Positions 1 to 35,713 of a stretch of 35,713 bases of DNA are shown here, in pieces (position 1 is the stretch's first letter; each line of letters opens with the position of its first letter). The translations under genes were made by a program, and so were the position numbers. The notes under the pieces are model-generated. The model did not search any database. It was given only the letters and a program-made list of their open reading frames with translations, and was not told the origin of the DNA. This DNA comes from a virus, in IMG/VR virus record IMGVR_UViG_3300010413_000099, positions 1 to 35,713 of that record. One strand, written 5' to 3'.

Positions 1-593
1 AGGGGTAAAAAGTACGTTTGAAAATGTCGAACAATGGGCAACGGCCGTCAATCTTGCAACGCTTCAGACGTCAGTTGACGCCATACCGACACAGCCGGTC
101 ACAGTCGTTTCAGCACTTGACGGGACAGTTCAGTCAAAATATGCTACAAGCGGTGGAGTCGTCGAGGCCGTCAGGGGTGACACGGTGTCAATCCCTTACG
201 ATGTCACAGTCGATATGACAGGCAAGAGATTATATTTCGGCGCTAAAAAACAGGCCGGGGATTCTGAATATTCGATTGCAGTCAAGGAAATTACTTCGGG
301 CGTGACAGATGCGGCCGCCGGTCAGGGAACTATACCGTTGACATCTTCCGACCTGGCCATTGCGCCTGCAGATTATGACGCTGAAGTCGAAATGAGAGAC
401 AGCGACGAAACAAGCAATCCGATTACTATATTGAAGTTTCAATTGCGTGTTGTTGAACAAGTCATCGTATAGAAAGGGGGCCATGGATGCCCGAAAAAGA
501 CACACATTTTTTGCAATGGATAATCGGATTGATAATAACTTTTTTCACAAGCTGGAATATTTTCAATCACAGGCGCCTTGATAAAATAAAAGA
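1..593. repeat. Left copy of terminal overlap (circular closure)
   Basis: This stretch matches 35178-35713 along its whole length except for a 57-base segment (about 147-203) present only here and roughly a dozen single-base differences downstream. The first 130 bases are identical. The repeat carries the end of the tail-fibre gene and the start of the next gene. It is best read as the overlap of a circular or circularly permuted genome that the assembler failed to merge because the two ends came from different variants. A genuine terminal repeat is less likely, since replicated phage ends would be identical. Confidence 0.9.
2..472 (+). CDS. Tail fibre/baseplate protein, C-terminal part (partial)
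   Basis: This is the 3' end of the same gene that lies complete at 34042-35592, cut by the window edge. Reading from base 2 gives 156 residues before the stop. The last 110 or so residues form a beta-rich domain (VTVDMTGKRLYF ... LKFQLRVVEQVIV) resembling the Ig-like N-terminal domain of BppU-type baseplate proteins. This copy contains 19 residues (TSGGVVEAVRGDTVSIPYD) missing from the right-hand copy. They include what looks like the first strand of the domain, so this variant is probably the intact form. Family assignment rests on general pattern, not on a search. Confidence 0.8.
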   Translation, partial: GVKSTFENVEQWATAVNLATLQTSVDAIPTQPVTVVSALDGTVQSKYATSGGVVEAVRGDTVSIPYDVTVDMTGKRLYFGAKKQAGDSEYSIAVKEITSGVTDAAAGQGTIPLTSSDLAIAPADYDAEVEMRDSDETSNPITILKFQLRVVEQVIV

Positions 594-771
594 CAACATG
601 CACGGCGTTGAATTGATTTGCGTTGACAAGCCTTCTTGCAAGGAAGACCGGGACAAGATCGACAAATCTATTGATGAAATCAAGGACATGCTTCGGGAAG
701 GCCTGAAGGAATTCAAAGACGGTGTCACAGGCGTTCATGATAGAATTGATCGCATAATTGACAAAAGGTGA
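487..771 (+). CDS. Small membrane-anchored coiled-coil protein, XhlA-like
   Basis: The 94-residue product has one hydrophobic segment near the N-terminus (about 10-24, IIGLIITFFTSWNIF) followed by a charged, heptad-rich helix (about 50-90, KEDRDKIDKSIDEIKDML). That build is typical of XhlA-type haemolysin/holin accessory proteins found beside phage lysis genes, and an endolysin lies two genes downstream. The upstream AAAGGGGG supports this start. A competing ATG at 483 is destroyed in the variant copy at the right end, which also favours 487. Function in lysis is inferred from topology and position; a tail-associated role is possible. Confidence 0.7.
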   Translation: MPEKDTHFLQWIIGLIITFFTSWNIFNHRRLDKIKDNMHGVELICVDKPSCKEDRDKIDKSIDEIKDMLREGLKEFKDGVTGVHDRIDRIIDKR

Positions 772-832
772 TTTTATGCAAAGACAGCGATTCACATCCG
801 ATGGAAGAAGAAGAATATTCAAGGGGGGCGAA

Positions 833-1183
833 ATGGGCGTCAAAAAAATGGAATTGAAGGCAAATGATTTACAACCTGTCTACAAGGTCAGGCATGTTGA
901 CTATAATGACGACCCGATCAACCTGATAGGGGCAACGATATATTGCACGATGAAGGCCGAAGACGGCACGTTGAAGATCAATCGACAAACAACTGGAATC
1001 AGTATCACTGACGGGGCGAAAGGTGAATTTCAATACACCTGGCAGGCGGGCGACACCGACACGGCGGGCCTGTATGATATCGAATTTGAAATCGTTCCGG
1101 CTTCGGGTGGGAAGTTTACTATTCCATCAAGCGAAATGGAACGGGCGCAAATATTAATCAACGCGGATCTTGACGCAACTTAA
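833..1183 (+). CDS. BppU-like baseplate/tail protein
   Basis: The product has 116 residues, nearly all in one beta-rich domain (LKANDLQPVYKVRHVDYNDD ... AQILIN). This is the pattern of the N-terminal domain of BppU-type baseplate upper proteins, which anchor receptor-binding proteins to the baseplate. Start 833 is chosen because AAGGGGGG sits just upstream, the ribosome site used all over this phage. In-frame ATGs at 758 and 776 would add an unrelated basic peptide. It lies between the fibre/XhlA-like genes and the endolysin. The domain resembles the C-terminal domain of the large fibre (34042-35592), suggesting paralogous Ig-like modules. Confidence 0.7.
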   Translation: MGVKKMELKANDLQPVYKVRHVDYNDDPINLIGATIYCTMKAEDGTLKINRQTTGISITDGAKGEFQYTWQAGDTDTAGLYDIEFEIVPASGGKFTIPSSEMERAQILINADLDAT

Positions 1184-1194
1184 AAGGGGGACAC

Positions 1195-1614
1195 ATGACG
1201 AAACTTGAAATCGCAAAACAGGTCGCATTCTCATTCTTGGGCAAGCCCTACAGATGGGGCGGCAATGACCCGATAGACGGCTTTGATTGTTCCGGGTTCT
1301 GCATAGAAATTTTGAAATCGGTCGGCATATTGCCCCGGCAAGGTGATTGGACGGCACAAGGACTGTGGAACCTGTTTGAAGAGCAAGAGGTCGCCGCGCC
1401 ATATCCCGGGTGCCTTGTGTTCTGGCTTAACAAAGACCGGGACAAAATTATCCATATTGAATTTGCTATTTCACATGATCATTGCATTGGGTCAAGTGGC
1501 GGGGGAAGTAAGACGCTGAACATTCAAGACGCGATAGATCAAGACGCTTATATCAAAATAAGGCCCTGGGCGTCACGGGAAAATGTGAAGGGCTTTGTCG
1601 ATCCGTTTAAATAA
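1195..1614 (+). CDS. NlpC/P60-family endolysin
   Basis: This 139-residue protein is a single NlpC/P60 cysteine peptidase domain. The catalytic cysteine is visible in GFDCSGF (Cys32), with the preceding YRWGG motif. A catalytic histidine lies in KIIHIEF (His87), followed by a polar residue further on. Such enzymes cut the peptide part of peptidoglycan. There is no signal peptide or membrane segment, so release presumably depends on a holin. The ribosome site is AAAAGGGGG. It could alternatively be a tail-tip hydrolase, because the tail genes are immediately upstream, but its small size and its place at the end of the late operon favour lysis. Confidence 0.85.
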   Translation: MTKLEIAKQVAFSFLGKPYRWGGNDPIDGFDCSGFCIEILKSVGILPRQGDWTAQGLWNLFEEQEVAAPYPGCLVFWLNKDRDKIIHIEFAISHDHCIGSSGGGSKTLNIQDAIDQDAYIKIRPWASRENVKGFVDPFK

Positions 1615-1632
1615 ACGAAAGGGGGATTATAT

Positions 1633-1806
1633 ATGCAAGCGTTCATATTAAAGCTGGCAATGGGAATCGCGGGGGAGATTGCCGCAAGGCTGGCCGATCC
1701 TGAAATCATTGTTGACCTGATTGTCGGAATAGCCGGAAAATTTGCAGAGAAAACAAAGACGCCCATTGATGACATGATTGTCGATGCGCTGAAGAAAAAA
1801 GATTGA
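1633..1806 (+). CDS. Small protein after the endolysin, unknown
   Basis: A 57-residue ORF starts behind AAAGGGGG and ends just before the terminator cluster, so it is the last gene of the late operon. It alternates apolar helical stretches (LKLAMGIAGEIAARL, EIIVDLIVGIAGKFAE) with a charged C-terminus (DALKKKD). The two amphipathic or weakly hydrophobic helices could associate with the membrane. A holin or antiholin role is possible from position, but the helices are less hydrophobic than in typical holins. I do not recognise the family. Confidence 0.65.
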   Translation: MQAFILKLAMGIAGEIAARLADPEIIVDLIVGIAGKFAEKTKTPIDDMIVDALKKKD

Positions 1807-1818
1807 CGCTTTAATGTT

Positions 1819-1909
1819 GCGCCGGTAATTCCCGACCGGCGCACTTCCGAAAGAGGTCGTAAGGCCTCTTCCTTTCGTTGGGGGTCGGCTTCGGTCGGCC
1901 CCTTTTTTT
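1819..1909 (+). terminator. Three tandem hairpins ending in an intrinsic terminator
   Basis: Hairpin 1 is an exact 8-bp stem (GCGCCGGT at 1819, ACCGGCGC at 1835). Hairpin 2 pairs AAGAGG at 1851 with CCTCTT at 1865. Hairpin 3 (1881-1902) has a 9-bp stem closed by a TTCG tetraloop and is followed by seven T's. The third is a textbook rho-independent terminator. The cluster separates the lysis genes from the early promoter at 1959. Confidence 0.9.
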
Positions 1910-1958
1910 ACCTTCCTTCCCGTGTAAAATCCATGTAAAAATAAATGTAAAATAAAAG

Positions 1959-1986
1959 TTGACATTTGATTTGATTCTGTTATTAT
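1959..1986 (+). promoter_or_regulatory. Sigma70-type promoter of the early block
   Basis: A perfect -35 box TTGACA (1959-1964) is followed after 16 bases by TATTAT (1981-1986). It sits between the terminator cluster and the gene at 2015, in the only gap of this region, so it should drive the regulator/recombination block. Confidence 0.8.
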
Positions 1987-2014
1987 TATAGAAAATTCAA
2001 TGGAGGTGCGGCAG

Positions 2015-2257
2015 ATGGAAAATAAACGGAAAGAGCTTTTTCATTATTTAAGAAGAGGGCCCCGAACTTCACGTCAGATTGAACTTTATATTTTGACGGT
2101 TGCTGCAGGATCAATGATTGCCGATTTAAGAAAAAAGGGGTGTGATATCAGGTCTGAATATATTGGAAGATCGCAAATGGATTCGCAGCTTTGGCGTTAT
2201 GAATTGCTTTCATGGCCTAAAGATATAAAATTCAAAGTCAGAAAGGGGGTGAATTGA
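2015..2257 (+). CDS. Winged-helix/HTH-like small protein
   Basis: This is the first gene of the early block, 80 residues. The part RKELFHYLRRGPRTSRQIELY, followed by MIADLRKKGCDIRSEY, looks like the helix-turn-helix plus wing of small phage winged-helix proteins (HTH_55-like). An in-frame TTG/ATG at 2000 adds five residues, but GGAGG at 2002-2006 fits ATG 2015. The stop overlaps the next start (TGATG), implying coupled translation. It may be a transcription factor or a structural HTH domain; the target is unknown. Confidence 0.7.
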   Translation: MENKRKELFHYLRRGPRTSRQIELYILTVAAGSMIADLRKKGCDIRSEYIGRSQMDSQLWRYELLSWPKDIKFKVRKGVN

Positions 2258-2466
2258 TGAACATAGGTGCGAAGATAAAATATGTCAGGGAAGAACGCGG
2301 GATGACACAAGAAGAGCTTGCGGAAGATGCCGGGACAAGTCGTCACAAGATTATTCAGATTGAGAAGGGCGCGAAGATCACGCCGCTTGAATTCTCAAAG
2401 ATATTGAAGTCATTGCGTGTCCCGACAATACAGGAATGGATCGACCTGACAGCGGGGGTGTCATAA
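2257..2466 (+). CDS. XRE-family HTH transcriptional regulator
   Basis: The 69-residue protein is a lone XRE/Cro-C1 helix-turn-helix domain: IGAKIKYVREERGMTQEELA followed by GTSRHKIIQIEKG. No dimerisation or ligand domain follows. The ribosome site is AAAGGGGG. It is the second gene after the early promoter and may act on that promoter. Although such proteins often act as lysogeny repressors, no integrase is present here, so a Cro-like timing role is as likely. Confidence 0.85.
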   Translation: MNIGAKIKYVREERGMTQEELAEDAGTSRHKIIQIEKGAKITPLEFSKILKSLRVPTIQEWIDLTAGVS

Positions 2467-2723
2467 TGTTTATTGAACTACATTCAAAGACGCTTGAAAA
2501 GGATATTGAAGTCGAAGTCGAATATCGCTTTTATAAAGGGCGCCCGGCGATCATAAGGGCTTGCCCGGGGGATAGTTCGCCACCGGAACCAGCCGAAAGG
2601 GATTTCGTGTCGATCAAGTGTGTTGAATCAGGGCGTGAACTTGTGAATGTCTTATGTGAAGATGACATCGACGAAATCAACAGGCGCCTTGATAATTATT
2701 TTGAAGAAAGGTCGCACTATTAA
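2466..2723 (+). CDS. Small acidic protein, unknown
   Basis: An 85-residue protein starts within TAATG at the end of the XRE gene and ends in TAATG with the next gene, so the genes are translationally coupled. It is acidic, with a beta-rich N-terminal half (FIELHSKTLEKDIEVEVEY) and a helical C-terminus (DIDEINRRLDNYFEERS). I do not recognise a family. It lacks membrane segments and metal motifs. Confidence 0.7.
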   Translation: MFIELHSKTLEKDIEVEVEYRFYKGRPAIIRACPGDSSPPEPAERDFVSIKCVESGRELVNVLCEDDIDEINRRLDNYFEERSHY

Positions 2724-2923
2724 TGACGGTAGAAAAAGCAAGAATCATGGAATATGCTTCGCTTGTCGGGCAGATCAACGGCACCTTGAATATACACCGG
2801 GCAACAGTTGAGCACATAGGGCTTGAAGGTGCAATGTTCAGGCTGAAGGAAGCTGAAGACACGTTGAACAAAATCAGGGCAATGATGAATAAATTTTACG
2901 AAAGGAAAGGGGAAGGATTATGA
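2723..2923 (+). CDS. Small helical protein, unknown
   Basis: The 66-residue product is predominantly helical, with heptad-like spacing (LKEAEDTLNKIRAMMNKFYER). Its start overlaps the upstream stop and its own stop overlaps the start at 2920, placing it tightly in the recombination operon. No family recognised; an accessory or oligomerisation role is only a guess. Confidence 0.65.
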   Translation: MTVEKARIMEYASLVGQINGTLNIHRATVEHIGLEGAMFRLKEAEDTLNKIRAMMNKFYERKGEGL

Positions 2924-3849
2924 ATGAAACGGGATTGACGGTCAAGGATGCTATGACACCGGCCGAAGTCAAGGGCCAGGTGAACTTGATTCAGGAAGTC
3001 ATGGAAAAGACAATGAAAGACGGTGAACATTACGGAAAGATACCCGGATGCGGCGACAAAAAAGCTTTATTGAAGCCAGGGGCCGAAAAGCTACTCCTGA
3101 CGTTCAGGCTTGCGCCTAAATATGAAATTGTTCATTCGGTTGAAACGAATGACTTGATCATGTATCGCGTCAAGTGTGTTCTTGAACATATCGGGACAGG
3201 GAATTTCGTCGGATCGGGTGACGGGGCATGCAATAGCCGTGAGGGGAAATATCGCTGGCGGGCAGAGAACACCGAAAAGGAAGTTCCAAAGGAATACTGG
3301 GACAACAATCGGGATCCATCTATTATCGGTGGAGAACAGTACAGCACGAAAAAGCTGAACGGGAAATGGTATATCATGCACAAAGTCGAGCATGACAACG
3401 CATGGGATTATCAGAACACGATTTTGAAGATGGCTTGTAAGCGGGCCCTTGTTGCGGCAGTTTTGAACGTGACGGCCGCGTCTGATATCTTCGTTCAGGA
3501 TCTTGACGACATGGACGCAATTCCGCCTGAAAACAATCCGCTGGGGACGGAACCACAATCGGAACCGCAAAGGAAGTCACAGTCAAAGCCTGCAGGGGAC
3601 GGCAAGCAAAAGAAGGAAGGGACGGCGACGCCTTCACAGGTCAAGATGATCTTTGCAAAGCTGAAGGCGAAGGGCATTTCCGAAGAGGCCTTCAAGGGAT
3701 ATATGGGCATTGAATCAATGAATGATCTTCTTTTTTCATATGTCAACGACGCACTGAAGGCGATTGATGAAGGCAAGATCCCGACAGGCGATCAGGAAAA
3801 CGCTGCCGACAATGATGACATAGGGGAAGAAAAGTCATGGTCAGCTTAG
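2920..3849 (+). CDS. Recombination-associated phage protein (HYG-IPG family)
   Basis: This 309-residue protein carries the conserved phage block HYGKIPG...KALLKPGAEKLLLTF (about 38-67), then a beta-rich middle with cysteine and tryptophan residues, ending in DYQNTILKMACKRALVAAVL (about 164-183). A polar linker rich in Q, S and P follows, then a helical C-terminal module (TPSQVKMIFAKLKAKGIS). The layout of core, linker and small helical tail is shared with phage single-strand annealing proteins. The next gene encodes a PD-(D/E)XK nuclease, the usual partner of such proteins. I infer a DNA-pairing role in phage recombination; this is not proven by motif. Confidence 0.65.
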   Translation: MNETGLTVKDAMTPAEVKGQVNLIQEVMEKTMKDGEHYGKIPGCGDKKALLKPGAEKLLLTFRLAPKYEIVHSVETNDLIMYRVKCVLEHIGTGNFVGSGDGACNSREGKYRWRAENTEKEVPKEYWDNNRDPSIIGGEQYSTKKLNGKWYIMHKVEHDNAWDYQNTILKMACKRALVAAVLNVTAASDIFVQDLDDMDAIPPENNPLGTEPQSEPQRKSQSKPAGDGKQKKEGTATPSQVKMIFAKLKAKGISEEAFKGYMGIESMNDLLFSYVNDALKAIDEGKIPTGDQENAADNDDIGEEKSWSA

Positions 3850-4472
3850 ATCAGGAAATATTATTCATCGAAGAGATTCACGAATACTGGATCACTTCGG
3901 AAGGGGGAACAAGACTGATTGAACTCTTGCCGTCGGTGTCAGAAATCATTGCGCCGCTGAAAGACTTTTCAATGATCCCGGCTGACGTATTAGAAGCAAA
4001 GCGTCAGTTCGGGACAGCGGTTCATAAAATGATTGCTCTTTATCTGGAAAACGATCTTGATGAAGATTCGTTGACTGCAGATCAGGCCGGATGCCTTGAA
4101 GCTTTCAAGCAGTGGCAACATGTTTTTGAATCTTCGGGTGCCTATCAGTTAAGTGCGGCAAAGATTGAAAAGCCACAACATCATAAAAAGCTGAAATATG
4201 CCGGAACGCCTGATATTGACACCGATGTTGTCATCGACATCAAGACACGCCTATTCGACCCGATACTTGATCCGCTTCAGTTATCAGCATATAAGAACTT
4301 CAGCGATCCGAATCGGCCAGGATATATCCTGACGTTATTCCCTGATGGGACATATAAGTTCGTCAAGGTGCCAGAAAAACAATCGTGGCAGATATTTAGA
4401 AAACTTCTTAAACATTATAGGGACGAACAGGCCTTCAGGGAATTCGTTCGGAAAGTGAAGGAACACAGATGA
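3837..4472 (+). CDS. PD-(D/E)XK exonuclease, RecB/Cas4-like
   Basis: The 211-residue protein shows the active-site layout of RecB-like PD-(D/E)XK nucleases: GTAVHK with His63, GTPD (123-126) carrying the first acidic residue, VIDIKT with Asp134 and Lys136, and a QxxxY-type motif (QLSAY, about 148-152). It overlaps the preceding gene by 13 bases. Together they probably form an exonuclease plus annealing pair that processes double-strand ends, as in lambda Exo/Bet-type systems. No iron-sulphur cysteine cluster is seen, so it is not a full Cas4. Confidence 0.8.
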   Translation: MVSLDQEILFIEEIHEYWITSEGGTRLIELLPSVSEIIAPLKDFSMIPADVLEAKRQFGTAVHKMIALYLENDLDEDSLTADQAGCLEAFKQWQHVFESSGAYQLSAAKIEKPQHHKKLKYAGTPDIDTDVVIDIKTRLFDPILDPLQLSAYKNFSDPNRPGYILTLFPDGTYKFVKVPEKQSWQIFRKLLKHYRDEQAFREFVRKVKEHR

Positions 4473-4828
4473 AATATTTTTACCTAGCTTTATCAATTAC
4501 AGCATTAATATGGATCAGTTTTTTTGTAATGAACGCCTATTCGGTGCCGGTCAATATTGACGGCATGACCGGAATATCTTTCGGCGTTTGGCTAATGGCG
4601 CTTTTCATACTCTTTGACAAGTCGATCAGACGTCAGCAGGCCGAACTTCGGGCAATCAAATATGCCTTGATGGTATTCAGGAACATTGCGGCCGACGTTA
4701 ATATTGCAAAAAGCGGGAAGGCCATAATCAGCAAGTCAGCTTGGTTTCAGCTTGTGCAAGTTCTTGTCGCCACAAGGGACATTAATTGTCTTCCTGGGAA
4801 GAAGAAAAGGAAGGGGAAGAAGTTATGA
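4469..4828 (+). CDS. Two-span membrane protein, unknown
   Basis: The 119-residue protein begins with a hydrophobic segment (about 4-24, FYLALSITALIWISFFVMNA) and has a second at about 35-50 (ISFGVWLMALFILF). A basic, helical cytoplasmic part follows and ends in a lysine cluster (KKKRKGKK). ATGA overlaps the nuclease stop. No family recognised. Its place among DNA-metabolism genes suggests an accessory host-takeover role, but nothing in the sequence shows it. Confidence 0.65.
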   Translation: MKYFYLALSITALIWISFFVMNAYSVPVNIDGMTGISFGVWLMALFILFDKSIRRQQAELRAIKYALMVFRNIAADVNIAKSGKAIISKSAWFQLVQVLVATRDINCLPGKKKRKGKKL

Positions 4829-4986
4829 TCATGCCTTTCGGAAAATATAAAGGGAAGGATCTTGAAGACATTCCTTCATCATATCTCAAATGGCTTGCGG
4901 AAAATTGCGAAAATGATGACATAGCAACAAAGGCCGATGAAGAATATCGCTGGCGTTCAGATCATCGCAAGCACTTTGAAGATTAA
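4825..4986 (+). CDS. DUF3820-like small protein
   Basis: The 53-residue product matches the pattern MPFGKYKGK...IPSSYLKWLAE typical of DUF3820 proteins and of the C-terminal segment of exonuclease X relatives. ATG 4825 lies behind AAGGGGAAG and overlaps the previous stop (ATGA). The function of this family is unsettled; the nuclease link and the neighbouring recombination genes suggest nucleic-acid work. Confidence 0.7.
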   Translation: MIMPFGKYKGKDLEDIPSSYLKWLAENCENDDIATKADEEYRWRSDHRKHFED

Positions 4987-4999
4987 TATTTCTTTTATC

Positions 5000-5027
5000 T
5001 TGACATCATAACTAGCTATGCTATAAT
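5000..5027 (+). promoter_or_regulatory. Consensus sigma70 promoter
   Basis: TTGACA (5000-5005) and TATAAT (5022-5027) are both perfect, separated by 16 bases, in the 62-base gap before the gene at 5049. This is the strongest promoter seen in the early region and would drive the zinc-ribbon gene, the coiled-coil gene and possibly array A. Confidence 0.9.
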
Positions 5028-5048
5028 CAATCAAAAAGGTGATAAGAA

Positions 5049-5396
5049 ATGAAATGTCCTGTTTGTAAAAATGTATTCAAAGACGAAGGCCGAAGCAAAG
5101 GCGGTCAAAAGAGCAGGCGAACAATAAGCCCTGAAGATCAAGCCAAAATGCAGGCGGCCAGAAAGGCCAAAAAGACGGAAGGCAAAGTGATTTTTTGGGA
5201 CGTTATAAAAGGCGACGACAAGAATGACGGGTCTTCGATGAAAAAGGCAGTCAAAAGCGAAGAACGGGTCTGTCAGCTACTAGGTAAGAAGGTTGATATT
5301 AAAAACAGCAAAAAGGGCTTTTTAATGAATGGCCCGGGAAAAGATTTTACATTTCAAAATAAACCAAAAATGAAAGGGGAAGAAAATGTCAAATGA
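5049..5396 (+). CDS. Basic zinc-finger-like protein, unknown
   Basis: The 115-residue protein opens with CPVC, has no obvious second CxxC, and continues as a lysine/arginine-rich chain (RSKGGQKSRRTISPEDQAKM). Its ribosome site is AAAAGGTGATAAG. It is the first gene behind the consensus promoter at 5000 and overlaps the next start by 11 bases. The basic composition suggests nucleic-acid binding. Family not recognised. Confidence 0.7.
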   Translation: MKCPVCKNVFKDEGRSKGGQKSRRTISPEDQAKMQAARKAKKTEGKVIFWDVIKGDDKNDGSSMKKAVKSEERVCQLLGKKVDIKNSKKGFLMNGPGKDFTFQNKPKMKGEENVK

Positions 5397-6090
5397 AATA
5401 ACAGGGAAAGAACTTGAAGGGAAGTCGCTGTCATTACTTGAAGCGGCACAGGGAATAGTTGTCACTGATCAGAAGTCGTATGAGGGCGCGGCCGAATTCC
5501 TGACAAAGATCAAGGCTGAAATCAAGAAGCGTGTTGATTTCTTCGCACCGATGAAGAAGAAAACGCATGAAGCGTGGAAGGCCGTTTGTGGTCAGGAAAA
5601 TGATTCAATAGATCCTTTGAGGGATGCCGACAAGATTGTCAGGAATTCGGTCAAAGTTTATCTTGACGAACAGGACAGGATCAGGCGGGAAGAGCAGCGC
5701 AAAGCCGAAGAAAAGGCCCGCCAGGAAGCCGAAAGGAAGAGAAAAGAACTTGAAGCAAGGGCGGCAAGCGCGAAGAAAGACGAAACGAAAGAACGTCTTC
5801 AGGCGCAGGCCGAAGAGGTATTCGAAGAACCTGTCATCGTTGAACATGCCGTCGAGAAGACGACAAGGCTTGAATCTGGATCCGTCACAAGGAAAATGGA
5901 ATTGAAGGTTGATGTCCTGAATCCCCTTGAAGTCATCAAAGCGGTTGCCCGGGGGGATATCCCGTTGACATGTGTCGAGATAAAGCCGAATAAGCTGAAG
6001 GCCTGGGCAAAGGCCATCGGAATCGACGAGGCGAAGAAGAAGGCGGCAGGGTGCCGGGTGTCTGAAGAAGCGAACCTTTCTGTCAGGTAG
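5386..6090 (+). CDS. Coiled-coil phage protein of the recombination block
   Basis: The 234-residue protein has an N-terminal helical domain (about 1-85). A long charged coiled coil follows (about 95-150, rich in EEQRKAEEKARQEAERKRKE-type heptads). It ends in a compact domain with the phrase KLKAWAKAIG...GCRVSEE, common at the C-terminus of phage proteins encoded beside annealing proteins and nucleases (DUF1351-like). The ribosome site is AAAGGGGAAG. A structural or scaffolding role in recombination is inferred only from gene neighbourhood. Confidence 0.7.
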   Translation: MSNEITGKELEGKSLSLLEAAQGIVVTDQKSYEGAAEFLTKIKAEIKKRVDFFAPMKKKTHEAWKAVCGQENDSIDPLRDADKIVRNSVKVYLDEQDRIRREEQRKAEEKARQEAERKRKELEARAASAKKDETKERLQAQAEEVFEEPVIVEHAVEKTTRLESGSVTRKMELKVDVLNPLEVIKAVARGDIPLTCVEIKPNKLKAWAKAIGIDEAKKKAAGCRVSEEANLSVR

Positions 6091-6100
6091 TCGAAACTCA

Positions 6101-6205
6101 ATGGCCGTCATTTGTCCATATTGTCAACGACCGGCGATCCTTGTCGAAAGTGAAATATTTTATGGCCGACCTTATGGCATGGTTTGGGCGTGTGTCACTT
6201 GCCTG
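6101..6205 (+). pseudogene. Truncated DUF3268-like zinc-finger gene
   Basis: The ORF reads on to 6313 (70 residues), but only the first 33-35 residues look like a real family: CPYCQRPAILVESEIFYGRP followed by YGMVWACVTC, the N-terminal half of DUF3268 zinc-finger proteins. The usual continuation (a YVGVH-type motif and a helical tail) is missing. The remaining codons overlap the next gene in another frame and look like noise. The break lies near GCCTGACGGC (about 6202), close to the left end of cassette array A. I infer that a phage gene was truncated when DNA was gained here. A short functional variant cannot be excluded. Confidence 0.5.
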
Positions 6206-6225
6206 ACGGCAGAAAGGAGAAAAAA

Positions 6226-6498
6226 ATGGACGGTGAAATGCCAGATGTATTTAATGCGGAAAGGCCAAAGGCCAACAAAGAGCATATCTGCCTTGAGTGT
6301 GGGAAAACTATAAAGAAGGGTGAGAGGTATGTTAGATCGCAAGGCCATTGGCCTGACCTTGGATGGGCAACATTTAAAACCTGTGAAGATTGCGAAGAGC
6401 TGAGGGCTGAATTGCATGACCCTGATTTTGGAAGCCCACCGTTCGGATATTTGGCAGAATGGGCACAAGAGGCAGAGGTTGAATTTCCGAGGCAATAG
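6226..6498 (+). CDS. Four-cysteine zinc-binding phage protein
   Basis: The 90-residue protein has two knuckles, CLECGKTIKKGERY and TCEDCEEL, giving a CxxC...CxxC site as in a widespread family of small phage proteins starting with a KEHxCxxCGxxI pattern. ATG 6226 has AAAGGAG upstream; the longer reading from 6184 has no ribosome site. Its TAG stop lies directly against the first attC-like hairpin of array A, but no matching core site was found upstream of it, so it is treated as resident phage sequence rather than a cassette. Confidence 0.75.
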   Translation: MDGEMPDVFNAERPKANKEHICLECGKTIKKGERYVRSQGHWPDLGWATFKTCEDCEELRAELHDPDFGSPPFGYLAEWAQEAEVEFPRQ

Positions 6499-6553
6499 AA
6501 CATTAGAAATCAAACGCTGTGGCACACAGTCGATTTGAATTGACTGGTTAGTG
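6496..6553 (+). other. attC-like site A1 (compact hairpin)
   Basis: After the TAG of the preceding gene, AAC (6499-6501) opens a long imperfect hairpin. AAATCAAACG (6507-6516) pairs with CGATTTGAATT (6531-6541) with unmatched bases, and CTGTG (6517) pairs with CACAG (6525) over a 3-base loop. The core GTTAGTG follows at 6547. The bulged bases in an otherwise paired stem are the extrahelical bases expected in attC sites. Confidence 0.75.
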
Positions 6554-6573
6554 CGCTGCCAATAGGAGTCAAC

Positions 6574-6762
6574 ATGAAAAGAAGCATTATTTTGGAAGGA
6601 ATGGACACTGAATTAGTTTTATCAAAGGTTGTTGAAATAGACACCAAAATAGAGACAATTAACTTTGAAAAGATGAAAGATGGGACATGGAGATTGATTT
6701 ATTCCAAGGGAACAATCCCTGACATTAGCAAATTAACAGCCTTGCGCTTAAACAGAGAATAG
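6574..6762 (+). CDS. Array A cassette 1: small unknown protein
   Basis: The 62-residue product begins behind AGGAG with ATG inside the cassette. It alternates beta-like and charged stretches (SIILEGMDTELVLSKVVEID, then GTWRLIYSKGTIP) and has no cysteines or membrane segment. Its boundaries are GTTAGTGCGCT (6547-6557) and AGCGCACTAAC (6761-6771), an exact 11-base inverted pair, and the stop codon TAG touches the inverse core as in ordinary integron cassettes. Function unknown. Confidence 0.7.
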   Translation: MKRSIILEGMDTELVLSKVVEIDTKIETINFEKMKDGTWRLIYSKGTIPDISKLTALRLNRE

Positions 6763-6896
6763 CGCACTAACATTAGAATTGAGGAGCAAGCGAATGACTG
6801 AAGAAATAGAACCATATTGGATTGAAGATGAAAACGGCAAACCAAAGCCCTGCAAGACAAGCGTAAGCGAAGTCGCCTCGAATGATGGGGTTAAAC
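6761..6896 (+). other. attC-like site A2, carrying the next gene's start
   Basis: Inverse core AGCGCACTAAC (6761-6771) and core GTTAAAC (6890-6896) flank arms in which ATTGAGG (6778-6784) pairs with CCTCGAAT (6876-6883) around one bulged base. GAGGAG and the ATG at 6794 of the next gene lie in the loop. Length is about 136 bases, within the range known for attC sites. Confidence 0.7.
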
Positions 6897-7057
6897 CTGC
6901 CGCCTGCATATGGGAATATAATTCAGACAAGTTTGGCGAAGACACTTGGCAAACAAGTTGCGGAAATTCTTTTATATTGCTAGAGGGTGTTCCGAACGAC
7001 AATAAAATGAAATATTGTTGTTATTGTGGCGGCGCACTCACAGAAAAGCAGGTTTAA
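6794..7057 (+). CDS. Array A cassette 2: zinc-ribbon-like protein
   Basis: The 87-residue protein ends in a probable metal site (KYCCYCGGAL), with further cysteines at AACIW and TSCGN. GAGGAG precedes ATG 6794. The cassette proper starts only at the core GTTAAACCTGC (6890-6900), so the first 32 residues are encoded by the preceding attC-like site and the cassette enters in frame as VKPAACIWEY. The inverse core GCAGGTTTAAC (7048-7058) contains the stop codon. A C-terminal CCYCG of this type is common in small Lar-like or uncharacterised phage and cassette proteins; function unknown. Confidence 0.7.
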   Translation: MTEEIEPYWIEDENGKPKPCKTSVSEVASNDGVKPAACIWEYNSDKFGEDTWQTSCGNSFILLEGVPNDNKMKYCCYCGGALTEKQV

Positions 7058-7126
7058 CAATGGAAATAACCCGGTTTGAACGAACGGAGTGAGTGAAAAT
7101 CCGCTGGTTGATTGACCGGGTTAGGC
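7048..7126 (+). other. attC-like site A3
   Basis: Inverse core GCAGGTTTAAC (7048-7058) is followed by an exact 9-base inverted pair TAACCCGGT (7067-7075) / ACCGGGTTA (7115-7123), with core GTTAGGC at 7120. The site is a close relative of the one at 13842-13909: both show TAAC, eight bases, then TAACCCGGTTTGA, with divergent loops and the same right arm. This is the best pair for proving a common site family in the two arrays. Confidence 0.8.
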
Positions 7127-7156
7127 ATTTAAATTTTAATGGAGGATTACATAGCC

Positions 7157-7345
7157 ATGAAAAAGTTTAAAAAGATAGTGCTGTACCTTATGGGCATGGA
7201 GCTTCACAAATACGCCGTTTATAAGAAGAACGGAGAGAGGATAGAGGGGCTTATTGCAACAGACGCGAAAGGGCTGCAAGCCATGAAAGAAAGTTTCAGA
7301 TCGGACTTCAACAATGTGTCCGATTCCTTTTTGGCTGATGCCTAA
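7157..7345 (+). CDS. Array A cassette 3: small unknown protein
   Basis: The 62-residue basic protein (MKKFKKIVLYLMGMELHKYA...) starts behind GGAGG with ATG 7157 inside the cassette; an in-frame ATG at 7139 overlaps the ribosome site and is less likely. Core GTTAGGCAT (7120-7128) and inverse core ATGCCTAAC (7338-7346) are exact complements and the TAA stop lies in the inverse core. The C-terminal half is helical. Function unknown. Confidence 0.7.
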   Translation: MKKFKKIVLYLMGMELHKYAVYKKNGERIEGLIATDAKGLQAMKESFRSDFNNVSDSFLADA

Positions 7346-7464
7346 CGGTGATTTCAGGGGAAACGGATTAAGGAGGAAGAGCATGGAAGAGAAAAAGAAG
7401 ACAGAAAATAAAAGAAGCCCAATTGAAACGGCGGGTAGTTTTCCCTTGCAAAGTGGGGTTATAA
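7338..7464 (+). other. attC-like site A4 with ribosome site and start codon in its loop
   Basis: Between inverse core ATGCCTAAC (7338-7346) and core GTTATAA (7458), the left arm TAACGGTGATTTCAGGGGAA is complementary, with bulges, to the right arm ending GTTTTCCC...AAGTGGGGTTA. The loop contains GGAGGAAGAGCATGGAAG, which recurs exactly in the site at 14110-14234. This motif is the ribosome site and start of the next ORF. Confidence 0.75.
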
Positions 7465-7613
7465 AGCCCTGCCCGTTTTGTGGCAGTAAAGCTGAACTTA
7501 AAAAGGGAAATGGAGTTCAGTGCACAAATAAAGCAAAGTGTGGAATAGTTGGGCCTAGGTATGGCTTGAAAGACAATTTAACGATTGAGGCCTGGAATAA
7601 GAGGGCTTTATAA
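7383..7613 (+). CDS. Array A cassette 4: Lar-like restriction alleviation protein
   Basis: Residues 26-76 carry the Lar-type pattern: IKPCPFCGSKAEL, a second pair in CTNKAKCG, and the terminal EAWNKRA. Lar proteins of phages and prophages relieve type I restriction, and many small zinc-ribbon relatives exist. The whole recognisable domain begins exactly at the cassette core (GTTATAAAGCCC, 7458-7469, read as V-I-K-P), while the first 25 residues come from the upstream attC-like loop. The cassette closes with GGGCTTTATAAC (7603-7614), a perfect 12-base complement of its core. Family call is firm; the antirestriction role is inherited from the family. Confidence 0.8.
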   Translation: MEEKKKTENKRSPIETAGSFPLQSGVIKPCPFCGSKAELKKGNGVQCTNKAKCGIVGPRYGLKDNLTIEAWNKRAL

Positions 7614-7729
7614 CAGTTTGATAAGCTGTGGCAATGAGCTGCGCAAAACTTAAAGATGAAGGGAGAAAGAGAATGTTGAAAACTAGATTGAAAACCGTGT
7701 TTGCCATCTGCTTGATTTTTGGGTTAGTT
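7603..7729 (+). other. attC-like site A5, loop encodes a signal peptide
   Basis: GGGCTTTATAAC (7603-7614) and core GTTAGTT (7723) enclose arms with AAGCTGTGGCAA on the left matching TTGCCATCTGCTT on the right, with mismatched and extra bases between. The loop carries GGGAG and the ATG at 7673 plus most of the lipoprotein signal sequence of the next ORF. Confidence 0.7.
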
Positions 7730-7948
7730 GGCTGCTCTATCGAAGGCGAGATGCAAAATAAAAACATGTTAATAAACTGCACAGACACTAGGGATGGCGA
7801 AAAGTGGAGTTATAACACAAATACAGTAAGCAATGTGCGGGTAGGCATAGGCAGCCCGCATTCGATGGACTTGGTTGACACCGAGGGGCGCAAAAGACAT
7901 GTGACAAGTGACATGGAAACATATATTAAATGTGTGCCAGCCAACTAA
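7673..7948 (+). CDS. Array A cassette 5: small lipoprotein
   Basis: The 91-residue protein has a bacterial lipoprotein signal: basic start (MLKTRLK), hydrophobic core (TVFAICLIFG) and lipobox LVGC, with Cys21 as the lipidation site. The mature part is about 71 polar residues with two more cysteines (INCTD, IKCVPAN). The cassette core GTTAGTTGGCTG (7723-7734) falls in the lipobox, so the signal's hydrophobic core comes from the upstream site while L-V-G-C onward belongs to the cassette. The inverse core is CAGCCAACTAAC (7938-7949). Possible role: surface exclusion of other phages, as for some phage lipoproteins; not shown. Confidence 0.7.
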   Translation: MLKTRLKTVFAICLIFGLVGCSIEGEMQNKNMLINCTDTRDGEKWSYNTNTVSNVRVGIGSPHSMDLVDTEGRKRHVTSDMETYIKCVPAN

Positions 7949-7980
7949 CCAGGTAATATCAAGACTCCGCTATCAAACAA
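7946..7980 (+). repeat. Terminal 35-base repeat of array A
   Basis: Bases 7946-7980 are identical to 15423-15457. Each copy begins with the TAAC of the last cassette's inverse core and ends with CAAACAA; the sequences differ on both sides. No complementary right arm or GTT core follows, so it looks like the left half of an attC-like site joined to phage DNA. It marks the right boundary of both arrays. Confidence 0.9.
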
Positions 7981-8136
7981 AGTCGATAAATCTAAATATT
8001 ATCAAATACTTAAAGTAAATACTTAAACTAAAAGATTAATATTTAAAGTTAATAAATTAATATTGACAGTTTGAATCAAGTTTGATAACTTATTCATAGT
8101 CGCGTGCGGCGGCTGTCTAACCTGTAACGGGGACGT
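7981..8136. other. AT-rich spacer after array A
   Basis: No convincing gene lies here. The stretch is very A+T-rich and repetitive, with ATACTTAAA twice, TTAATATT-type palindromes and AAGTTAATAAATTAATATT. TTGACA at 8063 with TAACTT 17 bases later (8086) could be a weak promoter for the methyltransferase. An origin or operator is possible from composition but unsupported. Confidence 0.5.
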
Positions 8137-8259
8137 ATGAAAACAACAACAAATCAAAATTCATTAATCAATAAAAGTCGGAAGAAGAAAGCTGAATCGG
8201 CGACGACAGCACGGGCCTTGCATACTCCCGCGTTACCTCTTCGGATGGCTTTATTGTAC

Positions 8260-8310
8260 GCCCTGATATCAATGTCGGCCGCACCTTCATTGCTCTGTCA
8301 GGGCTTTTTT
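8260..8310 (+). terminator. Terminator-like hairpin in the methyltransferase leader
   Basis: GCCCTGA (8260-8266) pairs with TCAGGGC (8298-8304), followed by six T's; an inner CAATG/CATTG stem lies in the loop. It sits 14 bases before the methyltransferase start, downstream of the possible promoter at 8063. It may end transcripts from array A or act as a leader attenuator. A 60-residue ORF overlapping it (8137-8319) has no family features and a weak ribosome site. Confidence 0.65.
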
Positions 8311-8323
8311 ATTTGGTGAATTT

Positions 8324-9400
8324 ATGAAACACAAATTTCCATATAAATGGAACTTGAAAGACGGCTATCCTGAAAAGAATGGATTGAAAGTCTTTTCATG
8401 TTTTGCTTGTGGTGGTGGCTCGACTATGGGATATAAGCTTGCAGGGTATGAGGTTTTAGGTGCAAATGAAATTGATCCTAAAATGGCGGAATGTTACAAG
8501 GTGAATCATAATCCAAAATATCTATATGTTGAGCCAATACAGGAATTTAAACTTAGGAAAGATTTACCAAGGGAATTATATAACCTAGATATTCTTGATG
8601 GTTCTCCACCTTGCAGTTCTTTTTCAATGGCCGGCAATAGAGAAAAGGATTGGGGGAAGGAAAAGAAATTCAGAGAAGGCCAGGCTGATCAGGTGCTTGA
8701 TACTTTGTTCTTTGATTTTATTGATCTAGCTGAAAGACTACAGCCTAAAGTTGTGATTGCAGAGAATGTCAAAGGTCTTCTTCTTGGTGATGCTAAAAAG
8801 TATGTATGGCAAATATATCAAGCATTTGACAAAGCTGGCTATTATGTTCATAAGTGGTTGCTTGATGCTTCAAAGATGGGAGTTCCACAAAGAAGGGAAA
8901 GAGTGTTTTTTGTAGCTATTCGGAAAGACCTGACAAGCAAGATAGACTGTGCATGGAAAATGGACTTGTTTAATCCTATGCCGCACCTTGATTTAGAATT
9001 TGACGAGCCTGAAATAGTATTTAGTCAAATTGAAGAAGTAGGGGCCCAAAAAGGTGATATTAAAGTTTACCCTTCAATATTGGAAATGTGGCAAAGAACT
9101 ACATTAGGTAAAACGATGACAAGAAAATCAGGAGCCACAGCAGTTTCACATTATAAATTGCACCCGGATAAGGTTCTTGACACAATTATAGCAAGTGAAG
9201 CTGCTGGGCCCTATCATCATGAAATACCACGTTCATTGACAAAAAATGAATATTGCAATGCTGGGAGCTATCCAGAAGATTATGAATTTATGGGAAATAT
9301 GGTTAAATATTTAATTGGTATGTCAGTACCACCAGTAATGACTGCACAGATAGCAAGTAGGATAAGGGAACAGTGGTTTGATAGGATGCGAAATGATTGA
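8324..9400 (+). CDS. C5-cytosine DNA methyltransferase
   Basis: The 358-residue enzyme shows the ordered motifs of the C5 family: motif I FACGGGSTMGYKLAG (about 27-41), motif IV GSPPCSSFS with catalytic Cys97, motif VI ENVKG, motif VIII QRRERVFF, a target-recognition region, and motif X GMSVPPVMTAQIA near the end. It transfers a methyl group from SAM to cytosine C5 in a specific site. No matching restriction endonuclease is adjacent, so it is an orphan, likely protecting phage DNA. Its codons are visibly more A/T-ending than those of the capsid genes, which with its place beside array A suggests separate acquisition. The start lacks a strong ribosome site. Confidence 0.92.
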   Translation: MKHKFPYKWNLKDGYPEKNGLKVFSCFACGGGSTMGYKLAGYEVLGANEIDPKMAECYKVNHNPKYLYVEPIQEFKLRKDLPRELYNLDILDGSPPCSSFSMAGNREKDWGKEKKFREGQADQVLDTLFFDFIDLAERLQPKVVIAENVKGLLLGDAKKYVWQIYQAFDKAGYYVHKWLLDASKMGVPQRRERVFFVAIRKDLTSKIDCAWKMDLFNPMPHLDLEFDEPEIVFSQIEEVGAQKGDIKVYPSILEMWQRTTLGKTMTRKSGATAVSHYKLHPDKVLDTIIASEAAGPYHHEIPRSLTKNEYCNAGSYPEDYEFMGNMVKYLIGMSVPPVMTAQIASRIREQWFDRMRND

Positions 9401-10121
9401 AAATTTTCAAGAAGGTTGTGTCCTTTTAAGCCGTTCTTTGATGGACAGCGCTGTCTTTCAGAATGAAAAATGGTTAAAGGTCTGGATATGGTGTTTGATG
9501 AAGGCGAACCATAAAAAAATGAATGTTCCGATAGTGACCGGGAAGGGATCAACGGTCGTTGAAATTGATCGAGGTCAATTCATTTTCGGTCGTCATAGGG
9601 CAGCCAAAGAATTGAAGTTGACAGGGTCAACGATAAGAAATATCATGGAGAAATTAAAAAAACTTGAAAATCTGGACATGTGTTCGGACACCCATTTTTC
9701 AATTGTAACTATTCGAAACTATTCACAATATCAAAATATAAAAAATTATAAAGGACAGGCAAAAGGACAGGCAAAGGACAACCAAAGGACAACCAAAGGA
9801 CAACCAAAGGACACAAACAATAATGATAATAATGAAAAGAATGATAAGAAGAAAGATATATATGGCGAATTCAAGAATGTTCTTTTGACTGAAGATGAAT
9901 ATTCAAAGCTTCAGAAAAAGTTTAATGGTACCTGTCAGGATAAGATTGAAAATCTAAGTCGATATATTGAGAAGTTCCCGCAACGTGCAAAGAAATATAA
10001 TTCACATTATGCAACAATACTGTCATGGGAAAATAAAGACGGCAAAGAAGGTAAGGCGGCAAGACCGTTAAATCAAAAAGACTATTCGAAGGGAGTGGCT
10101 AAAGATGGATCAATTTTGTAA
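9393..10121 (+). CDS. Replication initiator/DnaD-like protein
   Basis: The 242-residue protein begins with a winged-helix-like domain (about 1-110: LSRSLMDSAVFQNEKWLKVW ... GQFIFGRHRAAKEL ... STIRNIMEKLKKLENL), a pattern of phage replication initiators. A repetitive polar linker follows (about 120-150). The C-terminal domain (YGEFKNVLLTEDEYSKLQKK ... YATILSW) is of the kind found in DnaD-like primosome proteins. It overlaps the methyltransferase stop by 8 bases and the DnaC-like gene follows, which supports helicase loading at a phage origin. The linker is encoded by a short tandem repeat. Confidence 0.75.
   Translation: MIENFQEGCVLLSRSLMDSAVFQNEKWLKVWIWCLMKANHKKMNVPIVTGKGSTVVEIDRGQFIFGRHRAAKELKLTGSTIRNIMEKLKKLENLDMCSDTHFSIVTIRNYSQYQNIKNYKGQAKGQAKDNQRTTKGQPKDTNNNDNNEKNDKKKDIYGEFKNVLLTEDEYSKLQKKFNGTCQDKIENLSRYIEKFPQRAKKYNSHYATILSWENKDGKEGKAARPLNQKDYSKGVAKDGSIL
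9750..9813 (+). repeat. 11-base tandem repeat in the replication gene
   Basis: AAAGGACA occurs six times, at 9750, 9762, 9773, 9784, 9795 and 9806, mostly at 11-base spacing, encoding the linker KGQAKGQAKDNQRTTKGQPKD. The period is not a multiple of three, so each repeat reads in a different frame, and gain or loss of one unit would shift the frame. It may also be a DNA-binding iteron cluster inside an initiator gene, as in lambda O, though this is inference. Confidence 0.75.
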
Positions 10122-10830
10122 AAGGCATAGAGGGCACAAATTAAATACTGTCCGACAATCACTTCCTGAAGGCGGCGGAATCACTTTGTTGTCATGTTCA
10201 AAATGTGCTGAATTGTTCGACAAGCAGGAAGCCGAACGCAAACAGAAGGAAAGTCAGAACGCGATCGACAAGAATCTTGACAATGCTATGATTGCACCGC
10301 GCTTCAAGGACAGAACGTTCGACAACTTCAAGATTGAAAACGATGGCCAGGGAAAAGCTGTCAAGGCTTCAAGATGGTTTCTTCAGAACATAGAACAATC
10401 AATGGGCCTGATAATGATCGGGAATCCCGGCACCGGAAAGAATCATCTTGCTTCAGCTATATTGACCGAAGCCGTCAAAAAGCATGGCAAGACCGCACTA
10501 TTCACTGAAACGCTGAAGATCATTCGCAAGATTAAGGAGTCATGGCGGCACGATGGCCAGACAGAAAGCCAGGTCATAAAGTCATTCATACAGCCTGACA
10601 TTCTTGTCATCGACGAAATCGGTGTTCAGTTCGGATCGGAAACTGAAAAGATGTTCCTGACAGAGATAATCAATGACCGATACAATCACAAGAAAGCAAC
10701 GATCTTGATCGGCAATGTCCAGGTCGATGAATTGTCAATCATAATCGGTGAAAGGCCGCTTGATAGATTTAGAGAAGGCGGGAAGGTCATTGTCTTCGAT
10801 TGGAACAGCTACAGGAAAGGCAAGGGATGA
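10105..10830 (+). CDS. DnaC-like helicase loader
   Basis: The 241-residue AAA+ protein has Walker A GNPGTGKNHLA (about 106-116) and Walker B ILVIDEIG (about 166-173), the DnaC/IstB spacing. The N-terminus carries cysteines and histidines (C5, H8, CSKC at 31-34) that may bind zinc. It is expected to load the host replicative helicase onto phage DNA, guided by the initiator encoded just upstream with which it overlaps by 17 bases. An R-finger-like segment (PLDRFREGG) lies near the end. Confidence 0.9.
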   Translation: MDQFCKRHRGHKLNTVRQSLPEGGGITLLSCSKCAELFDKQEAERKQKESQNAIDKNLDNAMIAPRFKDRTFDNFKIENDGQGKAVKASRWFLQNIEQSMGLIMIGNPGTGKNHLASAILTEAVKKHGKTALFTETLKIIRKIKESWRHDGQTESQVIKSFIQPDILVIDEIGVQFGSETEKMFLTEIINDRYNHKKATILIGNVQVDELSIIIGERPLDRFREGGKVIVFDWNSYRKGKG

Positions 10831-10937
10831 AGAATTTTCTTCTTCACAGTATAGTCATATTTTTAGAACTCTACTATAAGGCTTTTATATTGGCTATTGT
10901 TCTTTGGCTATTGTGGCCGGTGCGAATCGGCAGATAA
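10827..10937 (+). CDS. Single-span membrane micropeptide
   Basis: A 36-residue ORF starts in ATGA with the stop of the helicase loader, so it is probably translated by coupling. About 25 residues are hydrophobic (IVIFLELYYKAFILAIVLWL) and the C-terminus is basic (PVRIGR). It could be a membrane-active takeover or exclusion peptide. Evidence is limited to overlap and composition. The following 125 bases (10938-11062) hold no gene I can support. Confidence 0.5.
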   Translation: MKNFLLHSIVIFLELYYKAFILAIVLWLLWPVRIGR

Positions 10938-11062
10938 AAAGATAGTTAAATTTGATAGTGGGCCTCACTAATAGGACCGATCAAAGTTCAACAAATACAA
11001 TGCTTTACAGTTAAAAAATGCAAGCATAAGACCGGCAAGGTCTCAATAAGGGGGGAAATTAG

Positions 11063-11242
11063 ATGCCATTATATGAATTCCTTTGCAAGTCATGTCGTCA
11101 TAGCTTTGAAAGACTTCAGGGATTGAATGAACCTTTGCCCGATTGCCCGGTATGTGGCCAGGAAGTCAAACGACAAATCAGTCAATCAAGCTTTCACCTG
11201 AAGGGCAACGGGTGGGCTTCGGAAGGATATCAGAAGTCATGA
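11063..11242 (+). CDS. FmdB-family zinc ribbon protein
   Basis: The 59-residue protein begins MPLYEFLCKSCRHSFERL and has a second pair CPVCG, the exact plan of FmdB-type putative regulatory zinc ribbons. The ribosome site is AAGGGGGGAAA. The C-terminus (FHLKGNGWASEGYQKS) is the usual short tail of this family. The stop overlaps the next start (ATGA). Regulatory function is the family label only. Confidence 0.85.
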   Translation: MPLYEFLCKSCRHSFERLQGLNEPLPDCPVCGQEVKRQISQSSFHLKGNGWASEGYQKS

Positions 11243-11619
11243 AAAGAAACGATTTCGAACATCAAGAGCAAGTCGCATTGTTCACATGGGCCGAATATTC
11301 AAAAGGGAAATATCCTGAACTTGCTTTGTTGTATGCGATCCCGAATGCCGCGAAAAGGTCGTTGAAAATGGGCGCCTATATGAAGGCCGAAGGATTGAAG
11401 GCCGGTGTCCCTGACGTATGTCTTCCTGTCAAGAAACAATATTTCGGACAAATGCCGGAATATATCGGCCTTTATATCGAAATGAAACACGGCAAGAACA
11501 AGCCGACAGCGAAGCAGATTGAATGGCATGACAAATTGAGGGAAGCCGGGCACCGGGTCGAAGTGTGTTATTCATGGACAGAGACCCGCGACGTTATAAT
11601 CGAATATTTGGAAGGGTAA
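11239..11619 (+). CDS. VRR-NUC domain nuclease
   Basis: The 126-residue protein is a stand-alone VRR-NUC (PD-(D/E)XK superfamily) domain: an N-terminal HxxQ-type region (EHQEQVALFTWAE), PNAAKR, then GVPDVCL with the acidic residue, IEMKHGKNKP with E and K, and QIEWHDKLREAGH...VCYSW. Such phage enzymes are thought to process branched or replicating DNA. ATG 11239 overlaps the FmdB stop; a longer reading from 11143 runs through that gene and lacks support. The adenine-type methyltransferase follows after 6 bases. Confidence 0.88.
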   Translation: MKRNDFEHQEQVALFTWAEYSKGKYPELALLYAIPNAAKRSLKMGAYMKAEGLKAGVPDVCLPVKKQYFGQMPEYIGLYIEMKHGKNKPTAKQIEWHDKLREAGHRVEVCYSWTETRDVIIEYLEG

Positions 11620-11625
11620 AAGCGT

Positions 11626-12270
11626 ATGATTGAATTATTAAATATTGACTGCATGGAATATATGGCGACACAGCCTGACAATGCGTTTGATCTTGCGATA
11701 GTAGATCCGCCTTATGGAATCAAGGAAGATGGGCACCGCGAAAATAATAGATCAAAACTTGCAACTTCAAAAAAATATCACAAAGCTTTATGGGATCAGG
11801 AAAGGCCGACAAAAGAATATTTCAATCAATTGTTCAGGATTAGCAAAAATCAAATCATATGGGGGGCGAATCATCTTTGTGATTTGTTCAATGCTAAGTC
11901 GTCATGTTGGCTAGTATGGGATAAAAACAATTCAGGAAACTTCGCAGATTGCGAACTAGCCTTTGCCTCTTTTGAAACTGCAGTCAGAAAATTTGAATTT
12001 ACATGGAATGGAATGTTACAAGGGAACATGAAAGAAAAAGAAATCCGCATTCATCCGACACAGAAGCCAATTGCACTTTATCGTTGGATGATGGAAAATT
12101 ACGCCGAAAAAGGTCAACGCATACTTGACACACATGGCGGAAGTATGTCAAGCGCGATAGCCGGTCATTATTTTGGCGCTGACATGGTCATTTGTGAAAT
12201 AGATGAAATATATTTCAATGAAGCAAAGGAAAGGTTCGACCGTGAAACAAAACAAATTGCAATGTTTTAA
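11626..12270 (+). CDS. DNA N6-adenine/N4-cytosine methyltransferase
   Basis: The 214-residue enzyme has catalytic motif IV DPPY (27-30) near the N-terminus and the SAM-binding motif I near the C-terminus (LDTHGGSMSSAIA), with the HPTQKP phrase before it. That order is the beta class. The SAM motif reads DTHGGS where DPFxGSG or DTHLGS is usual, as in known phage relatives. No endonuclease partner is present, so it is an orphan that probably masks phage DNA or times replication. It is the second methyltransferase of this genome. Confidence 0.9.
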   Translation: MIELLNIDCMEYMATQPDNAFDLAIVDPPYGIKEDGHRENNRSKLATSKKYHKALWDQERPTKEYFNQLFRISKNQIIWGANHLCDLFNAKSSCWLVWDKNNSGNFADCELAFASFETAVRKFEFTWNGMLQGNMKEKEIRIHPTQKPIALYRWMMENYAEKGQRILDTHGGSMSSAIAGHYFGADMVICEIDEIYFNEAKERFDRETKQIAMF

Positions 12271-12385
12271 TGTCAAGTTATTCCTTGAAGCCGATATCCC
12301 GGCGAAACAAGCCGAAGGGTGGATCTTGATGGGCAGAATATTTGCGGGCCCCGGAGGATGGCGTCAAGTATGGATGAAACGATGA
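12242..12385 (+). CDS. Small protein, unknown
   Basis: A 47-residue ORF with GTG start behind AAGGAAAGG overlaps the methyltransferase end by 29 bases and ends in ATGA with the next gene. The chain (LFLEADIPAKQAEGWILMGR, then PGGWRQVWMKR) is rich in tryptophan and may be a small beta domain. An upstream in-frame ATG at 12218 is possible. Not recognised. Confidence 0.5.
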   Translation: MKQNKLQCFNVKLFLEADIPAKQAEGWILMGRIFAGPGGWRQVWMKR

Positions 12386-12555
12386 ATTGTAGTGCTTGCA
12401 ATAAGGCCGGATTATATACTGTGAATGTCAGGCATTCGAATTCAGATGTAAGAAAATACAAAGCATGTTTAAAGCATTACAACATGGCGCAAAATGATTT
12501 CTTGAAATTCATGAAGCATGTCAATAAATATCAGAGAAGGAAAATCAATGCCTGA
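12382..12555 (+). CDS. Small Cys-rich protein, unknown
   Basis: The 57-residue protein begins MNCSACNKAGLYTV and has a later CLKHY, giving a CxxC...CxxH arrangement that could bind one zinc ion. Its start overlaps the previous stop (ATGA); the longer reading from 12319 lacks a ribosome site. The C-terminus is basic and helical. It is one of several tiny zinc-knuckle proteins in this phage. Confidence 0.6.
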   Translation: MNCSACNKAGLYTVNVRHSNSDVRKYKACLKHYNMAQNDFLKFMKHVNKYQRRKINA

Positions 12556-12784
12556 AATAATCGCACAAATTGTAGGATATAAGAATCTGAAAATCGCCGG
12601 GGGAATGCGGCTTGAACTTGATCTTTTCGAAGGCCTCCCGGAAGATATCTGTCAGATGGTTTTACTTGCAAATGCGAAGATGACTGTCAAGATCAATGTC
12701 GAGCCCATCGAGCAGGAAAAGCCGACGAAGAAAAAGAAGGCCGGAAAATCAACGAAGGAATTCAAAGAGGGGGAATTACCATGA
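12548..12784 (+). CDS. Small protein, unknown
   Basis: The 78-residue protein starts behind AGAAGGAAAA. The first 55 residues look beta-rich (IIAQIVGYKNLKIAGGMRLE ... MTVKINVEPIE); the rest is a lysine-rich tail (KKKKAGKSTKEFKEGE). It overlaps its neighbours by 8 and 4 bases. The basic tail suggests nucleic-acid contact. No family recognised. Confidence 0.65.
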   Translation: MPEIIAQIVGYKNLKIAGGMRLELDLFEGLPEDICQMVLLANAKMTVKINVEPIEQEKPTKKKKAGKSTKEFKEGELP

Positions 12785-13050
12785 ATTTAATATTGCCTGT
12801 CAAAAGAAAGTGGTTTGAACAAATCAAGGCGGGGACAAAAGTTGAAGAATTTCGCCTTTTTAATGATTATTGGCGCAAGAGGTTGGAGGGAAAAGTATTC
12901 GATCAGGTGATTATTACTCTTGGATATCCAAAGCGCGACGATAACGAAAAAAGGCTTTCTTTCCCGTGGAAGGGTTATATTATAAAAATAATCAAAAGTG
13001 AAGAATGGGAAAATCAGCCGAAAAGGGTCTTTGCAATCAAGTTAAAATAA
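12781..13050 (+). CDS. ASCH-domain protein
   Basis: The 89-residue protein matches the ASCH/PUA-like pattern: LPVKRKWFEQIKAGTKVEEF at the start, R-L-F-DYW, and a beta-rich remainder (VIITLGYPKR ... PWKGYIIKII). ASCH proteins bind RNA or modified bases, and single-domain forms occur in many phages. The KxWFExIxxGxKxxEyR signature is well kept. Substrate unknown. Confidence 0.8.
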   Translation: MNLILPVKRKWFEQIKAGTKVEEFRLFNDYWRKRLEGKVFDQVIITLGYPKRDDNEKRLSFPWKGYIIKIIKSEEWENQPKRVFAIKLK

Positions 13051-13071
13051 ATCATAAAAGAAGGGGATATC

Positions 13072-13266
13072 ATGAAAAATATAATTTGTTCAAATCCTAA
13101 TTGTTGCTATCAGGGAAAGCCGAAAAAGAAGGCTAGGGGATCCGCGGCCTTGGGATTGATACTTCTATGTTTTTTAGTTCTTCCAGGGGTGCTCTATTTC
13201 ATGTTCAAAAGCGGATATATATATTCATGTCCGAAATGCGGGCTTCAGATACAATCTGATTTTTAA
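13072..13266 (+). CDS. Membrane-anchored zinc ribbon protein
   Basis: The 64-residue protein has cysteines before (CSNPNCCYQGKP) and after (SCPKCGLQI) a single hydrophobic segment (about 25-45, ALGLILLCFLVLPGVLYFMF). The two CxxC-type halves could form one zinc ribbon folded back on the membrane. Proteins of this plan occur in phages and bacteria without known function. It is immediately upstream of the terminase small subunit. Confidence 0.7.
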   Translation: MKNIICSNPNCCYQGKPKKKARGSAALGLILLCFLVLPGVLYFMFKSGYIYSCPKCGLQIQSDF

Positions 13267-13274
13267 GAATAAGC

Positions 13275-13844
13275 ATGCCAAAGAAGAAAAACAGCAAGAC
13301 GCAAACAATCAAGGTTGCCAGGGTCGAAGATTTGACGCCGAAACAACAGGCCTTCATTCGTGAATACCCGGTTGACTTCAACGCGACACAGGCGGCAATC
13401 AGGGCTGGATATAGCGTCAAAGGGGCACAGCAACAGGCTTCAAGATTATTGTTGAATGTTGTCATTCAGGAATCAATCAGGACACAGGTCGATCGCCGGA
13501 ACAAGGCCATTGAAAAGAAGGTCGATGTCAGCGCCGCATGGGTTATTGACAGGCTTGTCAAGACGGTTGACAGGTGCATGCAGATTACACCGGTCATGGA
13601 AAAGATCGACGGGGAATGGGTCGAGACAGGGGAATTCAAGTTCGAACATACCGGATCGAACAAGGCACTTGAAATGATCGGGCGCTATTTGGGAATGTGG
13701 CGGGACAATTTCAACCTGACCGGAACGCTGAACATTCAACATCTTGAAGACGTCCCTTCGGAACTTCTTTTCGCTGTGCTAGAAAAGATTAAGGAATCAG
13801 GGCAGAAGGAAATTATTGTTAATCCAAAGAAGGAATTGCGATAA
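13275..13844 (+). CDS. terS: Terminase small subunit
   Basis: The 189-residue protein has the Terminase_2 pattern: LTPKQQAFIREYPVDFNATQ with AAIRAGYS, a DNA-binding helix-turn-helix (about 20-60), then a helical oligomerisation region and a C-terminal tail (ELLFAVLEKIKESG). It recognises phage DNA and hands it to the large subunit for packaging. Its stop codon TAA lies within the TAAC that opens cassette array B, so the array begins directly at the gene's end and separates it from the large subunit by 2.2 kb. Confidence 0.9.
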   Translation: MPKKKNSKTQTIKVARVEDLTPKQQAFIREYPVDFNATQAAIRAGYSVKGAQQQASRLLLNVVIQESIRTQVDRRNKAIEKKVDVSAAWVIDRLVKTVDRCMQITPVMEKIDGEWVETGEFKFEHTGSNKALEMIGRYLGMWRDNFNLTGTLNIQHLEDVPSELLFAVLEKIKESGQKEIIVNPKKELR

Positions 13845-13909
13845 CGCACGAAATAACCCGGTTTGACGCCATTGGCGGCAAATCCGATGGTTCATTGACC
13901 GGGTTATAT
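13842..13909 (+). other. attC-like site B1
   Basis: The terminase stop merges into TAAC, then after eight bases an exact 9-base inverted pair TAACCCGGT (13854-13862) / ACCGGGTTA (13898-13906) with an internal GCC-ATT-GGC hairpin. Core GTTATAT starts at 13903. It is the sister of the site at 7048-7126, differing mainly in the loop. Confidence 0.8.
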
Positions 13910-13924
13910 TTTTAGGAGGTTAAC

Positions 13925-14110
13925 GTGAAAAGATTAAATAGAAAAAAGATTATAGAAGACTTTGAATATCTCAGACAAGGATTTGCTGATGCCATTATGA
14001 CTAGTCGTTTACATAAAGATGCAATATCTCTGGGAACGTTTAGGGCGTATCACAAGATAGCCAATAAGACAATAGTTGAACTTGGCGGTGAGAGTGTGAA
14101 TACACCTTGA
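13925..14110 (+). CDS. Array B cassette 1: small basic protein
   Basis: The 61-residue protein starts with GTG behind AGGAGG and is helical and basic at the N-terminus (MKRLNRKKIIEDFEYLRQGF), with no cysteines or membrane segment. Core GTTATATTT (13903-13911) and inverse core AAATATAAC (14110-14118) are exact complements, so the gene is fully contained in its cassette. Not recognised; helical helix-turn-helix-like spacing is possible. Confidence 0.65.
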   Translation: MKRLNRKKIIEDFEYLRQGFADAIMTSRLHKDAISLGTFRAYHKIANKTIVELGGESVNTP

Positions 14111-14234
14111 AATATAACGGTGAGTTCAGCCGGAACGGATTAAAAGAAAAAACCCTGAAGGAGGAAGAGCATGGAAGGGCAACAAGACTTATTCAACAAC
14201 ACTGTTAGTGATCGGCTGCAACGGTGGGTTAAGC
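14110..14234 (+). other. attC-like site B2 with ribosome site and start codon in its loop
   Basis: Left arm TAACGGTGAGTTCAGCCG pairs with right arm CGGCTGCAACGGTGGGTTA with one bulged base in TTCAGCCG/CGGCTGCAA, the classic attC irregularity. The loop holds GGAGGAAGAGCATGGAAG, identical to the site at 7338-7464. Inverse core AAATATAAC is at 14110 and core GTTAAGC at 14228. Confidence 0.78.
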
Positions 14235-14428
14235 CTTTTGATGGTTTACGCCCAGGCAAATACATCTTTGAAACAACGCCTGAAAGCAAAGGTGATTATA
14301 TAAAGCGAGAAATTGAGATAGTGGAACATAATGGGGAACTTGGTGTGTTCCTTCGCATGACTGGAGTTATGACAAAATTAAAAGACTTTAGAAGTGATTG
14401 CAGCCTCACTTTGATTGAAGAGGCTTAA
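14171..14428 (+). CDS. Array B cassette 2: small unknown protein
   Basis: The 85-residue protein starts behind GGAGGAAGAGC in the preceding attC-like site. The cassette core GTTAAGCCT (14228-14236) is crossed in frame at W-V-K-P, so the first 19 residues come from that site. The remainder (PGKYIFETTPESKGDYIKRE ... ELGVFLRMTGV) looks like a small beta-barrel. The inverse core AGGCTTAAC (14421-14429) includes the stop codon. No in-frame ATG follows the core early on, so the cassette seems to depend on the upstream start. Function unknown. Confidence 0.65.
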   Translation: MEGQQDLFNNTVSDRLQRWVKPFDGLRPGKYIFETTPESKGDYIKREIEIVEHNGELGVFLRMTGVMTKLKDFRSDCSLTLIEEA

Positions 14429-14488
14429 CGGTGCTGATAACCAGCGCCTGAACCAAGCACCCTATGAAATTCAAAGACGCCGTTAGGC
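14421..14488 (+). other. attC-like site B3
   Basis: TAACGGTG (14426) pairs with the complement ending CGCCGTTA (about 14478-14485) with one G-T pair. Inside is an exact GGTGCT (14430) / AGCACC (14456) pair. The core GTTAGGC (14482) is itself the loop of a GACGCC-GTTA-GGCGTC hairpin (14476-14491). Confidence 0.75.
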
Positions 14489-14551
14489 GTCGAAGTTGAG
14501 CAGCGGGGTTCTATTGCGTGACTATCGAAGAGAAAAAAAGGAGGTAATAAA

Positions 14552-14725
14552 ATGCAAGATTTTTTTTATTGGATGGGAGTTATTTACAGCGGATTGTTTT
14601 TAATGCTGGGAGCCGGAATATTTTCGGGCCTTGTGATGAACTACTTTTATGGCAAACTGAGGGACATTCACGGGATGACTGAGCTTATGACGGCCCTGAG
14701 AGAGCATAAAAAAGGAAAGCAATAG
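14552..14725 (+). CDS. Array B cassette 3: small membrane protein
   Basis: The 57-residue protein has one long hydrophobic stretch (about 4-30, FFYWMGVIYSGLFLMLGAGI) and a basic C-terminus (REHKKGKQ). GGAGG precedes ATG 14552. Its cassette opens with GTTAGGCGTC (14482), but the expected complement at the end is absent, suggesting a decayed 3' site. Topology would suit an exclusion or membrane-accessory peptide; unproven. Confidence 0.65.
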   Translation: MQDFFYWMGVIYSGLFLMLGAGIFSGLVMNYFYGKLRDIHGMTELMTALREHKKGKQ

Positions 14726-14813
14726 AAAAGAGAGCTGAGCGGCTGAGCGAACAGCGTGAGCGAAAGTCCGAAGCTTTTGAAAAAAGCGGTTCTCCAGCGT
14801 GGGGTTATGGCGC
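14726..14813 (+). other. Degenerate attC-like site B4
   Basis: The left half has no recognisable inverse core and instead contains TGAGCG three times. The right half is normal: CCAGCG (14794) pairs with CGCTGG (14811) around core GTTATGG (14804). It is probably a decayed or recombined site. Confidence 0.5.
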
Positions 14814-14845
14814 TGGCTTACTACGAAGACAAAGGAGGAAAGCCG

Positions 14846-15115
14846 ATGGCAATTGAACACACAAACGGGGATTTTGAGATAGGAGATTTCTTTGAAATGC
14901 GAGAAAAGTTCTTTGACATGACAGACAGAGGCGTGCCTGTTAGGGCTTTTCATGTTGGAAACTTTGATGAGCTTCAAAAGAAGGCCGAGGAAAAAACACT
15001 GAAGGAAAGGTTGGAAGCGTTGGAAGCCAAAATTAAGGAAGTAGAAATAGTGAGATCAGACATCATTCATCTGCCGACAAGGGGTGATATGGATAAGCTA
15101 GGCATTGCGCCATAA
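14846..15115 (+). CDS. Array B cassette 4: small coiled-coil protein
   Basis: The 89-residue protein has an N-terminal region with FEIGDFFEMREKFFDM and a helical coiled-coil-like segment (LQKKAEEKTLKERLEALEAK). Start 14846 follows AAAGGAGGAAAG; an in-frame ATG inside the core (14807) is an alternative adding 13 residues. Core GTTATGGCGC (14804-14813) and inverse core GCGCCATAAC (15107-15116) are exact 10-base complements and the stop lies in the latter. Not recognised. Confidence 0.7.
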   Translation: MAIEHTNGDFEIGDFFEMREKFFDMTDRGVPVRAFHVGNFDELQKKAEEKTLKERLEALEAKIKEVEIVRSDIIHLPTRGDMDKLGIAP

Positions 15116-15239
15116 CGCCGAGCTGTGGGGCTTGCGGAAACAAAACTGAGGACGATAAATATGGCACTTAAAGAAGATGACCGCTCAACAGTGAGCACAA
15201 TGACGCGGCAGCAAGTCCCGCACGAGCGCGTTGTTATGC
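15107..15239 (+). other. attC-like site B5 (longest, VCR-like)
   Basis: About 130 bases long. GAGCTGTGGGGCTTGC (15120-15135) pairs with GCAAGTCCCGCACGAGC (15211-15227) with single unmatched bases. The outer parts are GCGCCATAAC and the core GTTATGC (15233), the same core as in Vibrio superintegron repeats. This is the most canonical site of the set. Confidence 0.8.
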
Positions 15240-15418
15240 GTTCTTGCCCCGGATGCGGCGAGAGCTTGTTTGAAGATGAGGAATACTTTGGCGTGTGCAC
15301 GGACTGCAAAGACGGCGCAACCGACCTGGAGGAATTGATGGGTATTGCCATTGGCGAAGACCCTGATGAGCCAGGAGAGATGCCGGACGGAACGAGCGTG
15401 TGCCGGCAGGGCTGGTGA
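15236..15418 (+). CDS. Array B cassette 5: acidic zinc ribbon protein
   Basis: The 60-residue protein begins with CPGCGESLF and has a second pair CTDCKD, so one zinc ribbon, followed by a strongly acidic tail (DLEELMGIAIGEDPDEPGEM). The ATG is inside the core GTTATGC, a common arrangement in integron cassettes. A longer ORF from 15125/15161 runs through the attC-like site in the same frame. GTTATGCGT (15233-15241) and ACGCATAAC (15418-15426) are exact complements. There is no good ribosome site upstream of ATG 15236, so a start at 15161 remains possible. Confidence 0.65.
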   Translation: MRSCPGCGESLFEDEEYFGVCTDCKDGATDLEELMGIAIGEDPDEPGEMPDGTSVCRQGW

Positions 15419-15422
15419 CGCA

Positions 15423-15457
15423 TAACCAGGTAATATCAAGACTCCGCTATCAAACAA
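15423..15457 (+). repeat. Terminal 35-base repeat of array B
   Basis: Identical to 7946-7980. It starts in the inverse core of the last cassette and its final base is the A of the next gene's ATG. As in array A, no right arm or core follows. Confidence 0.9.
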
Positions 15458-15819
15458 TGAACAGATATCAAAAAAAATTCAATTACTTGCAGCGATTATC
15501 TGATCGACAACTTGAAGCCGCTGAAAGGATAAGAATGTCAAGGGACATTCACTATCCTGAATTGTTCGAAGCGCCTGAAGTCTGGTATACTCACACAACA
15601 AAGGATTGGCGAGGCATTGAGAAAACTTTGACCCTTCTTAATAGACAAGGGAAAAGAAATGACAGCTATCATATTGCAGTCAATGGGGTGCAAGTGTTTT
15701 TCAATAAGACGGGCAAGTTTGTATTGAATGAAACAAAATGGCCTTTAATTCTTGGCTTTTCAGATGCAATGAGATTTTGGGCCATGCAGTTTCCAAGAAT
15801 ATCAACGGCTGACAATTAA
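15457..15819 (+). CDS. Phage protein of unknown function
   Basis: The 120-residue protein (MNRYQKKFNYLQRLSDRQLE ... LILGFSDAMRFWAM) has a helical N-terminus and a mixed C-terminal domain. It is likely resident phage sequence at the right edge of array B. The ATG overlaps the array's terminal repeat by one base and no ribosome site is visible, which suggests that the array replaced its original 5' leader. Translation may now depend on coupling to the last cassette. Not recognised. Confidence 0.6.
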   Translation: MNRYQKKFNYLQRLSDRQLEAAERIRMSRDIHYPELFEAPEVWYTHTTKDWRGIEKTLTLLNRQGKRNDSYHIAVNGVQVFFNKTGKFVLNETKWPLILGFSDAMRFWAMQFPRISTADN

Positions 15820-15820
15820 T

Positions 15821-16039
15821 ATGTCAATGTTAAATATATATATAGCAGGCGCGGCGCTGAACGGAATAATATTTTCGATCGTGTTCATGTTCAATTCAAG
15901 GCACAATACATATAAGGCCATATTGCACATGCTGGTCGTCGTGATATTGCTTTCATGGTTCTTGTGGTTTATACCTTTAGTCATGCCTTTATTTTGGAAG
16001 GGTTTCAAATATGGAAAAGATAAGTCAGGCGACGATTAA
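15821..16039 (+). CDS. Two-span small membrane protein
   Basis: The 72-residue protein has hydrophobic segments at about 5-24 and 34-57 (ILHMLVVVILLSWFLWFIPL) and a charged C-terminus (KYGKDKSGDD). It sits directly before the terminase large subunit with stop and start adjacent. Function unknown; the spacing implies co-translation with packaging genes. Confidence 0.65.
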   Translation: MSMLNIYIAGAALNGIIFSIVFMFNSRHNTYKAILHMLVVVILLSWFLWFIPLVMPLFWKGFKYGKDKSGDD

Positions 16040-17479
16040 ATGAATCAAGCACTAAAAGTCAATGATATTGAAAAGGTCATTCGCCAGGAACTAGAACAGC
16101 GCGAATTGATGAAGACAAAGCTTGCGCCCTTTGTCCGGAAAGTTGTCGCGACAGTAGATCCAGGCGCAGTATATAAACACAATTGGCATATTGATCTTAT
16201 ATGCGAATATCTTGAAGCCTGCACGTCAGGACAAATCAAGCGCCTATTGATTAACATTCCCCCCCGGCACTTAAAGACCTTGATTGTGTCGGTCGCCTGG
16301 CCTGCATGGCTAATCGGCCGCAATCCTTCAGAACAAATCCTTTGCGCTTCTTATTCAGCTTCATTGTCAATGCGCGATTCGGTCAATTGCCGTCTGGTCA
16401 TTCAGTCGAGTTGGTATAAAAACTTGTTCCCTGAAGTTGAATTGACAACTGACATGAACATGAAATCCGAATTCGTTACGTCAAAGCGAGGGCATAGGAT
16501 AGCAACTTCGGTCGGAGCAACGTCGATCGGAAGGGGCGGAAAGTATTTGATCGGTGACGACCTTATCAATCCAAAGCAGGCATTATCAGACACCGAAAGA
16601 ACTAATTCAAATACTTGGGTCGATCAGAACTTCATGACCCGATTCAATGATGAAATAGAAGGATGCTTCGTCGGCGTTCATCAAAGATTGCATACAGATG
16701 ATTCAACAGGTCATTTGATCAAAAAAGGGGGATATGAACATCTTGTCATTCCACTTGAAGCCGAAAGGCGGGAAGTGTGGGACTTCGGTTCAGTAAAGAA
16801 AGTCAGGGAGAAAGGCGAAATCCTTCATCCTGAAAGAATGGGCCGAAAGGAAGTCGAACAGAAAAAGATTGATCTTGGTTCATATGGCTTCGCCGGACAA
16901 TATCAGCAACGACCGGCACCGCTTGCCGGGGGCCTTGTCGATATTTCATGGTTCAGAAGATACGGGATACCGCCTTCAAGGGAAACGATCAAGCGAATCA
17001 TTCAATCATGGGACACGGCTTCGAAGGATAAGACAAAAAATGACCCGTGGGGCGGGGGAACCTGGGCCGTAACTGACAAGGGAATTTATTTGCTTGATAT
17101 TATCGACAAGCGAATGCAATATCCTGAAGGGAAAAGAACTGTCAAGAGTTGGGCCGACAAATGGAAGCCTGACGTCATACTGATTGAAGATAAATCAAGC
17201 GGCGAATCCTTGATTCAGGATTTGCGGGACGAACCAGGATCCTTCTATCCAATCATTGCAATCATGCCCGAAGGGGACAAGGTCACGCGAATGTCAACGA
17301 GTTCACCCCTGATTGAGTCTGGGAATGTATGGTTGCCAGAACGGGCCCCATGGTTAGTAGATTATGAACAGGAAATGGCAAGCTTTCCGAATAGCGCGAC
17401 GAAGGGTCAAGTCGATCAGACAAGTCAGCTTTTGAATTGGATTAAAAGGCCTAGCAATCCGTCATTGATGATAATATGA
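16040..17479 (+). CDS. terL: Terminase large subunit
   Basis: The 479-residue packaging motor has an N-terminal ATPase with Walker A-like INIPPRHLKT (71-80) and Walker B YLIGDD (169-174). The C-terminal RNase H-like nuclease has IQSWDTASK, LIEDKSSGES and a downstream DQTSQL acidic site. The PPRHLKT form, with Leu in place of Gly, is a known variant in this terminase group. The enzyme translocates DNA into the prohead and cuts it. TerL normally follows TerS directly; here array B and two small genes intervene. Confidence 0.95.
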   Translation: MNQALKVNDIEKVIRQELEQRELMKTKLAPFVRKVVATVDPGAVYKHNWHIDLICEYLEACTSGQIKRLLINIPPRHLKTLIVSVAWPAWLIGRNPSEQILCASYSASLSMRDSVNCRLVIQSSWYKNLFPEVELTTDMNMKSEFVTSKRGHRIATSVGATSIGRGGKYLIGDDLINPKQALSDTERTNSNTWVDQNFMTRFNDEIEGCFVGVHQRLHTDDSTGHLIKKGGYEHLVIPLEAERREVWDFGSVKKVREKGEILHPERMGRKEVEQKKIDLGSYGFAGQYQQRPAPLAGGLVDISWFRRYGIPPSRETIKRIIQSWDTASKDKTKNDPWGGGTWAVTDKGIYLLDIIDKRMQYPEGKRTVKSWADKWKPDVILIEDKSSGESLIQDLRDEPGSFYPIIAIMPEGDKVTRMSTSSPLIESGNVWLPERAPWLVDYEQEMASFPNSATKGQVDQTSQLLNWIKRPSNPSLMII

Positions 17480-17495
17480 AAAGGGGGGATAGTAG

Positions 17496-17840
17496 ATGAA
17501 AAGGGCTGATTTTATTTTCACAATTGCTATGCTTGCAATATTGGTCGCAATAGGCTATAGAACTTTATTTGTTGAAACGGGCACCGGGGATGATACACCG
17601 AAGGCAATCAATGTCATGGTCAGGCCGGTCAAAGTTCTTGCCTGCAACGAAGAAGGAATCATCCTGCAGGGTGCCGACATGCAGATTGTGACCTTCGATG
17701 AAGGCTACAGCATTTCGCAAACGATGTTCAAGCAGGCATACAAAAAGGGGGATATATTCATCGGGGAATTGCCGCCGGGAATCAAGGTAGATGAATTGAA
17801 GGTCGTCGAGGCTAAAACGACGAAGCGTGACGTCAAATGA
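17496..17840 (+). CDS. Membrane-anchored small protein, unknown
   Basis: The 114-residue protein has one N-terminal hydrophobic segment (about 8-22, FTIAMLAILVAIGYR) and then an exported or cytoplasmic beta-rich domain (INVMVRPVKVLACNEEGIIL ... FIGELPPGIKVDELKVV). The ribosome site is AAAAGGGGGG. It lies between packaging and head genes. No family recognised. Confidence 0.65.
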   Translation: MKRADFIFTIAMLAILVAIGYRTLFVETGTGDDTPKAINVMVRPVKVLACNEEGIILQGADMQIVTFDEGYSISQTMFKQAYKKGDIFIGELPPGIKVDELKVVEAKTTKRDVK

Positions 17841-18013
17841 ATTGCCCGATTCATGATCAGGACGTCGAACAATGCAATTGTCAAACTGCTGAAGAGTTGA
17901 TAGAATTATCAGGGAAGCAAATATCGGACGGGTCGGCACAATGGGAAGCCGACGCAAAGGCGCTTGATCTATACCGGCAAAGCATGAACAAACAGGGAAG
18001 ATTGAAATTTTAG
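17837..18013 (+). CDS. Small Cys-rich protein, unknown
   Basis: A 58-residue ORF begins in ATGA with the previous stop. It carries CPIHDQDVEQCNCQTAEELI, a C-x2-H...C-x-C set that could bind zinc, then a helical part (QWEADAKALDLYRQSMNKQ). Its TAG stop shares two bases with the tRNA-Gln that follows. Codon use matches neighbours. Function unknown. Confidence 0.6.
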   Translation: MNCPIHDQDVEQCNCQTAEELIELSGKQISDGSAQWEADAKALDLYRQSMNKQGRLKF

Positions 18014-18085
18014 GGCCGTGGTGAAATGGTATCATACAAGACTTTGACTCTCGTGTTGAAGGTTCGATCCCTTCCGGCCCCGCCA
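18012..18085 (+). tRNA. tRNA-Gln (UUG anticodon)
   Basis: All four arms can be drawn: acceptor AGGGCCG/CGGCCCC, D-arm GTGA/TCAT, anticodon loop CTTTGAC with UUG, and T-arm GAAGG-TTCGATC-CCTTC. The discriminator is G (usual for tRNA-Gln) and CCA is encoded. Two weak points are an A-C first acceptor pair and an A-C mismatch in the anticodon stem. It reads CAA. It could aid translation of late genes or be a host-derived remnant. Confidence 0.88.
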
Positions 18086-18166
18086 TTTATAACTTTAAAC
18101 GAAAAAGGATGCTAGAGGGAAATTGGCAAAATTATATTGGACTTGTGAGATATTACGCAATAAATC

Positions 18167-18195
18167 TTGACAATTGATCACCTTTTTGATATACA
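18167..18195 (+). promoter_or_regulatory. Sigma70-type promoter of the head/tail operon
   Basis: TTGACA (18167-18172), a 17-base spacer and TATACA (18190-18195) lie in the 215-base gap between the tRNA and the portal gene. A pyrimidine-rich leader (TTTTCTTTTCTTTTC) follows. Nothing else in the gap looks coding. Confidence 0.85.
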
Positions 18196-18232
18196 AAGCG
18201 TTGAGGTTTTCTTTTCTTTTCGGCAGTCATGG

Positions 18233-18248
18233 GCGGGCTTCGGCCCGC
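18233..18248 (+). other. TTCG-loop hairpin in the portal leader
   Basis: GCGGGC-TTCG-GCCCGC forms a perfect 6-bp stem with TTCG loop, flanked by CATG on both sides. There is no T tract, so it is probably a transcript-stabilising or translational element of the 5' leader rather than a terminator. Confidence 0.65.
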
Positions 18249-18300
18249 TACATGGCACAATCATTCAGGCTGTGCGGCGGTCTGGACAATAAGGCATTGA

Positions 18301-20325
18301 ATGAATCTATTCGGTCTTGAAGTATCAATCAGCCGCAACAAGCAAAACAAGTCTTCGGTCGTCGGCCGGAATATTGCCCTTCAGGGTCTAGGGCAACCTC
18401 AATGGACGCCCCGGAATTATGCGTCATTTGCTGAAGAAGGGTATCAGAAGAACGTCGCCGTCTATGGTTCAATACGTGAAATAATTTCCGGTGCTAAATC
18501 CCTTCAATGGCAGTTGTTCAAACGTCAAAACGGCAAAATCTCTGAAATCAAAGATCATCCGCTTTTAAGTCTTATCAAAAAGCCGAATCCACAACAAACA
18601 GGATCGACGTTCATTGAGAATGCCGTCGGATATTATCTTCTTTCCGGCAACGAATATGAAGAAGTCATATTGAACAGCCGCAATCTTCCGATTGAATTAT
18701 ATACACACCGACCCGACAGGATGCGGGTTGTTCCTGGTCCGTTCGGGCCGCCTGCCGCTTTCGAATATACCGTCAACGGCATTGTTCATAAATGGATGGT
18801 TGACCCGATAACCGGGAAGGCCGAACTTTCACAATGGAAAAGCTTCAATCCGTTGAATGATTGGTATGGAATGTCAGCGATCGAGGCGGCCGCGTTCAGT
18901 ATCGACACGCATAATCAAGCAGGAGCATGGAACAAATCGCTTCTTGATAGTGGGGCCAGGCCTTCGGGTGCCCTTGTCTATGAATCAGGAAGCATGACGG
19001 ACACGCAAAAGAAAGATTTGCGGGCTGAATTGAAGGATAAATATTCGGGCGCTAAAAATGCCGGAAGCATATTCGTTCTTGACGGCGGGCTTGATTGGCG
19101 CGAAATGGGCCTTTCCCCGAAAGACATGGAACACATTGAAGGGAAGAATATGTCGGCCCGGGAGATTGCCCTTGCATATGGGATCCCGCCGCAAATTCTA
19201 GGCATTCCAGGTGACAACACATATTCAAATCAGAAAGAGGCCCGTCTTGCAATGTGGGAAAATACCATCTTGCCGCATGCTGATTCATTCAAGGGCCGAT
19301 GGAACACATGGCTTGCACCTTATTTCGGGGACAATCTTTTTCTTGATTACAACAAAGATGCGATCCCGGCGCTTTCATTACGTCGTGAAACTATATGGAA
19401 CAGGGTCAAAGATGCTGACTTCCTGACCGACAATGAAAAGCGCGAAGCCGTTGGCTATGCACCTATAAAGAACGGTGATACTATTTACAAGCCGATTTCG
19501 TCAGTTCCGGCCGGAAGTTCATTCGGTACAATCGACGGAAACAAGAACTTTGAAGCAAAATTCTTGAATCTTCAGAGCCCTGAAGACAGGGCGAAGGAAT
19601 GGCAAGCGCAAGTCTCATTGCGAATGAAGTTCGAAAGGGTAATGACGCCCGAAATCGCAAAGATTCTTGATGATAGAGCAAAGGCCGCGGCTGAAGCCTT
19701 CAAGTCGGGGGGTGTCCAGGCAGTCAAGATATCAATGGAAGGACACACGCCCGAAATGGCTAATCTGTTAAAGTCGAACTATACTGCAGTCATGGAAGAG
19801 TTCGGCGCCCGCATAATGGACGCCTTCAAGCATAAAGTGTCGGAACATAAAGACGCCGAAAGCTTCTTCAAGGCTTCAATCATACAGTGGGTCAACAGAT
19901 ATGCGGCAGGACGTGCGAATCTTATTTCAGGGACAACGATCGACACGATCTTTGAAACTATCAAAGAAGGTGAATCAGAAGGCCTGACGAATGATGAAAT
20001 CGCGAACAACATCATCGAAAAGACAGGCGGCGAAATTGGGTTCGCCCGGGCAAGGAATATCGCACAAACTGAAGTTCACGCCGCCGCAGTTGCCGCAAGC
20101 GATATCGGCATTGATTCAATGGGCCTGACGGATAGGACAAAAAGAATATGGCTTTCTTCCGGGGATGCCGCGACAAGAAGCACCCATCTTCAGGCAACAG
20201 GACAATTGAGGGACATGAAGACGCCCTTCGATATAGGCGGGGCAAAATTAATGCGGCCAGGGGATCCGGCCGGGCCGCCTGAAGAAGTCATTGCGTGTCG
20301 GTGCGTTTTAATCTACGAGGTTTGA
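18301..20325 (+). CDS. Portal protein fused to MuF-like domain
   Basis: The 674-residue protein starts with an HK97-type portal (about 1-400), recognisable by NVAVYGSIREI, HPLLSLIKKPN, YYLLSGNEYEEV and SAREIALAYGIPPQILGIPG. The C-terminal 130 residues (RARNIAQTEVHAAAVAAS ... HLQATGQLRDMKTPF ... VIACRCVLIYEV) match Mu gpF-like head morphogenesis domains. The portal forms the dodecameric DNA channel; MuF proteins are usually separate minor head proteins. It is the first gene after the late promoter. The fusion is continuous without frameshift. Confidence 0.93.
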   Translation: MNLFGLEVSISRNKQNKSSVVGRNIALQGLGQPQWTPRNYASFAEEGYQKNVAVYGSIREIISGAKSLQWQLFKRQNGKISEIKDHPLLSLIKKPNPQQTGSTFIENAVGYYLLSGNEYEEVILNSRNLPIELYTHRPDRMRVVPGPFGPPAAFEYTVNGIVHKWMVDPITGKAELSQWKSFNPLNDWYGMSAIEAAAFSIDTHNQAGAWNKSLLDSGARPSGALVYESGSMTDTQKKDLRAELKDKYSGAKNAGSIFVLDGGLDWREMGLSPKDMEHIEGKNMSAREIALAYGIPPQILGIPGDNTYSNQKEARLAMWENTILPHADSFKGRWNTWLAPYFGDNLFLDYNKDAIPALSLRRETIWNRVKDADFLTDNEKREAVGYAPIKNGDTIYKPISSVPAGSSFGTIDGNKNFEAKFLNLQSPEDRAKEWQAQVSLRMKFERVMTPEIAKILDDRAKAAAEAFKSGGVQAVKISMEGHTPEMANLLKSNYTAVMEEFGARIMDAFKHKVSEHKDAESFFKASIIQWVNRYAAGRANLISGTTIDTIFETIKEGESEGLTNDEIANNIIEKTGGEIGFARARNIAQTEVHAAAVAASDIGIDSMGLTDRTKRIWLSSGDAATRSTHLQATGQLRDMKTPFDIGGAKLMRPGDPAGPPEEVIACRCVLIYEV

Positions 20326-20327
20326 TC

Positions 20328-20534
20328 ATGGCAGAAAGTAAGATTAATGTGAATGTTGATAATAGATTACTTAAAGGCCTTGAATATGCTGTGAAAATAA
20401 TTGAACAATACGAGTCAGATATCAGAAATTCGAAAGACTTGATTGGCATAGATTTGGCCGAAAAAGGTTTTTGTCAGGGCGTAATATATAAAGAAGCCTT
20501 GTCAAAGATCGGCGAAGCTATGTTGACAGATTGA
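20328..20534 (+). CDS. Small protein between portal and protease
   Basis: The 68-residue protein (ESKINVNVDNRLLKGLEYAV ... FCQGVIYKEALSKIGEAM) is mostly helical with one cysteine. ATG 20328 lies two bases after the portal stop; the track of in-frame codons upstream belongs to the portal end. Not recognised. Confidence 0.65.
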   Translation: MAESKINVNVDNRLLKGLEYAVKIIEQYESDIRNSKDLIGIDLAEKGFCQGVIYKEALSKIGEAMLTD

Positions 20535-20546
20535 AAAGGGGGAATC

Positions 20547-21488
20547 ATGGAAACTCACGATCTAGCATTTGAAGTCAAGGAAGTCGGGGACGACGGCGTC
20601 TTTTCAGGATATGCGGCAATTTTTAACAATGTTGACCTGGGAAATGACAAAATTCTTCCAGGTGCCTTCATAGAATCGCTTCAGAGAAACAAAGGGAAGA
20701 TCCCTATATATGCCGATCACCGGACACATATCGGATATAATCTTCAGGCAGAAGAAGACAGTCGGGGGCTGAAGGTTAAGGGTCAATTAAATCTTGAAGT
20801 ACAGCTTGCAAGGGAAAAGCATGCACTGGCTAAACAGGCAAAGGAAGTCGGCGGCAAGATGGGTCTTTCAATCGGTTATTCTACTATTGACAGAGCTTAT
20901 GAAGACGACGTCAGGCTATTAAAGAAGCTTGATCTTTTTGAATACAGTTTGACGGCAATACCGATGAATCCGAAGGCAAGTGTTACAGCTATAAAGACGC
21001 ATGCTGACTTTTTGGAAATGAAGCCGGAACCGGAAGAAACGGAAAGCGAAATCAGGATCAGAATCCTTCCGCCCGGAAACTTTCAGTCTGATTCATTCAG
21101 AAGAACAACGCTAAAGGATAGCAAGCCGCGTGTATTTGCAATAATAGGCAAGCTGAAAGGTGAAACATCGACGACCGTCCAGGCGCTTCGTTTTCTCAAA
21201 GATGATGGATGGACAAAGGCAAGCGCCGTCAAGTGGGCAAAGGATCATGACTTTGTCAAGATGGCTTCAAGCTTGGATTGGAAAGAAGGGGGGCTTTGTC
21301 TATGTTTAAATGAAAATATAATTTCAGATGTCAGAAGCTTTGAAACGGCCTTGCGTGACGCAGGGGTTTCAAAGTCAAAAGCGCAGGCGTCAGCGTCAAT
21401 CGTGTTCGGTCGGAGTGACACCGACAGCACAGAATTGAAAGACGTTCAGGCCGAAATGGAAAGAATCGTTAATATTTTAAAAAAATAA
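20547..21488 (+). CDS. HK97-type prohead protease with C-terminal extension
   Basis: Residues 1-150 are an HK97-family (S78) protease: GVFSGYAAIFNNVDLGNDKI, His58 in YADHRTHIG, Ser108 in GLSIGY and the EYSLTAIPMNP motif. It cleaves scaffold parts during capsid maturation. Residues from about 165 form an extra module with RIRILPPGNFQSDSFRRTTL, then VFAIIGKLKGETSTTVQALR and DGWTKASAVKWAKDHD, seen in other phage proteins as an appended domain. The capsid gene lies 17 bases downstream. Confidence 0.92.
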   Translation: METHDLAFEVKEVGDDGVFSGYAAIFNNVDLGNDKILPGAFIESLQRNKGKIPIYADHRTHIGYNLQAEEDSRGLKVKGQLNLEVQLAREKHALAKQAKEVGGKMGLSIGYSTIDRAYEDDVRLLKKLDLFEYSLTAIPMNPKASVTAIKTHADFLEMKPEPEETESEIRIRILPPGNFQSDSFRRTTLKDSKPRVFAIIGKLKGETSTTVQALRFLKDDGWTKASAVKWAKDHDFVKMASSLDWKEGGLCLCLNENIISDVRSFETALRDAGVSKSKAQASASIVFGRSDTDSTELKDVQAEMERIVNILKK

Positions 21489-21505
21489 TACAGGAGGTCA
21501 GACAG

Positions 21506-22708
21506 ATGGAACTAAAAGAGTTGAAAGAAGGCTTCGAAGCAATGGGGACAGCCTTCGAAGAGTTCAAGAAGGCGAACGATCTTCGCCTGAAGCAGATTGA
21601 AGAGAAGGGCGGCGCCGATCCCCTTATCGAAGAAAAGCTTCAGAAGATCAACGCTGACATGGACGCAAAGCAGGAATTGATCGACAATGTTCAGGCAACG
21701 TTGAAGAGAATAGCACAGTCGAGCGAAGGCGGCCAGGAAGGCAAGGAAACTGCAGAAATGAGGGAATATAAAAAGGGCTTCAACAAGTTCCTTCGCAAAG
21801 GTCACGAAGACGGTCTTCTTGATCTTCAGAGGAAGGCGCTTTCAGTTGACAGCGATCCCGATGGTGGATATGTGGTCATCCCTGAAATGGACATGACTAT
21901 TCTTCGCAACCTTGCAGAAACAACGCCGATGCGTTCAAGGGCAAGCGTTCAGACTATCAGCAGTGATGCACTTGAACAGCCTAAAAGGACAAGCGGGGCA
22001 ACTTCCGGCGGATGGGTAGGAGAGACAGCAAGCAGAACTGAAACAACCAATCCGAAGCTTGGTCTTCTTAGAATCGAGGCGCACGAACAGTATGTCGAGC
22101 CTGCCGCGACACAGAAGTTCCTTGATGATAGCGCAATCAATGTTGAACAGTGGCTTTCCGATGAAATCGCGGAAACGATAGCACTGACAGAGAATACCGC
22201 ATTCATAACAGGGGATGGGATCGCAAAGCCGCGCGGGATTCTTACTTTCACCGCAGGAACAGGCGCCGGGCAGATCGAACAGGTCAATTCGGGTCATGCT
22301 TCACAGGTGACAGCCGACGGACTTATCAGCCTTCAGACTGCTCTTAAAGAAGGTTATCAGGTCAATGCCTCATGGTTCATGACAAGGGCAACCGTCGGAC
22401 TTATCAGGAAGCTGAAAGGTTCTGATAATAACTACTTGTGGCAACCTGGGCTGTCAGCAAGTGAGCCCGCAATGTTGCTTGGCCGTCCTTATGATATGGC
22501 ATCCGATATGCCTGAAGTGGCCGCAAACGCTCTTGCGCTTGCATATGGTGACTTCAGGCGGGGATATAAGATCGTTGACAGAACAGGTGTCAGGATTCTT
22601 CGCGATCCTTATTCTTCGAAGCCTCTTGTTCTCTTCTATGCTACAAAGAGAACAGGCGGGGACGTCACAATTCATGAAGCTATAAAAATTCAAAAGATCG
22701 CCGCTTAA
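21506..22708 (+). CDS. Major capsid protein, HK97 fold
   Basis: The 400-residue protein has an N-terminal coiled-coil delta domain (about 1-75), which acts as scaffold and is removed by the protease. The HK97-fold shell domain follows: GGYVVIPEMDMTILRNLAET, then the GDGIAKPRGIL stretch, NASWFMTRATVGLIRKLKGS, and AYGDFRRGYKIVDRTGVRIL near the end. The ribosome site is CAGGAGG, unusually canonical for this phage. Codon use is the most G/C-ending of the genome. Confidence 0.96.
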   Translation: MELKELKEGFEAMGTAFEEFKKANDLRLKQIEEKGGADPLIEEKLQKINADMDAKQELIDNVQATLKRIAQSSEGGQEGKETAEMREYKKGFNKFLRKGHEDGLLDLQRKALSVDSDPDGGYVVIPEMDMTILRNLAETTPMRSRASVQTISSDALEQPKRTSGATSGGWVGETASRTETTNPKLGLLRIEAHEQYVEPAATQKFLDDSAINVEQWLSDEIAETIALTENTAFITGDGIAKPRGILTFTAGTGAGQIEQVNSGHASQVTADGLISLQTALKEGYQVNASWFMTRATVGLIRKLKGSDNNYLWQPGLSASEPAMLLGRPYDMASDMPEVAANALALAYGDFRRGYKIVDRTGVRILRDPYSSKPLVLFYATKRTGGDVTIHEAIKIQKIAA

Positions 22709-22738
22709 TATAAGCGATCAGAAAGGGGGAATCATAAA

Positions 22739-23128
22739 ATGACAAGAGGAATGAAAGACAATATTTCAGTTGTTAGCAATATCGATCCTGATGATTATGT
22801 CGCGGATATAACCGGGACAACTATTGACCTTCAGGGTTTTAACAGCGCAACATTCGCGCTATTGCTTGGCACTATAACTGACGGAACCTTCACGCCGAAG
22901 CTTCAGCATGGGGATGCGTCTGACCTTTCCGACGCCGCCGATGTTGCGGCCGGGGATATCAACGGAACGCTGGCCGCGGCCGCGTCTGATACGAATCAGA
23001 CTGTTGACTATGTCGGGACGAAGCGTTATGTCAGAATGTTTGTGACCGTTACGGGGTCGCCTGCAACGGGGGCACAGTTGGCATGTGCTGTCATCAAGGG
23101 CAAGCCGTCACTGGCACCGGTAAGCTAA
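22739..23128 (+). CDS. Putative capsid decoration/stabilisation protein
   Basis: The 129-residue, alanine- and threonine-rich protein (ATFALLLGTITDGTFTPKLQ ... YVRMFVTVTGSPATGAQLAC) belongs to a type often found directly after HK97-type capsid genes. The pattern suggests a beta-sandwich. Position after the capsid gene and before a terminator supports a capsid accessory role. Ribosome site AAAGGGGG. Confidence 0.65.
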   Translation: MTRGMKDNISVVSNIDPDDYVADITGTTIDLQGFNSATFALLLGTITDGTFTPKLQHGDASDLSDAADVAAGDINGTLAAAASDTNQTVDYVGTKRYVRMFVTVTGSPATGAQLACAVIKGKPSLAPVS

Positions 23129-23147
23129 TCAGCAACAGGCAATGATC

Positions 23148-23179
23148 AAAGGGGCGGTTTAACCGCCGCCCCTTTTTTT
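23148..23179 (+). terminator. Intrinsic terminator after the capsid genes
   Basis: AAAGGGGCGG (23148-23157) pairs with CCGCCCC (23166-23172) and is followed by seven T's. It probably caps the highly expressed capsid transcript. A weak promoter-like pair (TTGCGT, 17 bases, TAAAAT around 23197-23225) follows. Confidence 0.9.
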
Positions 23180-23361
23180 AAGATTCTTGATTATGTTTTG
23201 CGTCTTTAAAATTAAAGGTATAAAATAGAGTTAAGAATTAAAAGGGCCGCATGAGTATTGACAAGGCAATGAAAGAGCGCGGGATAAGGCCGAAGAACAT
23301 TGCAGATTCAAAGGTTCTTTCAGGCTTTGATAAAATAAACAATAAACGGGAGGGCGGGCAA

Positions 23362-23592
23362 ATGAATAAAGTCACGGTTGAAATGATAGAAACTTCAAGG
23401 GGCGTCGATGATGGCAAGATCCATCCCGACACCTTTGTTCAGGGTGAACAGTACGAAATGGGCCAGGATCTTGCGGAAGTCTTCATCAAATTGAAGGTCG
23501 CAAAGGCCGTCGGAAAGTCTGACAAAAAGAAGAAAGAAGTTGAAGAGAACAAGGCCGTCGATGTCAAGGAAAACAAGAGCAAAAAAGGCTAA
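23362..23592 (+). CDS. Small head-region protein, unknown
   Basis: The 76-residue protein (VTVEMIETSRGVDDGKIHPD ... MGQDLAEVFIKLKVAKAV) ends in a lysine/glutamate tail. ATG 23362 lies behind GGGAGGG; the in-frame ATG 23251, with AAAAGGG upstream, is a fair alternative adding 37 residues. Small proteins of this kind lie between capsid and connector genes in many siphoviruses. Function not assigned. Confidence 0.6.
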   Translation: MNKVTVEMIETSRGVDDGKIHPDTFVQGEQYEMGQDLAEVFIKLKVAKAVGKSDKKKKEVEENKAVDVKENKSKKG

Positions 23593-23595
23593 TAC

Positions 23596-24183
23596 ATGAA
23601 ATTGATTTCAGTCAAAGATTTAAAAGAATACCTGGGAAGCGAAGTCGGGTCAAATCAGGACAGATTGCTATTGTCCATTATTCAACAGGTCAGCAAAAGA
23701 TTTGAAACGTATATGAACAGGAAATTGACTGAAACAACAACGACCGAATATTTCAGGGGCGGTGCAAAGAACTTCTTTGTTCAATATTGGCCGATAGCAA
23801 GTTCGCCAGCCGTGGTCGTGACTATTGAAGACGCGGCACAGGTTGAAAATACTGATTTTTGGGTTCAGGCCGACAGGGGCTTGATTGAATTCGGCTATCA
23901 GGTCAGCGAAGGGGATCCGAAATCGGTTGCCATAACCTACAAAGGGGGGTATGCGGCGACAGGCGGGGTGCTAAACGTCCCCGATGATCTAAAGGGGGCA
24001 TGCAGGATGCAAGCCGCTTATCAATTCAAAAGAAAGCGGTCGATCGGAATGTCGGGCGTGACAATGCCGGACGGTTCGGTTTCATACCAGGGCCGATCAG
24101 GTAGCGGGGATCCTGACAAGTTGTTGACTGAAGTCGAAAACATATTGAAATCATATAAGAGGCTTTCAATACTTGGGACTTGA
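23596..24183 (+). CDS. Head-tail connector (gp6-like adaptor)
   Basis: The 195-residue protein begins ISVKDLKEYLGSEVGSNQDR, LLLSIIQQVSKRFETYMNR and contains YWPIASSP and AITYKGGYA, the layout of phage connector adaptors (HK97 gp6/SPP1 gp15 type). It attaches under the portal to extend the DNA channel. Its position between capsid and tail completion genes agrees. Confidence 0.85.
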   Translation: MKLISVKDLKEYLGSEVGSNQDRLLLSIIQQVSKRFETYMNRKLTETTTTEYFRGGAKNFFVQYWPIASSPAVVVTIEDAAQVENTDFWVQADRGLIEFGYQVSEGDPKSVAITYKGGYAATGGVLNVPDDLKGACRMQAAYQFKRKRSIGMSGVTMPDGSVSYQGRSGSGDPDKLLTEVENILKSYKRLSILGT

Positions 24184-24826
24184 AGTTCAGACAAAAGAAA
24201 CGGGTCTTGACCTGACAAAGCTTTCACCAGAAATGCTGTCGGGTATTATGCTTGGAATCAACAAAGAGTCAATCGGGCTTCGAAACTATATAAACACCCG
24301 GCACTTGACCGGCGGCACTACAAACGACAGATTGAGCACAGTTTCAGGGCGGTTGAAGGCTTCAGGCAAGATCATTGAAGCCGGAATCAAAGGCAATGAT
24401 ATAATCGGCGGGGTCGAATACGGGGGGTCAGTTCGAGGGGGGAAGCCGGTTAAATATGCGGGCGTTCACATGGGCCCGGTCGGTCAAGTGACAAAGATCA
24501 AATCATCTTCGGGAAAATATCTTGCAATTCCTATCATGGCAGGCCGGACGCCTGCAGGGAAAGAAAAGACAGAAGCGAAGAGGTTGAAAGATAGGCGATT
24601 ACTTGATTTCATACCAAGAAGGGGCAAACCGCCCTTGCTTGTGCAGACCGGGAAGAATGTTTTCAATCCCATGTATGTATTGAAAAAAAGCGTCAAGATC
24701 AAGTCAAGGGTTCACCCTGAATTAATTTTGATTCAACGTCAGGACAAAATGGCGGCCGGTGTCGGGAAGGAACTTGACAGGGTAATAAAGAAATCAGCGG
24801 CGATCCTTAAAACGAGGACAAAATGA
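24173..24826 (+). CDS. Tail completion/neck protein, HK97 gp10-like
   Basis: The 217-residue protein has the basic, gp10-like pattern with GRLKASGKIIEAGIKGND, GVEYGG, and KYAGVHMGP. No ATG lies near the start; the reading begins at TTG 24173 with AAGAGG upstream and overlaps the connector by 11 bases. gp10-like proteins join heads to tails. Family call is moderate, from motif order and gene position. Confidence 0.72.
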   Translation: MGLEVQTKETGLDLTKLSPEMLSGIMLGINKESIGLRNYINTRHLTGGTTNDRLSTVSGRLKASGKIIEAGIKGNDIIGGVEYGGSVRGGKPVKYAGVHMGPVGQVTKIKSSSGKYLAIPIMAGRTPAGKEKTEAKRLKDRRLLDFIPRRGKPPLLVQTGKNVFNPMYVLKKSVKIKSRVHPELILIQRQDKMAAGVGKELDRVIKKSAAILKTRTK

Positions 24827-25236
24827 CAAGACGCGAAACTATATTGAACAAGCTGAAGGACATTGTCGAGGATATCCCCGAAGTGTCAAGCGTCCAGGTC
24901 AACAAAGTCGCTTTGCCCGATCTTGACATTGTAGGCTTCCCGGCTGTCTTTATCTTCGGGGGAACGCAGGATGAATCAGACAAAGCAGTCATCCCGGGTC
25001 AAAAGGTTTGGGAATGGGAAGTCTTCTTGTCGTTCTGGTCTATTGATGAAGATATGGAATCGCTCTTCAAGAAGATATATGACAAAATAGTCGCAAATCC
25101 TACGCTTGACAGGACAGCAATTGATTGTGACCTTGAAGACGTGCCGGACGTCAGCGTCATTGATCCTGAAAGGTCAATGGTCAGCATGAGTCTTGCTTTC
25201 AAGGTAATATATAGACATGAATTCGGGGCGGCATAA
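24823..25236 (+). CDS. Tail terminator-like protein
   Basis: The 137-residue protein (RETILNKLKDIVEDIPEVSS ... WEVFLSFWSIDEDMESLFKK ... SLAFKVIYRHEFG) fits small tail-terminator/neck proteins: N-terminal helix, central strand with W, second helix and terminal strand. These cap the tail tube. It overlaps neighbours by ATGA and TAATG. Confidence 0.65.
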   Translation: MTRRETILNKLKDIVEDIPEVSSVQVNKVALPDLDIVGFPAVFIFGGTQDESDKAVIPGQKVWEWEVFLSFWSIDEDMESLFKKIYDKIVANPTLDRTAIDCDLEDVPDVSVIDPERSMVSMSLAFKVIYRHEFGAA

Positions 25237-25685
25237 TGGCATTAATTGACAATGGAAATGCGGATCTAGTCAAGGCGATTTCAAACAATGTCAGATCAAT
25301 TATTTCTGAAACTATTAAATGGCAAACGGCCGAAGATGGTATCAGTCCGAATGCTGATTTGCAGGATCCGCTTGCAATTATAGACGTCCAGGGTGAAGCC
25401 TTTGAATATACACACGGAGAAAGGCCGAAATATTCTGACGTCAATGTTCTGATTCAGGTTCTTTTCACTGAAAGGACACCCGATGAAATCAAGGACAAGT
25501 CGCAAGAATATATTCATCGAATAAGGGACAACATCATTGTTGACAATATAAACACGGGAACGCTATTGACAGCAAGCCCGGTGTCACACGTTTTTTCAGA
25601 TTCAGTCAATGTGGTCTATGATGAACCGATTGTGACTATTAATTATCAGATGCGAATTCATTATCGAGAAGCGGGCACTTGTTAA
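25236..25685 (+). CDS. Second tail terminator/neck-like protein
   Basis: The 149-residue protein has a similar alpha-beta plan (AISNNVRSIISETIKWQTAE ... DVNVLIQVLFTERTPDEIKD ... VTINYQMRIHYRE) and immediately follows the preceding candidate. One of the two probably ends the tail and the other joins head and tail. No sequence feature settles which. Confidence 0.6.
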   Translation: MALIDNGNADLVKAISNNVRSIISETIKWQTAEDGISPNADLQDPLAIIDVQGEAFEYTHGERPKYSDVNVLIQVLFTERTPDEIKDKSQEYIHRIRDNIIVDNINTGTLLTASPVSHVFSDSVNVVYDEPIVTINYQMRIHYREAGTC

Positions 25686-25701
25686 ATAAAAGGGGGACGT
25701 C

Positions 25702-25884
25702 ATGAGGCTAAAAATAATAAAAGATAAAAACGACAAGTCAGTCAAAGTTGTTGATGAAAATGGCAACATAATTGAAAATGTTTCTTGTATAGATATCAAG
25801 CCGATCGGAAGTGACAGCCAGGTTGTTGCAGTATTAACGATCAAAGATATCGACATCGGAACAGGATCGGGGGACGAGCAATGA
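25702..25884 (+). CDS. Small beta-rich tail-region protein
   Basis: The 60-residue protein (MRLKIIKDKNDKSVKVVDEN ... QVVAVLTIKDIDIG) is predicted to be beta-rich and acidic. AAAAGGGGG precedes it and the next gene overlaps in ATGA. Not recognised. Confidence 0.6.
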   Translation: MRLKIIKDKNDKSVKVVDENGNIIENVSCIDIKPIGSDSQVVAVLTIKDIDIGTGSGDEQ

Positions 25885-26072
25885 AAATCAGAATGAAAAA
25901 AGATCAGGAAAGCCCTAAATATGGAAAGCTTTTCAAGGGCAAGGAGTATGACCTTGACCCGGCAACAGAACGGGCCTATATATCAAGGGGGATAGCAGAG
26001 AATATCAGCGCCCCTGACTATGAATCGAAATCAACGAAAAAGAAAACAAAGGGGGTGACTGAAAATGGGTAA
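25881..26072 (+). CDS. Small charged tail-region protein
   Basis: The 63-residue protein has a KIRMKKDQ...GKLFKGKEYDLDPATE core resembling the short SH3-like pieces placed before tail tube genes, and a basic tail (KSTKKKTKG). It overlaps the tail tube gene by 8 bases. Possible connector accessory; unproven. Confidence 0.6.
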   Translation: MKIRMKKDQESPKYGKLFKGKEYDLDPATERAYISRGIAENISAPDYESKSTKKKTKGVTENG

Positions 26073-27156
26073 GCACATTCATTATTTAGCAATAGGCGAA
26101 GAGGCTGTCAGGGGGACGGCAGAAAAGACGACAGTCGGATTCGTGCCGGTCATGAATTTCGGCGGAACGGGCTTTGATCCTACAGATGAACCGCGAAAGG
26201 AATTCAGGGGAGAGGAAAGCGCCCTAGGTGATACTTATATGCGAAGGCTTCAGGAAAAATGGGCGAAAGACTTTGAACTTCCATTCTTTACTGAATCGGG
26301 GACAAATGAAGGCTTTATCGTAAAACTGATTGAACACTTCATGGGGAAAAAGGTTTCGGCACAGAACGGGGCAACGGGTCAATATTATCATATGCTTTAC
26401 CCGGTCAGCGATCCCTATTCTTCAAGCAACCTGAACACAAAGGCCCTGACATTCAATTCGAACTTTTCGAAGGGCGCAACGGTCAAAAATCATCCGCTAA
26501 TTGGCGGCCGGGTCGGGGGCCTGACATTTACACAGGAAGCCGGAACAGGGTTAATGATGAATGTCAATGCCTTTGGCCAGACAGTCGGAACTCCTGAAGC
26601 TGAAATCGGAAGCCCGACCTTTGCCCCGGAAACAATGCGGGCAATGTATAACCACTTGACATGCTATACCGGGACAATAACCAGGACGGGAACGGGCCCG
26701 AACTATACTGACTTTTCATTCGGTTCGGCAACTTCTTTTTGTCCTGATAGCGTGACAATTACTTTCGAAGACAACAGGGAAGACAAGCTTCGTCTTTGTG
26801 GCCAGAACTATGCTGACAAGACGTTGAACAACAAAATCATGGTGACGGTTGAAATCACTATTGACTTTGAAGACCCGGCCGCTGGATTCAGTTCGGCCGA
26901 TGAATTTGACGGGTGGCTTGCCGATGTTACAACCGAAACAAATATGTTCTTTCATTGGGACACCGGCCTTCAGGAAGGCACAGGCGACAATCATTCGCTA
27001 TATATCGACCTTCCGCGTCTGATAAGGCAGGGCGGCGATCCTGAATTCGACGTTGAAAATGACCCGGTCATCACTTTGACATATAAAGGGTTGATGGATT
27101 TGACGACAACGCAATATCAGGGCGGAATCATGATCAAGAACGGCTATACAGGTTAA
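26065..27156 (+). CDS. Major tail tube protein
   Basis: The 363-residue protein has the marks of a siphovirus tail tube: EEAVRGTAEKTTVGFVPVMN at the start, KDFELPFFTESGTNEGFI, and a terminal Ig-like beta region. It precedes the chaperone pair and tape measure as in most long-tailed phages. It forms the stacked hexameric rings of the tail. Ribosome site AAGGGGGTGA. Confidence 0.85.
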   Translation: MGKHIHYLAIGEEAVRGTAEKTTVGFVPVMNFGGTGFDPTDEPRKEFRGEESALGDTYMRRLQEKWAKDFELPFFTESGTNEGFIVKLIEHFMGKKVSAQNGATGQYYHMLYPVSDPYSSSNLNTKALTFNSNFSKGATVKNHPLIGGRVGGLTFTQEAGTGLMMNVNAFGQTVGTPEAEIGSPTFAPETMRAMYNHLTCYTGTITRTGTGPNYTDFSFGSATSFCPDSVTITFEDNREDKLRLCGQNYADKTLNNKIMVTVEITIDFEDPAAGFSSADEFDGWLADVTTETNMFFHWDTGLQEGTGDNHSLYIDLPRLIRQGGDPEFDVENDPVITLTYKGLMDLTTTQYQGGIMIKNGYTG

Positions 27157-27161
27157 TCAAA

Positions 27162-27180
27162 GGCGGGCTTCGTGCCCGCC
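27162..27180 (+). other. Hairpin between tail tube and chaperone genes
   Basis: GGCGGGC (27162-27168) and GCCCGCC (27174-27180) form a perfect 7-bp stem over TTCGT. No T tract follows. It may stabilise the tail tube messenger or partially stop transcription to lower the downstream genes. Confidence 0.7.
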
Positions 27181-27210
27181 ATATTTCAAAACGAAAGGGG
27201 AAAAAGGGAA

Positions 27211-27621
27211 ATGGCAAGGATAGTATATGACAGCGAAGACATTATCGAATTCATACCGGAAGACGACAGAGGCGATGAGAATCCACTTGTCGTCAAGATG
27301 ACTTTTGTCCCTTATGGGAAGGTCAAAGTCTATTCAGAAATGATCAGCCGAAGATCAAAGGGAGTCAGGAACCAGGCGAAGCTTGCCGAAATTCAGCGCG
27401 ACATTCAGAAAAAACAATTCACCGACAATGTAAAAGAGATTGAAAACTTCTTCGTCATTAAGGACAAGAAGAAAGTAGAAATCAAGGATCCCGGCGAATT
27501 CTACGAGAAGGCCCCGGCCGATCTTATCTATGAAATTATAGGCGCAATGGAAGACAGCGCAAAACTGACGGAGGGTCAGAGGGAAAATTTTTTGCAACCG
27601 TCAGATGGTCTTTCGGATTAA
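27211..27621 (+). CDS. Tail assembly chaperone, zero-frame product (G-like)
   Basis: The 136-residue protein starts at ATG 27211 behind AAAGGGG; the ORF extends upstream to 27172 without a ribosome site. It lies between tail tube and tape measure, the constant place of the G/GT chaperones. The last 10 codons contain the slippery run AAATTTTTTG. The acidic, helical sequence fits a chaperone that keeps the tape measure soluble. Confidence 0.82.
   Translation: MARIVYDSEDIIEFIPEDDRGDENPLVVKMTFVPYGKVKVYSEMISRRSKGVRNQAKLAEIQRDIQKKQFTDNVKEIENFFVIKDKKKVEIKDPGEFYEKAPADLIYEIIGAMEDSAKLTEGQRENFLQPSDGLSD
27585..27594 (+). promoter_or_regulatory. Programmed -1 frameshift site
   Basis: In the zero frame the codons read GAA-AAT-TTT-TTG, giving the heptamer A-AAT-TTT (27585-27591), of the canonical X-XXY-YYZ type; T-TTT-TTG overlaps it. 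Slipping back one base joins an open frame running without stops to 28025. Confidence 0.85.
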
Positions 27622-28025
27622 GTGAAAAGGGATCGCCGTTCGATTGTGAAAAGTGTTCAGACTTAGAGCAGGAACAGCGAAACTGTGAAAATTATCTTGA
27701 ACTGACGAAGACCGTCTTCGGGGAATTGACGGAAGATGACAAAGACGAAATCAGGGAAAAGGGCGCAAGAAAAGTCTGGACATTAAGGGACGCCGACCCG
27801 GGGGCAACTTTAAGGCTGTATGAATGCCCCTTGACTTTCATGTCGCAAGAATCAAAGGATTTGATAGACCTGATTTATTTGACGACAGAATCAAAGATAT
27901 TGCCCTTCCCTGGGAATTGTTGGAATGATCAACCGGCATGGTTCGTCGAAGCTTTCATTCTGTATAAGCAGGAATTGAGCAAATATAAAAAGGATATCAA
28001 GGAAGATGGCCGAAAGAACACTTGA
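27591..28025 (+). CDS. Tail assembly chaperone, frameshift extension (T of GT)
   Basis: Read in the -1 frame from the slippery site, this adds about 144 residues (FFATVRWSFGLSEKGSPFDC ... KDDI-type end ... KDIKEDGRKNT) to the first 127 codons of the G-like gene, giving a GT protein of about 271 residues. The open frame extends 135 bases upstream of its first ATG (27726), exactly to the slippery site, which argues for translation by frameshift rather than an independent start. It overlaps the tape measure start by 20 bases. GT links tube and tape measure in lambda-like assembly. Confidence 0.85.
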   Translation, partial: FATVRWSFGLSEKGSPFDCEKCSDLEQEQRNCENYLELTKTVFGELTEDDKDEIREKGARKVWTLRDADPGATLRLYECPLTFMSQESKDLIDLIYLTTESKILPFPGNCWNDQPAWFVEAFILYKQELSKYKKDIKEDGRKNT

Positions 28026-29766
28026 AATCAAAATCAGTGCCCGCAATCTTTATGACAAAGAATTGCAAAGGGCTGAAGGCCGATTCAAAGCGGCGTCTGA
28101 AAGTATTCGTCAAAACTTTGTTGCTAATTTTGCAAGGGCGGCAGGGGCGGCAATAGCTTTCAAGAAGGCCTTTGATTTTGCTGAAGAAGCGGCGAAGTTT
28201 GATCAGCAACAACAGGCTTTCGCTAATCTTGCGGCGTCACATGGTCAAAACGCACAATCCATGATTTCAGGGCTGAAAGCAATGTCGGGGCAAACTCTAT
28301 CAACGGCGGCGATCATGGAATCAGCCGGGAAAGCTATGGTTCTTGGTATTCCGGCCGAACAGCTTTCCGAAATGATGGAAATCGCCCGGGCTTCGGCCAG
28401 AATAACAGGTGATTCAGTGCAAAAATCTTTCGAAGATATCGCACTAGGTGTCGGAAGGGGATCAAAGATGATTCTTGACAACCTGGGAATCATTGTCAAT
28501 ACAGATGAAGCTTACAAAGAATATGCAAGGACTTTGGGGATTACAGTTGACAAATTAACAGAAGCACAGAAAAAGCAGGCCTTTACAAATGCAACTATGA
28601 AGGCCGGCCAGGATATCATTCGCCGGGTCGGGGCGCAAGGGATAACAGCTTCAGAAGCAATGGCAATGTTTACTGCCCGACTTCAGGATCTTCGAATCAT
28701 GGCCGGGAAGGCGATCATTGCGATTACTTCAGCATTGACCGGCGTCGCGTTCGAAATTTCAAAGGTATTTGCACAGGTATTGAAGACCGCGGCAACGGCC
28801 CTTGCGAACATTTATGAATTCGCCGGGCGGATCCCTATTGTCGGTGATGCCTACAAGGAAGCGGCACAAAGCGTCAGGTCATTCGCTGAAATGCAGGGGG
28901 GCGCCGTTCTTGAAGCTGACAAACTGGCAAATAAATCTTTTGAAGTCGCGGCCGCCATATTCAAGGAGAAAGAGGCAATCGAAGGGCTGAATCAGCAAAG
29001 GCAGGCAGAAACGCCAGCAAGCCCTGAAGATGATCCGATCGTTCAGACTATAAAAACACGGATGCAATATCGCGATAGTGAAATTTCACAACTTTACACG
29101 ATTGCCGATGTCATGGCCTTCAATGCTGAAAGAATGATGGCAACATCAGAAATGATGGCCGCGAAAATTGCTGTTGATAATCAGAGAATAGCTTGGAGCA
29201 ATCAAGCACGAGCAAATCTTGCGGCAAAGGCGAATAGTGCAATGTCTGATAGCATGCTTGAATTGATAGAAACAGGTCGATTTAGTGTAGGGGCATTTGC
29301 TCAGATCATGGCGCAACAGACAAAAATTGAGCTTGCCGGGATGGCTGCTAAAGCAGGAGTTAAGGCGCTTTTTTATACAGCAGAAGGATTTGCGGCATTA
29401 GCAGGGTTTATGCCTCAATCTGCCGCCTCGTATTTTACAGCTGCGGGACAAATGGCTCTAATTTCAGGAGCTTCATTAGCGGCAGGGGCGGCCGTCAATG
29501 CCATTGCGGGGGGGAAGGCTACAAGGCCAGAAGCGGGGACGCCTGGCGGGGAACCTGTAAGGACACAAGATGTCGGAACGCCTGAACTGCTAGCTGAAAG
29601 TTCGATGGCCGAAAAGGGCCAGATAGTGACTAAACAAGAAGTCACAATCAGCGGAATCATCACGCCTGAAACAATTGACAGGTTGATTGAAGATGAATTC
29701 CTTCCTGGCTTTGATCGTGCCGCGGCTAAAAATTTGAAAATATCGGGCGAGGCGGTGGCGGCATAA
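28006..29766 (+). CDS. Tail tape measure protein
   Basis: The 586-residue protein is helical and alanine-rich, with LNRELKKA-type tape measure openings (NLYDKELQRAEGRFKAASES), a conserved central part (MESAGKAMVLGIPAEQLSEM ... IALGVGRGSKMILDNLGI), and apolar stretches around 235-260 and 450-500 that may insert in the host membrane. At about 1.5 angstrom per residue the tail would be near 90 nm. It is the largest helical gene of the tail cluster. Confidence 0.92.
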   Translation: MAERTLEIKISARNLYDKELQRAEGRFKAASESIRQNFVANFARAAGAAIAFKKAFDFAEEAAKFDQQQQAFANLAASHGQNAQSMISGLKAMSGQTLSTAAIMESAGKAMVLGIPAEQLSEMMEIARASARITGDSVQKSFEDIALGVGRGSKMILDNLGIIVNTDEAYKEYARTLGITVDKLTEAQKKQAFTNATMKAGQDIIRRVGAQGITASEAMAMFTARLQDLRIMAGKAIIAITSALTGVAFEISKVFAQVLKTAATALANIYEFAGRIPIVGDAYKEAAQSVRSFAEMQGGAVLEADKLANKSFEVAAAIFKEKEAIEGLNQQRQAETPASPEDDPIVQTIKTRMQYRDSEISQLYTIADVMAFNAERMMATSEMMAAKIAVDNQRIAWSNQARANLAAKANSAMSDSMLELIETGRFSVGAFAQIMAQQTKIELAGMAAKAGVKALFYTAEGFAALAGFMPQSAASYFTAAGQMALISGASLAAGAAVNAIAGGKATRPEAGTPGGEPVRTQDVGTPELLAESSMAEKGQIVTKQEVTISGIITPETIDRLIEDEFLPGFDRAAAKNLKISGEAVAA

Positions 29767-30542
29767 TGTGGGCAAAACCGAAAATATACTGGAAAGACGA
29801 CATTGACGAAGCAACCGTCGTCGCTACTTCAACGGCTTCAGGATATGACGTCAATAATCTATTCAACAGGAAGGAAGGCGATTTCTGGAAGGCGACGTCA
29901 ACGGCCGATCAGCGAATCAATTTTGATTTCGGCGCCGCAAATGATAAACAAGTTGACTATATTGTCATTTCAGGTCATAACCTGGGAAGCATCGGCGCAA
30001 CGGTCAAGCTTCAATATTCAGCAACCGGGGCATGGGCAGGCGAAGAGGTTGACTTTCTGACAAACAGTCCTACGACCGACGCGATCATCCTTTTGACAAA
30101 TCCAAGTTTGTCAGCCGCAAAAAGATATTGGAGCATATTAATTACTGGGACGCCTTCGTCGGCCGCTGAAATGGCGATCGCTTATTTCGGACAAAGCGTT
30201 GAACTTGACTATGTTGACGTTTCTTTCGATCCAAATAGACAGAAGAGGCGGGTCGATGTCAGTATCACGCAAGGCGGGTATGTGACGGGAATTCATGTCA
30301 GGTATACCGAAAGAATGATGGCCTTGCAATGGCAACCGATAGAAATTGCAATTCATGACAAGATCGAGGATCTTTGGGAAAATAATGGGCTGAAGAACTT
30401 CGTCATTGTATGGGACGGCACTGACCATGCGGCTGATATATTTTTGATGCGTATTGATGAAAACGCAGATTTCAACAACCCTTTTGTTCAGGGCGGGCTT
30501 TATCGAAATGTATCATTGAACCTGAAAGGGCGAAAGCAATAA
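29766..30542 (+). CDS. Distal tail/baseplate protein
   Basis: The 258-residue protein contains an F5/8-type (discoidin-like) half: ATSTASGYDVNNLFNRKEGD, FWKATSTADQRINFDFG, DYIVISGHNLG. This is common in phage distal tail proteins that connect the tube tip to the hub. The C-terminal half (RVDVSITQGGYVTGIHVRYT) is unassigned. Starts in TAATG with the tape measure stop. Confidence 0.7.
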   Translation: MWAKPKIYWKDDIDEATVVATSTASGYDVNNLFNRKEGDFWKATSTADQRINFDFGAANDKQVDYIVISGHNLGSIGATVKLQYSATGAWAGEEVDFLTNSPTTDAIILLTNPSLSAAKRYWSILITGTPSSAAEMAIAYFGQSVELDYVDVSFDPNRQKRRVDVSITQGGYVTGIHVRYTERMMALQWQPIEIAIHDKIEDLWENNGLKNFVIVWDGTDHAADIFLMRIDENADFNNPFVQGGLYRNVSLNLKGRKQ

Positions 30543-32194
30543 TGGCTGTCACATTATCGACAAAATATCTTGCAGAGCTTAAAAAGATGGAGAACACGCC
30601 TGACGTGATTCTTGAAATTGTTCTTGATAGCGGAACAATAAAGATCGGGCAGAATTCACAATTTGCAGATGTTCAAGCGGGCCTGGGTGACGTTGATTCT
30701 TTTCAGAATAAGATTGACCCGAAGAACGGCTTTGCTTCGCTTGGAACAATAACGGCAAGGATTGTCGGCCGCGAAATATTCAAGGACTTGATTCAAAATG
30801 AATATTTGAAGAATAGGCGCGTCACAAAGCTTGAAGGCTTTATCGCCGACGGTTTCACTTATACTGACTATGCAAAGACTTTCACAGGCGTGATTTCTGA
30901 TTGGTCGCGCAAGGGCGACGTCCTGACATTGACAATTCATGATGATTTACAACCTGCTACACATGAAGTGCCCCAAGAAGACACGGTCGGCACACATACA
31001 AGCAAATTCATTGACTATTCGAACACTAATCCGGTTGACATAAAGTTGAATCTTTTAAAAGTTCAGGCAGCAATAGGGGCTTCATTCGTTGATACTTCAA
31101 AATTTGAATCAGAGCGTGATTTGTGGCTAAATGGCTGGAAATTTCAGCGTGTATTGACGGAACCGGAAAAGATCGTTGATTATCTAAGCGAATTGCAGAA
31201 GGAAACGAATTCATTCATTGTTCATGATGGTGAGCTAATAACATACAAAGTCTTTGCACCTGATCCGCCAGGAACCTTATTGATTAAATATTCTAATAAT
31301 TATCAAATTGATGGAAAATCGGTGAATCAAAAAAGTGGATATCCTGACTTTTACAATAGAGTTTTATATTATTATGATTGGGATGAATCAGAAAACGATG
31401 AAACGAAAAATTTCGGGTCAGTTCATATTGCTATTGATGCAGATTCGCAGGGTTCTTCACAATGGGATGAAACAAAGACAAAGATCATCAAATCAAAATG
31501 GATTAAATCTTTGACATTCACACAGCCGATAAATATAACAGGTTGCACTATATATGCACTTTCGAAAAGCAATTCAACCGGGTCAGGAACTTTGACATAT
31601 AATTTTGCAAACAATACTTTGTCATGGACGGCGCCAGGGGGAACGGCCGGAACTGCAATCAATATCAATGAAAGTGGAAAATTCACGCTTTACGATCAAG
31701 ATCAGACAAAATATGTTCGCGTTCTTGTGACTTCAAGTGCTCTTCCAGGATCAAATCAGACTGACACGATAACATCAACGGCACTGCAAGGTTCAGTCTA
31801 TGCCGCGGCTATTGCGACAAAATTATTGAATAGATATAGGGATCCTGTCACGATCATTGATTTTTCAATGGACATGAACTTCATTGCGGATTCTAACAAC
31901 AAGCCCATCAAGCCGACAGACGGCTTTTTGTTGACGACGGATGAAGCGGCAGTCTATGGCAAAAACACCTTGATTGACGAGCCCATGATGATATTATCAG
32001 TCAAGCCGGAAAAGACAAAATTGATGCTTTCTTCAATACAAACAAAGCTGAACAAAAGATATGGGTTCATTGCCCCTTCAGGATATCCCGACTATCCATC
32101 GGCAACGGCAATGCAAAGGCTTTATGCTTTTATAGGTCGATCAAGTGACAACAAAGTCAATGCCGGGACTGAAGAAGGCTATCTCATAATTTAA
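30542..32194 (+). CDS. Tail tip/baseplate hub protein
   Basis: The 550-residue protein begins with LSTKYLAELKKMENTPDVIL and continues with KTFTGVISDWSRKGDVLTLT, the pattern of phage tail hub proteins. It contains a beta-rich insert (TIYALSKSNSTGSGTLTYNF). Its place right after the distal tail gene suits the hub that closes the tube. The evidence is positional plus partial pattern. Confidence 0.65.
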   Translation: MAVTLSTKYLAELKKMENTPDVILEIVLDSGTIKIGQNSQFADVQAGLGDVDSFQNKIDPKNGFASLGTITARIVGREIFKDLIQNEYLKNRRVTKLEGFIADGFTYTDYAKTFTGVISDWSRKGDVLTLTIHDDLQPATHEVPQEDTVGTHTSKFIDYSNTNPVDIKLNLLKVQAAIGASFVDTSKFESERDLWLNGWKFQRVLTEPEKIVDYLSELQKETNSFIVHDGELITYKVFAPDPPGTLLIKYSNNYQIDGKSVNQKSGYPDFYNRVLYYYDWDESENDETKNFGSVHIAIDADSQGSSQWDETKTKIIKSKWIKSLTFTQPINITGCTIYALSKSNSTGSGTLTYNFANNTLSWTAPGGTAGTAININESGKFTLYDQDQTKYVRVLVTSSALPGSNQTDTITSTALQGSVYAAAIATKLLNRYRDPVTIIDFSMDMNFIADSNNKPIKPTDGFLLTTDEAAVYGKNTLIDEPMMILSVKPEKTKLMLSSIQTKLNKRYGFIAPSGYPDYPSATAMQRLYAFIGRSSDNKVNAGTEEGYLII

Positions 32195-32204
32195 GGGGGA
32201 TTTT

Positions 32205-32462
32205 ATGTCGGATTCTAAATCGAAGGATGAAGGACAAAAGAAGGGACAGGAAGTTGAAATCATGGGGCAAGTAGTCCCTTGTCCGAAAATTCAGGTCGGA
32301 CATGTATCACTTGCCGAATGTGTTGAATGTAAGTTCTTCAAGGGCGTTGATACTGTAAAAGAGAATTTCAATGGCTTCAAGATTGATGATGTTCTTTGCG
32401 CTATGCCTACAAGAAGAAGGGTCAGTCCTATTGTGCGGGGGGTGAACAATGGCGGCGCCTGA
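32205..32462 (+). CDS. Small Cys-containing tail-region protein
   Basis: The 85-residue protein has CPKIQVG, then CVECKFFKGVD and a fourth cysteine (LCAMPTRR), which could form one zinc site. TAAGGGGG precedes ATG 32205. It overlaps the next gene by 14 bases. Unusual for a tail cluster; not recognised. Confidence 0.65.
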   Translation: MSDSKSKDEGQKKGQEVEIMGQVVPCPKIQVGHVSLAECVECKFFKGVDTVKENFNGFKIDDVLCAMPTRRRVSPIVRGVNNGGA

Positions 32463-33033
32463 CAAAACATTCACGGTCTTTGCCGATACGGCAGTCGATG
32501 CCGACAGTCCCCTTGATACAGTGTTAATGACAGGCCTTCGGGACAATGACATTCATCTTGAACAATGGCTAGGTGACAGCTATACAGCCGCAAAAGATCA
32601 CAATCATGATGGGGTAAATAGTGCAATTGTGTCAACTCCTGAAACAGGGATTGACTGGGCAAATTCAAACGGATTAAGTCAAATGAGTTTAGGATTTGAT
32701 TCCTACACAAGCGGGGCGCACACAACTTCATATGTGACGCAAGATGCCTTTTATATTTACATTCCTCCAAGCGCAAACAGTCTTGAAATAAGGTTTGAAA
32801 ATAGATCAGATACAGGTCACACTAATACACTTTATTGTCGTTTTGAAATAGATGGAGAAGGCATATCGGATAATGCGGCGATTTTTGGAACTACTACAAC
32901 ATATCAGCTTCGAAATTTAAGCCTTGATATTTCAACAATAAGTGGGAATCATTCTTTGCAGTGGAGAATTTCAGCCGATAGTGCAACAGGAAACACGCAA
33001 AGTATACGGAGAATTCTTTTGAGGTTTGCATAA
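32449..33033 (+). CDS. Tail fibre-like beta protein
   Basis: The 194-residue protein is beta-rich, with a His-rich turn (AKDHNHDGVNS) typical of phage fibre junctions, where KDHxHDG motifs mark fibre and baseplate attachment, and then YVTQDAFYIYIPPSANSLEI. The next genes encode lectin-like and beta-helix fibres, so it probably connects the hub to the adhesion devices. Base use is more A+T-rich than upstream. Confidence 0.65.
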   Translation: MAAPDKTFTVFADTAVDADSPLDTVLMTGLRDNDIHLEQWLGDSYTAAKDHNHDGVNSAIVSTPETGIDWANSNGLSQMSLGFDSYTSGAHTTSYVTQDAFYIYIPPSANSLEIRFENRSDTGHTNTLYCRFEIDGEGISDNAAIFGTTTTYQLRNLSLDISTISGNHSLQWRISADSATGNTQSIRRILLRFA

Positions 33034-33050
33034 CAAGGGAGGTTTTTAAA

Positions 33051-33347
33051 GTGATAGCATATTTCAAATATGAGCAAAGATTGACAGATAAAGACCTAGA
33101 AACAAAAGTCCCCTTATCTGGAATATCGCTTTTCAAGACAATTGACGGTGAAATCACAGAAGATAAAAAGCAAACTCTTTTGAATGATAGTTCACTTCCT
33201 CAATTACTGTCCAATACAACTTCAATGTTGGAAGGAATGGGCAAGGATTATTATATCGCGTTATACGTCAAGAATGATGACCCAAATAAACTTGACGAAT
33301 TGATCAGGATAGGTGAAAAAGATCAGGGGCCAAAGGAAAAAATATAA
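33051..33347 (+). CDS. Small tail-region protein, unknown
   Basis: The 98-residue protein starts with GTG behind GGGAGG. It is acidic and mixed alpha-beta (DLETKVPLSGISLFKTIDGE ... KDYYIALYVKNDDPNKLDEL). Its stop overlaps the next start (TAATG). Possibly a fibre chaperone or accessory; not recognised. Confidence 0.6.
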   Translation: MIAYFKYEQRLTDKDLETKVPLSGISLFKTIDGEITEDKKQTLLNDSSLPQLLSNTTSMLEGMGKDYYIALYVKNDDPNKLDELIRIGEKDQGPKEKI

Positions 33348-34042
33348 TGGCGGCAAGGGATGATATAAAAGCAGCATGGGAAGCAAACAACAATTTCCTT
33401 GACTCAACAGGGAATGGATATACCTTATCTAATACAAGTATTACTTTTTCATCGGATGCTTTTTTAGGCAGTCACGCCTTTAGTTCTGCTGGTACGCCAG
33501 CAAATCTAATTAATGCAAGTGCTGACCTTGAAACGCCAGAACGTAATTTTTGGGGATGGTTTAAGCCTAGCGCAATTGGTGGTGATGTCAAATTCTTACA
33601 TCAGCATAGAGCCAATGAAACATTGCAAATCGGAACTTTGTTGTTAATGAATACGAATGGAACTGTGCGTCTGTTAATCGGCAATGGAACTTGGTTTGTT
33701 GATTTAACTTCAAGCACTGTATTGTCAACGGGTAATTATAAAAGAGTTGGGTTTCGCTCTAAAGCTGGATCGCATCAATTAATCATTGGCAATACTATTG
33801 AAGGGACAAGTTCAAACGCTAATTTTGTAACCTATAGTGGAGATTTTCAAATAATAGGGTCAACAGCAGGAACAAGAGTTTTTGCCGGATTAGCCGACAA
33901 TATATGGCTAGGTGATAAATGGAAGCCAGATGCAGATTGGACAGAACACTGGAACGGGGGAATCGGGATAGAATACGATGGCATAAAGGTATTTCACAAA
34001 CTAGGTCGAGGCCTTAATAGAGGAATTGGAAGGGGGCTTTAA
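33347..34042 (+). CDS. LamG/concanavalin-like tail protein
   Basis: The 231-residue protein follows the jelly-roll LamG/concanavalin pattern: AAWEANNNFLDSTGNGYTLS, WGWFKPSAIGGDVKFLHQHR, FAGLADNIWLGDKW. Such domains bind sugars, so it is a candidate receptor-binding protein. A glycine/arginine-rich end (LGRGLNRGIGRGL) precedes the big fibre gene, with start and stop overlapping. Confidence 0.75.
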   Translation: MAARDDIKAAWEANNNFLDSTGNGYTLSNTSITFSSDAFLGSHAFSSAGTPANLINASADLETPERNFWGWFKPSAIGGDVKFLHQHRANETLQIGTLLLMNTNGTVRLLIGNGTWFVDLTSSTVLSTGNYKRVGFRSKAGSHQLIIGNTIEGTSSNANFVTYSGDFQIIGSTAGTRVFAGLADNIWLGDKWKPDADWTEHWNGGIGIEYDGIKVFHKLGRGLNRGIGRGL

Positions 34043-35592
34043 TGGAAATAATATCAGGAGAATGGGGCAAGGTTAAAAGTTTTTATCTTCCTTTTGTAAC
34101 ATATGGCGCGACAGACTTCAAAACAGGTGTCACGCTTGCGGCCGGGGACGTCAAAATCAGCAAGGACGGCGGGGCCTTCACAAATATTGCAACACTTCCG
34201 ACAATAGTCGGAAAATGGATGTATATTACTTTATCCGCAATAGAAATGCAGGCAAGGAATATTGCCGTTGAAATAGTTGATCAGACCGCGACAAAGGTCT
34301 TCGAAGACACGGCCGCGACCTTGTCAACTAATATTAAGGAATGGATGCAAATCCTTTTTGATATCATAGAAAGTCAAAGGGGGTCGCATACCGGGGAAGG
34401 GGAAGTCATTTATTGGGATCCTGACAATGTGACAGGGCTTGCCAGTGATTCAAAATCAGGACTGTCAAGACATGAACCTAAATTGACATATAGTTACAAC
34501 ACCGGGACAGGCGTTCATTCTTTATTGTCAAACAATAAACATCAAATTATTAAATGTATATCAGGCGTAGGCGGGGGGCCTGTCACGGTCAATGAATATA
34601 TCAACATTGATAAGGCCTACACATTCATGAGGGCCGACGGACGTGACTTTCTTGTCGAAGCAACACACAATCAAAGTGAAGCGGTTCTTATCTCAGCGGA
34701 AGGTTGCGAAATTTCAGGAATGAGAATAAAAACAAAGGCAACGGGTAGTCAAGATGCCTTGACGCTTTCCGGGGGATTTGCCCGGGTTTATAAAGTATTT
34801 ATTGATTATTCCAGGGGAAGCGGAATTCTGATTGACAATAGTTCAAACAATATTCTTGATGATTTTTTGATCCAGGATTCGGCACAAGGTGGAAGCGGTC
34901 ACGCTCTTCATATATTGGGCGATACTACTTTGACCGAAAGAAACCTGATCGGCACAGGAAGAATATTTTCAAACGGTAACGGTGGCGGCGGTGCCGATGG
35001 GATCAGGATTGATGGCGCTAATTGTATTCACAATTTTATTCACGGGGGAACAAAGAATCTGATTGTCCATGACAATACAGGATGGGGAATAAATGAAGTC
35101 AATGGCGCCGATGAAACAATTGTTGTCGGGCCGACAGTTCATTTCGGCCATAATGACCTGGGACAAGTAAATCTGACAGGGGTAAAAAGTACGTTTGAAA
35201 ATGTCGAACAATGGGCAACGGCCGTCAATCTTGCAACGCTTCAGACGTCAGTTGACGCCATACCGACACAGCCGGTCACAGTCGTTTCAGCACTTGACGG
35301 GACAGTTCAGTCAAAATATGCTGTCACAGTCGATATGACAGGCAAGAGATTATATTTCGGTGCTAAAAAACAGGCCGGGGATTCTGAATATTCGATTGCA
35401 GTCAAGGAAATTACTTCAGGCGTGACGAACGCGGCCGCTGGTCAGGGAACTATCCCGTTGACATCTTCCGACCTGGCCATTGCGCCTGCAGATTATGACG
35501 CTGAAGTCGAAATGAGAGACAGCGACGGAACAAGCAATCCGATCACTATATTGAAGTTTCAATTGCGTGTTGTTGAACAAGTCATCGTATAG
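34042..35592 (+). CDS. Tail fibre with beta-helix and BppU-like domain
   Basis: The 516-residue protein has three parts. The N-terminal domain (about 1-110: YGATDFKTGVTLAAGDVKIS, IEMQARNIAVEIVDQTA) is a common fibre-attachment module. The centre (about 130-380) is a right-handed parallel beta-helix with SGMRIKT, YSRGSGILIDNSSNNILDDF and DGIRIDGANCIHNFIHGGTK, as in pectate-lyase-like depolymerases. The C-terminus is the Ig-like domain also seen at 2-472. This copy lacks 19 residues present in the left-end copy. It is likely the main receptor-binding or capsule-degrading protein. Confidence 0.85.
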   Translation: MEIISGEWGKVKSFYLPFVTYGATDFKTGVTLAAGDVKISKDGGAFTNIATLPTIVGKWMYITLSAIEMQARNIAVEIVDQTATKVFEDTAATLSTNIKEWMQILFDIIESQRGSHTGEGEVIYWDPDNVTGLASDSKSGLSRHEPKLTYSYNTGTGVHSLLSNNKHQIIKCISGVGGGPVTVNEYINIDKAYTFMRADGRDFLVEATHNQSEAVLISAEGCEISGMRIKTKATGSQDALTLSGGFARVYKVFIDYSRGSGILIDNSSNNILDDFLIQDSAQGGSGHALHILGDTTLTERNLIGTGRIFSNGNGGGGADGIRIDGANCIHNFIHGGTKNLIVHDNTGWGINEVNGADETIVVGPTVHFGHNDLGQVNLTGVKSTFENVEQWATAVNLATLQTSVDAIPTQPVTVVSALDGTVQSKYAVTVDMTGKRLYFGAKKQAGDSEYSIAVKEITSGVTNAAAGQGTIPLTSSDLAIAPADYDAEVEMRDSDGTSNPITILKFQLRVVEQVIV

Positions 35593-35713
35593 AAAGGGGG
35601 CCAGGGATGCCCGAAAAAGACACACATTTTCTACAATCGATAATCGGATTGATAATAACTTTTTTCACAAGCTGGAATATTTTCAATCACAGGCGCCTTG
35701 ATAAAATAAAAGA
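35178..35713. repeat. Right copy of terminal overlap
   Basis: Matches 1-593 without the 57-base segment and with about a dozen substitutions, mostly silent. Residue changes include D/N and E/G in the fibre end and W/S in the next protein. Position 35178 corresponds to base 1 and the window end to base 593. Confidence 0.9.
35607..35713 (+). CDS. XhlA-like membrane protein, N-terminal part (partial)
   Basis: Second, incomplete copy of the gene at 487-771, cut after about 35 residues by the window end. It differs by one residue in the visible part (LQS instead of LQW). The upstream CCAGGG in place of CCATGG removes the alternative ATG, confirming the start. Confidence 0.85.
   Translation, partial: MPEKDTHFLQSIIGLIITFFTSWNIFNHRRLDKIK

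Follow-up and report, generated by a model that had tools for sequence, protein, structure and literature searches.

The window analysed here, the whole 35,713-nucleotide stretch of viral record IMGVR_UViG_3300010413_000099, raised the question of whether small phage genes bracketed by inverted sequence pairs are integron-type gene cassettes and, if so, how they would have been collected. We consider it likely that the window carries two reversed CALIN-like arrays, where an integrase of the host would insert cassettes at an attI-like flank of the phage.

As originally predicted, each of five small genes in the first array (array A) was bracketed by an exact GTT.../...AAC core pair, at 6547/6761 (11 bp), 6890/7048 (11 bp), 7120/7338 (9 bp), 7458/7602 (13 bp) and 7723/7938 (12 bp); only the partner in the fourth pair, placed at 7603 before, and the length range of 9-13 rather than 9-12 bp had to be corrected. 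Pair identity started at GTT in four of the five and one base earlier (7722) in the fifth. Such pairs were indeed hard to get by chance, with five observed against a mean of 0.07 and a maximum of 2 when positions 6400-8100 were shuffled with dinucleotides preserved (200 shuffles, pairs of at least 9 bp counted). Beyond the earlier description, a complete attC-like site was found ahead of the first gene and a conserved flank past the last one.

All genes of the arrays lay on the plus strand and all sites and ends were assigned to the minus strand; the cut-off for gene families was E <= 0.1 in both Pfam and PHROGs. The far end of array A was site a0 (6495-6553; core GCAATAGAAC ending at 6501, with the GTT-side arm carrying the extra base), followed by an RBS and the ATG of A1 (6574-6762, 62 aa, no family). 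Site a1 (6765-6896; ATT[C]GAGG stem), holding cores of pairs 6547/6761 and 6890/7048, enclosed the RBS and ATG (6794) of A2 (6794-7057, 87 aa; phrog_10312 at 2.3e-5, over residues 37-85 only), whose stop TAA lay in the core. Site a2 (7052-7126) matched positions 2202-2266 of locus L066 at 86% over 69 bases and site b0 of the second array at 79% over 61, and A3 (7157-7345, 62 aa; only phrog_20451, at 0.023) again had its stop in the core. Site a3 (7340-7464; TTT[G]CA stem), which had AACGGATTAA and GGAGGAAGAGCATGG in common with site b1 (also as blastn pieces), enclosed the RBS and ATG (7383) of A4 (7383-7613, 76 aa). A4 is a predicted Lar-like restriction alleviation protein (PF14354, 3e-10; phrog_599, 3.9e-8), which makes an anti-restriction theme of the cargo plausible. 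Site a4 (7608-7729; AT[C]AAGC stem) enclosed the RBS and ATG (7673) of A5 (7673-7948, 91 aa), a putative small lipoprotein judged by eye from a signal-peptide-like start and LVGC, with no confident family in Pfam or PHROGs. The attI-like end of the array spanned 7946-7981.

A second array of five cassettes (array B, 13839-15458) was absent from the original prediction. Its far-end site b0 (13839-13909; AAT[G]AACC stem; 87% over 61 bases to L066) held the terS stop codon in its core and preceded B1 (13925-14110, 61 aa, GTG start behind AGGAGG, no family). The RBS and ATG (14171) of B2 (14171-14428, 85 aa, no family) lay inside b1 (14112-14234), and b2 (14423-14514) stood ahead of B3 (14552-14725, 57 aa, no family), whose core pair, GTTCTATTGC at 14508 and GCAATAGAAA at 14719, had one mismatch. 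After b2p (14722-14810; GCTG[G]AG stem, degenerate core) came B4 (14846-15115, 89 aa from an RBS-preceded ATG), for which the longer frame from 14756 matched no family in Pfam or PHROGs. Site b3 (15110-15239) enclosed the RBS and ATG (15161) of B5 (15161-15418, 85 aa), which had weak Pfam matches only (E 0.02-0.1) and is perhaps zinc-ribbon-like; the attI-like end followed at 15423-15458. Over both arrays, nine of ten core pairs were exact (9-13 bp), the B3 pair being the one with a mismatch, and the small genes of both are probably swappable.

Downstream of each array, and ending at the core, the flanks at 7950-7981 (A) and 15427-15458 (B) were identical at 31 of 32 positions, against 21 of 32 for the next best place in the window. 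No recognised L box was seen in the flank by eye, and its exact 32-mer had no match in viral_contigs. A search for the attI-like pattern gave six stretches, two of which were the arrays of a second phage (IMGVR_UViG_3300010413_000258, hereafter phage 2); the other four (L153-L156) had no array and were rejected. Phage 2 also had two backward arrays, starts inside attC and its own shared flank, identical between its arrays at 46 of 48 positions (core included) and different in sequence from that of the window. The two phages had only attC sequence in common over the 20.8 kb of phage 2 compared, and attC-like sites common to the window and another phage preceded different genes there. Non-classical integration sites are known as attG, and the attI-like flank could be explained by such a target, core-like and lying outside an integron, although the flank here is conserved over about 32 bases in the window, and over the longer stretch in phage 2, at two arrays per genome.

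An RBS and start codon lay inside attC at five of the ten window sites (a1, a3, a4, b1, b3), which were 122-132 bases long with the start signals in the variable loop, and at 8 of 17 sites over both phages; a fifth, very short candidate site of phage 2 near L152 7350 was excluded from the counts. The stop codon was often within the core.

The absence of an integrase gene, part of the original prediction, was borne out in the window and extended to the phage 2 record: neither, though both are possibly incomplete, matched integron integrase TIGR02249 or, at E <= 1, tyrosine recombinase PF00589. This result is what dead fossil arrays would give, taken together with flanking DNA in a single capture from a host integron, where nothing moves now and the shared flank reflects array duplication; copying of one segment could have given the two arrays an identical flank, and the mismatched B3 pair agrees with it. 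Yet the flank has been kept between arrays whose ten cassettes differ, nine of the ten core pairs are exact, and the two-array layout recurs in phage 2, where the flank has a different sequence; we consider such fossils unlikely.

The window sites folded as attC does, in structures drawn from the same sequences, with two arms, an unpaired spacer and one extra-helical base, and the imperfect hairpins with bulged bases described earlier between the genes were seen in these folds. GTT was present in nine of ten window cores and the strict GTTRRRY in three of ten (one of three in TJE1, a phage with assayed attC). Arm alignment A1 comprised 17 of 22 arms, from 25 starting sites. Across 13 sites, 78.7% of stem cells were paired against 60.2% after shuffling, and 31 cells were changed on both sides against 12.8, with none of 500 shuffles as high in either case. 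Two weak measures of covariation gave 9 against 7.2 for pairs changed on both sides (72 of 500 shuffles as high) and 20 against 15.5 for further pair types (16 of 500).

The extra base lay in the gene-5' arm at all ten window sites and at 16 of 17 in the two phages together; it lay in the gene-3' arm at TJE1 (3/3), Shewanella (8/8) and Vibrio-phage (10/14) sites. The count of 16 of 17 is modest by itself because random arm re-pairing already favoured reverse polarity at a mean of 11.3 of 17 sites (maximum 15), and the mean polarity score (5.32 against a null maximum of 2.62) was the stronger sign. In two other arrays the score was undecided, at 2 to 2 in L070 and one canonical plus one tie in L107. 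With the extra base on the gene-5' side at every window site, the direction of all ten genes appears to be the reverse of that usual for cassettes. Since the sites point against the genes, which had not been noticed before, the cassette would be an attC with the gene behind it and not a gene with attC behind; the earlier identification as integron-type cassettes in a phage that lacks an integrase is supported.

Covariance models had been proposed as a check. For model R2, 43 attC sites were used, none of them from the window and some from TJE1; it gave significant matches at two of ten window sites, both on the minus strand, b3 (30.6 bits, E 3.6e-5) and b1 (23.3 bits, E 0.0017); eight sites had no significant match to this independent model. 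Site b2 scored 10.5 bits on the plus strand (14435-14501, E 1.3). Nothing rose above noise in array A, where a0 scored 4.7 bits on minus and a2 had low scores in both orientations (7.4 bits on plus and 5.9 on minus). Model R1 matched neither array, and R3, built from the phage sites themselves, recovered only five of ten window sites (four below E 0.02). With the canonical models used here, two sites of array B had significant matches and array A had none, and the case for integron-type cassettes draws on pair anatomy, covariation, the array B matches and attC common to a dissimilar phage. In phage 2, R2 gave 34.2 bits for the site at L152 7877-7941, opposite in strand to the genes; across 100 other loci (98 viral and 2 genome loci, 1.13 Mb) it gave two matches at E <= 0.5, both on one phage contig.

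Genes usually run along attC polarity, to which the window was opposed by all ten extra-base signs and both significant R2 matches. Ordinary forward cassettes, in a lineage that simply has its extra base on the opposite arm, and with A2, A4, A5, B2 and B5 as in-frame leader fusions to the upstream attC, would restore the usual order, which prevails elsewhere (35 sense and 12 antisense, with 4 undecided, among 51 Planctomycetota cassettes, from 71 of 75 hits). The weak plus-strand scores of a2 and b2 lean the same way, as does L070, read as forward from alignments in spite of its split score, with two ORFs starting inside the upstream attC. This layout is nonetheless improbable: the significant R2 matches lie on minus and in phage 2 antisense to genes, the conserved flank would be at the wrong end, complete attC sites (a0, b0) stand where attI is expected, and lucky in-frame fusions would be needed repeatedly. 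In-frame fusion was our first reading and was abandoned on extra-base polarity and the shared flank; attC-borne starts and the shared downstream flank cease to be oddities when the cassettes are read in reverse. It is very improbable that the sites belong to a different small mobile element as its short terminal inverted repeats, or act as terminators or translational-coupling hairpins, any of which would also give an inverted repeat around each gene and sites between genes, as the cores vary by gene yet start at GTT, the inner stem with its extra base keeps a near-fixed distance, an independent attC model matches, attC-like sites precede different genes in another phage, and Rfam at gathering thresholds gives only a tRNA and no attC-type family in the window.

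No close relative of the window phage and none with altered cassette content was found, and records near it possibly lie outside the searched set. Among 60 viral loci with TerL relatives there was no clear array and no R2 match; two weak chains (L032, L035) were judged chance. The exonuclease-like neighbour had one distant relative and nothing more. Among the best 80 of 360 methyltransferase-relative stretches, the pair detector flagged ten loci, four of which were inspected (L070, L107, L109, L137), and R2, run on 38 of the 80, found L089, which the detector had missed. Both arrays against phages and array A against plasmids had no blastn match, two further viral scans (23 new loci) showed no array near a match, and the a2-type pattern had no match in genome_contigs.

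Phage-borne attC clusters (CALINs) are already known in TJE1, PH101, P12002L and MW202573 and, as in the window, lack an integrase, with methyltransferases and other small genes as cargo (Qi et al. 2023, PMC9892861). R2 found three sites in TJE1 (all in its training set), three in PH101, four in MW202573 (including weak ones at E 0.053 and 0.82) and none in P12002L. Genes are antisense to sites, as in the window, in MW202573 (five annotated inter-site genes on plus, sites on minus) and PH101 (two annotated inter-site genes on minus, sites on plus), although the second PH101 cassette shows a forward ORF that is not annotated, unlike the window; TJE1 differs in having forward cassettes. Cassettes of PH101 and TJE1 have been called same-direction and typical, and attC directions of P12002L divergent (PMC9892861); the parts of that paper available to us contain no description of start codons inside attC, of attC pointing against genes or of an attI-like flank at each of two arrays. 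Of the backward layout we found no account in the literature available to us.

Planctomycetota are a lead only for the host. Of the TerL relatives found in genomes, the closest (54%) belonged to Zavarzinella and to a Planctomycetota MAG; IntI exceeded the cut-off in each. Integrons of Zavarzinella formosa and other Planctomycetota have attC built as in the window, and two Zavarzinella attC stems, GTT[G]CAGCCG, are the b1 stem read on minus; unlike the window, these chromosomal integrons have an integrase and mostly forward cassettes. G+C was 44% in the window against 57% around the Zavarzinella integrase. A search of 246 Planctomycetota genomes with R3 gave no match at E <= 0.001, the model being too weak for this to mean absence.

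In reversed arrays fed by the host, a tailed phage with no integrase of its own would carry attC of minus polarity and cassette genes all on plus, each unit being one attC and then its gene. The flank downstream of each array would be the phage landing site, where the host integron integrase would put a circular cassette between G and TT. As insertion would occur at the downstream flank, new genes would join the 3' end of the operon, bringing their own start signals, and attC loops with RBS and start would make them translatable at once. Folding and recombination of attC would involve the gene-sense strand, and transcription could therefore expose it. We infer the host integrase, the growth direction, mobility and function.

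More tentatively, and with some doubt, some tailed phages may keep their own phage-specific attI-like platform for backward cassettes, two per genome, at the downstream ends of two operons; backward cassettes would then be the rule in phages. If the reversed-array reading is true, phages without an integrase would run integron-style gene exchange built into their operons, and cassettes would have a second expression design, with start signals in attC and growth at the operon 3' end. Transcription exposing the recombining strand would be a testable reason for the backward polarity, and attC families would offer a means of tracing phage-host exchange. An integrase-free virus may thus be using the gene-shuffling machinery of its host.

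The five core pairs originally predicted in array A (about 6495-7981; sites a0 to a4), each consisting of a GTT-side core and its reverse complement (AAC side) around one cassette gene, were recovered in place with lengths of 9 to 13 bases, far above chance. Ten pairs of at least 9 bp were obtained across the whole window, against a mean of 2.35 and a maximum of 8 in 40 shuffles of the whole window. Five belonged to array A and four (13903-15426) to a second array, array B (13839-15458; sites b0, b1, b2, b2p and b3), which a fifth, near-exact pair (14508 GTTCTATTGC / 14719 GCAATAGAAA) completes, bringing the cassette pairs to ten. The one left over among the pairs of at least 9 bp (13451/13731), within the terminase small subunit gene, was taken as chance and not as a cassette. 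Pieces of array A recurred in array B by blastn (the end flank, a2 resembling b0, and parts of a3 resembling b1).

A pattern search with a2 matched a single contig, IMGVR_UViG_3300010413_000258 (phage 2), at a locus (L066) carrying three cassettes with exact core pairs of 10-12 bp; the array-end flank pattern found it again and revealed a further array of that contig (L152). Phage 2 carried baseplate genes, and the window a siphovirus-like portal, capsid, tail tube and terminases, with a tRNA-Gln (TTG) at 18012-18085 between terL and the portal gene. Over 20.8 of the 27.6 kb of phage 2, blastn picked up attC sequence alone in common with the window, in two alignments to a single site, and none of the 169 window ORFs of at least 50 aa gave a tblastn match at E <= 1e-3.

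As predicted, the sites between genes folded with bulged bases, their arms aligning as a stem with one extra base per site. When arms were aligned from the core to the next GTT, the stem began after 3-6 unpaired bases and the extra base lay 7-9 bases from GTT. For 13 sites pooled from the two phages, with the structure drawn from the same sequences on which it was tested, paired cells accounted for 78.7% (60.2% in shuffles) and 31 cells were changed on both sides (12.8 in shuffles), values reached by none of 500 shuffles; two further covariation measures were weaker, being equalled or exceeded in 72 and 16 of the 500 shuffles. The covariation thus supports an attC fold, short of proving it.

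Of the home-made attC covariance models, R2 gave significant matches at b1 and b3 of array B; array A gave nothing above noise with either R1 or R2. R1 (17 arms from TJE1, a Vibrio phage and Shewanella) recovered the known sites and a phage-2 site (L152 7877-7941; 35.8 bits) on the strand opposite its genes, with no match in arrays A and B. R2, extended with Planctomycetota to 43 sites that include none of the window's, fell exactly on b3 (15110-15239, minus strand; 30.6 bits, E 3.6e-5) and b1 (14112-14234, minus strand; 23.3 bits, E 0.0017), its other two window matches being weak and on the plus strand (10.5 bits, E 1.3; 7.4 bits, E 6.2). Searched alone with R2, array A peaked at a2 (7.4 bits plus, 5.9 minus), and the minus-strand scores of a0 (4.7), a3 (2.1) and a1 (1.2 bits) were likewise within noise. 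Across 100 other loci, L089 alone yielded R2 matches at E <= 0.5. Of its two matches, one lies immediately 5' of, and antisense to, a DNA methyltransferase gene that a 13-bp core pair encloses. R3 was derived from the phage sites and is not independent of them; of the ten window sites it listed five, on the minus strand.

These strands correspond to a reverse reading, with attC polarity on the minus strand and cassette genes on the plus strand. The extra base lay in the gene-3' arm in attC sites of TJE1 (3/3), a phage whose sites were assayed in Qi 2023 (PMC9892861), of Shewanella (8/8) and of the Vibrio phage (10/14), and in the gene-5' arm in all ten window sites and six of seven in phage 2. 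Two more arrays were undecided on polarity score (L070, two to two; L107, one canonical plus one tie). The gene-5' count alone is a modest sign, because random re-pairing of arms between sites (n=500) already averaged 11.3 of 17 (maximum 15); the mean mirror score (5.32) exceeded every null value (maximum 2.62). The canonical polarity score was found in 35 of the 43 attC sites of alignment A3 (exceptions: one Vibrio-phage site and seven of genome G165, where the spacer arms are of unequal length), a biased count since A3 was collected with a model having the base on that arm, so that only the TJE1, Shewanella, Vibrio-phage, L070 and L107 sets are free of this bias.

Phage CALINs and their recombination in assay are already published (Qi 2023; PMC9892861). 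When R2 was run on four known CALIN phages, it found attC in PH101, MW202573 and TJE1 (the last being part of its training set) and no site in P12002L. TJE1 is forward by annotated gene strands, unlike the window. The five annotated genes lying among the sites of MW202573 all oppose them, two of its four site matches being weak (E 0.053 and 0.82). So do both annotated genes lying among the PH101 sites, an unannotated forward ORF being also visible in the second cassette of this phage; this is our own reading, at odds with Qi 2023 (PMC9892861), where PH101 cassettes are termed same-direction and typical, and should be checked. By longest ORF, an unrefined measure in G+C-rich DNA, 35 of 51 Planctomycetota integron cassettes were sense, 12 antisense and 4 undecided. 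In Zavarzinella formosa (L207), the integron integrase was oriented as the attC sites after it, with more attC sites before it. The three-pair arrays L107 (4156-5054) and L109 (4929-5827) held attC-like sites with no R2 match (nor, for L107, an R1 match), perhaps another attC family. No account of this layout, with reverse or antisense cassettes and start codons or RBS in attC, was found among titles and abstract openings of the open-licence literature without preprints, or in passages of PMC12901181.

The predicted absence of an integrase held, neither TIGR02249 nor PF00589 matching in the window, nor in the phage-2 record. The genome may be nearly complete, since its ends repeat each other: bases 1-145 and 202-593 recurred at the opposite end (100% and 96.7%, blastn). 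This repeat (1-593 versus 35178-35713; 56-base gap, 13 mismatches) may represent a circular overlap that varies in sequence, or else duplication of a tail-gene stretch. Among genomes, the best TerL relatives (54%; nine loci in all) came from Zavarzinella formosa and a Planctomycetota MAG, both carrying an integron integrase above cut-off, as found in 39 of 246 Planctomycetota genomes; Planctomycetota as host is a lead, no more.

Directly after array A, a C5 DNA methyltransferase (8324-9400) was 64% identical to one in the integron-like array of L070 (1-4230), a short IMG/VR contig in which five core pairs follow one another and two or more cassettes are methyltransferase genes; a relative also occurs in L089, where a core pair encloses it. 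An N6/N4 DNA methyltransferase (11626-12270), with no adjoining attC match in the window, was 53% identical to the TJE1 cassette methyltransferase and 54% to an L070-array gene.

An RBS-preceded ATG, whose frame crosses GTT into the gene, lay within 8 of the 17 sites of both phages, including five of the ten in the window (a1, a3, a4, b1 and b3). Start-bearing sites were long (122-132 bases), the remaining nine measuring 58-92 bases. Two ORFs of L070 also begin inside the upstream attC. Read in reverse, a single cassette would hold the start, body and stop of its gene, so that fusions are no longer needed.

The flank directly behind the last core was common to both window arrays (31/32 bases; next best window place 21/32), and the two arrays of phage 2 shared their own (46/48 including the core); compared between the phages, the flanks matched at just 14 or 15 of 36 positions, best beside the core. 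Read on the minus strand, the flank would occupy the attI position, and a0 and b0, complete sites, that of the last attC. By position and conservation only, it may be called attI-like; no L box was found in it. The stop of the terminase small subunit gene falls in the b0 core; without cassettes, the array B site would thus consist of this stop codon and, behind it, the flank.
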